Below, in pieces: positions 1 to 64,000 of a stretch of 64,000 bases of DNA. Within the stretch, counting starts at the first letter, position 1, and every line of letters starts with the position of its first letter. The translations under genes and the position numbers were made by a program. The stretch is from Marinoscillum pacificum (lineage in GTDB: Bacteria > Bacteroidota > Bacteroidia > Cytophagales > Cyclobacteriaceae), in the NCBI RefSeq assembly GCF_024714495.1, contig NZ_JAMZMJ010000001.1, positions 1,240,001 to 1,304,000 on the forward strand, given 5' to 3'. Under the pieces are notes generated by a model. That model did no database searches. It worked only from the letters and a program-made list of their open reading frames with translations, and was not told the origin of the DNA.

Positions 1-270
1 GCCTAGCCGGTAGGCTGGTGGACTTCTGCCAAAGCTTCATATGTGTGTTTTTACTAGATTTTCACTTTTACCCTGCCTTATCAGGCATCCCTAAAGGGAG
101 CGAAAATCAATTTATCTCTCTTTAAGGATTGTCAATCATTGTTGGTCATCAAATTGCTCCTTTTAGGCCGCGCCGACGTTCGGTTGGGGTAAACAATTTG
201 ACAGCTATCAATCAACCCCTTTGCCAATCGGCATTTCCTCTTGAAAAGGGGAAAACGCTCCTAAATTCAA
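1..270. other. Intergenic, no gene seen; several short dyads
   Basis: I find no convincing coding region here. Several short perfect dyads are visible: 1-5 with 11-15, TGCCT/AGGCA at 74-78 and 83-87, TCCCT/AGGGA at 88-99, and TCAAATTG (149-156) with CAATTTGA (195-202). There is no promoter of the TTTG/TAnnTTTG type that I can defend. It may be the far 3' end of the arginine operon transcript or the end of a neighbouring feature cut by the window edge. Confidence 0.4.
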
Positions 271-275
271 TTCTT

Positions 276-446
276 ATACCAGTCAAGGACTGACCTTGAT
301 TAATCAGCGTTAAAGAATTGAAAGCAAACATGATTAAAAAATCCATACTGTTTGAGTACTGACCTTAGTCAGTGCGAGTTTATGGATTTTCAGTGTTTGT
401 GAATCAATTCTAGGTGATTAATCACAGTCTTGATGTTTTGGTACTT
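276..446. repeat. Long imperfect inverted repeat downstream of argE
   Basis: Two arms of roughly 65-70 nt (about 276-347 and 381-446) are imperfect reverse complements. Shared blocks are TGATTAATCA (297-306 and 415-424), AGAATTGA and AAAATCCATA. The apex holds a second perfect hairpin, ACTGAC-CTTA-GTCAGT (358-373), and the left arm a third, TCAAGG/CCTTGA (283-299). It lies just after the end of the arginine operon. It could be a 3' UTR structure, a small RNA or a MITE-like remnant; no target-site duplication was identified. Confidence 0.6.
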
Positions 447-466
447 TTAGATCAAGCTAAAAGTAC
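441..466 (-). terminator. Candidate terminator hairpin after argE
   Basis: A perfect 10-bp stem, GTACTTTTAG/CTAAAAGTAC, with a 6-nt loop starts 9 nt beyond the argE stop on the minus strand. It lacks a long U tract, so it may act as a 3' stabilising hairpin or a weak terminator. Confidence 0.45.
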
Positions 467-474
467 AAGGAGAA

Positions 475-1554
475 TCATAGAAGCTGATCCAAAACCCTCA
501 AATACCCCTCTAACCCTTGTTTCAATTCATATACAAAAATAAACTCATCCGCCGTATGCGAACGGTTTGAGTCACCAGGACCCATTTTCACAGTTGAGAA
601 CGGCATCAACGCCTGATCCGACATAGTTGGCGAACCAAAAGTACGAATACCCAATGCTTCTGTTGCTTTTACAACTGCATGTTCCTTATCAATTCTCGAT
701 GGCTGCAAACGTGTAGACCTTTCCTTCACTTCACTAGACACATGCTCACGAATGTGTGCCAGCGTTTCTTCGTTGGTGTAGGCATCTGTCGTGCGAACAT
801 CCACCACAAAGTGGCAAGTATCCGGCACCACATTATGTTGTGATCCCGATTCAATCACCGTCACAGACATTTTCACCGGCCCCAATTTTTCTGACTGATT
901 CGGAAACTGATACGTTCTGAACCACTCTATATCCTTCATCGCCTTGTAAATGGCGTTTTCTCCTTCATCTCTAGCTGCATGTCCAGCTCTGCCTTTTGCA
1001 TAGCAGTCCAGCACCATCAAGCCCTTTTCACTGATCGCCATTTCCATCAGTGTTGGCTCGCCCACTATTCCTACTTCGATAGCTCCAAGTTCAGACAAAA
1101 TGCTACTCACACCTCCGGCTCCAGATACTTCCTCTTCTGCTGTTGCAGCCATCAGCAAATTGTATTTCAAATCTTCTCGATCATACAAATGCAAAAAGCT
1201 CATGATCAAACACACCAGCGGCCCACCAGCATCATTACTCCCCAACCCAAACAACTTACCATCTTCAATGATCGCTTGGTGAGGATCTTTGGTATAGCCC
1301 TGATTAGGCTTTACCGTATCATGATGGGAATTGAGCAAGATCGTAGGCTTTGATGAATCGAAATGTAAGTTCTTCGCCCATACATTATTGCCTTGTCGGT
1401 TTACCGAAACACCTTGCTTTTCGAAGAAAGTTTGCAACAAATCCGCTGTTTTATCTTCTTCTCTACTCAGGCTAGGGATCTCTATCAATTGAGTTAACAA
1501 CAGAATAGCTTCCTGATGTAATTGATCGATACTATAACTGGAGAAAGCTGCCAC
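475..1554 (-). CDS. argE: M20 family deacetylase, N-acyl-ornithine/citrulline deacetylase (ArgE type)
   Basis: This is a 359-residue M20-family zinc peptidase/deacetylase, last gene of the arginine operon. Metal-ligand motifs are visible in family order: SHHDTV near residue 77, GSNDAGG near 105, the catalytic AEEE near 140, an EPT segment near 166 and a C-terminal HTADEF. In this pathway it should remove the acyl group from N-acyl-citrulline (or N-acyl-ornithine) in the cytoplasm. The neighbouring transcarbamylase is of the acyl-ornithine type, so acyl-citrulline is the likelier substrate; that is inference. It begins with GTG and overlaps the end of argB by 23 nt, which suggests translational coupling. 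The M20 family call is firm; the exact acyl substrate cannot be read from sequence. Confidence 0.9.
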   Translation of the reverse strand: MAAFSSYSIDQLHQEAILLLTQLIEIPSLSREEDKTADLLQTFFEKQGVSVNRQGNNVWAKNLHFDSSKPTILLNSHHDTVKPNQGYTKDPHQAIIEDGKLFGLGSNDAGGPLVCLIMSFLHLYDREDLKYNLLMAATAEEEVSGAGGVSSILSELGAIEVGIVGEPTLMEMAISEKGLMVLDCYAKGRAGHAARDEGENAIYKAMKDIEWFRTYQFPNQSEKLGPVKMSVTVIESGSQHNVVPDTCHFVVDVRTTDAYTNEETLAHIREHVSSEVKERSTRLQPSRIDKEHAVVKATEALGIRTFGSPTMSDQALMPFSTVKMGPGDSNRSHTADEFIFVYELKQGLEGYLRVLDQLL

Positions 1555-2311
1555 TATCAGTATGAATTTGATCGTATTTACAAATGCGAACTCCGCTCAC
1601 TCCACTTTCCAATGCTTTGAATGCATTCTCCAACTTAGGAATCATACCGCTATGGATCGCTCCTGTCGCTTTCATTTCATTGAAGAATGACTGCTCAAAC
1701 TGTGTAATGAGTGAACTTGGATCATTCACATCCTTCATCACTCCATCCAACTCAAAGGTCAACACTAGATTCACATCAAAGTGAGGAGCCATCGCCACGG
1801 CCATCGTTCCAGCCATGGTATCTGCATTGGTGTTCAAGATATGTCCTTCGCCATCATGTGTCAAAGGAGCAATTACAGGAATGGATCCTGCTTCTAATAA
1901 ACTCTTCACAAAGGCATCGTTCACCTTCTGCGGGTCTCCTACCCAACCGTAATCCACGCCATTTTTAATTGGACGTTTGTTACTAGTGATCAGGTTGGCG
2001 TCTGCTCCGGTTAGCCCAATCGCATTCTCCCCAAGGGATTGTAGTTGTGCCACCATTTGCTTGTTGACTAAACCTCCATAGACCATCGTTACCAAGTCAA
2101 TGGTTTCATCATCAGTCACCCGACGACCTTCCACCATATTGGCTTCAATTCCAAGTTTTGCACCTATTTCAGTAGCCACTCGACCACCTCCGTGGATTAA
2201 TATTTTCTTTCCTTTTAGTGCAACGAATCCATCCAAAAACGCCTGCTTCATTTCAGGGTTTTCGATGACTGCTCCACCAATTTTGATAATATGTAATGTT
2301 TCTTTAGGCAT
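1532..2311 (-). CDS. argB: N-acetylglutamate kinase
   Basis: This 259-residue amino-acid kinase phosphorylates N-acylglutamate with ATP, the second step of arginine synthesis, in the cytoplasm. The N-terminal KIGGAVIENPE and the glycine-rich IHGGGR near residue 42 are the ATP/substrate loops of the family. A TNADT segment near residue 161 and a final GMIPKLE segment fit the nucleotide-binding half. The length is normal for a short ArgB without the long regulatory N-terminal helix of arginine-inhibited forms, so strong feedback inhibition is less likely (inference). It overlaps the transcarbamylase gene by 8 nt upstream and argE by 23 nt downstream. Confidence 0.95.
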   Translation of the reverse strand: MPKETLHIIKIGGAVIENPEMKQAFLDGFVALKGKKILIHGGGRVATEIGAKLGIEANMVEGRRVTDDETIDLVTMVYGGLVNKQMVAQLQSLGENAIGLTGADANLITSNKRPIKNGVDYGWVGDPQKVNDAFVKSLLEAGSIPVIAPLTHDGEGHILNTNADTMAGTMAVAMAPHFDVNLVLTFELDGVMKDVNDPSSLITQFEQSFFNEMKATGAIHSGMIPKLENAFKALESGVSGVRICKYDQIHTDSGSFLQL

Positions 2312-3248
2312 TCTCTAGGATTTCCTGAAGCACGGCCTGCGCGCTGTAAACTCTGTTTCCTGCTTGTGGGATCACAATAGAACTCTTGCTATCTAACACA
2401 TCATCGGCAATAACCACATTGCGACGAACTGGCAAGCAGTGCATCACTTTGGCATTATTGGTATTCGCAAGCTTAGCCTGATTGATCAACCAATCTTCCA
2501 TCTTACCAACAGTCCCATAATCGTAATAGGACGACCAGTTTTTCACATACACAAAATCGGCACCTTCCAATGCAGCATTTTGATCATGCATGATCTTCGC
2601 TCCTTTGGTAAACTTTTCACTGAGTTCAAATCCTTCAGGCTGAACTACGGTGAAGTCATAGTCAGTTTGAGTCAACCACTGCGCAAAGGAGTTACCCACT
2701 GCTTGTGGTAATGCCTTGATGTGTGGAGCCCATGTTAATACCACCTTAGGCTTCTCCACTTGTTTGAATTCCGCAATGGTAATTAGATCGGCCAATGACT
2801 GAAGCGGATGCAATGTTGCAGATTCTAAACTCACAATAGGACAACCCGCATGTGTTTTGAAGGCGTTGATGATCTTCTCATTGTAATCAGCCTCTCTGTC
2901 TGTCAATGAAGGAAAGGATCGCACTCCTAGAATTTCGCAATATTGCCCCATTACGGCAGCAGCCTCACGAATATGCTCTGCAGTGCCGCCATTCATGACC
3001 ACACCATCTTCCATTTCAATCTGCCACGAGTCCTGTGTCACATTCATCACAATGACATCCATACCTAAATTGGCTGCAGCCTTTTGTGAACTCATCCTGG
3101 TCCTTAAACTAGAATTGAAGAAAAGAAGTCCAAGCGTTTTGTTCTGACCCAATGCTTTCATCGCAAAAGGATCCTTTTTGATAGCCAATGCTTTTTGCAC
3201 CAATCCCATGGGATCAGCCACATCGAGCACTGATGTAAAATGCTGCAT
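2304..3248 (-). CDS. argF': N-acyl-ornithine carbamoyltransferase (SOTCase/AOTCase family)
   Basis: This 314-residue protein transfers the carbamoyl group from carbamoyl phosphate to an N-acylated ornithine rather than to free ornithine. The carbamoyl-phosphate motif reads FFNSSLRTR (residues 43-51), followed by HPLQSLADL and HCLPVRRN. The overall sequence closely resembles the Bacteroides fragilis N-succinylornithine transcarbamylase as I remember it. The residue that separates succinyl- from acetyl-specific enzymes (Pro90 in B. fragilis, Glu in Xanthomonas) is Ala90 here, in the GGTAEH segment, so acyl preference is open. It sits 1 nt after proC and overlaps argB by 8 nt. The family call is firm. 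Confidence 0.93.
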   Translation of the reverse strand: MQHFTSVLDVADPMGLVQKALAIKKDPFAMKALGQNKTLGLLFFNSSLRTRMSSQKAAANLGMDVIVMNVTQDSWQIEMEDGVVMNGGTAEHIREAAAVMGQYCEILGVRSFPSLTDREADYNEKIINAFKTHAGCPIVSLESATLHPLQSLADLITIAEFKQVEKPKVVLTWAPHIKALPQAVGNSFAQWLTQTDYDFTVVQPEGFELSEKFTKGAKIMHDQNAALEGADFVYVKNWSSYYDYGTVGKMEDWLINQAKLANTNNAKVMHCLPVRRNVVIADDVLDSKSSIVIPQAGNRVYSAQAVLQEILENA

Positions 3249-3249
3249 G

Positions 3250-4053
3250 TTATTTAATGTTTTTGATTTTGTCGTAAGAAACCATCAACCCTTTGATCAA
3301 TGCTGAACTTAGTCCTTGATGTTCCATTTCGTTTAGTCCGGCGATGGTACATCCTTGCGGCGTGGTTACCCTATCGATCTCCACTTCCGGATGATTGCCC
3401 GTTTCTAATATAAGAGAAGCTGCTCCTTTGGCTGTTTGTACCGCAATCAGCTGTGCTTCTTCTGAGTGGAAACCCATTTGCACACCTCCTTGTGTAGCAG
3501 CACGTAAAAAACGCATGAAGAATGCAATACCACTGGCTCCAAGTACCGTAGCTGCCTGCATCAATTTTTCATCAATCACCAGAGTTTGACCCAATGAGTT
3601 GAATACTTTTTGAACCGTAAGAGCAAGCTCTTTGCTGTCATTGCAAGCAATGCAAGTCATAGACTCGCCAATAGCAATCGCAGTATTTGGCATTGCCCTC
3701 ACCACTGGAACACTTACTTTTAACAAGGACTTGATCTCGTCTATTGAAACCCCTGTGATAACAGAAACCAACACATGATTCTCCGTCAATACAGGATTGA
3801 TTTCCTCAATTAGTGCGGCTAACTGTCTTGGTTGAACACACAAGAAAACGTAACCAGCGTCAGCAACAGCCACTTTATTATCATCAGCTGTCTTAAATCC
3901 TTTATCAGCAAGATGAGTAATGTGGCTAAGTTTTCTTCTTGTGAGAATAACCTGACCAGGTTCTTTCAATTTCTCTTCTACAATCCCCTGCCCAATGGCG
4001 ATACCTAAATTACCAGCACCAAGGATTGCTATATTTTGATCTATTAATTCCAT
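3250..4053 (-). CDS. proC: Pyrroline-5-carboxylate reductase
   Basis: This 267-residue NAD(P)H-dependent enzyme reduces pyrroline-5-carboxylate to proline. The N-terminus shows a Rossmann loop, ILGAGNLGIAIG (residues 10-21). The C-terminal half has the family signature around RAMPNTAIAIGE and the conserved TTPQGCTIAGL segment. Its place between argC and the transcarbamylase gene, with 1- and 3-nt gaps, links proline and arginine synthesis in one transcript, as in other Bacteroidota. An alternative is a reductase acting on an acylated intermediate, but nothing in the sequence demands that. No argD aminotransferase is present in this operon, although arginine synthesis needs one. Confidence 0.93.
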   Translation of the reverse strand: MELIDQNIAILGAGNLGIAIGQGIVEEKLKEPGQVILTRRKLSHITHLADKGFKTADDNKVAVADAGYVFLCVQPRQLAALIEEINPVLTENHVLVSVITGVSIDEIKSLLKVSVPVVRAMPNTAIAIGESMTCIACNDSKELALTVQKVFNSLGQTLVIDEKLMQAATVLGASGIAFFMRFLRAATQGGVQMGFHSEEAQLIAVQTAKGAASLILETGNHPEVEIDRVTTPQGCTIAGLNEMEHQGLSSALIKGLMVSYDKIKNIK

Positions 4054-4056
4054 TGT

Positions 4057-5028
4057 CTAAAAATTACTCGCCTTCAACTGGAGTCCTGCTTTCTCTTCCA
4101 GCCCAAACATCAGGTTCATATTTTGAACCGCTTGCCCGGAAGCACCTTTCAGCAGGTTGTCGATGATCGAGATGACTAACAGTTTATTTCCTTCTTTCTG
4201 AAGGTATACCAATGCCTTATTCGTATTGACTACCATTTTCAAGTCAGGATTCTCCTCCACTACATGTGTATATGGATGAGCCTTATAGTACTCCTGATAA
4301 GCTTTCAGGGCAGTTGCTTCATCTACATCCGTCTCAAAGTAAGATGTCACAATAATTCCTCTGGTGAAGTTTCCACGGAAAGGAATGAAGTTAATCGTAT
4401 GTTCAGAACCAGACTCTTGCATCATGCTCTCACCTATCTCTGACAAATGCTGATGGGTAAAAGCTTTATACACACTCATGTTGTTGTTACGCCAGGAGAA
4501 GTGTGAAGTAGTTGATAACGATTGTCCAGCACCAGTCGATCCTGTGATACCAGTTGTATGAATCTCCGATTGAATGAAACCTGCCTTTGCCGCAGGAAGT
4601 AATCCAACCTGGATACATGTTGCAAAACAACCTGGATTCGCAATTTTACGAGCTGACTTGATTGCTTCATGATTCAATTCCGGCAATCCGTAAATGAAGT
4701 CATTCCCAGGAGCTTTCAAACGAAAGTCATTACTCAAATCGATGATACGAACATGTGCAGGCACTTCCACACTATCTAAATAGGTCTTTGACTCTCCATG
4801 GCCTTTACACAAGTACAAGACATCTAATTGATCGAAATCCAGATCCGCATCAAAAGCTAAATCCGTATCTCCTACCAGATCAGTATGTGTAGCACTCACC
4901 TTCTTTCCTACCTGACTGCTGCTTTGCACACAAACAATCTCGGCATTCGGGTGATTCAATAAGATTCTGATCAATTCACCAGCTGTATAGCCAGCTGCAC
5001 CGTATATTCCAACTCGTAGTTTACTCAT
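4057..5028 (-). CDS. argC: N-acetyl-gamma-glutamyl-phosphate reductase
   Basis: This 323-residue dehydrogenase reduces N-acylglutamyl phosphate to the semialdehyde with NADPH, the third arginine step. The Rossmann loop GAAGYTAGELIRIL lies at residues 10-23. The catalytic cysteine is in NPGCFATC near residue 134, and a histidine-bearing FIPFRGNFTRG segment follows near 215. The length fits the type-1 short ArgC group. The gene overlaps argG by 8 nt and is followed after 3 nt by proC, so it is inside a tightly packed operon. Confidence 0.95.
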   Translation of the reverse strand: MSKLRVGIYGAAGYTAGELIRILLNHPNAEIVCVQSSSQVGKKVSATHTDLVGDTDLAFDADLDFDQLDVLYLCKGHGESKTYLDSVEVPAHVRIIDLSNDFRLKAPGNDFIYGLPELNHEAIKSARKIANPGCFATCIQVGLLPAAKAGFIQSEIHTTGITGSTGAGQSLSTTSHFSWRNNNMSVYKAFTHQHLSEIGESMMQESGSEHTINFIPFRGNFTRGIIVTSYFETDVDEATALKAYQEYYKAHPYTHVVEENPDLKMVVNTNKALVYLQKEGNKLLVISIIDNLLKGASGQAVQNMNLMFGLEEKAGLQLKASNF

Positions 5029-6217
5029 CAGCCTGGTGTACTTTGTGATAAATCATGTTCTGATTACCGAAGATTTTAGAGAATCCCTTCACATCTTCCC
5101 CAGACCATGAATTATTCATTTCGCCATATTTACCAAAGCTTGATTGCATCAAGTCATTTGGTGATTGAATACCGATGATGTAGAATCTATAAGGAGCCAA
5201 CTGTACATTCACAGTTCCAGAAACATACTTCTGAGTGCTCTCATAGAATGCTTCAATATCACGCATCACAGGATCCAGGTAATGTCCTTCATGGAGCAAG
5301 TTCCCGTAAGTAAGCGAGTATTGATCTTTTAATAATAACTGGTTTTTGGTCAGCGTGTGCTTCTCCAATGCATGATGTGCTTTGATCACAATAAGTGGAG
5401 CTGCTGCTTCAAAACCTACACGCCCTTTGATACCGATGATGGTATCACCAACGTGAATATCTCTACCAACTCCATAAGGGTTGGCCAATTCATTTATCTT
5501 TTCGATTGCCTGAACTGGTGATAACTTCTCACCATTAACCGCTACAGGCTCTCCTTTTTCAAATCCTATTTCGATTACTTCAGAACCATCTTTCTCCAAT
5601 TGACTTGGGAAAGCAGTTTCAGGTAAATACTGATCAGATGTCAAGGTTTCCTTACCTCCTACAGATGTTCCCCACAATCCCTGGTTCACAGAATACAACG
5701 CCTTTTCCCAATTACCACTCACTCCATGATCAATCAAGAACTGAATTTCTTCTTCACGAGATAATTTCTTATCCCTGATAGGTGTGATAATACTTACTTC
5801 TGGACACAGGATATTGAAGATCATGTCGAATCGCACTTGATCATTACCAGCGCCTGTACTTCCATGAGCTATTGCTGTAGCCCCTTGCTTGATCGCTTCC
5901 TTAGCGATAGCAGTCGCCTGAAATACACGTTCCGCACTTACAGAAAGCGGATAAGTATTGTTCTTTAGTACGTTTCCAGCGATCAGATATTTGATAGATT
6001 TCCTGTAGAACTCTTCAGTGGCATCAACATTTTGATGGCTTACCGCTCCCAGGCTTTTAGATTTTACTTCCAATGAAGCCAACTCTTCAGCATCAAAGCC
6101 TCCTGTGTTGACCGTGACAGTATGAACTTCATACCCCAATTCTTTAAGATAGATAGCACAATAAGTGGTATCTAATCCACCACTAAAGGCCAATACTACC
6201 TTCTTCTGATCACTCAT
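5021..6217 (-). CDS. argG: Argininosuccinate synthase
   Basis: This 398-residue ATP-dependent ligase joins citrulline and aspartate to argininosuccinate. The N-terminal PP-loop is AFSGGLDTTYCAIYLKE (residues 9-25), with the second signature HGSTGAGNDQVRFD near 118-131. The length matches the roughly 400-residue family. It overlaps the upstream acetyltransferase gene by 4 nt and argC by 8 nt. The lyase that completes the pathway, argH, is not in this window. Confidence 0.96.
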   Translation of the reverse strand: MSDQKKVVLAFSGGLDTTYCAIYLKELGYEVHTVTVNTGGFDAEELASLEVKSKSLGAVSHQNVDATEEFYRKSIKYLIAGNVLKNNTYPLSVSAERVFQATAIAKEAIKQGATAIAHGSTGAGNDQVRFDMIFNILCPEVSIITPIRDKKLSREEEIQFLIDHGVSGNWEKALYSVNQGLWGTSVGGKETLTSDQYLPETAFPSQLEKDGSEVIEIGFEKGEPVAVNGEKLSPVQAIEKINELANPYGVGRDIHVGDTIIGIKGRVGFEAAAPLIVIKAHHALEKHTLTKNQLLLKDQYSLTYGNLLHEGHYLDPVMRDIEAFYESTQKYVSGTVNVQLAPYRFYIIGIQSPNDLMQSSFGKYGEMNNSWSGEDVKGFSKIFGNQNMIYHKVHQADE

Positions 6218-6828
6218 TTAATTTTAACTTTTTGTTTCCAAAACAAGATTTTCTCCTGCACTTTCTCACTCTTATTCTTCCATTGGCGTTTTTTCTCCTC
6301 TGGATCATAGAGCATGCCTGTACAAAGGCACATTTGATGATTTTTGCGGGTTAAAATGTCGTAGTTGACACAAGTAGCACAGCCTTTCCAGAATGCTTCA
6401 TCATCTGTCAACTGTGTGAAAGCCACTGGACGATAGCCTAGATCTGAGTTGATCTTCATGACTGCCATACTGGTTGTTAAACCAAATAATTTGGCCTGGG
6501 GGTATTTCTCTCTGGAGAGCTTAAATGCACGTTCTTTGATGGCTTGCGCCAATCCATGATTTCTATAGTCCTCGTGCACAATTAGTCCTGAGTTGGCTAA
6601 GTATTTACCATTACTCCAAACCTCTATGTAACAGAAACCAGCCAATTTGCCTGATTTTGTTAACGCAATTATCGCCTTACCCTCGTTCATTTTCATTTGG
6701 AGGTAATCAGGAGATCTTCTGGCGATGCCGGTGCCGCGCTTAGCCGCACTATCCGCCATTAGTTCACAGATTTCTTCTGCGTACTTTACATGTGATGCAT
6801 CAGCTACTGATACAACGAACTTGTCCAT
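6214..6828 (-). CDS. GNAT acyltransferase with Cys cluster, probable N-acylglutamate synthase
   Basis: This 204-residue protein heads the arginine operon, where the first committed step (N-acylation of glutamate) is expected. A GNAT core spans about residues 5-140, with the acyl-CoA loop region around HEDYRNHGLAQAIKERA (85-101). The C-terminal quarter is unusual: C150-x2-C153 in the WKGCATC segment and C167-x-C169 in MCLCTGM form a four-cysteine set that could bind a metal. I recall similar tails on ArgA-like proteins of other Bacteroidota. Assignment as glutamate N-acetyl- or N-succinyltransferase rests on operon position. The ATG at 6828 is chosen because it directly begins the conserved core; its stop overlaps argG by 4 nt. 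Confidence 0.8.
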   Translation of the reverse strand: MDKFVVSVADASHVKYAEEICELMADSAAKRGTGIARRSPDYLQMKMNEGKAIIALTKSGKLAGFCYIEVWSNGKYLANSGLIVHEDYRNHGLAQAIKERAFKLSREKYPQAKLFGLTTSMAVMKINSDLGYRPVAFTQLTDDEAFWKGCATCVNYDILTRKNHQMCLCTGMLYDPEEKKRQWKNKSEKVQEKILFWKQKVKIK

Positions 6829-6875
6829 CTTGGATATTTTGAAAAAAAGAATTATTGAAAGGTACTAAAAAGTCG

Positions 6876-6963
6876 ATAGAAGGTCACCACGTAGGTGTCC
6901 TATAAAACATATAAGGCTTACCGCCTGGGGAATCTAGGCCTCAATACTGGAGACGATATGTTT
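6876..6963 (-). promoter_or_regulatory. Structured 5' leader of the arginine operon (candidate)
   Basis: The 240-nt gap before the operon contains two nested dyads on the minus strand. The first is closed by a perfect 8-bp stem, AAACATAT/ATATGTTT (6956-6963 with 6905-6912), around a loop of about 43 nt that has an inner GCCT/AGGC hairpin. The second is an interrupted hairpin, CACC-TACGT-GGTG flanked by ATAG/CTAT (6876-6902). I do not recognise a known riboswitch. An arginine-responsive leader or a protein-binding site are both possible. Confidence 0.45.
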
Positions 6964-6972
6964 CTGTTGTTC

Positions 6973-7002
6973 TTCAACTATTTATTAATTCTTCGATGCA
7001 AA
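6973..7002 (-). promoter_or_regulatory. Possible promoter of the arginine operon
   Basis: On the minus strand TTTG (6999-7002) is followed after 18 nt by TAGTTGAA (6973-6980), an imperfect match to the Bacteroidota -33/-7 pair TTTG and TAnnTTTG. Transcription from here would include the whole structured leader. The -7 match is weak. Confidence 0.3.
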
Positions 7003-7068
7003 CTTAATTACTAATTTTTCCTAACTCCAAGAATAAAAGAAGTTATTTCAATTTATTTTCCAAATTAA

Positions 7069-7632
7069 CTACTGTTTGCCCTTTAATTCTCCGGAAACAC
7101 CTCCAGAAACAATGTATTTCATTATTTCAGTATTGTTTCCATCTAGTGGGATCAACTTAGTTTTGTCTACAACGAAAACGTTTCCGGAAAAGTTGTAAGA
7201 ATGTGGTAAATAAACTGTGGCCATTCCTGGCAGTCCAATTTCTGCTAAATCCTTAGCAGTTATGAATCCTGGCTTAAAAATGATCCCTTTATCGTCAAAT
7301 GGCACCAACACAGGTGAATCAAACTTTTTCTGGTCTCCTGCAAATGCAGTAACCAGATCATTTATAGAAGTGTAAATGAAATTGACCAGTGGTATTTTCT
7401 TCATCAAATCACCAAACAAGTCAAAAAATGGCTTGGCAAAAATGGTATTGGCCAAATACCCCACCAAAGTAGTTACGGCCAGGACAGTGATGATTCCTAA
7501 ACCCGGAATCTTATAAGGTAGTAGGTTATCCATCCAGGCGACCATTGCCACTATTACGTAAAATGTTAACCCTACAGGAACGATTAACAATAAACCTCTT
7601 AGAAAAAATCGAATAAGGGATTGAAAGTTCAT
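7069..7632 (-). CDS. DUF502 family membrane protein
   Basis: This 187-residue protein has two hydrophobic segments near the N-terminus (about residues 9-31 and 41-62) separated by a short polar loop. A soluble domain follows with the IPLVNFIYTSINDLVTAF segment and a PHSYNFSGNVFVVDK region typical of the DUF502 family. The family is widespread in bacteria and plants and its molecular function is not known to me. It stands alone between the arginine operon and the nqr terminator on the same strand. It is not part of the NADH:quinone reductase, although it occupies the position where nqrF would be expected. Confidence 0.85.
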   Translation of the reverse strand: MNFQSLIRFFLRGLLLIVPVGLTFYVIVAMVAWMDNLLPYKIPGLGIITVLAVTTLVGYLANTIFAKPFFDLFGDLMKKIPLVNFIYTSINDLVTAFAGDQKKFDSPVLVPFDDKGIIFKPGFITAKDLAEIGLPGMATVYLPHSYNFSGNVFVVDKTKLIPLDGNNTEIMKYIVSGGVSGELKGKQ

Positions 7633-7655
7633 AAACTAGTATAAGTAAAAAATAA

Positions 7656-7686
7656 AAAAGGCCTTGTCGTACAAACAAGGCCTTTT
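7656..7686 (-). terminator. Rho-independent terminator of the nqr operon
   Basis: An 11-bp perfect stem, AAAAGGCCTTG/CAAGGCCTTTT, with a 9-nt loop is followed on the minus strand by a T-rich run. It lies 21 nt beyond the nqrE stop and before the DUF502 gene, so the nqr transcript should end after nqrE. Confidence 0.85.
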
Positions 7687-7707
7687 CATTAATGTTTCAA
7701 AATATTC

Positions 7708-8319
7708 TTACAGAGCAATACCGATGAAAGACTTAAATGCCAATCCCATCAAACCGGTAATCAACATGGTGATACCTAGACCTTTCAATCCGTCAGGTAC
7801 GTTAGAGTATTTTAACTTCTCCCTAATTGCAGCTAAAGCGATGATCGCTAAGAACCAGCCAAAACCAGAACCAAAACCATATGCAGTCGCCTGTCCAATG
7901 GTATAGTCTCTTTGCACCATGAAAAGTGAAGCTCCAAGGATTGCACAGTTTACAGCGATCAACGGAAGGAAAATACCCAGTGAACCGTAAAGGGCTGGTG
8001 AGAATTTCTCAATAACCATCTCTACCAATTGTACCATAGATGCGATTACAGCAATGAACATGATAAACTGAAGGAAAGTTAAATCCACGGTAGCAAAGTC
8101 TTCGCCTAACCAGGCTAAAGCCCCTTCTTTCAATACATATTCTTGAAGCAACCAGTTAACAGGTACAGTAATCGTCAATACGAAGATTACCGCCATACCT
8201 AAACCGAATGCAGTAGACACCTTCTTAGATACCGCAAGGAATGAACACATACCCAGGAAGTATGCGAACACCATGTTATCAATGAAAGTAGCTTTTAGTG
8301 CTATATTAAAAATTTCCAT
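7708..8319 (-). CDS. nqrE: Na+-translocating NADH:quinone reductase subunit E
   Basis: This 203-residue integral membrane subunit has about six transmembrane helices. With NqrD it belongs to the Nqr/Rnf DE family, which forms a pseudo-symmetric pair holding an intramembrane iron-sulfur centre and the sodium path. The Cys in [10 protein letters not shown] (about residue 25) and the Cys in NCAILGA (about 120) match the ligand positions expected of the family. It is the last gene of nqrABCDE here, 19 nt after nqrD, with a terminator directly downstream. Confidence 0.95.
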
Positions 8320-8338
8320 TTCTTTCTAAATTTTGATT

Positions 8339-9004
8339 TTAGTGTTCTACGTATCCGGTTTTAGCTCTTTGAACCCATATTAGAATTCCCAGAACCATGA
8401 AAGCACCGATTGAATCAACCATTAAACCATTTGTAGGGAAGCTTTCCCATCCGATTGCATCGAACACCTTAAAGTTCATAATTGATCCGGATCCGAATAG
8501 CTCTCTGAAGAATGCTACCACTAGGATAATCCATGCATACCCAAAACCACTACCTAAACCATCAAGGATAGAATCGTAAGGCTTGTTTGCCATAGCAAAA
8601 GCCTCAAGACGTCCCATAACGATACAGTTCGTAATGATCAGACCAACGAAAGCACCCAATACTTTGTACATATCAAAGTAGTATGCTTTTAACACTTCAC
8701 TAACCAATGTCACGAGTGTAGCAATAACTGCCAACTGTACGATAATTCTCACACGACCAGGAATCAAATCTCTGATCAGGGAAATGAACAAGTTGGAGAA
8801 TACCACTACAGCAATTACGGCTATAGACATCACCAAAGTTGGTTCCATCTTAATAGTAATCGCAAGTGCAGAACAGATACCCAGAACCTGGACGGTAATT
8901 GGGTTGTCTTCATTCAATGGATCAGAAACGATTCTTCTTCTTCTCTTTGAGAATAAAGCTTCTGCAGGTTTCTTTTCTTTTACTTCTGCTGTTTCAGTAC
9001 TCAT
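8339..9004 (-). CDS. nqrD: Na+-translocating NADH:quinone reductase subunit D
   Basis: This 221-residue membrane subunit pairs with NqrE. After a charged N-terminal tail (about 30 residues, with FSKRRRR) there are about six hydrophobic helices. Conserved cysteines appear in LGICSALA (about residue 44) and TNCIVMGR (about 126), the positions expected for the shared iron-sulfur site. The gene lies 14 nt after nqrC and 19 nt before nqrE. Confidence 0.95.
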   Translation of the reverse strand: MSTETAEVKEKKPAEALFSKRRRRIVSDPLNEDNPITVQVLGICSALAITIKMEPTLVMSIAVIAVVVFSNLFISLIRDLIPGRVRIIVQLAVIATLVTLVSEVLKAYYFDMYKVLGAFVGLIITNCIVMGRLEAFAMANKPYDSILDGLGSGFGYAWIILVVAFFRELFGSGSIMNFKVFDAIGWESFPTNGLMVDSIGAFMVLGILIWVQRAKTGYVEH

Positions 9005-9018
9005 AGACAGAGTTTTTA

Positions 9019-9777
9019 TTAGTTAAGAGCAACTTTACCGTTGCCTGATTTTACTTTATTAATGTATGACTCGTAGTAACCAAGATAAGATTGCAACATA
9101 GCATTCACACCTTTACCAGTCAAAGTAGCTCCTGACATTCCGTCCACTTGATGCTCGGTAAGACCAGCATTGCCCTCACCTTTCACCATGCTCACAGAAA
9201 CCAATTCGCTTCCTTCAAACACTTTCTTTCCTACAAATCTACTTTGAACTTCTTCAGAAGTAATTCTAGCTCCAAGTCCAGGTGTTTCTTGTTTGTGGTC
9301 AAACGCAACCCCTTTGATGGTATTTAAATCATTTTCCAAAGCCATGTATCCTGATATCCAATCCCAAAGACCAGCACCGAACATTGGGAAGATGTATGCA
9401 TCTACTTTGTCCGAACTTGGATCTTCCTTGAATTTATAAACAGGGAACAATCTTTCATTGGCAGGGAATCTATAATTCTTCTGAATATCAACTTTCTCTG
9501 CAGTAACCGGATTACCTTTTTGATCAGTAGTTACCTCATCGCCATTGATATCAACGATCATCGACTCTACTTTCTCATCGTATAGAGCAAGAATAGCATT
9601 GGGATCATTGTATGAAGAAATATCCATTACCGCACCAAGAATCTTCTTCTTAGTATCTAGCTCAATTTGTTTTTGTTGAGCAGGCTTAAGCCCAACAGAT
9701 GCTAGAGATAACAGTCCACCAAGAATTACTGTTAGCGCGACTGAAAATAGGATTATGTAAGTATTAGACCGTTGCAC
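9019..9777 (-). CDS. nqrC: Na+-translocating NADH:quinone reductase subunit C (FMN-binding)
   Basis: This 252-residue subunit has one N-terminal membrane helix (about 7-29) and a periplasmic FMN-binding domain. The covalent flavinylation motif SGAT is at residues 215-218, so Thr218 should carry FMN, attached by an ApbE flavin transferase that is not in this window. It relays electrons within the sodium-pumping complex. Translation appears to start at GTG and overlaps nqrB by 14 nt. Confidence 0.95.
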   Translation of the reverse strand: MQRSNTYIILFSVALTVILGGLLSLASVGLKPAQQKQIELDTKKKILGAVMDISSYNDPNAILALYDEKVESMIVDINGDEVTTDQKGNPVTAEKVDIQKNYRFPANERLFPVYKFKEDPSSDKVDAYIFPMFGAGLWDWISGYMALENDLNTIKGVAFDHKQETPGLGARITSEEVQSRFVGKKVFEGSELVSVSMVKGEGNAGLTEHQVDGMSGATLTGKGVNAMLQSYLGYYESYINKVKSGNGKVALN

Positions 9778-10957
9778 GTTTTAATCTTCTTTTTTTGTTA
9801 GCATCTACTACATAGTAATCAATAAGGGGAGCGAAAACGTTCATGAACAAGATCGCTAGCATAATTCCTTCAGGGTACGCTGGGTTTACCACACGAATCA
9901 ACACTGTCAACACACCAATTAGGAAACCGTATATCCATTTTCCAACTTCCGTTTGAGCTGCAGAAACAGGATCAGTAGCCATAAATACAGCTCCAAATGC
10001 CAAGCCTCCAGCTACCAAATGGTAGTGAGCAGGAAATTCCAAATAAGGGTTACCGCCAATAACATTAAACAATAGACCCATTGCGTAAGCACCACCGAAT
10101 ACACTAAAGATGATTTTCCAGCTACCTACACCTGTACCTATTAAAATGGCAGCACCGATCAAACACATCAACACTGATGTCTCTCCAATACTACCAGGAA
10201 TTGCTCCAATGAACATGTTCATCCAGGTAAACATACCGTCATACCAGTGAGCTCCAACTTCGGCCATCATGTTAGTTCCATTTGCAATAGCAGTTGGACC
10301 GTAAGAAAGTACTGTAGCTCCAGAGAAGCCATCAACAGCTTCTTTACCACCTAAGTATACCCAAACTGAATCACCAGAAATCTGACCAGGATAAGCGAAG
10401 TAAAGGAATGCTCTTGCAGTCAAGGCAACGTTCAAAACGTTCATACCTGTACCACCAAATGCTTCTTTTCCAATCACTACAGCGAAAATGGTCGCTAATG
10501 CTACTTGCCACAACGGAATAGTTGGAGGTAGTACTAAAGCGATCAACATCCCTGTAACAAGGAAACCTTCACTAATTGGGTGATTTCTAATCACACAGAA
10601 AATAAATTCTGTTAACAAACCTACACCGTATGATACGATAAGGATTGGAATAACTGGAATCAATCCAGTGATAATCTTATCAAGGAAAGTAGCTTCCTCT
10701 CCTACTGAAATGAAATGCTGATGACCTACGTTCCAGATACCAAACAATAAAGCTGGAATCATGGCAATCACCACTGTAATCATTACTCTTTTCAAATCCA
10801 CTGCGTCTTTGATCTGAGTACCCTTGTTTTTGGTAAGGATATCTGGAGCAAAAACGATGGTTCTGTGACCTTCATAAAGAGTGTAGAATTTCTCCCATTT
10901 ACCACCCTTTTCAAAGTTCGGTTTTACGCTATCAAATAATTTCTGTAATGCCTTCAT
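9764..10957 (-). CDS. nqrB: Na+-translocating NADH:quinone reductase subunit B
   Basis: This 397-residue polytopic membrane subunit carries riboflavin and a covalent FMN and forms the main sodium channel. The flavinylation motif DGFSGATVLS (residues 209-218) places FMN on Thr215. About ten hydrophobic segments follow the amphipathic N-terminus. The length is close to the usual 400-415 residues. It lies 9 nt after nqrA and overlaps nqrC by 14 nt. Confidence 0.96.
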   Translation of the reverse strand: MKALQKLFDSVKPNFEKGGKWEKFYTLYEGHRTIVFAPDILTKNKGTQIKDAVDLKRVMITVVIAMIPALLFGIWNVGHQHFISVGEEATFLDKIITGLIPVIPILIVSYGVGLLTEFIFCVIRNHPISEGFLVTGMLIALVLPPTIPLWQVALATIFAVVIGKEAFGGTGMNVLNVALTARAFLYFAYPGQISGDSVWVYLGGKEAVDGFSGATVLSYGPTAIANGTNMMAEVGAHWYDGMFTWMNMFIGAIPGSIGETSVLMCLIGAAILIGTGVGSWKIIFSVFGGAYAMGLLFNVIGGNPYLEFPAHYHLVAGGLAFGAVFMATDPVSAAQTEVGKWIYGFLIGVLTVLIRVVNPAYPEGIMLAILFMNVFAPLIDYYVVDANKKRRLKRATV

Positions 10958-10966
10958 TTCAATGAA

Positions 10967-12322
10967 TTAGCTATTTTTTATCAACTCAATTCCGTCTCTC
11001 AAAATCTCCTGGAGATCATTTTTCGATGGGTCGATGAACTCACAAAGAGCCACATCCTCTTCAATCACCTCGAAAATACCCAACGCTTCCATTTCATCAT
11101 AGTCTTCGGCAAGAATTGCTTTGAATAGATAAGTAGGAAGGATATCCATTGGCAACACTTTTTCAAATGCTCCAGTAACCACGAAAGGTCTTTCCTCACC
11201 GTGTGTATTAGTATCTATTTTGAATTCCTTGTTTTTGTTAAGGAATGAAAGTAGTCCTAATGCTTTGTGGAAGCTCAACTTAGAAGTACTTGGCTTCAAC
11301 CAACCAAGAAATTCTTCATAATCTCCTTCAGGGATAACTGTAATCTGGTTATGATAGAATCCAAGGTATCCATCTTTACCCACATTTACTCCTGTCAGTG
11401 GATTTCCACTAATAAATCTTAGATTTCCAGTAGCCTCAGTCAAACTTTTGATCTGAGCACCAATGTATGTCTTCACGTAACCAGGAGTTGAGACTTCAGA
11501 CCCAGTAACTGCGACTAATTTAGAAGCGTCATATTTACCCTGAGCGAACAATTGTCCTATTTGAGCAACACCATATGGCGTTACAGTCCAAACGATATCT
11601 CCTTTATTGATTGGTTCAATGTGATGTATCTGAACGCCTACGTTTCCTGCCGGGTGAGCTCCAGTTACTTTGTTGATCTCAACGCCATTTGCTTGTGCAA
11701 AGACCTGAGCAACTTCAGCTTGTCCATCTATATTCAGATGAACCGTACCGTCAGTCAATTTTTTAAGGATGTCCAATCCTGTCTGGAAGAACTCAGCTTT
11801 ATCACCAAGCTGGTATGCCAACTCAGGAGCTAATGGATTGGTATCGAACGCAGATATAAATATAGCTTTGGGCTTATCCTCAGGATTTGCAACGATACCG
11901 AATGGTCTCTGAATCAGATTTTGCCAAACTCCACTGCTTTTCATTTGCTCAACGGCATCTTCACGAGACAAACCATTGATGTCAGAAGCACTGTAGGACT
12001 TAAACTGCTCGAATGCAATTTCCTTATCTGCTAATATCTTGATCTCTAGTATTTTACGCTTCTCTCCTCGCTTGATTTCAGCAATCTCTCCACTGACTGG
12101 AGAACAATACTTTACATCTTCGATTCCTCTTACGAAATAGAGTGGTGATCCGGCCTTAACCGTGTCTCCTTCTTTTACCAACATTTTTGGTCTTTCCATT
12201 CCTGGAAAATCGGTAGGCTTTATTGCGAAGGTTTCTGAGAGTGATACTTCTGAGATTTTCTTCTCCGGTTTGCCGGCAAGGTTGATATCAAAACCTTTCT
12301 TTAGCTTTATCGTTTTAGACAT
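10967..12322 (-). CDS. nqrA: Na+-translocating NADH:quinone reductase subunit A
   Basis: This 451-residue cytoplasmic subunit starts the nqr operon. The N-terminal part (KLKKGFDINLAGKP, then a lipoyl-like sandwich with VKEGDTVKAGSPLYF near 50-64) is typical of NqrA. The middle and C-terminal parts match the family, including the long segment ending in the acidic CEFIDPSKNDLQEIL. It is thought to take part in quinone interaction on the cytoplasmic face. The gene is 117 nt downstream of ispH on the same strand, with its own promoter-like element between. Confidence 0.95.
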   Translation of the reverse strand: MSKTIKLKKGFDINLAGKPEKKISEVSLSETFAIKPTDFPGMERPKMLVKEGDTVKAGSPLYFVRGIEDVKYCSPVSGEIAEIKRGEKRKILEIKILADKEIAFEQFKSYSASDINGLSREDAVEQMKSSGVWQNLIQRPFGIVANPEDKPKAIFISAFDTNPLAPELAYQLGDKAEFFQTGLDILKKLTDGTVHLNIDGQAEVAQVFAQANGVEINKVTGAHPAGNVGVQIHHIEPINKGDIVWTVTPYGVAQIGQLFAQGKYDASKLVAVTGSEVSTPGYVKTYIGAQIKSLTEATGNLRFISGNPLTGVNVGKDGYLGFYHNQITVIPEGDYEEFLGWLKPSTSKLSFHKALGLLSFLNKNKEFKIDTNTHGEERPFVVTGAFEKVLPMDILPTYLFKAILAEDYDEMEALGIFEVIEEDVALCEFIDPSKNDLQEILRDGIELIKNS

Positions 12323-12355
12323 TTTCTATAATTGCGCTCTACTTGAAAATCGATG

Positions 12356-12363
12356 CAAAAATA
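12356..12363 (-). promoter_or_regulatory. Candidate -7 element for nqrA
   Basis: On the minus strand the 8-mer TATTTTTG matches the Bacteroidota -7 consensus TAnnTTTG. It ends 33 nt upstream of the nqrA ATG. A TTTG lies only about 13 nt further upstream, shorter than the usual spacing of about 19-21, so the -33 box is uncertain. Confidence 0.4.
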
Positions 12364-12439
12364 GTAAAAAAATGTTCAAATGAAATGTTTAAACCAATCA
12401 ATAAATAACCATTTTTTGAACGGTATTTTCCCGGTTTAA

Positions 12440-13330
12440 TCAGGCTAAAACTTGCTCTTGAGAGGTCAGAAAATTGGCTACTTTTTCCATTAACCAACGA
12501 GGTGTAGAAGTTGCTCCACAAATCCCTATTTTATCAGCAGCATTCAACCAATCCAACTGTATTTCCTCCTCACTTTCAATGAAATAGCTCCTTGGATTGT
12601 TTTCAAGGCACACATTGTAAAGGGCTCTTCCGTTAGAACTTTTCTTACCAGAAACGAATAGGATCACATCATGCTTTGTAGAGAATTCAACCATTTTTGG
12701 CTCGCGGTTCGAAACTTGTCTACAGATACTATCATTGGCATTAAAATCTTCTAATGTCAACGTACCCTTCGCTTTTTTTATCCGATCTTCGATCTGTTCT
12801 TTGATTGTATAGAAGCCTTTTGTACACTTGGTAGTCTGACTATACAGAACAACTGGCCTACTGAAATCTATCTTATCCAAATCTTCTTCGGAGGTCACTA
12901 TAATAGCTTCATCATTGGTTTGACCAGTAAGACCAATAACCTCGGCATGCCCTGGCTTACCATAAATAACTATCTGACCATCGACCTCCTGAGTCTTATC
13001 ATAAGAATGCTTAATCCTGTTTTGTAACTTCAATACTACAGGACACGAAGCATCAATAAGCTCAATATTGTTTTCTAGGGCAATCTGATAGGTTTCAGGA
13101 GGCTCACCATGAGCTCGAATCAACACTTTACAGTCATGTAATTCCTGCAATTGCTCTCGATCAATTGTCCTCAGACCTTTGGCATACAGCCTGTTTACCT
13201 CCATAGCATTGTGAACAATATCGCCAAGGCAATAAAGCTCTTGACCATCGCTCATCTCATCTTCTGCCATCTGAATGGCAAACTCTACGCCAAAACAATA
13301 ACCGGAATGTGGATCAATTTCAACCTGCAT
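12440..13330 (-). CDS. ispH: 4-hydroxy-3-methylbut-2-enyl diphosphate reductase
   Basis: This 296-residue iron-sulfur enzyme makes IPP and DMAPP in the last step of the MEP isoprenoid pathway. The three cluster cysteines appear in GYCFGV (Cys12), in DASCPVV near residue 95 and in DSICRQ near 197. A catalytic-region histidine is in IRAHGEPPE near 73-81. The length is as expected. The ATG at 13330 overlaps the end of cmk by 11 nt; the two genes are often adjacent or fused in bacteria, which supports the assignment. Confidence 0.96.
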   Translation of the reverse strand: MQVEIDPHSGYCFGVEFAIQMAEDEMSDGQELYCLGDIVHNAMEVNRLYAKGLRTIDREQLQELHDCKVLIRAHGEPPETYQIALENNIELIDASCPVVLKLQNRIKHSYDKTQEVDGQIVIYGKPGHAEVIGLTGQTNDEAIIVTSEEDLDKIDFSRPVVLYSQTTKCTKGFYTIKEQIEDRIKKAKGTLTLEDFNANDSICRQVSNREPKMVEFSTKHDVILFVSGKKSSNGRALYNVCLENNPRSYFIESEEEIQLDWLNAADKIGICGATSTPRWLMEKVANFLTSQEQVLA

Positions 13331-13985
13331 GGATAATTCCCTTTGCTAATTCTACAATTTTATCAACTTGCTCATTGAATGTCAAATATGAGGTATCTAC
13401 CTCAACTGCATCTTCTGCTTTTTTCAATGGAGATTCTGCTCTAGAAGAATCGATTTTATCTCTGTCTAATAAATTGACTTTGATGGTATTAAGTTCCTCA
13501 TGAATGCCCTTTTCAGCCAACTCTTTTTGTCTTCTTTCTGCCCTGACATCAGGATTGGCAGTCATGAACACTTTCAATTCAGCATCTGGAAAAACAACCG
13601 TTCCTATATCACGACCATCCATGACGATACCTCTCTCCTGTCCTATTTGCTGCTGCTGAGCAACCATCGCCACTCGAACTTCTTTGATGGCACTAACGGC
13701 ACTTACATTCTCATTTATACGCATAGTGCGAACATCATTTGAGATATCATCACCGTTGAGAATTACCTGATTTCCAGAAAATGAAATACTAATATTACTC
13801 AAAGCATTCTCAACGGATTTAGCATCTGCTAAATCTACTTGATTTTCCAGAAAATAATATGTGGTAGCGCGATACATGGCTCCACTATCAATGTAAATAT
13901 ATCCTAAAGCTTTGGCTACTTCTTTGGCCGTGGAACTTTTCCCTGTTCCTGAATAGCCATCAAGTGCTATAACAATTTTTCTCAT
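13320..13985 (-). CDS. cmk: Cytidylate kinase
   Basis: This 221-residue enzyme phosphorylates CMP and dCMP. The P-loop ALDGYSGTGKSST lies at residues 6-18, and a long insert typical of type-1 CMP kinases runs through the middle, with the conserved GRDIGTVVFPDA near 125-136. I chose the ATG at 13985 rather than an in-frame ATG seven codons upstream because it begins the conserved MRKIVIALDG and because the stop of the small upstream lipoprotein gene overlaps it as TAATG. It overlaps ispH by 11 nt downstream. Confidence 0.95.
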   Translation of the reverse strand: MRKIVIALDGYSGTGKSSTAKEVAKALGYIYIDSGAMYRATTYYFLENQVDLADAKSVENALSNISISFSGNQVILNGDDISNDVRTMRINENVSAVSAIKEVRVAMVAQQQQIGQERGIVMDGRDIGTVVFPDAELKVFMTANPDVRAERRQKELAEKGIHEELNTIKVNLLDRDKIDSSRAESPLKKAEDAVEVDTSYLTFNEQVDKIVELAKGIIHAG

Positions 13986-14134
13986 TAACAATCTTTGACA
14001 GGACAAGGAATTGGTTTTCCTCTTTTGATTTGCTTCTTCTTGCCGTAAGATGAAGAAGGTCCTTTTCTACATCCTCCAAAAATGATCATGGATGATAATA
14101 GAAAAAGACCTAATATGTATTTGAATTTTCTCAT
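13985..14134 (-). CDS. Small lipoprotein, 49 residues
   Basis: A short reading frame encodes a basic N-terminus (MRKFKY), a hydrophobic stretch (ILGLFLLSSMIIF) and a lipobox-like FGGC with Cys22. The remaining 27 residues are very basic (GKKKQIKRGK) and end in PIPCPVKDC with two cysteines. It starts 7 nt after the fabD stop, and its TAA shares a base with the cmk ATG (TAATG), so it is embedded in the fabD-cmk-ispH transcript. The mature peptide would be membrane-anchored in the periplasm or outer membrane. I do not know its function. The signal features and exact packing make a real gene likely. Confidence 0.75.
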   Translation of the reverse strand: MRKFKYILGLFLLSSMIIFGGCRKGPSSSYGKKKQIKRGKPIPCPVKDC

Positions 14135-14141
14135 TCAGTTA

Positions 14142-15014
14142 TTAAAGACTGGTAGTTTCAACACCACCGTCGATTTTCTTCACTAATCCCTGAAGCACTT
14201 TACCTGGTCCACATTCTACGAATGTTGAAGCTCCATCAGCGATCATGGATTGCACACTTTGCGTCCATCTAACTGGTGCAGTTAACTGAGCTACTAAGTT
14301 TGTTTTGATATCATTGATATCTGTATGTCCCTTTGCATCTACATTTTGATAAACCGCACATTTAGGTGTACCAAATACAGTACTTTCAATTGCTGCTGCC
14401 AATTCTTCACGAGCAGGCTCCATTAGTGGTGAGTGAAATGCTCCACCCACTGGCAAAACCAAAGCTCGTTTTGCTCCTGCTTCTTTCAATTTCTCACAGG
14501 CAATTTCCACTCCTTTAACGCTTCCTGAAATGACTAATTGTCCAGGACAGTTATAATTAGCAGCAACTACTACATCATCTATGGATCCGCATACTTCCTC
14601 AACTGTTGCATCAGGCAAAGCCAAAACTGCAGCCATCGTAGATTCTTGCAATTCACAAGCTTTTTGCATTGCCATTGCGCGCTGAGAAACCAATCTCAAG
14701 CCATCTTCAAAGTTCAAAGTTCCGTTGGCAACTAATGCTGAAAACTCTCCTAATGAATGACCTGCTACCATATCAGGATTGAAGTCATCTGAAACTAATG
14801 CTGTAGCTACACTGTGAAGAAAAATGGCCGGTTGAGTAACTTTCGTTTGTTTTAACTCTTCCGCTGATCCTTCAAACATAATCTTAGAAAGATGGAATCC
14901 TAAGATATCGTCTGCCTGATCAAATAATGCTTTTGCTTTTGGGTTGTTGTCGTATAAATCTTTGCCCATACCTGGGAATTGAGCTCCCTGACCTGGGAAT
15001 ACAAATGCCTTCAT
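14142..15014 (-). CDS. fabD: Malonyl-CoA:ACP transacylase
   Basis: This 290-residue enzyme loads malonate onto acyl carrier protein for fatty acid synthesis. Visible motifs are FPGQGAQFPGMG (residues 6-17), the serine nucleophile in GHSLGEFSAL (about Ser92), a catalytic histidine in GAFHSPLM (about His200) and the C-terminal VECGPGKVLQGL. The length is normal. It begins a run of closely packed genes on the minus strand: fabD, the small lipoprotein, cmk and ispH. It lies 53 nt after the DCC-family gene. Confidence 0.96.
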   Translation of the reverse strand: MKAFVFPGQGAQFPGMGKDLYDNNPKAKALFDQADDILGFHLSKIMFEGSAEELKQTKVTQPAIFLHSVATALVSDDFNPDMVAGHSLGEFSALVANGTLNFEDGLRLVSQRAMAMQKACELQESTMAAVLALPDATVEEVCGSIDDVVVAANYNCPGQLVISGSVKGVEIACEKLKEAGAKRALVLPVGGAFHSPLMEPAREELAAAIESTVFGTPKCAVYQNVDAKGHTDINDIKTNLVAQLTAPVRWTQSVQSMIADGASTFVECGPGKVLQGLVKKIDGGVETTSL

Positions 15015-15067
15015 AAATTAAGGTTTGACTTGTCAATTGATTTGACGGCAAAGCTAATTAAACATCC

Positions 15068-15487
15068 TTAAGAATCTAGAAAACGATCTTTCAACTCTGG
15101 AGTGGGAATGCGACAAGCATCTTGCTTGCCAAACCATCGGTATCGGTTTCTGGCAATTAAGTCGTAAAAGAAATCTCTAAAGCCTACTGGAAGAATTCGG
15201 AAAACGGATAACAGGGGCCATAAACCAGACAACTTAGATGCTATTTTAAGTGCGGCAGTACTCTTATGATAAACCTTACCGTCTTCCACCAATACAATAC
15301 TGTCTAATCTTTCTGGATTTATAGAAGTAGGTTCCAACAATGCTTTTGCGGCCTCAGATTGTAAGGATGCAAACTGAAAGAATCCTCTATCTCTATCAAT
15401 AACGAAATTGACAGATGAATTACAAAGATTACAAACACCATCAAACAATACCACTGGTTGATCATTTACCTGATTACCTGCACCCAT
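15068..15487 (-). CDS. DCC family thiol-disulfide oxidoreductase-like protein (DUF393)
   Basis: This 139-residue protein carries the family signature FDGVCNLCNSSVNF (residues 15-28), with the CxxC that gives the group its predicted thioredoxin-like redox role. The rest fits the DCC family (a PERLDSIVLVEDGKVYHKS segment and a C-terminal RNRYRWFGKQDACRIP). No signal peptide is present, so it should be cytoplasmic. Its start overlaps the 3' end of the preceding surface protein gene by 22 nt on the same strand. Substrate unknown. Confidence 0.9.
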   Translation of the reverse strand: MGAGNQVNDQPVVLFDGVCNLCNSSVNFVIDRDRGFFQFASLQSEAAKALLEPTSINPERLDSIVLVEDGKVYHKSTAALKIASKLSGLWPLLSVFRILPVGFRDFFYDLIARNRYRWFGKQDACRIPTPELKDRFLDS

Positions 15488-18258
15488 CCTTTAATAATTT
15501 CTTTGGCCTTTTTTTGATCCAGCACGTCAAAAATAACAACTGCTGAATAATAATAAATGCCAGACTCCACCAATTGATCTAATTTATTTCTTCCATCCCA
15601 ATTGATAAAGACACCTTCCTCATTTTCGAAAGATTCGTATTCAAAGACCTCAGAACCATTGCGATCGTAAACTGTAAATAGCACAGATAGGACTGATCTA
15701 GGACAATCTGATGTATTCAATCCTGAGTTTTCTGAGACCTGTAAATTGAACGGTGTAAATACATCATTAATTCCATCACCATTGGGCGTGAATACATTTG
15801 GCAAGGAATAATTAGGACAATTATCCCGACAAACGACATCTGTGAACTCACTTTCATTTCCAGAGCGATCAACTGAAGAAATTCGATAACATCCTTTAAT
15901 ACTCGTTAAAAACCCTCTTTCCAGATGATTATCAGATGTGGAGGCTAACAACATAAAATCATCCACCAACCCTGTTGGAGAAAAATAGACATTGTAATAA
16001 GCCAAATCATCATCACAATCGGAAGCTATATCACCATTCCAGGTTAGTTGTTGATTAAAAAGAACAGGATTGCAAGAACCAGAGACCATATGACTTTCAC
16101 ATTCATTCATCCCAACCAATATCAGATTCTCAGGTTTACAAGGAGGAATTAGGTCAAGTAATCGAGCACATGCTACCTGCGAGGAATTAAGCAAAGGTTC
16201 TGGTAGCAGATCATTATCATAAGATCCTTGTGTAGTAATGAAATAACAATAATCCTGTCCTGCAATCAACTCCTCATCTTTATCGATATAAGAGAACCCA
16301 TTTTCTGTAACGTTTACAGAATCGATCAATTCTAATGGATTCCCTACACCCAATCCTCTGTAGATATAGTGATATGGATATTGATGGGTATGATTTGACC
16401 ATGGCACATCTGCAGACCAACTCAATTTTATACTAGCAAAAGTAGGAACTGAGGTTAGACGAGGTGAAGCGGCTATCGCAGAGGAATCAAGAAACACTCC
16501 ATTACCATCATAAGCCATAACGAAGTATTGATAAACCTTATCATAGGTGTCAATATTTTCATCTATAAATACAGTATCGATCAGGCTTTGACCCAACTTT
16601 TGAAATTCGACTGAACCACTTTCAGCCCTTAATAAATCGTAATTATATGGCGGTGGGGAAACAGATTTATCTAATTGGTATGGAGGTGTCCATCTTACTG
16701 ACATTTGTCCGGTTAATGAATCTGTCGCCTTCACATCGACATTAGTAATTACAGGTGCATATACTTCAAACTGATCACAAACTTCCTCACTAACGTAACT
16801 CTCACCTCCGGTTGTACCACCAAACTCCACTACTAATCTGTAGCAATAGTTTGCTCCTGGTGCTAACCCAACTCCATGATCATTATCCAAATAGCTTGTT
16901 TTATCTATTTCGACACGATCAACCAATTCATACCCCGTATTGGAGGGCATTCCTGTCTCACAATCATCGATTTCTATAGCATATTCGCCCACCCTCCTCC
17001 AGACTTGCATAAATTCTGCGTTAGGGCATGAATAAGAATCCCAATCTAATTGTATAGTCCTATTTTGTCTAATGGTTGTTTCCAATCCTGTAGGAGCAGG
17101 ACCAACTACCGTAATTTGCCAGGTTTTAAAGTCCACAAGTGGTGGGCCAACTGCGGGTTGATCTGAAACTTTAACTTCTACCTGATATGGTCGTTCACGA
17201 ACGCTCTCACAAGCTGTTTCCCATAAAAAACGAGCTGTTGTTGGAGGATAAAGGTACTCTCCACTGCTTGGTTCTAATGATGCTGATGGAACAACTTCAA
17301 ACGGTCCTCCATATGCTTCAATCTTAATTGGATCTCCATCAATATCTTGAGCTCTAAATTCTTCATCGATGATAGTACCAGCAACCACACATAGATCATC
17401 CGGAATAAAGATCTCTGGTCTTTCATTATTGGTTTCTGTAACGATAATTTGCATGTCTCGCATCACATAACCAATTTGTTCCCATTTTCCCGTCTGCTTG
17501 ATAAACCTCCATTCTTCAATTAAAAAAGCAACGTTGTATGCTGCTCGATCACCTTGATTCAACAACTGCCCTGGCGCATCCCAAACCAAGTTTCCTTTTA
17601 AAGGGTCCAAAGTCAATATTGGGGGACCATTCAACGCAGCATTACCAATATCAAAGTCCTCATAGAAGGCTGTATCATTTAACACTCTATAGTTACTTAC
17701 TTCATCATCGGCTGTTTGACGTGGGACTAGGAATCGAAATGACAAACTATCTCCATCAATGTCAAATGCTCCCGGATTATGTAAAAAAACAGAACCAACA
17801 GCAGCATAATCTATAGGTGGCACCGTGAAATATGGAGAATTATTTAACCCATAAAATGGGTCAATAACGATCATCGTTTCAACATAAAAAGGATTGAAAT
17901 CAGAGTTATCAATATTAATAATGTTGGCATTTCTATAATTCTCCTGATAAGAAACGATATAAGAGTTTGCTGACTGATACGTATGAACCAGACGAAACTG
18001 AACCATCTCTGTGTTGTTACCCACTGACGTCTTAATGATTTCGAAGTTTCGCTCTATCGAATTTCCATCTCCAAATTCGAATATTCCAGATCCAAATTCT
18101 AATATAGTACCTGAATCTCTAAAACCGGTAAAAGTAAATTCATAGGTATTTGCAATTGGATCAATACGCCTAGCCGTTATCTCTCCTGCACGAATGTGTG
18201 ATCCATAAACATTCAAGCCTATAGATAATAATAGTAGACTTATGAGGGATTTGAGCAT
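15466..18258 (-). CDS. Secreted multi-domain surface protein with type B T9SS C-terminal domain (copy 1)
   Basis: This 930-residue protein has a signal peptide (residues 1-19), then a beta-rich N-terminal domain beginning SHIRAGEITARR (20-150). A DIDGDSLSF/DIDGDPIKI-rich region with cadherin/Ig-like character follows. Several fibronectin-III-like domains start near PTGLETTIRQNR (about 395), APVITNVDVK (about 500), TSVPTFASIKLSW (about 605) and PPCKPENLILVG (about 705). A gliding-motility-associated C-terminal domain with LPNVFTPNGDGINDVF (about 825) and a final GWVQVIR end it. This C-terminal type is a type IX secretion signal, so it should be exported and surface-attached or released. It is the most divergent of three tandem copies. 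A role in adhesion or gliding is inference. Confidence 0.9.
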   Translation of the reverse strand: MLKSLISLLLLSIGLNVYGSHIRAGEITARRIDPIANTYEFTFTGFRDSGTILEFGSGIFEFGDGNSIERNFEIIKTSVGNNTEMVQFRLVHTYQSANSYIVSYQENYRNANIINIDNSDFNPFYVETMIVIDPFYGLNNSPYFTVPPIDYAAVGSVFLHNPGAFDIDGDSLSFRFLVPRQTADDEVSNYRVLNDTAFYEDFDIGNAALNGPPILTLDPLKGNLVWDAPGQLLNQGDRAAYNVAFLIEEWRFIKQTGKWEQIGYVMRDMQIIVTETNNERPEIFIPDDLCVVAGTIIDEEFRAQDIDGDPIKIEAYGGPFEVVPSASLEPSSGEYLYPPTTARFLWETACESVRERPYQVEVKVSDQPAVGPPLVDFKTWQITVVGPAPTGLETTIRQNRTIQLDWDSYSCPNAEFMQVWRRVGEYAIEIDDCETGMPSNTGYELVDRVEIDKTSYLDNDHGVGLAPGANYCYRLVVEFGGTTGGESYVSEEVCDQFEVYAPVITNVDVKATDSLTGQMSVRWTPPYQLDKSVSPPPYNYDLLRAESGSVEFQKLGQSLIDTVFIDENIDTYDKVYQYFVMAYDGNGVFLDSSAIAASPRLTSVPTFASIKLSWSADVPWSNHTHQYPYHYIYRGLGVGNPLELIDSVNVTENGFSYIDKDEELIAGQDYCYFITTQGSYDNDLLPEPLLNSSQVACARLLDLIPPCKPENLILVGMNECESHMVSGSCNPVLFNQQLTWNGDIASDCDDDLAYYNVYFSPTGLVDDFMLLASTSDNHLERGFLTSIKGCYRISSVDRSGNESEFTDVVCRDNCPNYSLPNVFTPNGDGINDVFTPFNLQVSENSGLNTSDCPRSVLSVLFTVYDRNGSEVFEYESFENEEGVFINWDGRNKLDQLVESGIYYYSAVVIFDVLDQKKAKEIIKGWVQVIR

Positions 18259-18269
18259 GCAATGTAAAG

Positions 18270-18311
18270 TCTAGTTAATCAATCGTTAACCGTAATTTAC
18301 TCAAACAATTA
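18270..18311. repeat. 42-bp direct repeat, unit A
   Basis: This 42-bp segment between copies 1 and 2 of the surface protein genes is identical to 21128-21169 between copies 2 and 3. It includes GTTAATCAATCGTTAAC, a small dyad, and ends inside the stop region of copy 2. It marks the boundary of a tandem duplication that included intergenic DNA. Confidence 0.9.
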
Positions 18312-21116
18312 TTTAATAACCTGCACCCAGCCTTTAAAGGTCTGATTGGCATCAGAAGGATTCAGCACGTCAAAAACCACCTCAGCAGAGTAGTAATAAA
18401 CACCAGCAGCGACATCTTCACCTCTTAGATCTTTTCCATCCCAGTTGATGTAAATACCATTTTCATTCTCGAACGAATCATAATTAAAGATTTCAAGTCC
18501 ACTTCGATCAAATACCTTGAATTTGACAGACTCCACAAACCTTGGACAATCTGCAGAATTGAAACCTACTATACCTAATCCATTATTGTTCAATGGAGCA
18601 AACACATCATTTACTCCATCACCATTTGGCGTAAAGACATTTGGCAGTTTGTACACCGGACAATTATCACGACAAATAGACTCTGTGGGAGCACTTTCAT
18701 TACCAGATCGATCCACAGCCGTAATTCGATAACAACCTTTAATACTTGATAGGTCTTCACGGATGATACTTGTGACTGGTGTATTTGCAATTATCTCATA
18801 ATCCTCTTCCAGTCCAGTTTCTGACAAATAAACGTTATAAGAAACAACATCGTCTTCACACAACTCTGCATTATTGGAATCCCATGTCAATTCCTGTCGG
18901 TAGAATGTGGCTCCACAAGGAACATCTGCCAATACAGACTCACAGTCTCCAGCATCTATGAACGACAATTGTAATGGTGCGCAAGGTGGAATGGTATCAT
19001 TAGGTTGTCCACAGGCAATCTGAGATGCATTCAACAGAGGTTCAGGCAACAACTCATTGTCATAAGAACCTTGAGCAATTACATAATAACAATACTCTAT
19101 TTCATCGTCTAGTTTCACATCATTGAACCTCCCATTGTCAAGATAGGTATAGCCATTTGACGTTACATCTACCGAATCAATAAGCACCAATTGAGTATCA
19201 TCAGCATTCACCTGATCTCTGTAGATATAGTGATACGGGTAATTCTGTACCGTATTAGACCATGGCACACTGGCAGACCAACTCAATTCTATCGATTCAA
19301 GTAAAGGTTTTAACTCTAATCGTACCGGACCTGCCACAGCTGATGAATCAATGTAAACATCGTTGGCGTCATAAGCTCTTACGTAGTAATTGTACCTTCT
19401 TGCAAAAGTATTTAACCCAGAATCTGTAAAAACTGTATCTGCTGTTTGACTTTGGATCAGTTCATAATTATTGGAACCGGCTTCTGTTCTAAGTAAATCG
19501 TAACTATATGCTGGTGGGAATAATGATTGATCAATTTGATAAGGAGGTGTCCATCTTACCTCTATCGAACCATTGTTCATGTCTGTAGACTTCACATCCA
19601 CATTAGTAATAACCGGAGCAAAAACTATGACACTATCACATGCTTCTTCACTCACATAACTCAAACCACCTCCTGGTGCTTCAAATTCAGCAACTAAACG
19701 ATAACAATAATTAGCGCCGGGAGCAAGTCCTCTTCCATTGTTATTATCAAAATAGCTTGTCTCATCTATTGAAATCCGGTCTATCAATTCGTAGCCTGTA
19801 TTGGACGGCATCCCTACATCACAATCATCCACCTCTATATCAAATTCTCCTACTCTTCGCCAGATTTGCATCGAATCGGCATTTGAACATTGGTAATTAT
19901 CCCATGACAATTGCATAGACCTATCTGCTTGAGTTTGTGCTGTCAAGCCTGTTGGAGCAGGACCAACGACTGTTATTTCCCATGTTTCAAAATTGACCAA
20001 CCTGGGTCCTATTTCAGGGTCATCGGTAATCTTTACCTGCACCTGATAAGGTCTTGCTCTTACGTGTCCACAAGCAGTATTCCAGGTGAATGTGGTGTAT
20101 GCAGGTGGCTCTATAAATCCTCCATCATTGGGAAAGTAAGTCGCTGTGGGAGCTACTTCAAACGGCCCACCAAACATTTCTACTCTTACAGGATCTCCAT
20201 CAGGGTCTGTTCCTTCGAAGAATTCCTCAACTGTTGTGCCCGCCTCAACACATATGTTTTCTGGGATCAATAGCTCTGGACGCTCATTATCAGTCTCTTC
20301 TACGATGATTTGCATGTCTCGAACAACAAACCCAAGTCGTTCCCATCTTCCAGTAATCGGTATGTAGCGCCATTCTTCTATAATAAAGGCTACGTTGTAT
20401 TCAGCTCGATCTCCTTGATTCAGTTCCTGGCCTGGAGCATCCCATGTCAGATCTCCGATTACAGGATCAATGGTTAATCCAGGAGGTCCATTCTGCGCTT
20501 CGTTTCCCTGAGCAAATGTGTCATAGAACTGAGGATCATTTAAGACTCTATAATTATTGACTACACTGTTTCGGGCTTGCTTAGGAGTAGTAAAACGATA
20601 CGATAGACTATCACCATCTGGATCAAAAGCCCCTGCATTGTGAATAAATAAAGCTCCCACCGCAGCGTAATCTATTGGCGGAACGGTTAATACTGGAGAA
20701 CTATTTGTTCCATAAAAAGGATCAATAACAACCAGTGACTCCACATAAAACGTGGTGTTTCTAGAATTGTCCATATTAATAATATTGGCGTTTCTAAAAT
20801 CCTCCTTAAAAGAAACGACATAGGCATTTACCGCCTGATAAGTATGAACAAGAGTAAAAGTGACTAACTCAACTTCGTCGCTTATATATTTCTTTGAGTA
20901 CTCAAAGTCACCTGTTACGGAAGTGCCGTCACCAAAATCAAAAACACCATTCCTAAATTCCACACCTTCCACATCACGATATCCGTGGAAAGTAAATTCA
21001 TAGGTTAAATTGAAATCACTTATCCTTTTGGAAGTTATCTCTCCTGCACGAATGTGAGAACTATATGCATTCCATCCTATTGTAAATAATAGAAGAGTTG
21101 TGAAGACTTTAAGCAT
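18309..21116 (-). CDS. Secreted multi-domain surface protein with type B T9SS C-terminal domain (copy 2)
   Basis: This 935-residue protein has the same architecture as its neighbours: signal peptide (1-19), N-terminal domain (20 to about 145), cadherin/Ig-like region with DPDGDSLSYRF and DPDGDPVRVEMF, four or so fibronectin-III-like domains, and the type IX sorting domain with LPNVFTPNGDGVNDVF and a final GWVQVIK. From about residue 146 to the end it differs from copy 3 at only around ten positions that I could see, whereas the first 120 mature residues are clearly different. No PorP/SprF-type partner gene is adjacent, although such partners often accompany type B domains. Function unknown; adhesion, matrix or motility roles are possible. 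Confidence 0.9.
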   Translation of the reverse strand: MLKVFTTLLLFTIGWNAYSSHIRAGEITSKRISDFNLTYEFTFHGYRDVEGVEFRNGVFDFGDGTSVTGDFEYSKKYISDEVELVTFTLVHTYQAVNAYVVSFKEDFRNANIINMDNSRNTTFYVESLVVIDPFYGTNSSPVLTVPPIDYAAVGALFIHNAGAFDPDGDSLSYRFTTPKQARNSVVNNYRVLNDPQFYDTFAQGNEAQNGPPGLTIDPVIGDLTWDAPGQELNQGDRAEYNVAFIIEEWRYIPITGRWERLGFVVRDMQIIVEETDNERPELLIPENICVEAGTTVEEFFEGTDPDGDPVRVEMFGGPFEVAPTATYFPNDGGFIEPPAYTTFTWNTACGHVRARPYQVQVKITDDPEIGPRLVNFETWEITVVGPAPTGLTAQTQADRSMQLSWDNYQCSNADSMQIWRRVGEFDIEVDDCDVGMPSNTGYELIDRISIDETSYFDNNNGRGLAPGANYCYRLVAEFEAPGGGLSYVSEEACDSVIVFAPVITNVDVKSTDMNNGSIEVRWTPPYQIDQSLFPPAYSYDLLRTEAGSNNYELIQSQTADTVFTDSGLNTFARRYNYYVRAYDANDVYIDSSAVAGPVRLELKPLLESIELSWSASVPWSNTVQNYPYHYIYRDQVNADDTQLVLIDSVDVTSNGYTYLDNGRFNDVKLDDEIEYCYYVIAQGSYDNELLPEPLLNASQIACGQPNDTIPPCAPLQLSFIDAGDCESVLADVPCGATFYRQELTWDSNNAELCEDDVVSYNVYLSETGLEEDYEIIANTPVTSIIREDLSSIKGCYRITAVDRSGNESAPTESICRDNCPVYKLPNVFTPNGDGVNDVFAPLNNNGLGIVGFNSADCPRFVESVKFKVFDRSGLEIFNYDSFENENGIYINWDGKDLRGEDVAAGVYYYSAEVVFDVLNPSDANQTFKGWVQVIK

Positions 21117-21127
21117 ATGAGGTAAAT

Positions 21128-21169
21128 TCTAGTTAATCAATCGTTAACCGTAATTTACTCAAACAATTA
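21128..21169. repeat. 42-bp direct repeat, unit B
   Basis: Identical to 18270-18311. It lies between copies 2 and 3 of the surface protein genes and reaches into the stop region of copy 3. Confidence 0.9.
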
Positions 21170-24013
21170 CTTAATCACCTGCACCCAGCCTTTAAAGATC
21201 TGATTGGCATCTGATGGATTGAGCACATTAAATACAACTTCTGCCGAGTAGTAATAAACACCAGCAGCGACATCTTCACCTCTTAGATCTTTTCCATCCC
21301 AGTTGATGTAAATACCATTTTCATTCTCGAACGAATCATAATTAAAGATTTCAAGTCCACTTCGATCAAATACCTTGAATTTGACAGACTCCACAAACCT
21401 TGGACAATCTGCAGAATTGAAACCTACTATGCCCAATCCATTGTTGTTCAAAGGAGCAAACACATCATTAACTCCATCACCATTTGGTGTAAAGACATTT
21501 GGCAGTTTGTACACCGGACAGTTATCACGACAAATAGACTCTGTGGGAGCACTTTCATTTCCAGATCGATCCACGGCCGTAATTCGATAACAGCCTTTAA
21601 TACTTGATAGGTCTTCACGGATGATACTTGTGACTGGTGTATTTGCAATTAATTCATAATCCTCTTCCAGTCCTGTTTCTGACAAATAAACATTGTAAGA
21701 AACAACATCGTCTTCACACAACTCTGCATTATTAGAATCCCATGTCAATTCCTGTCGGTAGAATGTGGCTCCACAAGGAACATCTGCCAATACAGACTCA
21801 CAGTCTCCAGCATCTATGAACGACAATTGTAATGGTGCGCAAGGTGGAATGGTATCATTAGGTTGTCCACAAGCAATCTGAGAGGCGTTCAACAGAGGTT
21901 CTGGCAACAACTCATTGTCATAAGAACCTTGAGCTATCACGTAATAACAATATTCTATTTCATCGTCTAGTTTCACATCATTGAACCTCCCATTGTCAAG
22001 ATAGGAATAGCCATTTGACGTTACGTCTACCGAATCAATAAGCACCAATTGAGTATCATCAGCATTCACCTGATCTCTGTAGATGTAGTGATACGGGTAA
22101 TTCTGTACCGTATTAGACCATGGCACACTGGCAGACCAACTCAACTCTATCGATTCAAGTAATGGTTTTAACTCTAATCGCACTGGACCTGCCACAGCTG
22201 ATGAATCAATATAAACATCGTTGGCATCATAAGCTCTTACATAGTAATTGTACCTTCTTGCAAAAGTATTTAACCCAGAATCTGTAAATACTGTATCGGC
22301 TGTTTGACTTTGGATCAGTTCATAGTTATTGGAACCGGCTTCTGTTCTAAGTAAATCGTAACTATATGCTGGAGGAAATAAAGATTGATCAATTTGATAA
22401 GGAGGTGTCCATCTTACCTCTATCGAACCATTGTTCATGTCTGTAGACTTCACATCCACATTAGTAATAACCGGAGCAAAAACTATGACACTATCACATG
22501 CTTCTTCACTCACATAACTCAAACCGCCTCCTGGTGCTTCAAATTCAGCCACTAATCGATAACAATAATTAGCGCCGGGGGCAAGTCCTCTTCCATTGTT
22601 ATTATCAAAATAGCTTGTCTCATCTATTGAAATCCGGTCTATCAATTCATAGCCTGTATTGGCCGGCATTCCTACATCACAATCATCCACCTCAATATCA
22701 AACTCTCCTACTCTTCGCCAAATTTGCATCGAATCAGCATTTGAACATTGGTAATTATCCCACGACAATTGCATGGATCTGCCTGCTTGGGTTTCTGCTG
22801 TCAAGCCTGTTGGAGCAGGACCAACGACTGTTATTTCCCATGTTTCAAAATTGACCAACCTTGGTCCTATTTCAGGGTCATCGGTAATCTTTACCTGCAC
22901 CTGATAAGGTCTTGCTCTTACGTGTCCACAAGCAGTATTCCAGGTGAATGTGGTGTATGCAGGTGGCTCTATAAATCCTCCATCATTGGGAGAATAAGTT
23001 GCAGTGGGAGCTACTTCAAATGGCCCACCAAACATTTCTATTCTTACAGGATCTCCATCAGGATCTGTTCCTTCGAAGAATTCCTCAACTGTTGTGCCCG
23101 CCTCAACACAAATATTTTCTGGGATCAACAGCTCTGGACGCTCATTATCAGTCTCTTCTACGATGATTTGCATGTCTCGAACAACAAACCCAAGTCGTTC
23201 CCATCTTCCAGTAATCGGTATGTAGCGCCATTCTTCTATAATAAAGGCTACATTATATTCTGCTCGATCTCCTTGATTCAGTTCCTGGCCCGGAGCATCC
23301 CATGTCAGATCTCCGGTTACAGGATCAATGGTTAATCCAGGAGGTCCATTCTGCGCTTCATTTCCCTGAGCAAATGTGTCATAGAACTGAGGATCATTTA
23401 AGACTCTATAGTTATTGACTACACTGTTTCGGGCTTGCTTTGGAGTAGTAAACCGATACGATAGACTATCGCCATCGGGATCAAAAGCTCCTGCATTGTG
23501 AATAAATAAAGCTCCAACCGCAGCGTAATCTATTGGTGGAACGGTCAGTATCGGAGTGTTATTTCTGCCATAAAATGGGTCTATAACAATTAAAGATTCC
23601 ACATAGAAAGCCGTATTAACCGAATTATCCATGTTAATAATGTTGGCATTTCTGAAATCCTCTTTATACGACACTACATAGGAATTGGCTGCCTGGTATG
23701 TGTGAACAAGTCGAAACTGTACCATCTCTGTATCATTACCAACAGAGGTTTTAATTATTTCAAAATTTCGTTCAACCGAATTTCCATCTCCAAATTCAAA
23801 GATTCCAGCACCAAACTCAATAATTGAACCTGAATCTCTAAATCCTGTAAAGGTGAATTCATAAGTAAGCGTAACATCATCTACTCTGCGGGCAGTGATT
23901 TCTCCAGCACGAATGTGGGTAGCATCCAACCTGGTCGTTTGTAAAAAAAAGAATAGAAATAGGAAAAGACTGAATACTCTAATACCTAACTCACCTAACT
24001 TATTGTTCATCAT
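21167..24013 (-). CDS. Secreted multi-domain surface protein with type B T9SS C-terminal domain (copy 3, mosaic)
   Basis: This 948-residue protein is the first of the three tandem copies in transcription order. A hydrophobic signal segment (about 12-27, rich in Leu/Phe) precedes ATHIRAGEITARR. The N-terminal domain (about 32-150) matches copy 1, sharing RDSG, EFGDGNS, ERNFEIIKTSVGN and TEMVQFRLVHTYQ. From about KEDFRNANIINMDNS onward it is nearly identical to copy 2. It is therefore a recombinant of the two neighbours. The rest carries the cadherin/Ig-like region, fibronectin-III-like domains and the type IX sorting domain described for copy 2. The first Met of an MM pair is used as start; the second is equally possible. 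Confidence 0.9.
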   Translation of the reverse strand: MMNNKLGELGIRVFSLFLFLFFFLQTTRLDATHIRAGEITARRVDDVTLTYEFTFTGFRDSGSIIEFGAGIFEFGDGNSVERNFEIIKTSVGNDTEMVQFRLVHTYQAANSYVVSYKEDFRNANIINMDNSVNTAFYVESLIVIDPFYGRNNTPILTVPPIDYAAVGALFIHNAGAFDPDGDSLSYRFTTPKQARNSVVNNYRVLNDPQFYDTFAQGNEAQNGPPGLTIDPVTGDLTWDAPGQELNQGDRAEYNVAFIIEEWRYIPITGRWERLGFVVRDMQIIVEETDNERPELLIPENICVEAGTTVEEFFEGTDPDGDPVRIEMFGGPFEVAPTATYSPNDGGFIEPPAYTTFTWNTACGHVRARPYQVQVKITDDPEIGPRLVNFETWEITVVGPAPTGLTAETQAGRSMQLSWDNYQCSNADSMQIWRRVGEFDIEVDDCDVGMPANTGYELIDRISIDETSYFDNNNGRGLAPGANYCYRLVAEFEAPGGGLSYVSEEACDSVIVFAPVITNVDVKSTDMNNGSIEVRWTPPYQIDQSLFPPAYSYDLLRTEAGSNNYELIQSQTADTVFTDSGLNTFARRYNYYVRAYDANDVYIDSSAVAGPVRLELKPLLESIELSWSASVPWSNTVQNYPYHYIYRDQVNADDTQLVLIDSVDVTSNGYSYLDNGRFNDVKLDDEIEYCYYVIAQGSYDNELLPEPLLNASQIACGQPNDTIPPCAPLQLSFIDAGDCESVLADVPCGATFYRQELTWDSNNAELCEDDVVSYNVYLSETGLEEDYELIANTPVTSIIREDLSSIKGCYRITAVDRSGNESAPTESICRDNCPVYKLPNVFTPNGDGVNDVFAPLNNNGLGIVGFNSADCPRFVESVKFKVFDRSGLEIFNYDSFENENGIYINWDGKDLRGEDVAAGVYYYSAEVVFNVLNPSDANQIFKGWVQVIK

Positions 24014-24331
24014 TGCTTATTCAACAATTTCAAATGGCCTTATCCTTAATGTAACCGCAAATGAATGTATTCTAAACAGGGATACGATTACAAGGTCTAA
24101 AGATAAGACATCAATCTTAACCCGTTGGTTTAAAAAAAAATTCTTTCAAGTAGATTTTATTTCCTGCTTTAAATCAAAACGCTACTGTCCTAATCAAAAT
24201 TTTAGTCAAGAAAAATTTAAAAAGTTCAAAACATTCTTTTTCAAACAAATGTTGGCGAGGCAAATGAAATTCAGACCTATGGACTTACATATAGACGCCT
24301 TATTTAGAAACATTCAAAATAAGTTTTCGAA
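24014..24331. other. Divergent intergenic region upstream of sdhC
   Basis: This gap separates the minus-strand surface protein gene from the plus-strand sdh operon. Apart from the sdh promoter at its right end I see only AT-rich DNA. A TATCTTTA on the minus strand, about 90 nt before copy 3, is a one-mismatch -7 box. The plus-strand reading frame through here continues from antisense coding sequence and is not convincing. Confidence 0.4.
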
Positions 24332-24362
24332 TTGCCAGATCGGAGGTTGGGAACTACCTTTG
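24332..24362 (+). promoter_or_regulatory. Promoter of the sdhCAB operon
   Basis: TTG at 24332-24334 and TACCTTTG at 24355-24362 are separated by 20 nt. The -7 box is a perfect match to the Bacteroidota consensus TAnnTTTG. Transcription should begin near 24370, about 25 nt before the sdhC ATG. Confidence 0.7.
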
Positions 24363-24394
24363 GGTCCGCACAAAAATGAAATCACAAAATAATT

Positions 24395-25048
24395 ATGAGT
24401 TGGTTTAAAAGCACGATAGGCCGTAAATACTTAATGGCGCTTTCAGGGATCTTTTTGATCTCATTTCTATTGATGCACGTTTCCATCAATATGTTCTCCG
24501 TGTTCAGTGCTGATGCATACAATGTCGCATCTCACTTCATGGGTACTAACCCGTTAGTTCAGTTTTTATTGCAACCAGTACTTCTTTTTGGAGTGGTTTT
24601 CCACTTCTTGATGGGATTCGTACTAGAAGCAAAAAACAGAGCTTCACGACCAATTTCTTACGCTAAGAAAGACAAAGGAAATGCCTCTTGGATCTCACAA
24701 AACATGATCTACAGCGGATTGGTAATTCTTGCTTTCCTTGCTTTACATTTCGTTGATTTCTGGATTCCAGAGATCTCTTACAAATATATTGAATTCAAAC
24801 CTGCAGTGGAAGACAGATACTATGGGGAGCTAGTACACAAATTCTCTAATCCTTTGAGAGTTGGAGCTTATGTGATCTCATTTGTTCTATTGGGGCTTCA
24901 TTTGCTTCATGGATTCCAGTCATCTTTCCAGTCAATGGGTATCAACAATAAGTTTACCCCAGCTATCAAAAAGTTTATGACAGGTTTCGCGATCGTGGTG
25001 CCAGTAGCATTCATTTTTATCGCTGTTTTTCACTTTATCAATCATTAA
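24395..25048 (+). CDS. sdhC: Succinate dehydrogenase/fumarate reductase cytochrome b subunit
   Basis: This 217-residue membrane anchor has five predicted helices and histidines in LLMHVSINMF, VVFHFLMGF, LALHFVDFW and LLHGFQSSF, a pattern fitting the diheme cytochrome b558 type used with menaquinone. It anchors SdhA and SdhB to the inner membrane and passes electrons between heme and quinone. It is the first gene of sdhCAB, 9 nt before sdhA, with a consensus promoter upstream. Confidence 0.94.
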   Translation: MSWFKSTIGRKYLMALSGIFLISFLLMHVSINMFSVFSADAYNVASHFMGTNPLVQFLLQPVLLFGVVFHFLMGFVLEAKNRASRPISYAKKDKGNASWISQNMIYSGLVILAFLALHFVDFWIPEISYKYIEFKPAVEDRYYGELVHKFSNPLRVGAYVISFVLLGLHLLHGFQSSFQSMGINNKFTPAIKKFMTGFAIVVPVAFIFIAVFHFINH

Positions 25049-25057
25049 TTCTAAGTC

Positions 25058-27067
25058 ATGAAGATAGGTTCTAATTTTCCTGCTCAGATTCCTGATGGTC
25101 CAATAGCTGACAAGTGGACCAATCATAAGAATAAAATCAACCTGGTAAACCCTGCCAATAAACGACTTATAGATGTAATTGTGGTTGGTACTGGTCTTGC
25201 CGGTGGTTCAGCTGCAGCTACACTTGCAGAACTAGGTTATAACGTAAAAGCATTTTGTTTCCAGGATTCACCAAGAAGAGCTCACTCTATTGCCGCTCAA
25301 GGTGGTATCAACGCCGCTAAAAACTATCAAGGTGATGGTGACTCTACATACCGATTGTTTTATGACACGGTAAAAGGTGGTGACTATAGATCCAGAGAAT
25401 CAAACGTATACAGACTTGCTGAAGTATCAGCAAATATCATTGACCAGTGTGTGGCTCAAGGTGTTCCTTTTGCACGTGATTACGGTGGGTTGCTAGACAA
25501 CAGATCATTTGGTGGTGTGTTGGTATCTAGAACATTCTACGCTAAAGGTCAAACAGGTCAGCAGTTACTTCTAGGTGCATACTCTGCAATGAACAGACAG
25601 ATAGCACGTGGTAAAATCAAGATGTACAATCGTCACGAAATGCTCGATGTAGTATTGGTGGATGGCAAAGCACGAGGTATTATCGCTAGAAACCTGGTGA
25701 CAGGTGAAATCCAAAGACATTCTGCTCACGCTGTGGTAATCGCTTCTGGTGGTTACGGTAACGTATTCTTCCTTTCTACAAACGCGATGGGTAGTAACGT
25801 AACTGCTTCCTGGAAGATCCACAAAAAAGGAGCTTACTTCGCTAATCCTTGTTACACACAGATTCACCCTACTTGTATTCCAGTATCAGGCGATCATCAG
25901 TCAAAACTGACTTTGATGTCTGAATCATTGAGAAATGACGGTAGAATCTGGGTTCCAAAGAAAATGGAAGATGTAGAGGCAATCAGAGCTGGTAAGAAAA
26001 AACCAACTGATCTTGCTGAAGAAGATAGAGATTACTATTTGGAAAGAAGATATCCAGCGTTTGGTAACCTGGTACCTCGTGACGTGGCGTCAAGAGCTGC
26101 TAAAGAAAGATGTGATGCTGGTTATGGCGTAAACGCAACAGGTGAAGCGGTTTACCTTGACTTTGCTTCTGCAATCCAGCGATACGGAAAAGAGCAAGCA
26201 CACATCAAAGGTCTTGATGAAAATGACGCTGCACTTGTGAAGCAACTTGGTCAAGAGGTTGTGAAAAACAAGTATGGTAACCTTTTTCAAATGTATGAGA
26301 AGATCGTAGATCAAAACCCATACGAGACACCAATGATGATCTATCCAGCAGTGCACTATACTATGGGAGGTGTTTGGGTTGATTACGATTTGATGTCCAC
26401 TATCCCTGGGTGTTTCGTAACAGGAGAAGCTAACTTCTCTGATCACGGAGCAAACAGACTTGGAGCATCTGCCTTAATGCAAGGACTTGCTGATGGATAC
26501 TTTGTATTGCCATACACTATTGGTAATTACCTATCTAACGATATCAGAACTGGTAAGATTTCTACAGATTCTCCGGAGTTCGATGAAGCTGAGAAGAAAG
26601 TAAAAGAGCAAATTGATCAGCTGATCAATAACAAAGGTTCTAAGTCAGTAGACCACTTCCACAAACGTCTGGGTAAGATCATGTGGGACAAAGTAGGAAT
26701 GGCTAGAAATGCTGAAGGCTTGAAAGAGGCAGCAGCTGAGATTAAAGAATTGAGAGCTGAATTCTGGAAAGAAGTATCTGTACCAGGATCGGCAGAAGAA
26801 TTTAACGAAGAATTAGCAAAAGCTATTCGTGTAGCAGACTTCCTTGAGTTGGGAGAATTGTTTGCGAAGGATGCACTACACAGAGAAGAATCTTGTGGTG
26901 GTCACTTCCGTGAAGAATATCAAACAGAGGAAGGTGAAGCACTTAGAAGACCTGAGTTCCAGTACGTAGCTGCGTGGGAATACAAAGGTGAGCCAAGTGA
27001 TGCGATACTTCATAAAGAAGAATTGAAGTACGAAAACATTGAAGTTAAAGAAAGAAGTTACAAGTAA
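25058..27067 (+). CDS. sdhA: Succinate dehydrogenase/fumarate reductase flavoprotein subunit
   Basis: This 669-residue flavoprotein oxidises succinate to fumarate, or the reverse. The FAD loop [18 protein letters not shown] lies at about residues 42-59 and the covalent-FAD histidine region is [14 protein letters not shown] (about 75-88). Active-site elements include [11 protein letters not shown] and the [12 protein letters not shown] segment near 430. The long C-terminal helical part and [11 protein letters not shown] are typical. The length, greater than that of the E. coli enzyme, fits the Bacteroidota/epsilonproteobacterial group. Downstream sdhB follows after 33 nt. Confidence 0.96.
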
Positions 27068-27100
27068 AAACCAGTTGGTTTAACAATAAATTATAAGATT

Positions 27101-27844
27101 ATGGATCTTAAATTAAAAATATGGCGTCAACCAAATGCAGGTGCAGAAGGTAAAATCGTAGACTATGACATCAAGGAGGTTTCGCCGGATATGTCATTCC
27201 TTGAGATGCTGGATGTGTTAAACAATCAATTGGTAGAAAAAGGTGAGCAGCCAGTTGCTTTTGATCATGACTGCAGAGAAGGTATCTGCGGTATGTGTTC
27301 ATTGCAAATCAATGGTAAGCCTCATGGGCCAGACTCGGCTGTTACTACTTGTCAATTACACATGCGTAAGTTCAAGGATGGAGATACTATCTACATTGAA
27401 CCATTCAGATCAAAGGCTTTCCCTGTGATCAAAGACTTGGTTGTTGATAGAAGTTCATTTGACAGAATTCAGCATGCTGGTGGATATGTTTCTGTAAACA
27501 CTTCAGGTAACACTCAGGATGCCAATGCAATTCCAATTAATAAGGATGATGCAGACAAAGCATTTGATGCAGCAACATGTATCGGATGTGGAGCTTGTGT
27601 AGCAGCATGTAAGAATGCTTCAGCTATGCTATTCGTTTCAGCTAAGGTTTCGCAGTATGCTTTACTTCCACAAGGACAAGTAGAAGCTAAGCGAAGAGCA
27701 GAAAACATGGTAGCTCAAATGGATGCTGAAGGCTTCGGCGCTTGTACCAATACTGGTGCATGTGCAGCTGAATGTCCGAAGGAGATTAGCTTAACAAACA
27801 TTGCTCGACTCAACCGAGAATATCTCAAATCGAGCCTTTCATAA
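27101..27844 (+). CDS. sdhB: Succinate dehydrogenase/fumarate reductase iron-sulfur subunit
   Basis: This 247-residue subunit carries three iron-sulfur centres. The plant-type [2Fe-2S] ligands are in CREGICGMC and the later TTCQLH. The [4Fe-4S] motif is [13 protein letters not shown], and the remaining centre is bound by [14 protein letters not shown] near the C-terminus. It links SdhA to the SdhC heme/quinone site. A strong terminator follows 8 nt after the stop. Confidence 0.96.
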
Positions 27845-27852
27845 AATTCTTA

Positions 27853-27878
27853 CCCCGACGATTCTGTCGGGGTTTTTT
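27853..27878 (+). terminator. Rho-independent terminator after sdhB
   Basis: A perfect GC-rich stem, CCCCGAC/GTCGGGG, with a 6-nt loop is followed by six T residues. It closes the sdhCAB transcript. Confidence 0.93.
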
Positions 27879-27935
27879 ATTTCATTTCAAAAAAGCTGAT
27901 CTTATTGTTATCTTGCACATAAAATCAGCAGCCTG

Positions 27936-30650
27936 TTGAAAAAATTCTTAATTTTTCTTTCAATCGTTTTATTAATTGGAACAGGTTACTTCACTTATGA
28001 CAAATGGGTGAAGGACGCTAATGTTACCTTGTGGTCATTCGTGCCAAATAACGCCGTTTTGGTTTACGAATCCTCTACCCCACTCAGAACCCTCAAAGAA
28101 ATAGCTACTACAGATGTCTGGAAGAATCTAAATTACATTCAACCTGTAGCTAACATCCAAAACGATCTCGACATTCTGGATACACTTGCTGGAAAAGGAA
28201 ATTTCTCAGCATTTTTTGAAGATACTCCTACTTTGATTTCGGTTGATATCACCTCAAGCACCAGTATCGACTTTTTATTTATCGTTGAAATTCAAAATCT
28301 ATCTCAGCAAAGCTTTATCAGTAAGGCTCAGGCGTATTTTGAAAAACAAGGTTTCAGCAAACGTACAAGAGAGTACGATGGGTTTACCATCACCGAGTTA
28401 GTAGGAAAAACACCGAACGAATCCTTCACCTATATTTTCTACAAAAATTATTTCATAGGCAGTTTTTCAGCCTTCCTGGTTGAAGATGCAATTCGTACAA
28501 TGAGTGATTCTGAGAATCTTGATTTCGAAGCACGGAACCCAGAGCTAAAGCAACTTACCAAACTAGCCAAAGATCAAGGCAACGTTTACGTCAATGCTCA
28601 AAGAATTGGAGACCTGGTCAATGTAACTGCTGCTAACAACACACAAATCGATCTAAGCAAATCAGGGTTCCTTGATCTAAAGATCAGTGAGGATTTAATC
28701 AACCTCACAGGGTTCCTATTTTTAGAAGATGAGACCGAATACCTTCATAATTTTTCCGGGTTGGACGGTGCTTCATTTGACATGTCAGAAATAGTGCCCA
28801 ACAACACAGCCTGGATCTACCATTTTGGCACTAACGACCCAATTAAGCTTGGAGAAAACCTTGCGAAACATTTCCAGAAAAATCAGCCGAAAGTCCTTGC
28901 TGAACGTCAACGTATTCAAAAAGAATATGACCTGGATGTGAATCATACCTTCACGCTAATCGATGAAGAAATTGGTCTGTTATCTTTAGAATCAACTGTC
29001 ACCGGCAACAGAAATCAATTAATGATTTTGGAGACCAACGACATGGGAGAAGCGCTGAGATTCTTCAATTCAGTTGGAGAACGTGAAATGCAAGCAACAG
29101 GAGACTCTTTGTATTTAGAACAATATGGTGACTATGAAATAAGGAAACTCCCTGCTGCAAACTTCCCTTATGCCCTGATCGGTTCCTTAGCGGGTGATTA
29201 TAAAGACTGCTATTACTTACAGTATCGAAACTATTTGATCTTTAGCAATCACCTTCAGCAACTAAAAAACCTGACATTGTCTATAGAGGACGAAGCTACC
29301 TGGACCAAATCTATTCGTATCAATCGATTCCTTGAAAAAGGCAATCAGGAGTCTAATTTCAGCTTGTATATCAACACGCCAAGAGCATGGAATCAAGTGC
29401 TTAAAGAACTGAAACCTGAATGGAAAAGTATCTTTGAAGAGTATCAGTTTTCCCTAAAGAACCTGGAGTTCATTACAACACAATTCAGTGCAGTGGACGA
29501 CAAGTTTTATACCAACGTCAACATCTATCAACCGAATCTTCCAAAGAGAAATATTCCTGATCGTATTGCCGCACTAAAGACCTTAACTGTTGCTGATTAT
29601 ATAACCACCAAGCCCTACCTGTTACTTAATCACAATGACAGAAGTTATGAAACATTTATCCAGGATACTACCAACACAATCTACCTTATTGATAAAAACT
29701 TTAATGTGCTTTGGGACAAGCAATTAGATGAGCAAATCATTAGTGATGTTAGTCAGATTGATTATTATAACAATGGCAAATTGCAAATGATCTTTACTAC
29801 TGCTCATCAGGTTCACATAATCGATCGTACTGGTGCTTATATTCCAGAATTTCCCAAGAGCCTCCCGGAAAATCGTGAAATTGAATACTTTAACATCATT
29901 GACTATGATAATAGTAAAAAGTATCGCTTTGCAATAGCTGGTAAAAATGGCAATGTATATCTAACAGACAAAAACCTTAAGGTACTGGAGGGTTGGGATC
30001 CAAAGGCTTTCCAGGATCCTCTGGTAATGGCACCTCAACACCTTAGAGTGAATGGAAAAGATGTGATTGTCATACAAGAAACCAGTGGCAAACTTTGGGT
30101 ATTAACAAGAAGAGGAACCAATTACCCTGGATTCCCTAAAAACCTGGAAGCAGAAGTTACCAGTCCTGTATTTATTAAAAATGCGAATAGCTTTGATGAA
30201 GCTACTGTAACCGTGCTTACCAAAACAGGCGAACTGATAGAGTTCAACTTAAATGCCCAGATGACAAATCGTGATCAGATTTATAAACCTGGTCTTGAGA
30301 CACAATTCGAACTTCTTGAAGATGTGACTGGAGACAGCTATGTCATCGTTCGAAAAACTGACAACAAGTACGAGATTCTCAATGAACAAGGGGAACCATT
30401 ATTCCAGAAAGACTATTTCTCAAAAACTCCTCTCATCACACAATACTATCAATTAGGTAGTGGAGTAGAGTTTATCGTCATGGTGGACACTGGAGGCACT
30501 TTCCTATATGTCTATGACCAAAGTGGCAATTTGATTAGTGGCAGACCTCTTACCGCATCTTGCCCAGTGTCAATCATGCAATATGAAAATGAGTACCAGA
30601 TTTACAAAGCTGTAGATCGTAATCTGGAACTCATTTCAATTAGTTATTAA
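27936..30650 (+). CDS. Large membrane-anchored protein, DUF3352-like N-terminus and propeller-like C-terminus
   Basis: This 904-residue protein starts at TTG with an uncleaved-looking N-terminal anchor (about residues 4-22), so it is probably tethered in the inner membrane and faces the periplasm. Residues 30-540 resemble DUF3352-type proteins (the WSFVPNNAVLVYES opening and repeated SLYINTP-like segments), a loose resemblance. Residues 560-900 contain repeated short blocks of the kind YLIDKNFNVLWDKQL, VHIIDRTGAYIPEFP and VYLTDKNLKVLEGW, spaced like the blades of a beta-propeller. No catalytic motif is visible. It lies alone between the sdh terminator and a convergent MATE gene, with 4 nt of stop overlap. 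Function unknown. Confidence 0.85.
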   Translation: MKKFLIFLSIVLLIGTGYFTYDKWVKDANVTLWSFVPNNAVLVYESSTPLRTLKEIATTDVWKNLNYIQPVANIQNDLDILDTLAGKGNFSAFFEDTPTLISVDITSSTSIDFLFIVEIQNLSQQSFISKAQAYFEKQGFSKRTREYDGFTITELVGKTPNESFTYIFYKNYFIGSFSAFLVEDAIRTMSDSENLDFEARNPELKQLTKLAKDQGNVYVNAQRIGDLVNVTAANNTQIDLSKSGFLDLKISEDLINLTGFLFLEDETEYLHNFSGLDGASFDMSEIVPNNTAWIYHFGTNDPIKLGENLAKHFQKNQPKVLAERQRIQKEYDLDVNHTFTLIDEEIGLLSLESTVTGNRNQLMILETNDMGEALRFFNSVGEREMQATGDSLYLEQYGDYEIRKLPAANFPYALIGSLAGDYKDCYYLQYRNYLIFSNHLQQLKNLTLSIEDEATWTKSIRINRFLEKGNQESNFSLYINTPRAWNQVLKELKPEWKSIFEEYQFSLKNLEFITTQFSAVDDKFYTNVNIYQPNLPKRNIPDRIAALKTLTVADYITTKPYLLLNHNDRSYETFIQDTTNTIYLIDKNFNVLWDKQLDEQIISDVSQIDYYNNGKLQMIFTTAHQVHIIDRTGAYIPEFPKSLPENREIEYFNIIDYDNSKKYRFAIAGKNGNVYLTDKNLKVLEGWDPKAFQDPLVMAPQHLRVNGKDVIVIQETSGKLWVLTRRGTNYPGFPKNLEAEVTSPVFIKNANSFDEATVTVLTKTGELIEFNLNAQMTNRDQIYKPGLETQFELLEDVTGDSYVIVRKTDNKYEILNEQGEPLFQKDYFSKTPLITQYYQLGSGVEFIVMVDTGGTFLYVYDQSGNLISGRPLTASCPVSIMQYENEYQIYKAVDRNLELISISY

Positions 30651-32083
30651 ACAGTCATTGTTTTCCACTTTCCTCTTCGGAAGAGTATTACACTTATAAT
30701 TGCTTGCAAAGAATGGGCAAAAGCTATGGTGAAAAACACTCCAGTAGCTTGCCAGTCCAAACTTACTGCTAACCAGTAAGCCATAGGAATTTGGATTATC
30801 CAGAACACAAAGAAATTAACGATCAGTGGCGTTTTGGTATCTCCAGCTCCGTTAAAAGCTTGACTAATCACCATGCCATAAGCAAAGAAGATATAGCCAC
30901 AGCAAATGATTTTCAATGCACTCACTCCTATTTCCCGGACTGTGTCACTACTTGCATCCACTTCGTGTGCCGATGGACTTTGATTAAATATCCAAATGAT
31001 CGGCTCCGCGGCAACGAAGAAGATAACGGCGACTATTCCAAGGAAAATCATATTGTAGAAAGCGGCCTTCCATACAGACTTCTCTGCTCTCTCTGGAGAT
31101 CCTGCACCCAGGTTCTGCCCTACCAAAGTAGCTGCTGCATTGGACAATCCCCATGAAGGAAGAATGGTGAATACAATCACTCTAAACGCAATGGTATAAC
31201 CGGCTAACGCCTCACTACCAAACAATGCCATCACACGCACCAGGAAGATCCAGGCGGCCGTTTCGATAAGAAACTGCCCCATTCCACCAATGGATACTTT
31301 GACCAGTTCCAGCACAGTCTTCACTCGAACAACAACATTGCTCCAACCAATCTTGATCACTCCTTTTCTATTGAGTAAATGATACGTTTGATAAAGCACT
31401 CCAATGGATCTTCCTATAGTGGTGGCTATAGCAGCACCTTCTATCCCAAAAGCAGGAATTGGTCCGAAACCAAAAATCAACAATGGATCTAGGATGATGT
31501 TCAATGAATTCGCAATGATCAATGATCTCATCGCAATGGAAGCATCTCCTGCACCTCGGAATATGGCATTATTCAAAAACAATAAGAATATTACCAAATT
31601 TCCCCCGAACATGATACGCGTGAATCCAGAACCTTCCGCTATCAACTCAGGCTCCCCACCCATCAAAAGCAGAACATCTTCAGCATAGATAAGGCCGAGA
31701 ACGCCTAATACTGCTCCTACAATTAGGGCTAGAAAAATGGATTGAAAAGCTGCATCTCCTGCTCGCTTGTAATTCTTTTCTCCAACTCTACGCGCTACAA
31801 TAGCCGTAGTAGCCATACTAAGACCTACAGCAACAGAATAGATAATCATTAAGACAGACTCTGTAAGTCCTACTGTTGCTACTGCATTGATACTAATTCG
31901 TGAAACGAATAGCACATCAAAAACAGCAAATAATGATTCCATGATCATCTCTCCGATCATGGGTATGGAAAGTAAAAAGATAGCTTTGTTAATACTTCCA
32001 GAAGTAAATTCCTTTTCCGATCCTTTGATGGCGATGATAAACAAATGCCAGAATCGCTTAAGGAAGCTGATAAAATTCGTCAT
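30647..32083 (-). CDS. MATE family multidrug/solute antiporter
   Basis: This 478-residue membrane protein has about twelve hydrophobic segments arranged as two MatE halves. The first half opens with LSIPMIGEMIMESLF, and a GAGDASIAMRSLI segment (about 183) is echoed by GAGDTKTPLIVNF in the second half (about 420), the usual internal repeat. Such proteins export cationic compounds using Na+ or H+ gradients. The window also encodes a Na+-NQR, which could supply a sodium gradient (inference). The N-terminus has an extra 30 or so residues before the first helix. Substrate unknown. Confidence 0.92.
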   Translation of the reverse strand: MTNFISFLKRFWHLFIIAIKGSEKEFTSGSINKAIFLLSIPMIGEMIMESLFAVFDVLFVSRISINAVATVGLTESVLMIIYSVAVGLSMATTAIVARRVGEKNYKRAGDAAFQSIFLALIVGAVLGVLGLIYAEDVLLLMGGEPELIAEGSGFTRIMFGGNLVIFLLFLNNAIFRGAGDASIAMRSLIIANSLNIILDPLLIFGFGPIPAFGIEGAAIATTIGRSIGVLYQTYHLLNRKGVIKIGWSNVVVRVKTVLELVKVSIGGMGQFLIETAAWIFLVRVMALFGSEALAGYTIAFRVIVFTILPSWGLSNAAATLVGQNLGAGSPERAEKSVWKAAFYNMIFLGIVAVIFFVAAEPIIWIFNQSPSAHEVDASSDTVREIGVSALKIICCGYIFFAYGMVISQAFNGAGDTKTPLIVNFFVFWIIQIPMAYWLAVSLDWQATGVFFTIAFAHSLQAIISVILFRRGKWKTMTV

Positions 32084-32096
32084 GATAATTAAATAG

Positions 32097-32477
32097 TAAA
32101 TTGGTAATTAACCGAAATGGAGAATCTAGATATGCAAAGTTTCCGCTAAAGGATTAGCGGGTTCTCACAATTGTTATGTCGGCAATCAGCTTCATAGTGA
32201 TACGAAAGTACGCACAAATTTTGAATTGCTCATGGTGACAAATCAATAAATCTTTAAAAAGTGAAAAATTGACACCTACAACATTTTATAAAATCATTAC
32301 CTCAATCATTCATAAAAATTGCATTTATATAATATTAAATAGGGATATATAAGGATTAATCCATTTTTATTTGCACTTGATTCCTCATCTAAGTCTTTTA
32401 GATGCAGCAGATTATTAACTTTAAATTCATATTTTCATCCTTAATACTTAATTTGCTAAGAATCACAGCCTTATCAT
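32097..32477. other. Intergenic region between MATE and nucleotidyltransferase-like genes
   Basis: This 381-nt AT-rich divergent gap holds two perfect 7-bp hairpins: CCGCTAA/TTAGCGG (32143-32160) and CATCTAA/TTAGATG (32386-32404). Neither is followed by a U tract. TAACTTTA about 60 nt before the downstream gene is a one-mismatch -7 box. I see no gene here. Confidence 0.4.
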
Positions 32478-33479
32478 ATGAATAAAGACTATAGTGTTTT
32501 GTTGGAAAACCTAATGGGCAGAAGGTACGATGAAGCACTTCGTGAATCTATTTTATCCGACGCATTTGAGGAATGTGAATATCCCGATGCACTAAAATAC
32601 GCCTTGGAAGCAATGGAAGAAATAGATCCTTCTTATGCTTACAAGACTTTTCATATCACTAAGCGAATTCAAGACAAATTAGATAAGGTATTCAACGAAA
32701 TTAATCTGAAGGTTGACTTTAGATATCAAGGTCCGATTCAGACGGAAACCCATATTGTCCTCTATGGAGGAGTAGAACTGATGGTTCTTAACAAACCCTA
32801 CGACAAAAAACCATGGGTTACTATCAATCAGATTGCTGGTGAAGTAATGGGCGTATTGACGGGTGATCAGTCATTTAGAGAAATTGATTATAGTAGCAAA
32901 CTTCGAATAAAGCTTTCTACCACCAAGCCTAAGTGTGAATTAAAAATATTGCCTGCTGTTTGGCTAGACAATAATGACTATCTGGAAACCAAACGGGAGA
33001 TCGATCGGGGAATCTGTGAGTACAACATGCTCAAGAAAACCAGAAGAAGGTATTTACCATTTTTGAACATTGCTCGAATCAATGCTAAAGACAATCGATG
33101 CAATGGAGGCTTGAAGCGATTAATTAGGTTACTTCTATCACTACAGAGAGATGCAAGTGAGGATATTGACTTGAATTGGTATGAAATCAGTTCAATGCTT
33201 TATGCGATTCCAGATAAACAACTCAAATACAACAAAGAATTTGCTTTGAGCTTGTTGGGTGTGGTTTCGGCCCAGTTAAACAGAGTAGTCACTGATAAAT
33301 CATATAGAGAACGGCTCCTTTCACCTTCTGAAAAGGAATTGGTCTTCGGGTCTCGTCATTATTTAACTGATGAGGTAGCCAAGCTCAAAACCGAACTTGA
33401 TCTGTTGATCCAGGATTTAAATGAAGAACTTCGCCAAGATGGAGATAAAAGCATCTATAGCGAAGTTCGATATGAATAA
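32478..33479 (+). CDS. Orphan nucleotidyltransferase-fold protein with degenerate active site
   Basis: This 333-residue protein has the layout of a Pol-beta-type (CD-NTase-like) nucleotidyltransferase: a helical start, a palm-like core near 75-165 and a helical C-terminal half. The C-terminal half has PFLNIARINAKDN (194-206), GGLKRLIRLLLSL (210-222) and LNWYEISSMLYAIP. In active relatives the core reads GS followed by DxD, then a third Asp in an IDVVP strand. Here the equivalent places are QGP (84-86), GVE (98-100) and ELKILP (154-159, Lys156 where Asp is expected). Two of three acids and the Ser are replaced. No effector or CBASS-type partner is adjacent. It ends exactly against the convergent peptidase gene. 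Fold assignment is by pattern only. Confidence 0.65.
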   Translation: MNKDYSVLLENLMGRRYDEALRESILSDAFEECEYPDALKYALEAMEEIDPSYAYKTFHITKRIQDKLDKVFNEINLKVDFRYQGPIQTETHIVLYGGVELMVLNKPYDKKPWVTINQIAGEVMGVLTGDQSFREIDYSSKLRIKLSTTKPKCELKILPAVWLDNNDYLETKREIDRGICEYNMLKKTRRRYLPFLNIARINAKDNRCNGGLKRLIRLLLSLQRDASEDIDLNWYEISSMLYAIPDKQLKYNKEFALSLLGVVSAQLNRVVTDKSYRERLLSPSEKELVFGSRHYLTDEVAKLKTELDLLIQDLNEELRQDGDKSIYSEVRYE

Positions 33480-35528
33480 TTAATCTTTCAGACCTGCTCT
33501 TTTTAACAATGCATCTGGAGTAGGCTCCTGACCTCTGAATTGTTTATATAATTCCATAGGGTGCTTTGTTCCACCTTTACTCAAGACATTATTTTTGAAG
33601 GAAGTTGCCGTTGCTTTGTCAAAAACACCGTTCTTTTGAAATACTGAAAACGCATCTGCATCCAAAACCTCTGCCCACTTGTATGAGTAATATCCAGCGG
33701 CATATCCACCACCAAAGATGTGACCAAACTGCACACTCATGTTGGTATTCGGTACTTCTGGGAACAAATCTGTTGGGCCAAATGCAGCCTTTTCCACAGC
33801 CTTCACATCTTCTATAGTACCGGCCTGATCCATTGTGATGTTGTGCCAGTTCATATCCAACAAGCCAAAGCTGATTTGACGCACAGTAGCATAAGCCTCG
33901 TGATAGATCGAAGAATTCTTCAACCGCTCTACATACTCGGCAGGAATTGGCTCTGCTGTCTCATAATGTTTGGCAAATAGATCCAGACACTCCTTCTCAT
34001 AGCACCAATTTTCCATAATCTGTGAAGGCAACTCTACAAAGTCCCAGTAAACATGCGTACCTGAAAGACTAGCATATTTTGTATCTGCTAACATTCCGTG
34101 AAGTGCATGTCCGAATTCATGGAATAAAGTACTTACTTCATCAAATTTCAGCAAAGACGGAGCGTCTTCACTACTCGGAGTGAAGTTGCAAACAATACTT
34201 ACGAGTGGGATGACCTTTTCGCCATCTTTCGTAACGCGTTGATCCCTGTAGGAAGTCATCCATGCACCACCACGTTTACCTTCTCTTGGGAAGAAATCCG
34301 CAAAGAATAATGCTGTAACATTCCCTGCTGCATCCAGTACTTCGTAAGCTTCTACTTCCTCGTGATATACCGGAATCTCTTCATTTCTTCTGAAGGAAAT
34401 ATCAAACAGCTTTTCTGCTGTTTGGAATACTCCAGAGATAACATTTTCCAACTTGAAATAAGGTTTTGTCAACTCATCGTCCACATCATATTTCTTTTTT
34501 CTAAGTTTTTCAGAATAGTAAGCCCAGTCCCAACGCTGCAATTCATGATCCACTCCTAATTCCTTCATGAACGCTTTCAATTCTTCTACTTCCTCTTTTG
34601 CTTTCGGAAGTGCACGTTCCAAAAGGTCATTTAAGAATTCTTCAACCTTTGAAGGCTTCTCAGCCATTCGCTCTTCCAACACATATTCCGCATAGGTATT
34701 GAACCCCAGCAGATTCGCCTTTTCAGCTCTTAATTGAGCCAACTTCTTGATAATAGCTTGATTGTCTCGCTCATCACCTTTCAAGGCCTTACTCATGTAA
34801 GCTTTATAAAGCTTTTCTCTCAATTCACGTTTATCAGCATATTCCAATACTGGCATATAAGAAGGAGCATGAAGTGTAAATGCCCACTTCCCTTTTTCAC
34901 CTTTTTCCTTTGCCGTTTTAGCAGCTCTGCTGATGACATCTTTTGGAAGTCCTTTAAGATCTTCTTCCTTATCTACGTACATCACAAAACCATTGGTCTC
35001 AGCCAACAGGTTCTCACCGAATTCTAGCGACAGCTTCGAAAGTTCTATGGAAACTTCTTTGTAGCGTTCTTTTTTATCTCCTTTTAGATCAGCCCCACTT
35101 CTTACAAAGCCCTTATAGGTTTTATCAAGCAACATTTCTTGCTCTCCTGTTAGACCAAAGCTATCTTTATTTTCATATACCGATTTAATACGAGACCAAA
35201 GCTTTTCGTTGGTCTTGATTTCATTATCAAATTCTGATAGCATTGGAGAAGCATCTCTCGCTACAGCCTGAAGTTCATCACTTGTCTCAGCACTATTCAG
35301 GTTGAATAAAACAGAAGTAACTTTTTCCATTAACTCACCTGATTCTTCCATTGCTTCAATGGTATTGGCAAAAGTTGGGGCCTCAGTTTGCGAGACAATT
35401 GCCTCAATATCTGCTCTTGCTTCTTCTATAGCTTTTTTCAGAGCAGGCATGTAATGTTCTATTTTGATTTGTGCAAAAGGAGGTACACCAAACGGAGTAT
35501 TATATGCTTCTAAAAATGGATTATTCAT
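33480..35528 (-). CDS. M3 family metallopeptidase (oligopeptidase A / dipeptidyl carboxypeptidase type)
   Basis: This 682-residue zinc peptidase contains the M3 signature FHEFGHALHGML near residue 457, with the third ligand in the ENWCYEKECL region about 30 residues on. The remainder is the long alpha-helical M3 fold (residues 1-440), with conserved FFPREGKRGGAWMTSY and YAAGYYSYKWAEVLDAD. No signal peptide is visible, so a cytoplasmic role in degrading short peptides is likely. I cannot separate OpdA from Dcp type by eye. A perfect -7 box lies just upstream. Confidence 0.94.
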   Translation of the reverse strand: MNNPFLEAYNTPFGVPPFAQIKIEHYMPALKKAIEEARADIEAIVSQTEAPTFANTIEAMEESGELMEKVTSVLFNLNSAETSDELQAVARDASPMLSEFDNEIKTNEKLWSRIKSVYENKDSFGLTGEQEMLLDKTYKGFVRSGADLKGDKKERYKEVSIELSKLSLEFGENLLAETNGFVMYVDKEEDLKGLPKDVISRAAKTAKEKGEKGKWAFTLHAPSYMPVLEYADKRELREKLYKAYMSKALKGDERDNQAIIKKLAQLRAEKANLLGFNTYAEYVLEERMAEKPSKVEEFLNDLLERALPKAKEEVEELKAFMKELGVDHELQRWDWAYYSEKLRKKKYDVDDELTKPYFKLENVISGVFQTAEKLFDISFRRNEEIPVYHEEVEAYEVLDAAGNVTALFFADFFPREGKRGGAWMTSYRDQRVTKDGEKVIPLVSIVCNFTPSSEDAPSLLKFDEVSTLFHEFGHALHGMLADTKYASLSGTHVYWDFVELPSQIMENWCYEKECLDLFAKHYETAEPIPAEYVERLKNSSIYHEAYATVRQISFGLLDMNWHNITMDQAGTIEDVKAVEKAAFGPTDLFPEVPNTNMSVQFGHIFGGGYAAGYYSYKWAEVLDADAFSVFQKNGVFDKATATSFKNNVLSKGGTKHPMELYKQFRGQEPTPDALLKRAGLKD

Positions 35529-35553
35529 AAATAATGTGTCAATTTTGAGTTCT

Positions 35554-35561
35554 CAAAGTTA
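35554..35561 (-). promoter_or_regulatory. -7 element upstream of the M3 peptidase gene
   Basis: TAACTTTG on the minus strand matches the Bacteroidota -7 consensus and lies 25 nt before the ATG. The -33 position has no clear TTTG. The divergent mscS-like gene shares this 73-nt spacer, where TACCTTTA (35576-35583) is a near match. Confidence 0.4.
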
Positions 35562-35601
35562 AACGTAATAACACTTACCTTTACGCGAAATCAAGATAAG
35601 T

Positions 35602-37200
35602 ATGACTAAGCAACTCCTTTTTATTTCCCTTTGTTTCATCTCATTTTTTGGACATACTCAGGACTCTTTGTTTGTTGATCTATCGTCTCCATATGGCTCC
35701 ATCAGAACCCATTTATTCTATTTGCAAGACGAACACTATGACGAAATCAAAGCTGCACAACCGTTTATCCAATCTGGTGTGTCCGAAGAGTTAGCCATTA
35801 AAACGGCAATTCAATTGAAACAGGCCTGGGATGGTGAAGGCACTTATATCACGATGGAGACTATTCCTAAAGATCCGAATTATCGTGATTCCATAAGAAA
35901 CCGAAATCAATATATCATCAATGAACACCATCCGGCCATTTTGCTTGTCAAACAAAATGACCAATGGATTTATGCCAAATCATCCTTTGCTGCGATTGAA
36001 GATTTTCATGACGAAATCTTCCCATTTGGGACAGACAAACTCCTACAGCTACTACCGAAAATAGGTACCAGAAAAATCATGGGTCTGTACCTGTACCAAT
36101 ATATTGGAATCTTGATTTTAACTCTTTTGAGTGTATTGATTCATAAGGTATTCTCGGTACTCTTTGAAGAGATCATCACCCGATTACTCATGAAAGCGGG
36201 ATATGAAAAGCTGGCTGATCACTTCATGATGCCCGTAGCTAGACCAATAAGTCTGTTTGTTGTAATTCTACTTTTAAGGATTTTCCTTCCGGTACTTCAG
36301 CTACCCCCTGATACCTCACATTGGGTAATGTTAATCTTAAAGGCATTATTACCATTGTTTGGTACAATCGTATTCTACAGACTGGTAGATATTCTATCAA
36401 TGTACCTGGAACATTTGGCAAAGAAAACTGAAAGTACTTTAGACGATCAGCTAGTTCCACTTCTTCGTAAAACACTCAAGACATTTGTGGTTGGAGTTGG
36501 TACCTTGTTCATTTTGGAGAATCTCGATATTCCAATTATTCCTTTGCTAACAGGATTATCCATCGGAGGTTTGGCATTTGCTTTAGCGGCTCAGGATACC
36601 ATCAAGAACTTCTTTGGATCATTGATGATCTTCATTGATAGACCATTCCAAATAGGCGATTGGATTACATCCGGAGACATAGATGGCTCTGTAGAAGAAG
36701 TTGGCTTTAGATCTTCCAGAATCAGAACGTTCCGAAACTCATTGATGTATGTGCCAAATGGAAAGCTTGCAGATAGTGTGATTGACAACCATGGCATGCG
36801 TCAGTACCGACGATTCTACACGCAAATCGCTGTAACCTATGATACTCCGCCAGAACTGATCAATACATTTGTAGAAGGTCTTCGTAAAATCGTAGAGACA
36901 CATCCTGATACACGTAAAGACTATTACAATGTGTATTTCAATGACATGGCTGCATTTTCACTAAACATCATGTTCTATATTTTCTTTGAAGTGCCAGATT
37001 GGGGAGCAGAATTGAAAGCAAGACATGAAGTGTTAATGCAGATTCTGAAATTAGGAAACGAACTAGGTGTAAACTTCGCTTTCCCTACACAGACATTACA
37101 TATGGAAAATTTCCCTGGGCAGCAAAGTCTTTCTCCATCTTATACTTCACAGGATGAAGCCAATCAAAAAATGGCAGCATTCTTTGAAAATCAGAAATAA
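35602..37200 (+). CDS. MscS family mechanosensitive ion channel
   Basis: This 532-residue inner-membrane channel has a signal peptide (about 1-19), a periplasmic domain to about residue 160, four or five hydrophobic helices (about 165-340) and a cytoplasmic MscS domain. The pore-lining helix region contains LTGLSIGGLAFALAAQDTIK (about 314-333), followed by the beta-domain signature DRPFQIGDWI. It should open on membrane tension to release solutes during osmotic downshift. It is longer than E. coli MscS because of the N-terminal periplasmic extension. An oxidoreductase gene follows after 11 nt. Confidence 0.93.
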   Translation: MTKQLLFISLCFISFFGHTQDSLFVDLSSPYGSIRTHLFYLQDEHYDEIKAAQPFIQSGVSEELAIKTAIQLKQAWDGEGTYITMETIPKDPNYRDSIRNRNQYIINEHHPAILLVKQNDQWIYAKSSFAAIEDFHDEIFPFGTDKLLQLLPKIGTRKIMGLYLYQYIGILILTLLSVLIHKVFSVLFEEIITRLLMKAGYEKLADHFMMPVARPISLFVVILLLRIFLPVLQLPPDTSHWVMLILKALLPLFGTIVFYRLVDILSMYLEHLAKKTESTLDDQLVPLLRKTLKTFVVGVGTLFILENLDIPIIPLLTGLSIGGLAFALAAQDTIKNFFGSLMIFIDRPFQIGDWITSGDIDGSVEEVGFRSSRIRTFRNSLMYVPNGKLADSVIDNHGMRQYRRFYTQIAVTYDTPPELINTFVEGLRKIVETHPDTRKDYYNVYFNDMAAFSLNIMFYIFFEVPDWGAELKARHEVLMQILKLGNELGVNFAFPTQTLHMENFPGQQSLSPSYTSQDEANQKMAAFFENQK

Positions 37201-37211
37201 AACAAACCAGC

Positions 37212-38234
37212 ATGAAGGCATATACATTAGTCAAAAACGGTAAAGCGGAAGAAGCTTTTAAATTGGAAGAAAAGCCAACTCCAACTCCAGGAGCTGGAGA
37301 AGTCTTAATAGAGTCGGAAGGATTCGGCCTCAACTTTGCGGACGTCATGGCTCGGCTGGGTATCTACAAAGAGTGTCCGCCATTGCCTACTGTCATTGGA
37401 TATGAAAATGTCGGCAAAGTAAAAGCTCTTGGTGAAGGGGTTACAGGTCTAGAAATTGGTCAGCGAGTTTTAGCTTTCACGAGATTTGGTGGATATGCGG
37501 ATCATATCATTACTCCGGATATAGCTGTCACTCCTATTCCCGAAAGCTTGAGTATTGGAGAAGCAACGGCGTTAGCAACACAATACATGACCGCCTATTA
37601 CGCGGTTGAGGAATGCTTGAGCTTGTTTGAAGGTGATCAGGCATTGGTTCATGCTGCCGCAGGTGGTGTGGGAACAGCATTGATTCAAATTCTAAAACAC
37701 AAAGGAGTTACTGTATTTGGAACAGCTGGATCAGAAGAAAAACTAGGGTATTTAAGAAGTCTTGGTGTTGATTACCCAATCAATTATCGACAAGTGGATT
37801 ATCTCGAAGAGATCACCAAACTTGGCTTTCAGGGCAAACTAGATGCTACTTTCAATCCTATTGGTGGAGACTATGTAAAGAAAGACTTTGCCCTCTTAAA
37901 CTCTGGTGGTGGAGTAGTCATATTTGGCGCCTCTAAAATGACTGAAGCACGCGGCAACATCTTCAAAATGCTAAAAATGGTCTTTGGATTTGGATTCTGG
38001 AGTCCTATTAAACTGGTTACTTCATCTAGGTCTTTGATAGGCCTCAACATGCTAAAGATAGCAGATAATAAACCAAAAGCATTCCAAAGAGCACTAAAGG
38101 GAGTGGTAGAAATGTCTAACAAGGCAATCCTAAAACCGACGGTTGGCAAAGAGTTTGACCATACCCAACTAGCAGAAGCTCATGCCTTTTTAGAGAGCAG
38201 GCAATCCATTGGCAAAATTGCCATCAAGTGGTAA
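37212..38234 (+). CDS. Zinc-independent MDR oxidoreductase, quinone oxidoreductase/VAT-1-like
   Basis: This 340-residue medium-chain dehydrogenase/reductase has an N-terminal GroES-like domain (PTPTPGAGEVLIESEG) and a Rossmann domain with the cofactor loop HAAAGGVGTALIQILK (about 142-157). Zinc-ligand cysteines and histidines of alcohol dehydrogenases are absent, pointing to the quinone reductase branch. The LGIYKECPPLPTVIGYENVG segment and the C-terminal QSIGKIAIKW fit VAT-1-like members. It probably uses NADPH. The substrate is not evident. It is likely co-transcribed with the upstream channel gene. Confidence 0.9.
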   Translation: MKAYTLVKNGKAEEAFKLEEKPTPTPGAGEVLIESEGFGLNFADVMARLGIYKECPPLPTVIGYENVGKVKALGEGVTGLEIGQRVLAFTRFGGYADHIITPDIAVTPIPESLSIGEATALATQYMTAYYAVEECLSLFEGDQALVHAAAGGVGTALIQILKHKGVTVFGTAGSEEKLGYLRSLGVDYPINYRQVDYLEEITKLGFQGKLDATFNPIGGDYVKKDFALLNSGGGVVIFGASKMTEARGNIFKMLKMVFGFGFWSPIKLVTSSRSLIGLNMLKIADNKPKAFQRALKGVVEMSNKAILKPTVGKEFDHTQLAEAHAFLESRQSIGKIAIKW

Positions 38235-38243
38235 AAAAGGAAA

Positions 38244-38283
38244 TCGCCACCCTCACTGCTGCTACGACAGCTTTGGGTGGCGA
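38244..38283 (-). terminator. Terminator of the RND efflux operon
   Basis: A 9-bp stem, TCGCCACCC/GGGTGGCGA, with a 22-nt loop (containing its own short stem) is followed on the minus strand by TTTCCTTTTTT. It lies 29 nt beyond the outer-membrane factor stop. Confidence 0.7.
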
Positions 38284-38312
38284 CATAACCACTGTAGCCT
38301 AATCTATATAGG

Positions 38313-39749
38313 TTATTTTGATTCCCATCCTCCACCAAGTGCTCGGTAGATGTTTACATATGCATGCATCTGTAGCATCTTGGTTTCCACAAGATCAAAT
38401 CTTGACTCAAGTGCATCTCGCTGCGTTAATAATATTTCCATATAGTCAGCTCGCGCTGATTTGAAGAGGGTATTGGAAATATCTACTGACTCGGTCAAGG
38501 CTTGTACTTGTTGCTCTTTTAATTCATAACTATTCGCCAGGTTACCAATGCTTGCTAGTTGGTTTTGAACTTCCAAATACGCATTCAATATGGTACGCTC
38601 ATAGTTGTAAACTGCTTGTATCTGCTTTGCATTGGCATTCAAATAGGTCGCAGTAATTGCTTTTCTATTGATCAATGGACCAGCAATGTCACCAGCCAGT
38701 GAATACAAACATGACTCCGGTGTTTTCACCAAATACGTTGGATTGAAAGCTTGTAAGCCAATTCCTGCATTGATTCCCAATGATGGGTAGAAATTCGCTT
38801 TTGCAGATTTCACATCTAGCTTAGAAGCCATCAACTCCAGCTCCGCTTGTCTTATATCAGGACGGTTCTGCAACAATTGTGATGGAATACCTGAACTTAC
38901 GAGTGCAGGCACGAGGGTTCCAAAGTCTTCAGAAGATCTCTGAATTGGCTGAGGATATCTACCCAACAAGAAGTTGATCTTGTTTTCTGTTTCTATGATC
39001 AACTGTTGAATTTCGTACTGCAAACTCCTGGTACTCAACACCTGAGCTTCAAATCGCTTTACAGCCAATTCGGTTACTCTGGCAGATTGCTTTTGGTATT
39101 TCACAACCTCCAAAGCATCCTTTTGGATATCTATATTTTGTTGTACGATTGCCAATTGGTTATCCAATGCCAACAACTCATAGTAAGAGTTTGCGATCTC
39201 AGCGATCAAGTTGGTTACCACAAAGTTTTTACCATCAACCGATGACAAATACCTATTGTAAGCAGCTGCTTTTGCATTTCTCAACTTCTTCCAGATATCC
39301 ACTTCCCAGCTCGCATATGCACCTAGCATATAATCACCTAGAGGTTCCGGAAACTCTTTACCTGGTTCAATATCCGTTGTAGCCTCCAATGCACCATTTC
39401 TGGTGTATCTACCTACTTTATCAAACCCAGCACCTGCTCCTAAGCCAACAGAAGGAAGGTACTCCCCTTTCCTAGCCATTACTTCATTGCGAGAAATCTC
39501 GATCTCTTGAAGTGTGATGTTCAACTCCTGGTTGTTCATCAAAGCTGTATCAATCAGGGCAACCAGGTTTGGATCGGTAAAGTATTCCCTCCAATTCATT
39601 TGAGCAGAATTGGTGGTATCGGTTTCATCCTTGTATTGATCAGGAAGGTTTTTGCTTACCTCCTTTACTTGTAATTCCGGTGTACAGGAGTAGATAGCAA
39701 CGGTCATGGAGACCATTGCTAAACTTCTGTTTATATATTTTGTGATCAT
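38313..39749 (-). CDS. Outer membrane efflux lipoprotein (TolC/NodT family)
   Basis: This roughly 478-residue outer-membrane channel belongs to a tripartite RND pump. A lipobox-like AIYSC follows a hydrophobic segment, so Cys22 would be lipidated. The body has the two-fold TolC repeat, with long alpha-helical stretches and conserved NRPDIRQAELELMASKLDVK and YPSLGINAG. I chose the ATG at 39749 because it gives a compact signal peptide and sits 7 nt beyond the pump stop; an upstream in-frame ATG would overlap the pump gene. It ends in a terminator. Confidence 0.93.
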   Translation of the reverse strand: MITKYINRSLAMVSMTVAIYSCTPELQVKEVSKNLPDQYKDETDTTNSAQMNWREYFTDPNLVALIDTALMNNQELNITLQEIEISRNEVMARKGEYLPSVGLGAGAGFDKVGRYTRNGALEATTDIEPGKEFPEPLGDYMLGAYASWEVDIWKKLRNAKAAAYNRYLSSVDGKNFVVTNLIAEIANSYYELLALDNQLAIVQQNIDIQKDALEVVKYQKQSARVTELAVKRFEAQVLSTRSLQYEIQQLIIETENKINFLLGRYPQPIQRSSEDFGTLVPALVSSGIPSQLLQNRPDIRQAELELMASKLDVKSAKANFYPSLGINAGIGLQAFNPTYLVKTPESCLYSLAGDIAGPLINRKAITATYLNANAKQIQAVYNYERTILNAYLEVQNQLASIGNLANSYELKEQQVQALTESVDISNTLFKSARADYMEILLTQRDALESRFDLVETKMLQMHAYVNIYRALGGGWESK

Positions 39750-39756
39750 TTGTCTT

Positions 39757-42700
39757 CTATTTAGTGTCATCATCATGAGATTCAGAGCCTTTTTTAGCTC
39801 GTTCTTCTATCCATTTATCATGGTCTACGACATGCTGTACATATTCTTCAGAAAGTGGAGAATCGTGTTCGTCCTTAATCAGACTCTTACCTTCTACCAT
39901 GTTTCCAAAGATGTAATACAGACCAGGAATCACGAGTACCCCGAATACAGTACCCAAAATCATTCCTCCCATAGCTGACGATCCAATCGTTTTGTTACCA
40001 ACAGCTCCAGCACCGTGTGAGATTACCAAAGGAATCAGACCAGCGATGAACGCAAATGAAGTCATCAAAATTGGTCTGAAACGTACCTTAGCCCCTTCAA
40101 TGGCCGCTTCTAGAACGGTAGCTCCTTCACGGTGCTTCTGCACGGCAAATTCCACAATTAGGACGGCGTTTTTACCCAATAGACCTACGAGCATAATCAA
40201 ACCGACCTGAGCGTAAACGTCATTGGCAAGTCCCATCATTTTCAACATCGCAAACGATCCGAAAATACCCACCGGTAACGAAAGGATTACAGCAAGTGGA
40301 AGCAAGAAGCTCTCATACTGTCCTGCCAATACCAGGTAAACGAAGATGATTACAATTATGAAGATGTATAATGCCTCGTTTCCTCTACGTGATTGGTCAT
40401 AAGACAAATCCTCAAATGCAATATCATATCCTCTTGGCAACGTATTCGCTGCAACTTCACGAATTGCTTCAATCGCATCACCGGTGGTATAACCTTTAGC
40501 CGGAAGTCCACGAATAGAGGCTGAGTTATACAAGTTGAATCGTGTAATCTCGTTAGGTCCCTGGCGTTTCACCAACTTCATGAAGGATGAATAAGGAACC
40601 ATTTCTCCATGTTCGTTTTTCACGAAGTACTCATCCAAATCAGATGGATACCTTCTATAATCAGGGTGACCCTGTACGTGAACCTTAAAGAATCTACCAA
40701 AACGAATAAATCCCTGCTCATAAGTTGAACCGATCAAAATGTTAAGGTTCTCCATTGCTTTATCAATAGTAACTCCTTTTTGCATGGCGATCTTGTTATC
40801 AATGATCATCTCATACTGGGGATAATTCGCAGCAAAGAAGGTGAACAAACCAGTGATCTCAGGACGTTCTTTCAAAGCATCCATGAACAAAGTATTGATT
40901 CTATCAAACTCCTGATAATCAGTAGAGTTCGTCTTATCCAACATACGCATAGAGAAACCACCTGATGTACCGAAACCTGGAACTGCCGGTGGCTCGAAAA
41001 ACTCGATAATTGCACCTAAGTTTCTTGTCTCTTCTTCCAGCTCTTCCATAATCTCCGTTACAGAGTGCTCACGTTCTGACCAGTTTTTCAAGTTGATCAA
41101 ACAAGTACCGGCGTTGGATCCACGACCTTCAGTCATGATCTCATAACCGGCTAGTGCGGATACTGACTCGATACCATCTATCTCTTCAGCAATCTCCTGC
41201 AATTGGTGCGCTACCAAGTTGGTACGCTCTAGTGTTGCTCCCGGAGGTGTTTGAATAATTGCATAAATGGTACCTTGATCTTCATTAGGAATGAATCCAG
41301 AAGAAACGGAGTTATTTTCAATGTAAATACCCACTGCGAAAGCAGCAATTACTCCCCAGGTTACCACCTTTCGATTAACTATTTTCTTCAAGATGCCTAC
41401 ATAACCTCCAGTCATCTTTTCAAAACCACTGTTGAAGCTATCCAACATTTTAGTCAATACATTGCGCTTCTTCTCTTTACCATGATTGTTTTTCAACAAC
41501 ATCGCACAAAGTACTGGAGTCAACGTCAAGGCTACTACCGCAGAAAGGATAATGGAACTAGCCATCGTGATACCAAACTGCCTATAGAATGCTCCCACAG
41601 GACCAGGCATGAACGTGATTGGTAAGAACACCGACACCATTACCAGTGTAATTGCGATGATCGCACCACTAATCTCTCCCATTACTTCTCTTACAGCATT
41701 GTAAGGAGATAAATTCTTCTCTTCCATCTTAGCGTGGACTGCTTCCACCACCACAATGGCATCATCGACCACAATACCAATTGCTAGTACCAATGCGAAC
41801 AATGTGATCAAGTTGATCGACAATCCAAACATCTGAATCACGAAGAAGGCACCAATCAACGATACCGGTACAGCAATAATTGGAATCAATGTAGATCTCC
41901 AGTCACCCAGGAACACAAATACCACAAGAGCCACAAGTATGAAAGCATCTCGTAACGTGTGAATTACCTGCTCAATAGATGCATCTAAGAAATTAGAAAC
42001 GTCATAACTGATTTTATAATCCATTCCCGGAGGGAATAACTCTTTCATTTCCTCCAGCTGTGATTTCACATCCGCAATTACATCCGACGCATTACTTCCT
42101 ACAGTTTGCTTCAAGACAATGGAAGCTGATGGATAACCATCCAAATTCGAGTAAATATCGAAGAACTCACTTCCTAACTCTACTTCTGCAATGTCACGGA
42201 GATAGATGATCTCACCTTCTTCGTTTGCACGAACAATGATCTGTTCATATTGCTCTGGTTTGTTGTATCTACCTTGATACGTCAATACATACTCTAAAGA
42301 CTGTGCGTCTTTACTATCTGCTCTACCAAGTCGACCAGGTCTTGCAATGATACTTTGCTCCATCATCGCCTCTACTGCCTCTTCTGCCGAGATCTTATAA
42401 GCTCTCATTCGGTCTGGCTTTAACCAAACCCTCATTGCAAACTGACGGCTACCAAGAATCTGAGCTCTCGCGATACCATTAATCCGCTGAATCTCAGGGA
42501 TCATGTTGACGTTGGCATAATTGTACAAGAACTTTTCGTCATCCTCCTTATTGGTACTGTAGAGATTGACATACATCAACATACTCGGCTGAATTGGTGT
42601 GATGATTACCCCTTCTCTCTGAACCAGAGGAGGGAGTAATGGCAGTACCTGGTCAACCCTCGTTTTTACCATTACTACTGCCTGGTTCGGATCCGTACCA

Positions 42701-42990
42701 GGTTCAAATATCACCCTTATGGTTGCTTCACCCGCACTAGTAGCATCAGAAGAAATGTAACGCATGCCCTGCACACCGTTGATTGCCTGCTCAAGCGGAA
42801 TCAATGTAGAGTTTACCAATACCTCAGCACTCGATCCAGGGAATGCGATGAATATGTTCACCGTAGTTGGAGCAATCTGAGGAAACTGTGAAATCGGTAA
42901 TGTCTTGATCGCTAACACCCCTGTAAACAAGAGCACGATCGATATGATGATGGCCAAAACCGGCCGATGTATTATTCTACTAAAAAACAT
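39757..42990 (-). CDS. RND efflux pump inner-membrane transporter (HAE1/AcrB family)
   Basis: This 1077-residue pump exports hydrophobic compounds using the proton gradient. The first helix (about 9-28) is followed by the large periplasmic loop. The central helices contain the proton-relay acids in ALVLAIGIVVDDAIVVVEAV (about 395-414) and a second helical set near 865-1030. The LPISQFPQIAPTTV opening and FIPNEDQGTIYAIIQTPPGA are classic HAE1 segments. The charged C-terminal tail is longer than in E. coli AcrB. It lies 26 nt after the adaptor gene. Confidence 0.96.
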   Translation of the reverse strand: MFFSRIIHRPVLAIIISIVLLFTGVLAIKTLPISQFPQIAPTTVNIFIAFPGSSAEVLVNSTLIPLEQAINGVQGMRYISSDATSAGEATIRVIFEPGTDPNQAVVMVKTRVDQVLPLLPPLVQREGVIITPIQPSMLMYVNLYSTNKEDDEKFLYNYANVNMIPEIQRINGIARAQILGSRQFAMRVWLKPDRMRAYKISAEEAVEAMMEQSIIARPGRLGRADSKDAQSLEYVLTYQGRYNKPEQYEQIIVRANEEGEIIYLRDIAEVELGSEFFDIYSNLDGYPSASIVLKQTVGSNASDVIADVKSQLEEMKELFPPGMDYKISYDVSNFLDASIEQVIHTLRDAFILVALVVFVFLGDWRSTLIPIIAVPVSLIGAFFVIQMFGLSINLITLFALVLAIGIVVDDAIVVVEAVHAKMEEKNLSPYNAVREVMGEISGAIIAITLVMVSVFLPITFMPGPVGAFYRQFGITMASSIILSAVVALTLTPVLCAMLLKNNHGKEKKRNVLTKMLDSFNSGFEKMTGGYVGILKKIVNRKVVTWGVIAAFAVGIYIENNSVSSGFIPNEDQGTIYAIIQTPPGATLERTNLVAHQLQEIAEEIDGIESVSALAGYEIMTEGRGSNAGTCLINLKNWSEREHSVTEIMEELEEETRNLGAIIEFFEPPAVPGFGTSGGFSMRMLDKTNSTDYQEFDRINTLFMDALKERPEITGLFTFFAANYPQYEMIIDNKIAMQKGVTIDKAMENLNILIGSTYEQGFIRFGRFFKVHVQGHPDYRRYPSDLDEYFVKNEHGEMVPYSSFMKLVKRQGPNEITRFNLYNSASIRGLPAKGYTTGDAIEAIREVAANTLPRGYDIAFEDLSYDQSRRGNEALYIFIIVIIFVYLVLAGQYESFLLPLAVILSLPVGIFGSFAMLKMMGLANDVYAQVGLIMLVGLLGKNAVLIVEFAVQKHREGATVLEAAIEGAKVRFRPILMTSFAFIAGLIPLVISHGAGAVGNKTIGSSAMGGMILGTVFGVLVIPGLYYIFGNMVEGKSLIKDEHDSPLSEEYVQHVVDHDKWIEERAKKGSESHDDDTK

Positions 42991-43016
42991 TGTATCGTTA
43001 GTTAAAGGATAATGAA

Positions 43017-44099
43017 TTATTCAGAGTACAATTCAAGCTCGTTAAGCACTTTGGCAGGATCTTGAAAATCATAACTGATTTTATCACCATCACGTACCTT
43101 TCTCAAACCCTCTAAAACGATTCTGTCTGATTCTTCCAATCCAGCTTTCACTTCGTACAAGTGAGGTAGTTCCGCACCTACCACGATTTGCTTAGAATGA
43201 ATCACATTGTCATCATCGATGACGAATACATATTTTTTATCAAGTATTTCAAATGTTGATTTCTGTGGGATCAACAATGACCCGTTCAATGGAGCACTTA
43301 CTAGCACATTACCAGTCTCACCATGTCTCAATAGACCTTTTGGATTAGGGAATGTTGCTCTGAAAGCGATGTTACCTGTTTCGTTGTTGAAGTCAGCCTC
43401 AATGGTATTTACCTCACCTTCATAAGCGAAGATCTTATCGTTTGCCAATCTCAATTGTACTTTCAATGCTGTATCAGCATTGATTTTGATCTTGTAATCT
43501 AGATATTCAGCCTCTGGCACGTTGAAATAAACCCACATTTCATGGTTATCAGAAAGTGTAGTTAACAACTCCCCTTCTTCAACCAAACTTCCCAATCTTA
43601 CATGGAAATGATCCATGATACCATCAAATGGAGCTCTAACTTGTGTAAAATCTAAATGAACTTGAGCAAGGGCTAATTCAGCTTTTGCTTTATCCAATTT
43701 TGCTTTTGCTAGCGCAAGCTCATTAGGAGCCACCACATTGCGCTCAGCAAGGTTTTTCGTGTTTTGGTATTCAATCTCAGCAAAATTTGCTTCGGCCTCA
43801 GACCTTTTCAATTCTGCTTGATACAATCTTGGCATGATTTGGAACATCAGCTGTCCCTTTTTCACAAACTGACCTTCATCAACGAAGATCTTTTCTAGAT
43901 AACCTCTTTCCAAAGCTCTCAATTCAATGTGCTGAACAGAGTGAATCTGACACACATAGTTTCTTTGGGTAAGCGTATCTCTCTTGATAGGACTTGTAGC
44001 AAGGTATTTAACTTCGTGTTCTACGTGCTCCTTATGCGATTCACAGCTTGAGAAGATAATCATGGCGCACAAGCTTGTGAGCATCAATATTTTGTTCAT
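43017..44099 (-). CDS. RND efflux periplasmic adaptor (membrane fusion protein), lipoprotein
   Basis: This 360-residue adaptor connects the RND pump to the outer-membrane factor. The signal peptide ends in a lipobox, IFSSC (Cys19). The order is barrel-sandwich (VDEGQFVKKGQLMFQI), an alpha-helical hairpin (about 95-150, rich in AKAKLDKAKAELALA), the sandwich return (RAPFDGIMDHF) and a beta-barrel/C-terminal domain with IPQKSTFEILDKKYVFVI. It is the first gene of the three-gene efflux operon. No TetR- or MarR-type regulator is adjacent. Confidence 0.95.
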   Translation of the reverse strand: MNKILMLTSLCAMIIFSSCESHKEHVEHEVKYLATSPIKRDTLTQRNYVCQIHSVQHIELRALERGYLEKIFVDEGQFVKKGQLMFQIMPRLYQAELKRSEAEANFAEIEYQNTKNLAERNVVAPNELALAKAKLDKAKAELALAQVHLDFTQVRAPFDGIMDHFHVRLGSLVEEGELLTTLSDNHEMWVYFNVPEAEYLDYKIKINADTALKVQLRLANDKIFAYEGEVNTIEADFNNETGNIAFRATFPNPKGLLRHGETGNVLVSAPLNGSLLIPQKSTFEILDKKYVFVIDDDNVIHSKQIVVGAELPHLYEVKAGLEESDRIVLEGLRKVRDGDKISYDFQDPAKVLNELELYSE

Positions 44100-44216
44100 A
44101 ATGTACTGATAAGTTTACAGTTGGTTATACTTCTTTTTTGGCACTTCCCTTCTTTCACTGTTTATTGGGAAGCGATAAATAAATTTTAGTAGCAATGTGG
44201 AGTTCTAAAGCTGTAG

Positions 44217-44537
44217 CTAAGGAGAGTTATTGGAGATTGAACTCTTCCAGATAGGTCGTCTGCACCTATCAGTGCTCCAAATCATAAAAGAAATAGTTAC
44301 TTGTTGGACTATCTGTTCGTTATCTGTGTATGTAGTTACTGAACTGATCAGAAGTGTAGAAACAACCAACACATTAATCAATGTTAGCACCTCTATTGCC
44401 AGCGAACATTCAGCTAATTCGAAAAGGACTCCATCAGATAGCACTACGACCAATAGACTGAGCAACAACACTGAAGCAATAATGCTGTAGGTATAGTTTA
44501 TTCTGGTACGTTGCAGGTATCTTGTCTTGATATACAT
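44217..44537 (-). CDS. Possible small membrane protein, 106 residues
   Basis: A reading frame with two hydrophobic stretches (about residues 18-36 and 47-66) could encode a small inner-membrane protein. The C-terminal tail (STDRCRRPIWKSSISNNSP) shows no recognisable motif. An opposing frame on the plus strand is less protein-like. There is no homologue I recognise and no clear promoter. It may be spurious. Confidence 0.35.
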   Translation of the reverse strand: MYIKTRYLQRTRINYTYSIIASVLLLSLLVVVLSDGVLFELAECSLAIEVLTLINVLVVSTLLISSVTTYTDNEQIVQQVTISFMIWSTDRCRRPIWKSSISNNSP

Positions 44538-44673
44538 TCAGTTTTTACAATCTACACTGCGATATTAGAGGCCAATTCTGGATAGAATCTGGAGGAGCAA
44601 TTATCAATGACAAAAAATGGATGAGCCGGATTATTCTTCGATGAACATGAATTCTCTGCTCATGAAAATCCTC

Positions 44674-45114
44674 TTATCTACAACTTACAGAAACTTTATT
44701 CTCAAAATCTGAACCTGTCCCAAACCAGGAACTTGGTAAAGAGGATCTAAAGTCAAAATCCAAGGTTCCAAAAAAAGCATTTTCCGGGATACAACGTAAA
44801 TAGGCTATATACTCAAATTCAATTTTATTGGGTTGGTTATTCTCCCTGAAACAATGATAATCATCTTCCTTTGACCAAACTCCACAATCCAAAATCACTG
44901 AATCTGGAGGTTCATTGGATTCCAATATATACAGACTAGTTCCTTTGGCAGATCCTTTTATAGTCAACTTGAAAAGGGAACTATCTTCACATCCAAGACT
45001 GGATATTATTCTATCACAGGTAGATTCAGTTATTTTCACTTTTCTTATTCGCTCTTCTTTACAAGCCATTAAACTCAGAGCAAAAAACGGGATTATTATT
45101 AAATGTACTTTCAT
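44674..45114 (-). CDS. Hypothetical lipoprotein, 146 residues
   Basis: The N-terminus is a signal peptide with lipobox SLMAC (Cys18), so the mature protein should be anchored to a membrane on the periplasmic or outer face. The mature part contains six further cysteines spread through the chain (in STCDR, LGCEDS, LDCGVW, HCFREN, LRCIPE and VSCR), suggesting up to three disulfides. I do not recognise the fold. It is divergent from the blaI-like gene, and an AACTAA-N7-TTAGTT site lies about 65 nt upstream of its start, so shared regulation is possible. Confidence 0.75.
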   Translation of the reverse strand: MKVHLIIIPFFALSLMACKEERIRKVKITESTCDRIISSLGCEDSSLFKLTIKGSAKGTSLYILESNEPPDSVILDCGVWSKEDDYHCFRENNQPNKIEFEYIAYLRCIPENAFFGTLDFDFRSSLPSSWFGTGSDFENKVSVSCR

Positions 45115-45179
45115 GGTTGAGCATATGGGGATAAATGTTGATTGAATATAGTTATTTCCCCCAAAAAATCCTCACAACC

Positions 45180-45198
45180 AACTAACTATCAATTAGTT
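45180..45198. promoter_or_regulatory. BlaI-type operator site 1 (AACTAA-N7-TTAGTT)
   Basis: The inverted half-sites AACTAA (45180-45185) and TTAGTT (45193-45198) match the three downstream sites, but the spacer is 7 nt instead of 4. It lies closest to the divergent lipoprotein gene and may serve it. Confidence 0.55.
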
Positions 45199-45219
45199 AA
45201 AACCAATACCACCTCTATC

Positions 45220-45235
45220 AACTAAATATTTAGTT
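45220..45235. promoter_or_regulatory. BlaI-type operator site 2 (AACTAA-N4-TTAGTT)
   Basis: A perfect 16-bp palindrome lying just upstream of the -33 box of the predicted blaI-like promoter. Confidence 0.75.
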
Positions 45236-45242
45236 TAAATAA

Positions 45243-45274
45243 TTTGGAAAGATTAAACTAAGGACTTAGTTTTG
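45243..45274 (+). promoter_or_regulatory. Promoter of the blaI-like operon
   Basis: TTTG (45243-45246) and TAGTTTTG (45267-45274) are separated by 20 nt, a full match to the Bacteroidota TTTG/TAnnTTTG promoter. Transcription should start near 45281, giving a leader of about 150 nt. Operator site 3 covers the spacer and the -7 box, and site 4 covers the start point. Confidence 0.75.
45256..45271. promoter_or_regulatory. BlaI-type operator site 3 (AACTAA-N4-TTAGTT)
   Basis: The half-sites AACTAA and TTAGTT with a 4-nt spacer overlap the -7 element, so occupancy should block RNA polymerase. Confidence 0.75.
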
Positions 45275-45290
45275 AACTAACGATTTAGTT
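45275..45290. promoter_or_regulatory. BlaI-type operator site 4 (AACTAA-N4-TTAGTT)
   Basis: A fourth copy with a 4-nt spacer, 19 bp centre-to-centre from site 3 and lying over the predicted transcription start. Confidence 0.75.
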
Positions 45291-45319
45291 AAAGAGAGCT
45301 CGTTACTTTCTTTAACAAG

Positions 45320-45400
45320 ATCATTCTGGGAGGAATTGAGAAAAGCAACATGGTTAATTTTACTACAAGAATGACCTTTTCAATTGCTCTCCAGAATGAT
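45320..45400 (+). repeat. Long inverted repeat in the blaI-like leader
   Basis: Arms 45320-45344 and 45377-45400 are reverse complements apart from a few mismatches and a 2-nt gap, around a loop of 32 nt. The transcript leader would fold into a hairpin of about 24 bp that ends 30 nt before the start codon. It could control translation or stability, or be a MITE remnant. Confidence 0.65.
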
Positions 45401-45430
45401 TGAAAGTTTTACCCGGGAAAAAACATTTAA

Positions 45431-45796
45431 ATGAAAGAGTTAACAAAAGCCGAAGAAGAAATCATGCAAGTTCTATGGGAACTAGAATCTGCATTCGTCA
45501 AAGAAATCATTAAAAAATTACCTGAGCCCAAACCAGCATATAATACAGTTTCTACTATTGTGCGCATTCTTCAACAGAAGGGATTTGTGGGACATGAAGC
45601 TCACGGTAAATCGCATAAATACCATCCACTAATCACCAAACAAGCTTATACCAAATCCTTTATGAAAGGTTTTGTAAGCAGATATTTTAGTGGAAGTTAT
45701 CAGCAAATGGTTTCCTTTTTCACCAAAGAGGATAATCTAAGCCTAAATGAGCTTGAAGATTTGTTAAAAGAACTAAAAGACAAGGAGCATGATTAA
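45431..45796 (+). CDS. BlaI/MecI/CopY family transcriptional repressor
   Basis: This 121-residue winged-helix repressor opens with LTKAEEEIMQVLWELESAFVK-like helices and the recognition segment PKPAYNTVSTIVRILQQKG (about 33-51). A C-terminal helical dimerisation part follows (about 80-121). Family members are inactivated when a BlaR/MecR-type membrane protease signals. Four dyads with AACTAA/TTAGTT half-sites on its own promoter strongly suggest autorepression. It overlaps the downstream M56 gene by 8 nt. The inducer is unknown; beta-lactam sensing is not implied, because the partner lacks a penicillin-binding domain. Confidence 0.95.
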   Translation: MKELTKAEEEIMQVLWELESAFVKEIIKKLPEPKPAYNTVSTIVRILQQKGFVGHEAHGKSHKYHPLITKQAYTKSFMKGFVSRYFSGSYQQMVSFFTKEDNLSLNELEDLLKELKDKEHD

Positions 45797-47546
45797 TTAC
45801 GTCATTGAACTTACAGTCATACATCTATCTCTGATTGCAGGATACTGGTTCTTTCTTAGAAATGAAAGACAATACAGTAAAATGAGATCCTTCTTATTAG
45901 GCTCTACTCTTTTAGCTATTGTCGTTCCTTTTCTTAAACTACCCAAACTAATTGGGAACTTTTGGTCCTCTCCTACCATAGAAGAACCAATAAGCACAGT
46001 TACACTTGAAGTGGTAGAAATGACCCCTATCCAGGAAGGCCCAATTTTTGACCTATCCTTATTAATCTACCCTTCGTTGGTGATCAGTCTATTCTTCCTA
46101 TATCAGTTTATTTCAAGCTTGTATTACCTATTGAAACTGGAGAGGAATAGTCAGAGTGTGGCATATGAAGAGTTTAATGTTCGTAAATCTGATGAAATCA
46201 CAGGAAGCTTTACCTTCTTCAACTGGATTTTTGTAGGTAAAAATGTCTTTGAAGACATCAATGAATACACTGCTATTTTAAAGCATGAAAAAGCTCATGC
46301 AGACTTAGGGCATACTTACGACCTATTGTTCTTCCAACTATTCAGAATGTTATTCTGGTGGTTGCCAAGTGCATGGTATATCAATAAAGAAATTAAAAAA
46401 ATACACGAGTATCAAGCTGATGCCTTTGCTTTAAAAGCTTTCAACATTGACTGGTATTCGTCTATACTGATCAGTTCTACTTTGAAATCCAATGGACTGA
46501 GCTTGGCCAGCTCGTTTCATGATGGTTTAATCTTAAAACGACTAAAAGCAATGAAGCAAAATGCAAAAAAAGTAAGCCCCTGGAAACTTGGAGCTTTGTT
46601 ATCACTATCGGCCGTACTCTTTGTAGTATTTGCATGTAGTGAAGAATTGGATCAGGAGATCAAAAAAGTAGGTGAAGCAAGTGATGCCATCACCTTTGAT
46701 CAGCTCCCTGCTGATATGCAAATGAACCTGGTAGAAGTAAAGGACCAGCTGACTTTTATTAAGGCTACTGTCAGCGAGGATCAAAAAATCTCCAACATCA
46801 AAGAGCTGCAGGAACTAGACCCTTCACTTATCCATGCGATCAATGTAGATAAAGAAAACAGAGCGGTTTATATCGCAGTGAAGAAAGATGGTGCAAACTT
46901 CAACTATGTGGCGGAAAAATCTAAAATGGACGGAGAAGTGTTCACGTTAGTTGAAGAGCAACCAGAATACCCTGGAGGAATGCCTGCATTCTATCAATAT
47001 CTTGGTCAAAACCTTGACTATCCTCTACAAGCCAGACAAATGGGTGTAGAAGGCAGAGTATATGTTCAGTTTATTGTTGAAAAAGATGGATCAGTATCAG
47101 AAGTTAAGGCGGTAAAAGGTATTGGAGCAGGATGCGATGCTGAAGCAGAACGTGTCATGCAAGGAATTGAAAACTTCAAACCGGGTACCCAAAGAGGTAA
47201 GCCCGTTCGAGTAAGAATGGTTCTTCCAATCATCTTCAAACTTGGAGATGAGTTAAATGAAGATGAATCCAACCAGGGAATTATTGTAATTGAAGAAGTG
47301 GAAACTCAAAACGAGCAATTCAAGATAGACGGAAAATTTGAAGATGGAATTTGGTCTGGAACAGTTTATAGTGCTGATTCTGGTAAGCCATTGCCTGGAG
47401 TAAACATCGTAGAGGATGGAACTTCAACAGGTACCGTTTCCAATCTGGAAGGAAAATTTAAACTCAAAGTAACGGACGAATCTCATGACCTTGTACTTAG
47501 CTTTATAGGCTATGAGACCAAAAAACTCACCGCTGGTGCAAACTAA
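45789..47546 (+). CDS. BlaR1-like M56 metallopeptidase fused to TonB_C and CarboxypepD-like domains
   Basis: This 585-residue membrane protein begins with several helices (about 5-22, 35-50 and 90-115). An M56 peptidase domain follows, with the zinc motif HEKAH (166-170) and distal HEYQAD (206-211), then another helix (about 267-283). The extracytoplasmic C-terminal half holds a TonB C-terminal domain (about 390-480: EYPGGMPAFYQYL, RVYVQFIVEKDGSVSEV, VRMVLPIIFKL) and a carboxypeptidase-regulatory-like domain (about 530-582: SADSGKPLPGVNIVEDG). In BlaR1/MecR1 the sensor part is a penicillin-binding domain; here it is replaced. It probably relays an envelope signal to the BlaI-like repressor (inference). 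Confidence 0.93.
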   Translation: MINYVIELTVIHLSLIAGYWFFLRNERQYSKMRSFLLGSTLLAIVVPFLKLPKLIGNFWSSPTIEEPISTVTLEVVEMTPIQEGPIFDLSLLIYPSLVISLFFLYQFISSLYYLLKLERNSQSVAYEEFNVRKSDEITGSFTFFNWIFVGKNVFEDINEYTAILKHEKAHADLGHTYDLLFFQLFRMLFWWLPSAWYINKEIKKIHEYQADAFALKAFNIDWYSSILISSTLKSNGLSLASSFHDGLILKRLKAMKQNAKKVSPWKLGALLSLSAVLFVVFACSEELDQEIKKVGEASDAITFDQLPADMQMNLVEVKDQLTFIKATVSEDQKISNIKELQELDPSLIHAINVDKENRAVYIAVKKDGANFNYVAEKSKMDGEVFTLVEEQPEYPGGMPAFYQYLGQNLDYPLQARQMGVEGRVYVQFIVEKDGSVSEVKAVKGIGAGCDAEAERVMQGIENFKPGTQRGKPVRVRMVLPIIFKLGDELNEDESNQGIIVIEEVETQNEQFKIDGKFEDGIWSGTVYSADSGKPLPGVNIVEDGTSTGTVSNLEGKFKLKVTDESHDLVLSFIGYETKKLTAGAN

Positions 47547-47578
47547 TTGTTATGTAAGCATTGAATTATGGTTAACTA

Positions 47579-47607
47579 AAAAGGGCGATCTTCTGGATCG
47601 CCCTTTT
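47579..47607. terminator. Bidirectional terminator
   Basis: A 12-bp stem, AAAAGGGCGATC/GATCGCCCTTTT, with a 5-nt loop is followed by T runs on the plus strand and flanked by A residues on the left. It separates the M56 gene from the convergent ExbB/MotA-like gene. Confidence 0.9.
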
Positions 47608-47611
47608 GTTT

Positions 47612-47980
47612 TTATTTTTTGGTCAGTGCTAGAGATAAAGCAAAGTTGATTATATACAATATTACAAACGAGATCAATCCATATATTGTAGTTATAGATG
47701 AAACCCTTAATCCACCTGCTAATAATGCCTGTGAAACCTCTCCTACCTCGGCGATAGCCTCAAACGCAGAGTATAAGCCAATCATTTGACCAAGAACACC
47801 AACTATCACTGCGAGTAATGCAATAGATTTTAAGTAACCAAGGGTAGTTTTCACTTTAACTACTTCAGCACCATTAAGCATTGAAATCACCGCCATTACA
47901 GCAACTACTATTCCTGAGAATAGTACGATGGTCACCATTGCCATAAAAAGTAGACCACCTTCATAAAATAATTCGATCAT
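47612..47980 (-). CDS. Small MotA/TolQ/ExbB-like membrane protein
   Basis: This 122-residue protein has three hydrophobic segments (about 5-31, 47-66 and 90-118). The VGVLGQMIGLYSAFEAI and the following LLAGGLRVSSITTIYGLI segments match the proton-channel core of MotA/TolQ/ExbB proteins. It is about half the usual length of ExbB and has no ExbD/TolR partner nearby. The ATG at 47980 is preferred over one nine codons upstream because it directly precedes the first helix. It may be a stand-alone channel-like protein. Function uncertain. Confidence 0.8.
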   Translation of the reverse strand: MIELFYEGGLLFMAMVTIVLFSGIVVAVMAVISMLNGAEVVKVKTTLGYLKSIALLAVIVGVLGQMIGLYSAFEAIAEVGEVSQALLAGGLRVSSITTIYGLISFVILYIINFALSLALTKK

Positions 47981-48136
47981 AGTTTTTGATACTTTTAATT
48001 GAAACAAATTGATGGTTCAAAACTAGGTTTGATCTCCAATTCACTGCAATGTAGAATCCATACGCTAACCTGCATTTCATCGATAATCTATGTCAGATTC
48101 ATCAAAAATGGCGAATTTCGAAACAAATCTTATTCA

Positions 48137-48886
48137 ATGCGCATAGCCCAACACATTCTTTTCTGGACGCTGATATTGGTATTCCTGACAATCACCTTTG
48201 GCCAGGCTGATGGTCAGTACACTAAATCATTTTATTATGTCACTTTCCTATTACCTGTGGCAATTGGCACCTCTTATTTTTTCAATTATTGGTTAGTGCC
48301 AAACTACTTACTTAAGCAACGCTATGTCAAATTCGGACTGTATTGCTTTTATACTTTGATCATCTCCCTCTATTTTGAAGAGATTGTGCTTACCACTGCA
48401 TTCATCGTGTTGGCAAACTATAAATACGCCAATCTAAACCCCTACTCCACTAACCTATTCCTGCTCACAACAACCATATATTTTATCGTATTCGTCAACG
48501 CATTTATTCTTCTCATCAAGAGATATCAAAGAAAAGAACACTTACTCAACAGAATAGAAGAACAAAATGAAAAGAACAAAACCCAGCAAATCATTGTAAA
48601 AGTTGATCGTCAGAATAAACCTATAGAGCTAGACAACTTAATGGTAGTGGAAAGTCTAGCTGATTACGTCAAACTTCACCTTACAAGCGAAAGTGTAATC
48701 ACTAAAGAGAAGATCAGTCAATTTCAGGAAAAGCTCCCTGACAACTTCATAAGAGTTCACCGCTCGTTTATTGTCAACAAACAACACATTGGCACTTTTG
48801 GAAAAGAAGAGTTATCTATTGGAGAAATGAAAATCAAGATTAGCCGTACTTACAAAAAAGAAGCGCTCGAGGCACTTGAAGTTTAG
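48137..48886 (+). CDS. Membrane-bound LytTR-type DNA-binding regulator
   Basis: This roughly 249-residue protein has four hydrophobic helices (about 5-22, 34-52, 64-92 and 103-124), a short coiled linker (RKEHLLNRIEEQNEKNK) and a C-terminal LytTR DNA-binding domain. The DNA-binding domain includes LMVVESLADYVKLHL and NFIRVHRSFIVNKQHI. A LytTR domain tethered to the membrane would act as a one-component sensor-regulator. The ATG at 48137 is used because the 46 codons upstream lack conserved features and overlap the region upstream of the divergent gene. The stop overlaps the convergent kinase gene by 4 nt. Confidence 0.88.
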   Translation: MRIAQHILFWTLILVFLTITFGQADGQYTKSFYYVTFLLPVAIGTSYFFNYWLVPNYLLKQRYVKFGLYCFYTLIISLYFEEIVLTTAFIVLANYKYANLNPYSTNLFLLTTTIYFIVFVNAFILLIKRYQRKEHLLNRIEEQNEKNKTQQIIVKVDRQNKPIELDNLMVVESLADYVKLHLTSESVITKEKISQFQEKLPDNFIRVHRSFIVNKQHIGTFGKEELSIGEMKIKISRTYKKEALEALEV

Positions 48887-51624
48887 GATTTCAGAATAAC
48901 TCCTGGCTTCTTCCCAAACCGTTTCTCGAATAGATTTGAAAAGTAGGCTGCCTGCTTAAACCCAACTGCTGAAGACAGTTCTGATATACTCGAATACGCC
49001 TTTCTTCTAGCCAAATCATTGGCATAGTTCAGTTTGATCTCCTGAATGAACTGAAGTGGCGTAAACCCCGTTGTTGACTTCAAATAGCGGTAGAGTTGAC
49101 GCTCACTCATAGCCGCAGCATCGGCTAAACGTAAGACGTTGAAATTGGAGTCTCCAATATTCTCTAAAACCTGCTGTTTCAGGCGTGCTATGACCTTTTC
49201 ATCATATGAAACAGGCAACTCCGATTTCTGAGCCAATGACACACGCTGCATGTAATTGCTGTAGAGATTTCTCACTCTGATTATCAACTCATCAGAATCA
49301 AACGGTTTTAACAAATAGTCATCTATTCCTATCTGAAAGAGTTCCTTTTTTAGTGCTTCATCATGTAATGCAGTCAGATGAATAAAAGGAATGTGTTTCC
49401 AGGCATCACTCTTTTTCACCTCCTTCAGAAAACTGATTCCATCCATCTCAGGCATCATGATATCAGAAATCACGAATTTCACATCAAACTGACCTAGCAT
49501 CTCCAAGCCAAGCTTTCCATTACCTACATTTTTCACATTGAAATAGGGCTCCAATAGAGATGAAATGTATGATGTCATATCATCATTATCTTCAAGAAGC
49601 AGCAATATTGGCTTTACATCTAAACTTGAATTGATAGGCGAATTGCCAAGAACCTCTTGCTTAAGTTCTTCGATTGATGGCAACAAGGCATCATCCACAG
49701 CAATAATCTCCTCAGGTAAGATCAACGTGAACGTACTACCCATACCTGGAGTACTGGTTACTCGAAGTTCGCCTCCATGCATTTCTGCAATGTCTTTGCT
49801 GAGTGCCAATCCTACACCTGTTCCTCCAACTATTTTGTTGATATCCTTCGACTGATAGAATCGATCAAAAATGTGATTGATATCATCGGAACTGATTCCT
49901 CTACCAGTATCTTTAACAACCACTTTGAGATTTCCCTTTGCAGATTTGGTCACAAAAACCTCTATCAGGCCATCATATGGAGTAAACTTCAGCGCATTAG
50001 AAATCAAATTGATGACAATCTTCTCCAACTTATCATAATCAGCTGTGACCTGATCATGTGCATTGATCACCAATTTCAAGTGAATACCCAACTGTCCTGC
50101 TCTGGATTCAAATGCGGATACTACTCTGGAAACTAAACCATCCAAAGAGAATGTTGACTCTTTAATGGATACTTCACCATTCTCCATTTTCGATAGATCG
50201 AGTATTTCATTTACCAAATTGGTTAAACTCAACGTATTACGGTTTACCAATTCCAAATCGGCACGCATATCGGTAGTCAAATCATTGGATGACAAAATCT
50301 TCTGTACAGGACCTTTAATTAAGGTAAGAGGTGTCCTTAGCTCATGCGCTACATTCACAAACCATTTACTCCTGTTAGCACTTACACTTTCTATTTCTTT
50401 CAAATGTTGCTCAATCTCCTGATTTTTAGACCTTAGCATATCATTAGTCCGTTTTCTCAACACGTAACCTCTATAGATGAGGAGTAGCACGGCAGCAAGT
50501 AACAAGACACACAGTATCAAAATAATTTGCAGATTTCGATGCCTTTCCAAATCACCTCCAGCGGCTTCCAATTGTAGGTTCTTTTCCGCTAACTGGCGCT
50601 CTTGTTTCTCTGATTGATATTTAGCTTTTATTCCAGCGACCAACCTGGAGTTTTGAATATTATATAAAGAGTCTTCTTGCTCATCTAGCTGAACAAATGT
50701 ATCGTAGGCCTCCTTGTATCTCCCTTGATTATAATAGATCTGCTGAAGCACATCCCTTGCATTCTCTTTGAGTTGATCATTGGATATCTGATGAGCAATT
50801 TCCAGAGTTTTATTCATGTAATACTCCGCTGAATCATATTGAGAAAACTCAAAAAACATATATCCAAGGCCCTGATACCCAAACCCAATAGCTCTTAGGT
50901 CCTGAGTCTCTATGGCAATTCTTAAACTTTCACGACTATGGAATTCTGCCTTGGAATTATTCCCAAGTACTCGGTAATCAATCCCCATTGCGTGATGAAT
51001 TCTGTGAAGCAAAGTCTTATCACCAATCAAGGTAGCAATTTCCTCTGCCTGATTATAAAGCTTAAATGCCCTATTCAAATCTCCATCATCAGCATACGTA
51101 CCACCTATATTGTAAGTACTGCTGGCTATTACTGCTGAATCCTTCAATAGTGAAGCCAATTCCACACAACTTTGATAAAATTGTCTTGCAGCCTCATGAT
51201 CACCTAGATAATCGTAGTTAACTCCTATCTGCCGAAGAGTCGTCAAATACTCTAGCGAATCTTGATTTAACCGAAATATTTCAAGTGCACTAACAAGCAA
51301 TTCGATGGCTTCAGCTCGATCATCCTCTTCCATAGCCATCATCGCACGTGATCTCGCAATTTCGGCATAAGCCACTGTCGAATAATCAGATAATAGGCTT
51401 TCGGCTTGATCTAGTAATTTCCTTGACTCCCTAAAATCATGAGATGTTTGAGCTTTCTCAGCTAATTCTACATATACTCGAATTAAAGAGTCCTTTGAGA
51501 TTTCATTTTGTCCATATTGCGAAGTAGCCCGATGCAGTATAACAGAATCCTGACTGGAACTAAATCCAAAAGTCAATTGGGCATATCCAATAAGAAAGAA
51601 TATTAGCGAGTAAACTCTAAGCAT
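48883..51624 (-). CDS. Hybrid sensor: TPR, histidine kinase, receiver and AraC HTH
   Basis: This roughly 913-residue protein combines a whole phosphorelay and its output. A signal peptide (about 1-20) is followed by TPR-like repeats (about 40-350), then a transmembrane helix (IILILCVLLLAAVLLLIY). The cytoplasmic part has HisKA with NVAHELRTPLTLIKG, HATPase with NLISNALKF, DTGRGIS and GTGVGLALS, a receiver with VISDIMMPEMDG, and an AraC-type HTH ending in SNLFEKRFGKKPG. The ATG at 51624 is preferred because it begins a clean signal peptide; an upstream in-frame start adds 42 residues without one. The sensed signal is unknown. Confidence 0.93.
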   Translation of the reverse strand: MLRVYSLIFFLIGYAQLTFGFSSSQDSVILHRATSQYGQNEISKDSLIRVYVELAEKAQTSHDFRESRKLLDQAESLLSDYSTVAYAEIARSRAMMAMEEDDRAEAIELLVSALEIFRLNQDSLEYLTTLRQIGVNYDYLGDHEAARQFYQSCVELASLLKDSAVIASSTYNIGGTYADDGDLNRAFKLYNQAEEIATLIGDKTLLHRIHHAMGIDYRVLGNNSKAEFHSRESLRIAIETQDLRAIGFGYQGLGYMFFEFSQYDSAEYYMNKTLEIAHQISNDQLKENARDVLQQIYYNQGRYKEAYDTFVQLDEQEDSLYNIQNSRLVAGIKAKYQSEKQERQLAEKNLQLEAAGGDLERHRNLQIILILCVLLLAAVLLLIYRGYVLRKRTNDMLRSKNQEIEQHLKEIESVSANRSKWFVNVAHELRTPLTLIKGPVQKILSSNDLTTDMRADLELVNRNTLSLTNLVNEILDLSKMENGEVSIKESTFSLDGLVSRVVSAFESRAGQLGIHLKLVINAHDQVTADYDKLEKIVINLISNALKFTPYDGLIEVFVTKSAKGNLKVVVKDTGRGISSDDINHIFDRFYQSKDINKIVGGTGVGLALSKDIAEMHGGELRVTSTPGMGSTFTLILPEEIIAVDDALLPSIEELKQEVLGNSPINSSLDVKPILLLLEDNDDMTSYISSLLEPYFNVKNVGNGKLGLEMLGQFDVKFVISDIMMPEMDGISFLKEVKKSDAWKHIPFIHLTALHDEALKKELFQIGIDDYLLKPFDSDELIIRVRNLYSNYMQRVSLAQKSELPVSYDEKVIARLKQQVLENIGDSNFNVLRLADAAAMSERQLYRYLKSTTGFTPLQFIQEIKLNYANDLARRKAYSSISELSSAVGFKQAAYFSNLFEKRFGKKPGVILKS

Positions 51625-51778
51625 GTGACTAGTGCGGTGGCGGTGTTCAAGTAAGATAAACAACGACCTCCCAAAAAAAGGAGCCTCATCCTTAGAAAAT
51701 TCAACAATTACCCTAAATATGGTAGCTGAATCCCTAAAAAATGCAAACAATCAACCATAATTCACAAACAGTTTTAAG

Positions 51779-52624
51779 CTATTTTATGACTCTTTTAATT
51801 GCTCTTCCCTTCTCTAAAAATTGAAACATACCATCTAAGTCATCTGCTTCGAGTAGTCGTTTAAACTCAGCAGTATTAGACAAGAAAGCATCTAGCGCTT
51901 CCAACACCATTTTCTTATTTTCCATGAAGATAGGTGCCCACATTTCTGGGGAGCTTTTGGCTAATCGCACTGTAGATGCAAATCCAGAACCAGCTAGCTC
52001 CAGGATCACCTGACCATCTTTTTCTTTGTCCAAAACAGCATTGCTCAACGAGTAAGACGTAATGTGACTCAAGTGTGAAATATAGGCTAAATGACGATCG
52101 TGAGCTTCGGCGTCCATATACTCCAGTTTCATCCCAATGGTCTTACACACTTTTTCAAACTGCATTAAGGCTGCAGGATTGGACTGACCGTCCTCACAGA
52201 TAATCATGAGTTTCTCTTCAAATAGGCTAGCAAAAGCTGCCTCTGGACCACTATATTCTGTTCCAGCAATAGGATGGGCTGCTATGAATCGTGCTCGAGC
52301 TTCGTGTGATTTAACTGTTTCACAAATTTTGCCTTTCGTAGATCCAAAATCAACAATTACCTGCTCTTCTCGAATCATATCTAGAATGCCTGGCAACATC
52401 TGATCAATTACATCAACAGGAATTGATAAAATAACCCAATCAGCCCATTTGATACCGTCTTCAAGGTTTGTAAACTTCTTACTGATCAAACCAAGTTCAA
52501 CCGATCTATCTAGATTCGATTCCTTTCTACTAAAGCCGCCAGCTTCTGATAAAAGTCCATGCTTTTGCATAGCAAGTGAAAAACTTCCCCCAATCAAACC
52601 AGTACCAACAAAAAGGACTTTCAT
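51779..52624 (-). CDS. tyrA: Prephenate dehydrogenase
   Basis: This 281-residue NAD-dependent enzyme converts prephenate to 4-hydroxyphenylpyruvate for tyrosine. The Rossmann loop FVGTGLIGGSFSLAMQ lies at residues 5-20. Conserved DFGSTKGKICETV and HPIAGTEYSGPEAA (about 115-128) follow, along with a C-terminal helical dimer domain containing HDRHLAYISHLSH. There is no ACT or chorismate mutase domain, so feedback control is not built in. It overlaps the upstream aminotransferase gene by 4 nt. Confidence 0.95.
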   Translation of the reverse strand: MKVLFVGTGLIGGSFSLAMQKHGLLSEAGGFSRKESNLDRSVELGLISKKFTNLEDGIKWADWVILSIPVDVIDQMLPGILDMIREEQVIVDFGSTKGKICETVKSHEARARFIAAHPIAGTEYSGPEAAFASLFEEKLMIICEDGQSNPAALMQFEKVCKTIGMKLEYMDAEAHDRHLAYISHLSHITSYSLSNAVLDKEKDGQVILELAGSGFASTVRLAKSSPEMWAPIFMENKKMVLEALDAFLSNTAEFKRLLEADDLDGMFQFLEKGRAIKRVIK

Positions 52625-53754
52625 TTTATTCTATTATATGCTTCATTTAATACTTCTTCTGGTGCACACAAGGATAGTCTTATAAAAGGCTTTCCTCGAT
52701 CTCCAAATATAAATCCTGGAGCAATGTATACATCATACAACGTCAACACCTCTTCGATGAATTCTTCCCCATCCTTTGGGGCTTCTGCCCACAGAAACAT
52801 TCCAACCTGCCCCTCTGCATAGCTGCAGTTCAACCTATCGAATATTTTTTGAGCTAGAATACGGCGTTTATGATAGGTCTCATTTAAATGAGCATACCAC
52901 GCATCTCCCAACTTCAACGCTTCAATTGCAGCTTTTTGGATCCCATAAAACATACCAGAGTCCATATTGCTTTTAATTTGCAATACAGGCTGAACGAGTT
53001 CTTTTTTTCCTACTACCCATCCTACTCTCCATCCCGCCATGTTAAAGGTCTTTGACAAAGAATTCAGTTCCAAAGCCACTTCTGCTGCTCCTGCAACATG
53101 GAATATGCTCAAAGGAGTTTCATTGCTAATGAAGCTGTAAGGATTATCATGGCACAGTAGGATTTGGTGTTGTTGGGCAAACGCTACAAACTTTTGAAAA
53201 ACAGATAGATTACTCTGTGCACCTGTTGGCATATGCGGATAGTTTAACCACATCAGTTTTACACCCGACAGATCCATATTGGCTAATTGATCCCAATCTG
53301 GTAAATAATCACCATTAGATAGTGGATAATAAATAGGCTCTGAACCAACCATCCTGGTTACCGAAGTATAAGTTGGATACCCCAAATCCGGAATTAACAC
53401 CTTATCACCTGGATTCAAATACGCAAGAGATATGTGCGTGATTCCCTCTTTAGAGCCCATCAATGGCAGCACATCTAGTGAATCAATCTGGCAATGATAT
53501 TTATTACCATAAAAGTCTTTTACAGCCTGATGAAACTCAGGCAATCCTTGATAAGACTGGTAACCGTGGACATCACTTCTTTGCGAAGCACTATTTAATG
53601 CAGTTATTACCTCAGGTGCAGGAGGTAAATCAGGGCTTCCTATTCCTAGATTAATAATTGGTCTTCCTTGCTCTTTAAGTTGACGTATTTCACGCAACTT
53701 TTTGGAGAAATAGTACTCAGTAAAAAGATGTGTACGGTCTGCAGCAGAGATCAT
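52621..53754 (-). CDS. Class I/II aminotransferase, probable aromatic amino acid/aspartate type
   Basis: This roughly 377-residue PLP enzyme shows the fold-type I layout: IINLGIGSPDLPPAPEV at the start, the KVLIPDLGYPTYTSV segment near 95, HDNPYSF near 205 and the PLP lysine in LNSLSKTFNMAGWRVG near 235. Its overlap with tyrA suggests it transaminates phenylpyruvate or 4-hydroxyphenylpyruvate. In other Bacteroidota a similar gene sits between pheA and tyrA. The ATG at 53754 begins MISAADRTHLF, in line with relatives. A GTG at 53772 sharing a base with the preceding kinase stop (TAGTG) is an alternative start. Confidence 0.9.
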   Translation of the reverse strand: MISAADRTHLFTEYYFSKKLREIRQLKEQGRPIINLGIGSPDLPPAPEVITALNSASQRSDVHGYQSYQGLPEFHQAVKDFYGNKYHCQIDSLDVLPLMGSKEGITHISLAYLNPGDKVLIPDLGYPTYTSVTRMVGSEPIYYPLSNGDYLPDWDQLANMDLSGVKLMWLNYPHMPTGAQSNLSVFQKFVAFAQQHQILLCHDNPYSFISNETPLSIFHVAGAAEVALELNSLSKTFNMAGWRVGWVVGKKELVQPVLQIKSNMDSGMFYGIQKAAIEALKLGDAWYAHLNETYHKRRILAQKIFDRLNCSYAEGQVGMFLWAEAPKDGEEFIEEVLTLYDVYIAPGFIFGDRGKPFIRLSLCAPEEVLNEAYNRIK

Positions 53755-53771
53755 AATGTCCAAATTCGACA

Positions 53772-56678
53772 CTAAGAGAAATAATCAGAAGGTTTTTTCC
53801 CAAACCTTTCTTGATAAAGTTTAGAAAAATAAGATGCTGACTCCAATCCAATCTCGTTGGTAATTTGAGCTAACTTGTCATACCTTCTAGAAACCAATAA
53901 TTCACGCGCATGCTGAAGCCGAATTTCACTAATCAATTTGGAAGGACTCAGGCCCACTGACTCAGCTGTTTTGCGATAAAGTTGTCGCTCACTTAAACCG
54001 AGATACATTGCCAATTGTGTGACATTTAACTTACGATCTCCAATATTGTTCTTCACGTAATCTCGAATGTTCAGGACCAACTGGTTTTCTTCTGTTAAAT
54101 CCTGATGCTCTTCTTCAAACTCCCTGGCCCATTTGATTCGCTCCCTCAGGTTATTAATGACATTAGATATCCGAATCAACAATTCTTCCACTTCAAATGG
54201 CTTGATAATGTAATCATCTACACCCAATCGCAAACCTTTGATCTTATCAGAGCTTTCTGCTACTGCGGTTAAGACAATTACAGGGATCTTTGAAAGTGCC
54301 ATATCAGACTGAATATTTTCCAACATGGTCCACCCATCCATCACAGGCATCATTACATCGGTTAGAATCAAATCCGGCTTTATCTGCTTTAGCAAATCCA
54401 ATGCCTGCTGTCCATCATCAGCTACGTGTAGCTCAAAATGATCCCCTAGTATGTCTGAGAGATATGCTTGCAGCAGTCTGTTGTCCTCCACAATCAATAT
54501 AGAGGTATCAGATGGCACTTTTAAAGTGTCTCTAAACTCAACAGATACATCAAGGGAACCAGAAACATCTGACGTGGTTATGTCATTTTGAACTGTAGGA
54601 ACAAGGTCAGATAAAGGAAGAACGACTTTTAGCAAAGCTCCACCATCTATATTGTTATTTGCAGAAATCTGCCCATTCATTTGCTCAATCAACTCGCGAG
54701 AGATTGCAAGACCCAGCCCTGATCCTTTTATACTATCATTATAACCTCCAACCTGATAGAATCGGTCAAAAATATAGGGCATGTCTGCATCAGGTATACC
54801 AGCACCATTGTCGGTTACCTTTAGAATTACTTGTGCTTCCTCTACTACCGTAATAACCTCAACTTCACCACCACTACCCACGAATTTGAAAGAATTGTAG
54901 ATGATGTTATTCAGCACTTTTTCAAACTGTGCTTCATCAATATCTACTACCGTTTGAGCAGAAATATCTGAAATATATTTCAAATCAATCTGATTGCTTT
55001 CTGCAAGTGAGGAGAATGCTGCTACAATTCTCGAAACCAATGGATCGAAATAGATCGGTTTGAGATTCACAACATTCTTTTTCAATTCCACCTTAGACAA
55101 ATCCAACAAATCGTTGACCAGTGATGTCATTTGTTTCACATTGCCTTTGATTTTATTAGCAGGCTCTACTGCTTCAGCAGACAACTTATTAATCCTCAGA
55201 ATGGCATCAGCATTGCCTTGAATCAAGGTAAGAGGCGTACGTAGCTCATGACTAATGTTGGCAAAGAATTGTGATTTCAGGTTATTGGTACGTTCCAGCT
55301 CATCATTTTGATGACTAATGGTTATCAACGCTTGTTCACGCTGCTCACCTAGATATTTTTTCTTTTGATACAGCCTGTAAATGACGATAAGTAAAATGGC
55401 CACAGCAATGAAACCAATTAAAAGAGAGTAAGTCAGCATACGCTGTAGCTTCAAACTTTTTCCTTGTGATGAATTTAGAGATGATAACTGATGATTCACA
55501 TATTTTGATCGATCCAAGGCATATTTAGACTCCAATCGTCCCATCTCCCGTTCTTTTTCAGCATTCATCAGACTATCAGCAGCTGCCTCATGCTTGACTT
55601 GATTTTCATAAGCCTTCCGATAATTTCCTACTTTGGCATATAATTCAGACAAATCCTGGGAAAGCGCTTCAATTTCGTTCAATAAATTTTGCTGCTCTGC
55701 TAGTATTAACCCTTTCTCTGCTAAAACTATCGCTTCGTTTGTCTTACCAATATCCGTAAGGCATCGAGAGTAATTCATATAATAAAGAACTTGACCGTAC
55801 GCATCGTTGGTTGCTTTGAAAAAATCAAAAGCACTATCCAGATAGATCATTGCCTCCTGATATTGCCCACTATGCTCAGCATTCATTCCCAGGTTTAACC
55901 TGGTAATTGCCATTCCAAAGTTGAACTCGAGTTGTTTAGCTAAGGTCAAACCTCTTCTAAAATAATATTCAGCACTATCAAATTGATCCAGGTAAGAATA
56001 AGCTAAACCGATATTGTTATCAATCTGAATCAACCTATTGGTCGAGCTGTTTTTAGCGAAAATAGCATGGGCTAATTTGTTATAATCAAGAGCCATTTGA
56101 CTGTTCTCAATGGAACTATATAGCACTCCAAACTTGATATAAACCATACCTTTTAAGGAGTCATCATCAAGTTCTTCCGCTATTTTCAATGCTTCTTGAA
56201 AGAAAGACAAACCTTCAGTATACAAACCGGCATGTTCATGAACCTCACCAAGATTAATGTAAGCATTGAATGTAGCATAGTCATCTTCTACTTCCTGGGC
56301 GTACTGTAGCATCTGATCTGCAATGACAAAAGCAGAATCAAACTCTTGCTGTCGAAAGAAATAAGTATATCGCGCTCCAAAAAGACTAAATCTCGAAGAA
56401 TCTGCATAACTCTCCCAGTCCAACTGCAGCTGATCTAGAATATTTGGTATTGGTGCTAATCTTCCCTCATCGAGCAAATCAGCAATAAATACCAGGTATA
56501 ATTGAAGTCGTTCATTACTGCTTAACCCATGTTGTATACTTTCAATGTAGAGCTGTGCGGAATCAGGACTGGATTTTACGAATTGCTTAACAATCTGAAT
56601 TTCCTCAGGAGATTGGGCTGTGGAGGTTAAACACCAACCAACTAGTGTGAACAATAAAAAAGTCCGGATACGATTCAA
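53772..56678 (-). CDS. Hybrid sensor: TPR, histidine kinase, receiver and AraC HTH (second copy type)
   Basis: This 968-residue protein has the same plan as the one at 48883-51624: signal peptide (about 1-21, ending STAQS), TPR-like repeats (about 50-390) and a membrane helix (LLIGFIAVAILLIVIYRLY). HisKA follows with FANISHELRTPLTLIQG, HATPase with NIIYNSFKF, DNGAGIP and GSGLGLAIS, a receiver with LILTDVMMPVMDGW and an AraC HTH ending in SKLYQERFGKKPSDY. It starts at TTG. It directly precedes the aminotransferase-tyrA pair on the same strand, with at most 17 nt between. A terminator-like hairpin sits about 115 nt upstream of its start. Confidence 0.93.
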   Translation of the reverse strand: MNRIRTFLLFTLVGWCLTSTAQSPEEIQIVKQFVKSSPDSAQLYIESIQHGLSSNERLQLYLVFIADLLDEGRLAPIPNILDQLQLDWESYADSSRFSLFGARYTYFFRQQEFDSAFVIADQMLQYAQEVEDDYATFNAYINLGEVHEHAGLYTEGLSFFQEALKIAEELDDDSLKGMVYIKFGVLYSSIENSQMALDYNKLAHAIFAKNSSTNRLIQIDNNIGLAYSYLDQFDSAEYYFRRGLTLAKQLEFNFGMAITRLNLGMNAEHSGQYQEAMIYLDSAFDFFKATNDAYGQVLYYMNYSRCLTDIGKTNEAIVLAEKGLILAEQQNLLNEIEALSQDLSELYAKVGNYRKAYENQVKHEAAADSLMNAEKEREMGRLESKYALDRSKYVNHQLSSLNSSQGKSLKLQRMLTYSLLIGFIAVAILLIVIYRLYQKKKYLGEQREQALITISHQNDELERTNNLKSQFFANISHELRTPLTLIQGNADAILRINKLSAEAVEPANKIKGNVKQMTSLVNDLLDLSKVELKKNVVNLKPIYFDPLVSRIVAAFSSLAESNQIDLKYISDISAQTVVDIDEAQFEKVLNNIIYNSFKFVGSGGEVEVITVVEEAQVILKVTDNGAGIPDADMPYIFDRFYQVGGYNDSIKGSGLGLAISRELIEQMNGQISANNNIDGGALLKVVLPLSDLVPTVQNDITTSDVSGSLDVSVEFRDTLKVPSDTSILIVEDNRLLQAYLSDILGDHFELHVADDGQQALDLLKQIKPDLILTDVMMPVMDGWTMLENIQSDMALSKIPVIVLTAVAESSDKIKGLRLGVDDYIIKPFEVEELLIRISNVINNLRERIKWAREFEEEHQDLTEENQLVLNIRDYVKNNIGDRKLNVTQLAMYLGLSERQLYRKTAESVGLSPSKLISEIRLQHARELLVSRRYDKLAQITNEIGLESASYFSKLYQERFGKKPSDYFS

Positions 56679-56792
56679 CTAATTGCGTTTAGTAAAGCTT
56701 TTTGCCAAATTCTATAATTTTAGTGAGGCGACAAAGAAGAAGAACAGGTATTCAACTAAAATCAGAAATATTATTGATTCGTGGCAGGTCTC

Positions 56793-56822
56793 AAAAAAAA
56801 ACATCCCGCAAAAGCGGGATGT
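56793..56822 (-). terminator. Orphan rho-independent terminator (attenuator or sRNA end)
   Basis: A perfect 9-bp stem, ACATCCCGC/GCGGGATGT, with a TTTT loop on the minus strand is followed by nine T residues. No minus-strand gene lies upstream of it in this gap. It should therefore end either a small RNA or a leader transcript of the downstream kinase gene. Confidence 0.85.
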
Positions 56823-57112
56823 CACCTACAAAATTGTTTAAACCAATGTTAACCTAATTCAAAAAAATTGACTGCACAACTTCATAGATTATTTTTAATG
56901 TTTAAAACATTTCTAATCTCTAATACCCTACGAAATAAATTACGATTTGTTGTATTGGCGTACAACATTCATTGATTTTGTAAATCTAAACTACTTCTAA
57001 CAACTGCTAAAGTAAATTTTACAATTTGGGATTAAATAATTGTGAAAGGTTCATTTCCCTGATAAACCATTGTCATCCGATTGACAAATCCATAGAAAGT
57101 CATTGATTCTTC

Positions 57113-57120
57113 TAACTTTG
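57113..57120 (+). promoter_or_regulatory. Candidate -7 element for the cystathionine gamma-synthase gene
   Basis: TAACTTTG matches TAnnTTTG exactly. It lies 135 nt before the ATG, implying a leader of about 130 nt. No TTTG is found at the usual upstream distance. Confidence 0.4.
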
Positions 57121-57255
57121 CTCTACCTCAATACGTAACGAGGATTGAATAACATTAAATGAATGGAGCATCATCATTTGATACCGGTTTTATGTTGATC
57201 GGTTGTTGAATGTTTTTGTGAATTTCATATGACCGATAAAAGATAAACCTTACAC

Positions 57256-58395
57256 ATGAAATTCGGGACTAAAGCAATACACGCTGGGCAACATCCAGAT
57301 CCTTCTACAGGAGCCATCATGACTCCAATTTATCAGACTTCCACATTTGCTCAGGAATCACCTGGTAAGCATAAAGGATATGAATATGCACGAACACAAA
57401 ACCCAACCAGATCTGCGTTAGAAGCTAACCTGGCAGCATTGGAAAATGCTGCGTATGGTAGATGCTTCAGCTCTGGCATGGGGGCAACCGATGCTATTTT
57501 GAAGATGTTCAACCCTGGCGATGAAATAGTGAGCACCAATGACCTTTATGGAGGAACTTATCGAATCTTCACCAAAATCTATGAGCGCTATGGACTGAAG
57601 TTCAAGTTCGTAGATATGAAAGATTTAGAGGCTGTGAAAGGTGCAATTTCACCACAAACAAAGTTGGTTTGGGTAGAGACACCTACCAACCCAATGATGA
57701 ACATTGTGGATATTGAAGCAATCGTTCAAATCTCTAAAGCAGCTAATGCTTTAACGGTTGTAGACAATACATTTGCTAGCCCTTACCTCCAGAACCCAAT
57801 AGATTTAGGTGCTGATATAGTAATGCACTCGGTAACCAAATACATTGCTGGCCATTCAGATGTTGTAATGGGGTTTGTGGGAACAAGTAGTAAAGAAATA
57901 GATGATCAAATTGGATTCATTCAGAACTCTTCCGGCGCAATCCCTGGACCACAAGATAGCTTCCTGGTACTTAGAGGTATCAAAACACTTCACGTAAGAA
58001 TGGATCGTCACTGTGATAATGGCGAAAAGGTTGCAAGGTTCTTAAAAGACCATCCAAAGGTGGAGAAAGTCTATTGGCCTGGATTTGAGGATCATCCAAA
58101 TCATGAAGTGGCAAAAAAACAAATGAAGCGATTCGGTGGTATGTTGTCATTTATTTTAAAAGATGACAATCAAGAAGCTGCCTTCAAAGTGTTAGAACAG
58201 CTCAGAGTATTCACATTAGCAGAATCTCTTGGTGGCGTAGAGTCTCTTGCGGGACACCCTGCAAGTATGACACATGCTAGTATACCAAAAGAACAACGCC
58301 TTGAAGCAGGATTGACCGATTCACTAATTCGATTATCAGTTGGAATAGAAGATTCCGACGACCTAATAGAAGACTTAAAACAAGCAATTGGATAA
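57256..58395 (+). CDS. metB: Cystathionine gamma-synthase/lyase family PLP enzyme
   Basis: This 379-residue transsulfuration enzyme has the Cys/Met metabolism PLP fold: GTKAIHAGQHPDP at the start, YEYARTQNPTR near 42, SSGMGATDAIL near 73, VDNTFASPYLQNP near 172 and the PLP lysine in SVTKYIAGHSDV near 197. The C-terminal SLGGVESLAGHPASMTH is typical of gamma-synthases and lyases. Synthase (methionine synthesis) and lyase (cysteine from cystathionine) cannot be told apart by eye. A terminator follows closely. Confidence 0.93.
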   Translation: MKFGTKAIHAGQHPDPSTGAIMTPIYQTSTFAQESPGKHKGYEYARTQNPTRSALEANLAALENAAYGRCFSSGMGATDAILKMFNPGDEIVSTNDLYGGTYRIFTKIYERYGLKFKFVDMKDLEAVKGAISPQTKLVWVETPTNPMMNIVDIEAIVQISKAANALTVVDNTFASPYLQNPIDLGADIVMHSVTKYIAGHSDVVMGFVGTSSKEIDDQIGFIQNSSGAIPGPQDSFLVLRGIKTLHVRMDRHCDNGEKVARFLKDHPKVEKVYWPGFEDHPNHEVAKKQMKRFGGMLSFILKDDNQEAAFKVLEQLRVFTLAESLGGVESLAGHPASMTHASIPKEQRLEAGLTDSLIRLSVGIEDSDDLIEDLKQAIG

Positions 58396-58399
58396 TCTA

Positions 58400-58424
58400 A
58401 AAGCCGCCTCGAGCGGCTTTTTTT
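58400..58424 (+). terminator. Rho-independent terminator
   Basis: The stem AAAGCCGC/GCGGCTTT with a 5-nt loop is followed by a run of T. It lies 4 nt after the cystathionine enzyme stop. Confidence 0.92.
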
Positions 58425-58445
58425 ATTTCAAATAACGTAACAAAT

Positions 58446-58895
58446 ATGACTACATCAGCTCTCACAGAATTGTTTGTCCGAGATTTAAACAGACTCGTCA
58501 CAGAATTAGAACAATACCCAACAGAAGATCAAATCTGGCTTCTTCCTACAGGCATCAACAACTCGGCGGGCACTTTGGCCCTCCACTTAGTTGGTAATCT
58601 TCAACACTTCATTGGAGCAGTACTTGGTGACACTGGATATGTAAGAGATCGTGAAGCTGAATTCAATGATCGTAATGTTCCGGCGCACCAATTAATTCAA
58701 TCAATAAATTCGACTATTGAGATCATTGATACCGTTTTAGGTAAACTAAGTTCTGAAAGCTTGCAATCTAAATACCCCTTAGAAGTCTTCGGAGAGCCTA
58801 TTTCCACCATAAAATTCTTAATTCACTTACAAGGCCATCTCAATTATCACCTAGGACAAGTCAATTACCATAGAAGATTGCTCGCTCACTCCTAG
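58446..58895 (+). CDS. DinB-like (DUF1572/YfiT type) protein
   Basis: This 149-residue protein has the four-helix DinB-like pattern. The metal-ligand histidines are probably in ALHLVGNLQHF (about 46-56) and in HLQGHLNYHLGQVNYH (about 128-143), the usual positions in the superfamily. Members include thiol transferases (bacillithiol S-transferase, mycothiol-dependent enzymes) and many of unknown role. No signal peptide is present. It lies 51 nt after the preceding gene but beyond a terminator. Confidence 0.88.
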   Translation: MTTSALTELFVRDLNRLVTELEQYPTEDQIWLLPTGINNSAGTLALHLVGNLQHFIGAVLGDTGYVRDREAEFNDRNVPAHQLIQSINSTIEIIDTVLGKLSSESLQSKYPLEVFGEPISTIKFLIHLQGHLNYHLGQVNYHRRLLAHS

Positions 58896-59047
58896 TTATT
58901 GCCTAATTGTTAAGAATTCTTCTATATTTCCATATCACCAACCAACCCTTTTCATGCAACCATGAAAAATTCACATTTTTCACCGAGCATCAACCCTCAT
59001 GTGATTATGAATTTTTATTGAATGTAGGAAGAGTATAATAGCAACCA

Positions 59048-61390
59048 TTGAAAAACCTAATTTCTAAACTTCTAGGTCAAGAGACAAAGCCTAGAGAAAA
59101 CGTCCATTCGGAAGTGGTAAGTTTCTTAGTTGAATTTGATCAGCTAAGAAAAGAGGTCTATTGGGGAGAAAATCTGGAAAGCAAATTTCAGTTGATCATC
59201 AATAAAGCAGATGATGAAAGATGGAAATTTCTACCGGGTTTGTACCTCCTTCATGAGCGCGCCTTAAGTACCCGATCTGATAACCCTAATAAATTCAAAG
59301 AATTATACCGTAGGCATTTTAGGATCAAATATCCAGCTCTTGCCAATTCGGAATTATTTAAGTTAATCTTTGAATCCGGGAATAATCAGGAGAAGATCAT
59401 GAGTCATTTACTCATGGATCACATCTGCACCGAATTTGCGGACATAACTGAAAAACACCTAGATGCATGTGAAAAATATCATTCAAAAATTGATTTAACA
59501 TTTAATCTATTTGATGAAAGTCAGCTTAGCAAATCAGATCTTCGATCAACCATAAAATATGAAGTTTCTCAAGTCTATGATATCATTCAAGACATCATAG
59601 GTGAGAAACAAACCAAATCGCTATTCCAGAGCTCATATGGTTTGATGGCCGAAAACTATGGACTACTTCCCTCCTTCTCTTTTATAGTCTCCATACTACC
59701 TGAATCAGCTCTAACTGAGCAGCAGCTCAGTATGCTCAGCAGAACTCAAATAGAAACTGTGCTAATTGAGAAGACTAGCAAATTGGAAGAAGCTAATGCC
59801 AGACTTCTTAGTGAGATAGAAGCAAAGGAGAAAATCCAAAGAGCCAATGAAGAAAACGTAGATCGACTAAATCGCATCATTGAAAATGCGATGGATGCAG
59901 TGGTTCTAATGGATAGCAGTGGTCGAATTACGTTTTGGAACAATCAAGCGGAAACCATCTTCAAGTGGAAGTCCGAAGAAGTGATTGGCAAGTCTCTAGC
60001 AGAGTGTATCGTCCCAGAAGACAAACGTGAGGAGCACGAAAGAGGACTAAACTATTATTTAAAAGTTGGCCGACATAAGTTTCTCAATAGAAGAATAGAA
60101 GATGTTGGAATAACCAAACATGGAAATTTGGTTCCATTAGAACTTTCCATAGTTGCCAACAAAGTAGATGGGGAAGTCATTTTCACCTCCTTCATACGAG
60201 ATATTTCTGATAGGAAACGCTATGAAGATGAATTGATGAATGCCAAAGAAAAGGCAGAGCAAGCATCCAAAAGCAAGGCAGACTTCCTTTCCACCATGAG
60301 TCATGAAATCCGCACACCAATGAACGGACTTAGCGGAACTATTGACTACCTCCTGGAAGAAAACCCAAGAGAAGATCAGATTGACTCATTGAAACTAATG
60401 CGTCACTCATGTGAAAGCTTACTGGTTATCTTGAATGACATCTTGGACCTTTCAAAAATTGAGGAAGGACATGTAGAGTTTGACAACAGAGAGTTTTCTC
60501 TAAGAGAAGTTTGTCAACACATCGTTTCCACCTATACCCAACGGGCAGAACGAAAATCGATCAGACTTAACCTTGACCTCAATGACAAAATACCAGATCT
60601 ATTAATTGGGGATCCGGTTCGGCTTAGTCAGATATTGAACAACCTTGTTAGTAATGCGATCAAATTTACACTTCATGGCCAGGTAGAGCTTAAAGTAGAG
60701 CTACTTGATGAATCCTTATCGAAAGCTAAGCTTAAACTCACCGTTAAGGATACCGGAATTGGAATTGCGAAAGGGAATATTGATAAAATCTTTGATCGGT
60801 TTACGCAGGTTCACGATCAATCCCACAACACCCTATCTGGAACGGGACTTGGCTTGTCCATATCCAAGAAACTCCTTCAACTGGTAGGAAGTGATCTGGT
60901 AGCTGAAAGTGAACTAGGTACAGGGTCAACATTCTATTTTGAAGTCGTATTTAACAAAGCTGAAGTCAAAAACACTAACGTCAATGATCAGAAAGGTGAA
61001 GCAACTCAACTGGATGGAACGAAAATCCTATTAGTTGAAGACAACCAGATCAATCAGATTGTTGCTGCTAAGTTCTTGAAAAAATGGAACTGTGAAGTAG
61101 CCTTTGCTGATAATGGTGAACAAGCTCTTGATCAAGTGATGATGAATCCGTTTGACTTGATCCTAATGGACATCCAAATGCCGATTATGAATGGATATCA
61201 GGCAGCAGAAGCAATCAGACAAATGCCAGGTGATGTGAAACATATTCCAATAATCGCTTTAACTGCTGATGTATTACCAGAAGTAAGAGAAGAAGCCCTA
61301 AGAGTAGGAATGAATGACCTAATGACAAAACCATTTAACGCAGACCAACTCCACAAAATCATAGTAGAGTATATCAATAAAGAGCAATAA
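59048..61390 (+). CDS. Cytoplasmic hybrid histidine kinase with PAS and receiver domains
   Basis: This 780-residue protein starts at TTG and has no signal peptide or membrane helix, so it should sense a cytoplasmic cue. Residues 1-240 form an alpha-helical domain I do not recognise. A coiled coil (about 245-280) leads to a PAS domain (about 275-395). HisKA follows with FLSTMSHEIRTPMNG (about 415), then HATPase with NNLVSNAIKF, DTGIGIA and GTGLGLSIS, and a receiver with the phospho-acceptor in LILMDIQMPIMNGY (about Asp705). No DNA-binding output is present, so a separate phosphotransfer partner is needed. It ends next to a bidirectional terminator. Confidence 0.92.
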   Translation: MKNLISKLLGQETKPRENVHSEVVSFLVEFDQLRKEVYWGENLESKFQLIINKADDERWKFLPGLYLLHERALSTRSDNPNKFKELYRRHFRIKYPALANSELFKLIFESGNNQEKIMSHLLMDHICTEFADITEKHLDACEKYHSKIDLTFNLFDESQLSKSDLRSTIKYEVSQVYDIIQDIIGEKQTKSLFQSSYGLMAENYGLLPSFSFIVSILPESALTEQQLSMLSRTQIETVLIEKTSKLEEANARLLSEIEAKEKIQRANEENVDRLNRIIENAMDAVVLMDSSGRITFWNNQAETIFKWKSEEVIGKSLAECIVPEDKREEHERGLNYYLKVGRHKFLNRRIEDVGITKHGNLVPLELSIVANKVDGEVIFTSFIRDISDRKRYEDELMNAKEKAEQASKSKADFLSTMSHEIRTPMNGLSGTIDYLLEENPREDQIDSLKLMRHSCESLLVILNDILDLSKIEEGHVEFDNREFSLREVCQHIVSTYTQRAERKSIRLNLDLNDKIPDLLIGDPVRLSQILNNLVSNAIKFTLHGQVELKVELLDESLSKAKLKLTVKDTGIGIAKGNIDKIFDRFTQVHDQSHNTLSGTGLGLSISKKLLQLVGSDLVAESELGTGSTFYFEVVFNKAEVKNTNVNDQKGEATQLDGTKILLVEDNQINQIVAAKFLKKWNCEVAFADNGEQALDQVMMNPFDLILMDIQMPIMNGYQAAEAIRQMPGDVKHIPIIALTADVLPEVREEALRVGMNDLMTKPFNADQLHKIIVEYINKEQ

Positions 61391-61393
61391 AAA

Positions 61394-61419
61394 AACTCCT
61401 TCATAGAAATGAAGGAGTT
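61394..61419. terminator. Bidirectional terminator
   Basis: A perfect 10-bp stem, AACTCCTTCA/TGAAGGAGTT, with a 6-nt loop has seven A residues on its left flank, a U tract for the minus strand. A weaker T-rich run lies on the right for the plus strand. It separates the hybrid kinase from the convergent small gene. Confidence 0.88.
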
Positions 61420-61444
61420 CTTATATTCTTTTCAGTGTGTTAGC

Positions 61445-61741
61445 TTAGGCGCTTTTCACATTTAAGGTCTTTACTACATCAACTGGACCGAAAATTTTTC
61501 TCTCAACGATCGTCTTTTTTCCTTTAATAAGTTCTATTTCCGTATTCGGAAAACCCAACGTAGTATGTTTTTTCACTACTTTATGGTAAAACATAGAAGC
61601 CTGATCATACTCCCCTTTACCAAAATCATGTCGGTGTTCAAACTTCTTAACAGGAGTTCCAGGAATTACATGGTACATATTCACAATTACCGAGTATTTC
61701 GGCTGAAACATTCTGATAATACCTGCTAGCGGATTTTTCAT
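61445..61741 (-). CDS. Hypothetical protein, 98 residues
   Basis: This short basic protein has no signal peptide or membrane helix. Visible segments are MFQPKYSVIVNMYHVIPG, FEHRHDFGKGEYDQASMFYHK and LGFPNTEIELIKGKKTIVERK, which suggest a small alpha/beta fold. I do not recognise a family. It ends 25 nt before a strong terminator. A terminator-tipped RNA-like element lies 90-225 nt upstream on the same strand and might control it. The regular amino-acid composition and flanking terminator support a real gene. Confidence 0.8.
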   Translation of the reverse strand: MKNPLAGIIRMFQPKYSVIVNMYHVIPGTPVKKFEHRHDFGKGEYDQASMFYHKVVKKHTTLGFPNTEIELIKGKKTIVERKIFGPVDVVKTLNVKSA

Positions 61742-61830
61742 ATTCTAACCTATTCGATTATTCAAGTACCAAGTTTAATAAAATGAGTAATCAAAAGAAA
61801 TATTTTTTAACTCATTCTCCATTTTAGAGC

Positions 61831-61861
61831 AAAAAAAAGAGCGCTGGTAAATACCATGCGC
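61831..61861 (-). terminator. Rho-independent terminator of the candidate RNA
   Basis: On the minus strand a stem of nine pairs with one bulge (GCGC-A-TGGTA with TACCA-GCGC) is followed by a T tract at 61831-61838. Confidence 0.85.
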
Positions 61862-61966
61862 CCTCCGTCATGTGCAGAAATACTGCTTAATCTTAGCGGA
61901 TTAGAGATACCAATCCCATCACCTTTTCAGGTTTAGAATAGGCTACTCACCGATAATTTCAACCCG
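61831..61966 (-). ncRNA. Candidate structured RNA ending in a terminator
   Basis: On the minus strand a roughly 135-nt segment contains several small hairpins: ACCT-GAAA-AGGT with a GNRA tetraloop, GGATT/AATCC, and GCAG-TATTT-CTGC inside TCCG/CGGA. It ends in a clear terminator, GCGC(A)TGGTA/TACCAGCGC, followed by TCTTTTTTTT. It lies between ftsZ and the 98-residue gene on the same strand. It could be a small RNA, a leader riboswitch of the small gene or an ftsZ 3' UTR product. GGTGAG and ACCTGA faintly recall the TPP riboswitch, but the rest does not match. Confidence 0.5.
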
Positions 61967-61967
61967 G

Positions 61968-62120
61968 ATTATTCAATAGAATACTTCAGAATAGTAGACC
62001 TGATTTTCTATTGAATAATGACGAAATAATTCTTTATTCTAGAATTATTTGTCAGGGTAACCCTGACAAAGCAAAGCTTTCGTCAGCCCTCTGGGCAAAT
62101 TATGCTCTTTGCATAATTTG
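61968..62120. repeat. Cluster of consecutive hairpins downstream of ftsZ
   Basis: Six dyads lie in a row. The first has a perfect 14-bp stem (61968-61981 with 62006-62019). Next are AATAATTCT/AGAATTATT (62025-62049), TGTCAGGGT-A-ACCCTGACA (62050-62068), AAAGC/GCTTT (62068-62080), GCCC/GGGC (62086-62096) and a 10-bp stem CAAATTATGC/GCATAATTTG (62096-62120). None has a U tract. The cluster starts 15 nt after the ftsZ stop. Confidence 0.7.
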
Positions 62121-62135
62121 GGTCAACTCAGTGAA

Positions 62136-63776
62136 TTAATCCACATTATCGTGTAGATACTTGTTGTTACCCAGTATCTGATTTTCGTCTGTTAAATTAA
62201 ATTTTGAAATGTTTCGCTCTGAACTATGAGGCACTTTCGAAAAAGTCACCTGCTTGCGCTCATACGCTGGCACATCAAATCTCTCTTTATAATTTTTGGT
62301 AGCAATCTCTTCGCGTTGAGTACCTTCCAGCATCTCTTCACGTTTTCTTCTTTGCTCCATCAATTCCATCTTTTTAGAGGCAGAATGACCTGCAGTAATG
62401 TTTTCGATAGAGAATGGATCGAAATGAGACTTCTGAGGCTCTACAGGAGTGTTCATCTCCTCTTCTTCCTCTACATCATCAAACACCTCGTAATCACTTC
62501 CTAAATCGAACTCAAACTCGTTCTCTTCTTCCTCATCCTCTTCTTCAACTGCCTTTCTGATCTCTCTTTTCAAAAAATCATAGCGCAATTCATCTTTCTC
62601 CTCTTCTTCCTCATCAGACTTCTGGTTTCTGATAGATGATTTGTACTCCTTCTCATCTTCTTCATCCTCATCTCGTCTGTTGTTGTTTGTTACATCAAAC
62701 AATTTGATTTGTCTAGAAGACTCCAAATCAAAAACTCTTTTGGTTTCAGTTGGAGAAGGCGTAGAAACAGATTCTGGCTTCTTAATTGGCTTAATCTCAT
62801 CGCTGTTATCAAAACCAGTTGCGATGACAGTTACACGAATGTTTTCACCAAGATTTGGATCTACACCGTGACCGAAGATCACCTCAGCTTCATCACCAGC
62901 AAATTCTTGCATGTAATCAGTGATATCTGCCAATTCATCCATTTGAAGCTCAGCATCCTCACCTGACATGATAGAAAGAAGGATTTTCTCAGCTCCTGTA
63001 ATGTTTTGATTGTTAAGCAAAGGAGAGTTCAATGCTTCTTCAGCAGCTCTTCTTGCCCTGTTTTCACCGTAAGTCTGTGCAGAGCCCATTACTGCAGCTC
63101 CAGCATTCTTCATTACGGTTTTAACATCTTCAAAATCGACGTTTACATAACCAGACACCGTAATGATCTCCGCAATGCCCTTAGCAGCAGTAGTCAAAAC
63201 GTTATCCGCTTGTGCGAATGCCTCTCTAATAGCCAGGTTACCGAAAATCTCGCGTAACTTATCATTCAAGATGACAAGTACCGTATCACAGTTTGCCTTC
63301 AGCTCAGCGATACCCTCGTTGGCAGCTTTCATCTTCTTACGACCTTCAAATACGAAGGGCGCAGTGACTATACCAACTGTCAGGATATCCATCTCTTTAG
63401 CTACCTCTGCGATAACTGGAGCGGCACCTGTACCAGTACCACCACCCATACCCGCAGTGATAAACACCATCTTGGTATCCTCAGAAAGCATTTCTCTGAT
63501 TTCTTCCTTAGACTCTAGTGCAGCGTGCTTTCCTTTTTCAGGATTCGCACCAGCTCCAAGCCCACTGGTAAGATTAACTCCCAGTTGCAATTTGTTAGGC
63601 ACTGGACTAGTTTCTAGTGCCTGAATGTCCGTATTACAAACTACGAACTCTACATCCTTGATCCCAAGGTTATACATGTGGTTGACAGCATTGCTGCCTC
63701 CTCCTCCAACACCTACTACCTTAATAATGGATTTGTGGTGTGAGGGTAAATCGAATTTGTACATATTTTCTGCCAT
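62136..63776 (-). CDS. ftsZ: Cell division protein FtsZ with long acidic linker
   Basis: This 546-residue tubulin-like GTPase forms the division ring. The GTP-binding part includes VGVGGGGSNAVNHM (about 21-34), the tubulin signature GMGGGTGTGAAPVI (about 110-123) and NNDKL-like ILNDKLREIFG with the T7 loop ADNVLTTAAKGIAEI. After about residue 340 a long linker rich in Glu/Asp/Lys follows, ending in a short C-terminal peptide with NKYLHDNVD that probably binds FtsA and other partners. I chose the ATG at 63776 because MAENMYKFDLPSH matches the family start; an upstream in-frame ATG adds 23 atypical residues. It follows ftsA after 87 nt. Confidence 0.95.
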   Translation of the reverse strand: MAENMYKFDLPSHHKSIIKVVGVGGGGSNAVNHMYNLGIKDVEFVVCNTDIQALETSPVPNKLQLGVNLTSGLGAGANPEKGKHAALESKEEIREMLSEDTKMVFITAGMGGGTGTGAAPVIAEVAKEMDILTVGIVTAPFVFEGRKKMKAANEGIAELKANCDTVLVILNDKLREIFGNLAIREAFAQADNVLTTAAKGIAEIITVSGYVNVDFEDVKTVMKNAGAAVMGSAQTYGENRARRAAEEALNSPLLNNQNITGAEKILLSIMSGEDAELQMDELADITDYMQEFAGDEAEVIFGHGVDPNLGENIRVTVIATGFDNSDEIKPIKKPESVSTPSPTETKRVFDLESSRQIKLFDVTNNNRRDEDEEDEKEYKSSIRNQKSDEEEEEKDELRYDFLKREIRKAVEEEDEEEENEFEFDLGSDYEVFDDVEEEEEMNTPVEPQKSHFDPFSIENITAGHSASKKMELMEQRRKREEMLEGTQREEIATKNYKERFDVPAYERKQVTFSKVPHSSERNISKFNLTDENQILGNNKYLHDNVD

Positions 63777-63863
63777 GACGTTTGGTTTTTTATGTAAATC
63801 CTCAGTTAAACAATTATTTAATTTTCGCTGGTGGCAAGCCTCCAACTATATCTTTATTACTTA

Positions 63864-64000
63864 TTAGTAGTCTTTTTCATCATCCAGGTCGTCGATAAGA
63901 AGACCCTTCGTTTTCTCTAATATGTTTTGGAAGAACTTCGCTCCTTGCTTAGAACCACCTTTTCTGTTGTTGTTTTTCAATGAAGCACGCTCATTGTATC
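63864..64000 (-). CDS. ftsA: Cell division protein FtsA, C-terminal fragment (cut by window edge)
   Basis: The last 44 codons of a minus-strand gene run into the window edge and end in two consecutive stop codons (TAA TAA). The readable C-terminus includes KQGAKFFQNILEKTKGLL and the acidic end IDDLDDEKDY. An amphipathic, membrane-binding C-terminal helix of this kind and the position just upstream of ftsZ indicate FtsA. The 5' part is outside the window, so the catalytic ATPase core cannot be checked. Confidence 0.8.
   Translation of the reverse strand, partial: YNERASLKNNNRKGGSKQGAKFFQNILEKTKGLLIDDLDDEKDY

Follow-up and report, generated by a model that had tools for sequence, protein, structure and literature searches.

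Tandem surface protein genes of Marinoscillum pacificum with divergent heads and a shared body: probable regional gene conversion at a locus widespread in Cytophagales

Introduction

Regional gene conversion has been described in the clustered protocadherins of fugu, in which the 5′ part of the genes is 60-80% identical and the 3′ part over 99% identical (PMC1852091). In bacteria, the bab paralogues of Helicobacter pylori encode surface adhesins that recombine by intragenomic gene conversion (PMC4552749, which refers to Pride and Blaser, 2002, for concerted evolution), and surface proteins of Porphyromonas gingivalis, a type IX species of the Bacteroidota, are varied by recombination (PMC5266723). 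Here we describe an array of predicted type IX surface proteins in Marinoscillum pacificum that resembles these bacterial systems in both respects, and in which the part of the protein that is homogenised and the part that is spared are sharply separated.

Organization of the array and predicted protein architecture

The window (the whole stretch of 64,000 nucleotides that was analysed, to which all coordinates refer unless a locus is named) carries three tandem ORFs on the minus strand, transcribed in the order copy 3, copy 2, copy 1, with the following features:

21167..24013, minus strand: copy 3, 948 aa, first transcribed; full-length orthologue of the congener gene and probable body donor
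23546..23926, minus strand: head region of copy 3, residues 30-156, predicted PKD/Ig-like beta sandwich with an FGDG motif
21248..23545, minus strand: homogenised tract of copy 3, residues about 157-922, with a synonymous-codon identity of 0.90 to copy 2
21117..21166, minus strand: intergenic DNA after copy 3, of which about 42/50 bp match the DNA after copy 2; second small homogenised stretch
18309..21116, minus strand: copy 2, 935 aa; mosaic of an old divergent head and a body common to copy 3
20688..21065, minus strand: head region of copy 2, first 79 residues 55% identical to copy 3, synonymous sites saturated
18390..20687, minus strand: homogenised tract of copy 2, counterpart of 21248-23545
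18259..18308, minus strand: intergenic DNA after copy 2, counterpart of 21117-21166
15466..18258, minus strand: copy 1, 930 aa, last transcribed; body diverged (58% identity to copy 3), head conserved (82%)
17827..18207, minus strand: head region of copy 1, first 79 residues 82% identical to copy 3, synonymous sites saturated

The 3′ end of copy 1 overlaps a DCC-like ORF, as do the single copies in congeners. A C-terminal CHU_C domain (PF13585) was detected in copy 3 (residues 836-946, 46.9 bits for a cut-off of 27), as in all three copies (46-49 bits) and in 25/25 members of the family scanned. The NCBI model for type B sorting domains, TIGR04131, gave 22.8-23.4 bits in the copies, below its cut-off of 35, and we thus filed the proteins under CHU_C. 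This sorting domain makes them predicted cargo of type IX secretion. Copy 3 has a hydrophobic N-terminus (helix 3-26 in the model), and its structural model (mean pLDDT 86) is a chain of beta-sandwich domains, for which a fold search returned generic Ig/FN3 chains, e.g., contactin. The head, modelled over residues 31-160 (pLDDT 84), matched the Vibrio PKD1 domain (6aem) with a Z of 7.9 across 84 residues, a score that other Ig folds equalled; a Pfam PKD match was present in 2/25 members, and among solved structures a search by sequence recovered only a weak match to FlgD Ig. The model thus suggests an Ig or PKD-like sandwich for the head, and the architecture is that of putative adhesins, a fold likeness not in itself showing function.

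A homogenised body behind divergent heads

The sequence-only reading had described copies 2 and 3 as nearly identical from about residue 146 onward, with about ten visible substitutions, and as unlike at their N-termini, and this description stands. Their DNA is ∼61% identical up to about residue 157 and ∼96% identical from there almost to the end, which corresponds to 95-100% protein identity (mostly 92-100% for DNA) in alignment columns 165-920 and to just 41-56% protein identity in columns 41-108. Sliding-window identity and a breakpoint check gave a profile that is not uniform, with a sharp change point (maximum chi-square of 510 vs a maximum of 32 in 1000 permutations), and the maximal high-identity segment covers residues 157-945 (96% at the nucleotide level). 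From column 175 onward, 10 of the 92 codon differences alter the amino acid, so that the differences in the body are mostly silent. The synonymous-codon identity, i.e., the share of identical codons at residues equal in both copies, drops from 0.90 in the body to 0.44 in the head, and the last 26 codons have an intermediate value of 0.57. The silent-site divergence of a single pair of genes therefore differs sharply between gene parts, as expected for regional gene conversion, and the earlier proposal that the body was homogenised by this process is borne out by this contrast and by 26 comparable pairs in other genomes (see below).

The tract is bounded at both sides by older sequence, and identity within it is flat, without a gradient. 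GC3, which rises in the converted parts of fugu protocadherins (PMC1852091), shows no rise or other shift in the converted part of this genome, a point against the conversion model. The near-identity of copies 2 and 3 is interrupted at codons 923-934 (18309-18420 and 21167-21290), where the two sequences diverge, and resumes in the final codons and in about 42 bp of the intergenic DNA that follows. This arrangement suggests either two conversion tracts or a patch that was left out.

Near-identical tandem repeats are a known source of trouble in short-read assembly, and a collapsed or duplicated repeat could in principle mimic such a pattern. Copies 2 and 3 differ, however, at roughly 90 sites inside the tract and the array lies inside a 1.63-Mb contig, which argues against a duplicated-assembly artefact; the same head/body pattern also occurs in two single-contig genomes (G028 and G048). 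We consider an artefact extremely improbable.

The locus and its homogenised pairs in other Cytophagales

In many relatives from the family and the order, the gene is flanked by the divergently transcribed sdhCAB genes on one side and by the DCC-like ORF and then fabD on the other. A strong match was found in 374/390 genomes of a family sample and in 351/391 genomes of an order sample. Much of the order thus retains a surface-protein gene (here 15466-24392) in the interval between sdhCAB and fabD, genes to which it seems functionally unrelated. Some loci carry, just upstream of the main gene, a relative of 445-470 aa (L037, 3017-4363; L038, 1858-3267; L040, 12025-13362; L043, 9547-10959) that has the head and second domain of the main gene and a tail that looks like type A (Por-like), not CHU_C; this relative is absent from the present genome. 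One matching locus, L082 (PBTY01000020.1), is labelled as a Rickettsiales bacterium and resembles that of Marinoscillum, so that the label looks wrong. Elsewhere in the window, a 904-aa ORF downstream of sdhB (27936-30650) is conserved in congeners at 57-61% and has no Pfam match at an E-value of 1e-5, and two similar neighbouring one-component/hybrid regulators with TPR, histidine kinase, response regulator and AraC-type HTH domains are encoded on the minus strand (48883-51750 and 53772-56678).

We searched all the intragenomic paralogue pairs that were found and fetched (n = 67) for a high-identity segment of at least 230 codons at at least 90% identity. Such a tract is present in 27/67 pairs, from 13 genera and 4 families; most of the other pairs have no tract or short ones, indicating that homogenisation is not universal. 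Both copies are complete at their two ends in 22 of the pairs with a tract; in every one of these, it is the N-terminal flank that is spared (median of 361 codons) and the tract occupies the 3′ part, leaving a C-terminal flank with a median of 0 codons. Counted by genus, N-terminal sparing was observed in 13/13 (p = 0.0002). G118 looks like an exception, but the copy concerned is truncated at a contig end, and a differing head is present at the very end of another contig, which is probably the missing part of this copy. Tract starts range widely, from residue 88 to residue 707.

The body/head contrast of copies 2 and 3 would also be expected if copy 3 had been duplicated recently and the head of the new copy then replaced by a divergent one, e.g., from another strain. 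The near-identity of the intergenic DNA after copies 2 and 3 agrees with such a history, and this 42-bp match, which counts against the conversion model, allows for a partial duplication. Yet codons 923-934 are divergent inside what should be a single duplicated unit, and in most pairs from other genomes identity stops at the stop codon, the downstream flanks being unrelated or near random, which points to conversion rather than re-duplication. Moreover, in genus g132, heads are nearest to the same-position orthologue in 17/23 cases, whereas bodies are nearest to the genome's own paralogue in 24/24: the converted part is paralogue-like and the spared part orthologue-like, which is concerted evolution sparing the head. 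The same distinction is found in G028 and G407, where the bodies hardly differ inside a genome but have diverged strongly from one genome to the other. Heads that are orthologous by position across species indicate that the paralogues are older than their shared bodies, and we regard duplication followed by head replacement as improbable.

Copy 2, not copy 3, is the probable mosaic

On the basis of the N-terminal likeness of copies 1 and 3, copy 3 had been read as a mosaic produced by an exchange of N-terminal modules, the head of copy 1 having passed into copy 3, as in antigenic or ligand variation. The likeness itself is real: over columns 61-108, protein identity to copy 3 is 85-88% for copy 1 and 41-55% for copy 2, the proteins of copies 1 and 3 share 82% identity in the head vs 58% in the body, and a head tree groups them with a support of 94/88, below the tool's starred level, in an alignment too short to resolve most branches. 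However, copies 1 and 3 have a flat profile of synonymous-codon identity, with values of 0.50 (head) and 0.48 (body) that lie close to the saturated level also seen between species of the genus (about 0.45), which speaks against a recent exchange and indicates that the resemblance is old and has been kept by protein-level constraint. An older exchange between these heads, since erased at silent sites, may have taken place. Together with the value of 0.90 in the body of copies 2 and 3, the flat profile of copies 1 and 3 leaves one main recent tract, common to copies 2 and 3.

Comparison with the orthologue of genome G003 in three segments rules out copy 3 as the mosaic. Copy 3 is uniform against this protein (77/83/77%), its head being as close to the orthologue as its body, whereas copy 2 is uneven (56/71/76%); judged from these sequence identities, copying probably ran from copy 3, as the donor, to copy 2, as the recipient. 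In most congeners the locus holds a single full-length copy, in some cases preceded by the short relative, whereas the congener G002 carries in addition a divergent copy of 821 aa; an orthologue of copy 2 is absent from the congeners of this genome. Simple unequal crossing-over involving copy 1 was rejected, the heads of copies 1 and 2 being too old.

True head exchange does exist elsewhere. In G048, a tandem copy and a distant copy (L117, 8421-11255; L128, 4614-7499) are ∼93% identical in DNA over 181 codons of the head and ∼71% over the rest. This is the one case seen among the 67 pairs, and head exchange is therefore possible but rare in the sample. In the present genome, the search for silent donor cassettes of the pilE/pilS type returned the three copies and one distant 857-aa homologue only. 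Antigenic variation lacks the stock of donor heads that it would draw upon, and a swapping of heads between the copies appears very unlikely.

Why are the heads spared?

The sparing of the heads could reflect the mechanics of recombination alone, with conversion starting near the 3′ end or stopping at differing sequence and no selection on the heads needed. Residues 61-108 are indeed the least conserved stretch between orthologues (0.34), conversion cannot easily enter heads that are once different, and the wide range of tract starts fits such a process. On the other hand, residues 109-389 (0.47-0.51) are spared and no less conserved than the homogenised residues 390-948 (0.37-0.48), so that low conservation alone does not define the spared part: well conserved stretches to residue 390 and beyond are spared, and the poorly conserved residues 721-830 (0.37) are homogenised. 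Mechanics alone would also sit poorly with the 3′ edge of the tracts, which borders unrelated DNA yet is hardly eroded, and with the flat identity along the tract in this genome. We consider this explanation possible but rather unlikely.

Tract starts lie at most 10 residues from a domain linker in 18/27 pairs vs 6.6 expected, a clustering near domain borders that is suggestive only, as the linkers were set by eye from the model after the tract starts had been seen, several pairs come from one genus and the linkers are conserved; conserved linkers alone could draw tract borders to them. Selection for different heads is the reading that we favour, the heads presumably diversifying in the ligands they bind; no sign of positive selection was readable in the heads, whose sites are saturated.

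We propose, with a probability of roughly 0.75, that the stalk and sorting domain of these tandem surface proteins are repeatedly converted, that tracts overwriting the head are not retained, and that the last event in this genome replaced the body of copy 2 with that of copy 3. In this model, each protein would begin with a PKD-like head, continue as a chain of Ig/FN3-like domains and end in a type IX sorting domain. Homologous, presumably RecA-dependent copying between direct repeats would repeatedly homogenise the stalk and sorting domain of adjacent paralogues, and heads that bind ligands would be kept different by selection, tracts that reach into them being lost. The direction of the last event, most likely from copy 3 to copy 2, would follow from the orthologue comparison.

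Comparison with known systems

The head is the part likeliest to carry specificity in an uncharacterised and nearly universal surface protein of Cytophagales, and a single syntenic locus across the order offers many natural replicates in which the contributions of selection and of recombination mechanics to conversion borders can be compared.

The bab loci of H. pylori are not adjacent as the copies are here, they encode an outer-membrane porin-like family and not type IX cargo, and in bab chimeras a phase-variable 5′ region is fused with a different gene, with altered expression (PMC4552749), unlike the present array. In P. gingivalis, the variation consists of between-strain allelic exchange and domain rearrangement, with no tandem pair that combines a homogenised stalk and spared heads (PMC5266723); beyond this allelic exchange, the open-licence literature that we searched contains no report of the pattern in type IX proteins. 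The clustered protocadherins of fugu share with the locus described here tandem adhesion genes, a sharp border at the level of domains, the sparing of the membrane-distal domains and lineage-specific homogenisation; they differ in being dozens of vertebrate genes with variable exons and cadherin domains, and we claim no homology (PMC1852091). Regional conversion is thus an already known pattern, which is new for this protein family so far as the searched literature goes, and unusual in its replication across an order. More speculatively, and with doubt prevailing, the Cytophagales locus could encode pairs of large surface proteins that act as a recognition set, perhaps for kin, prey or surfaces, in which distinct heads are kept across species divergence on continually re-homogenised, interchangeable stalks, as a counterpart of the protocadherins.
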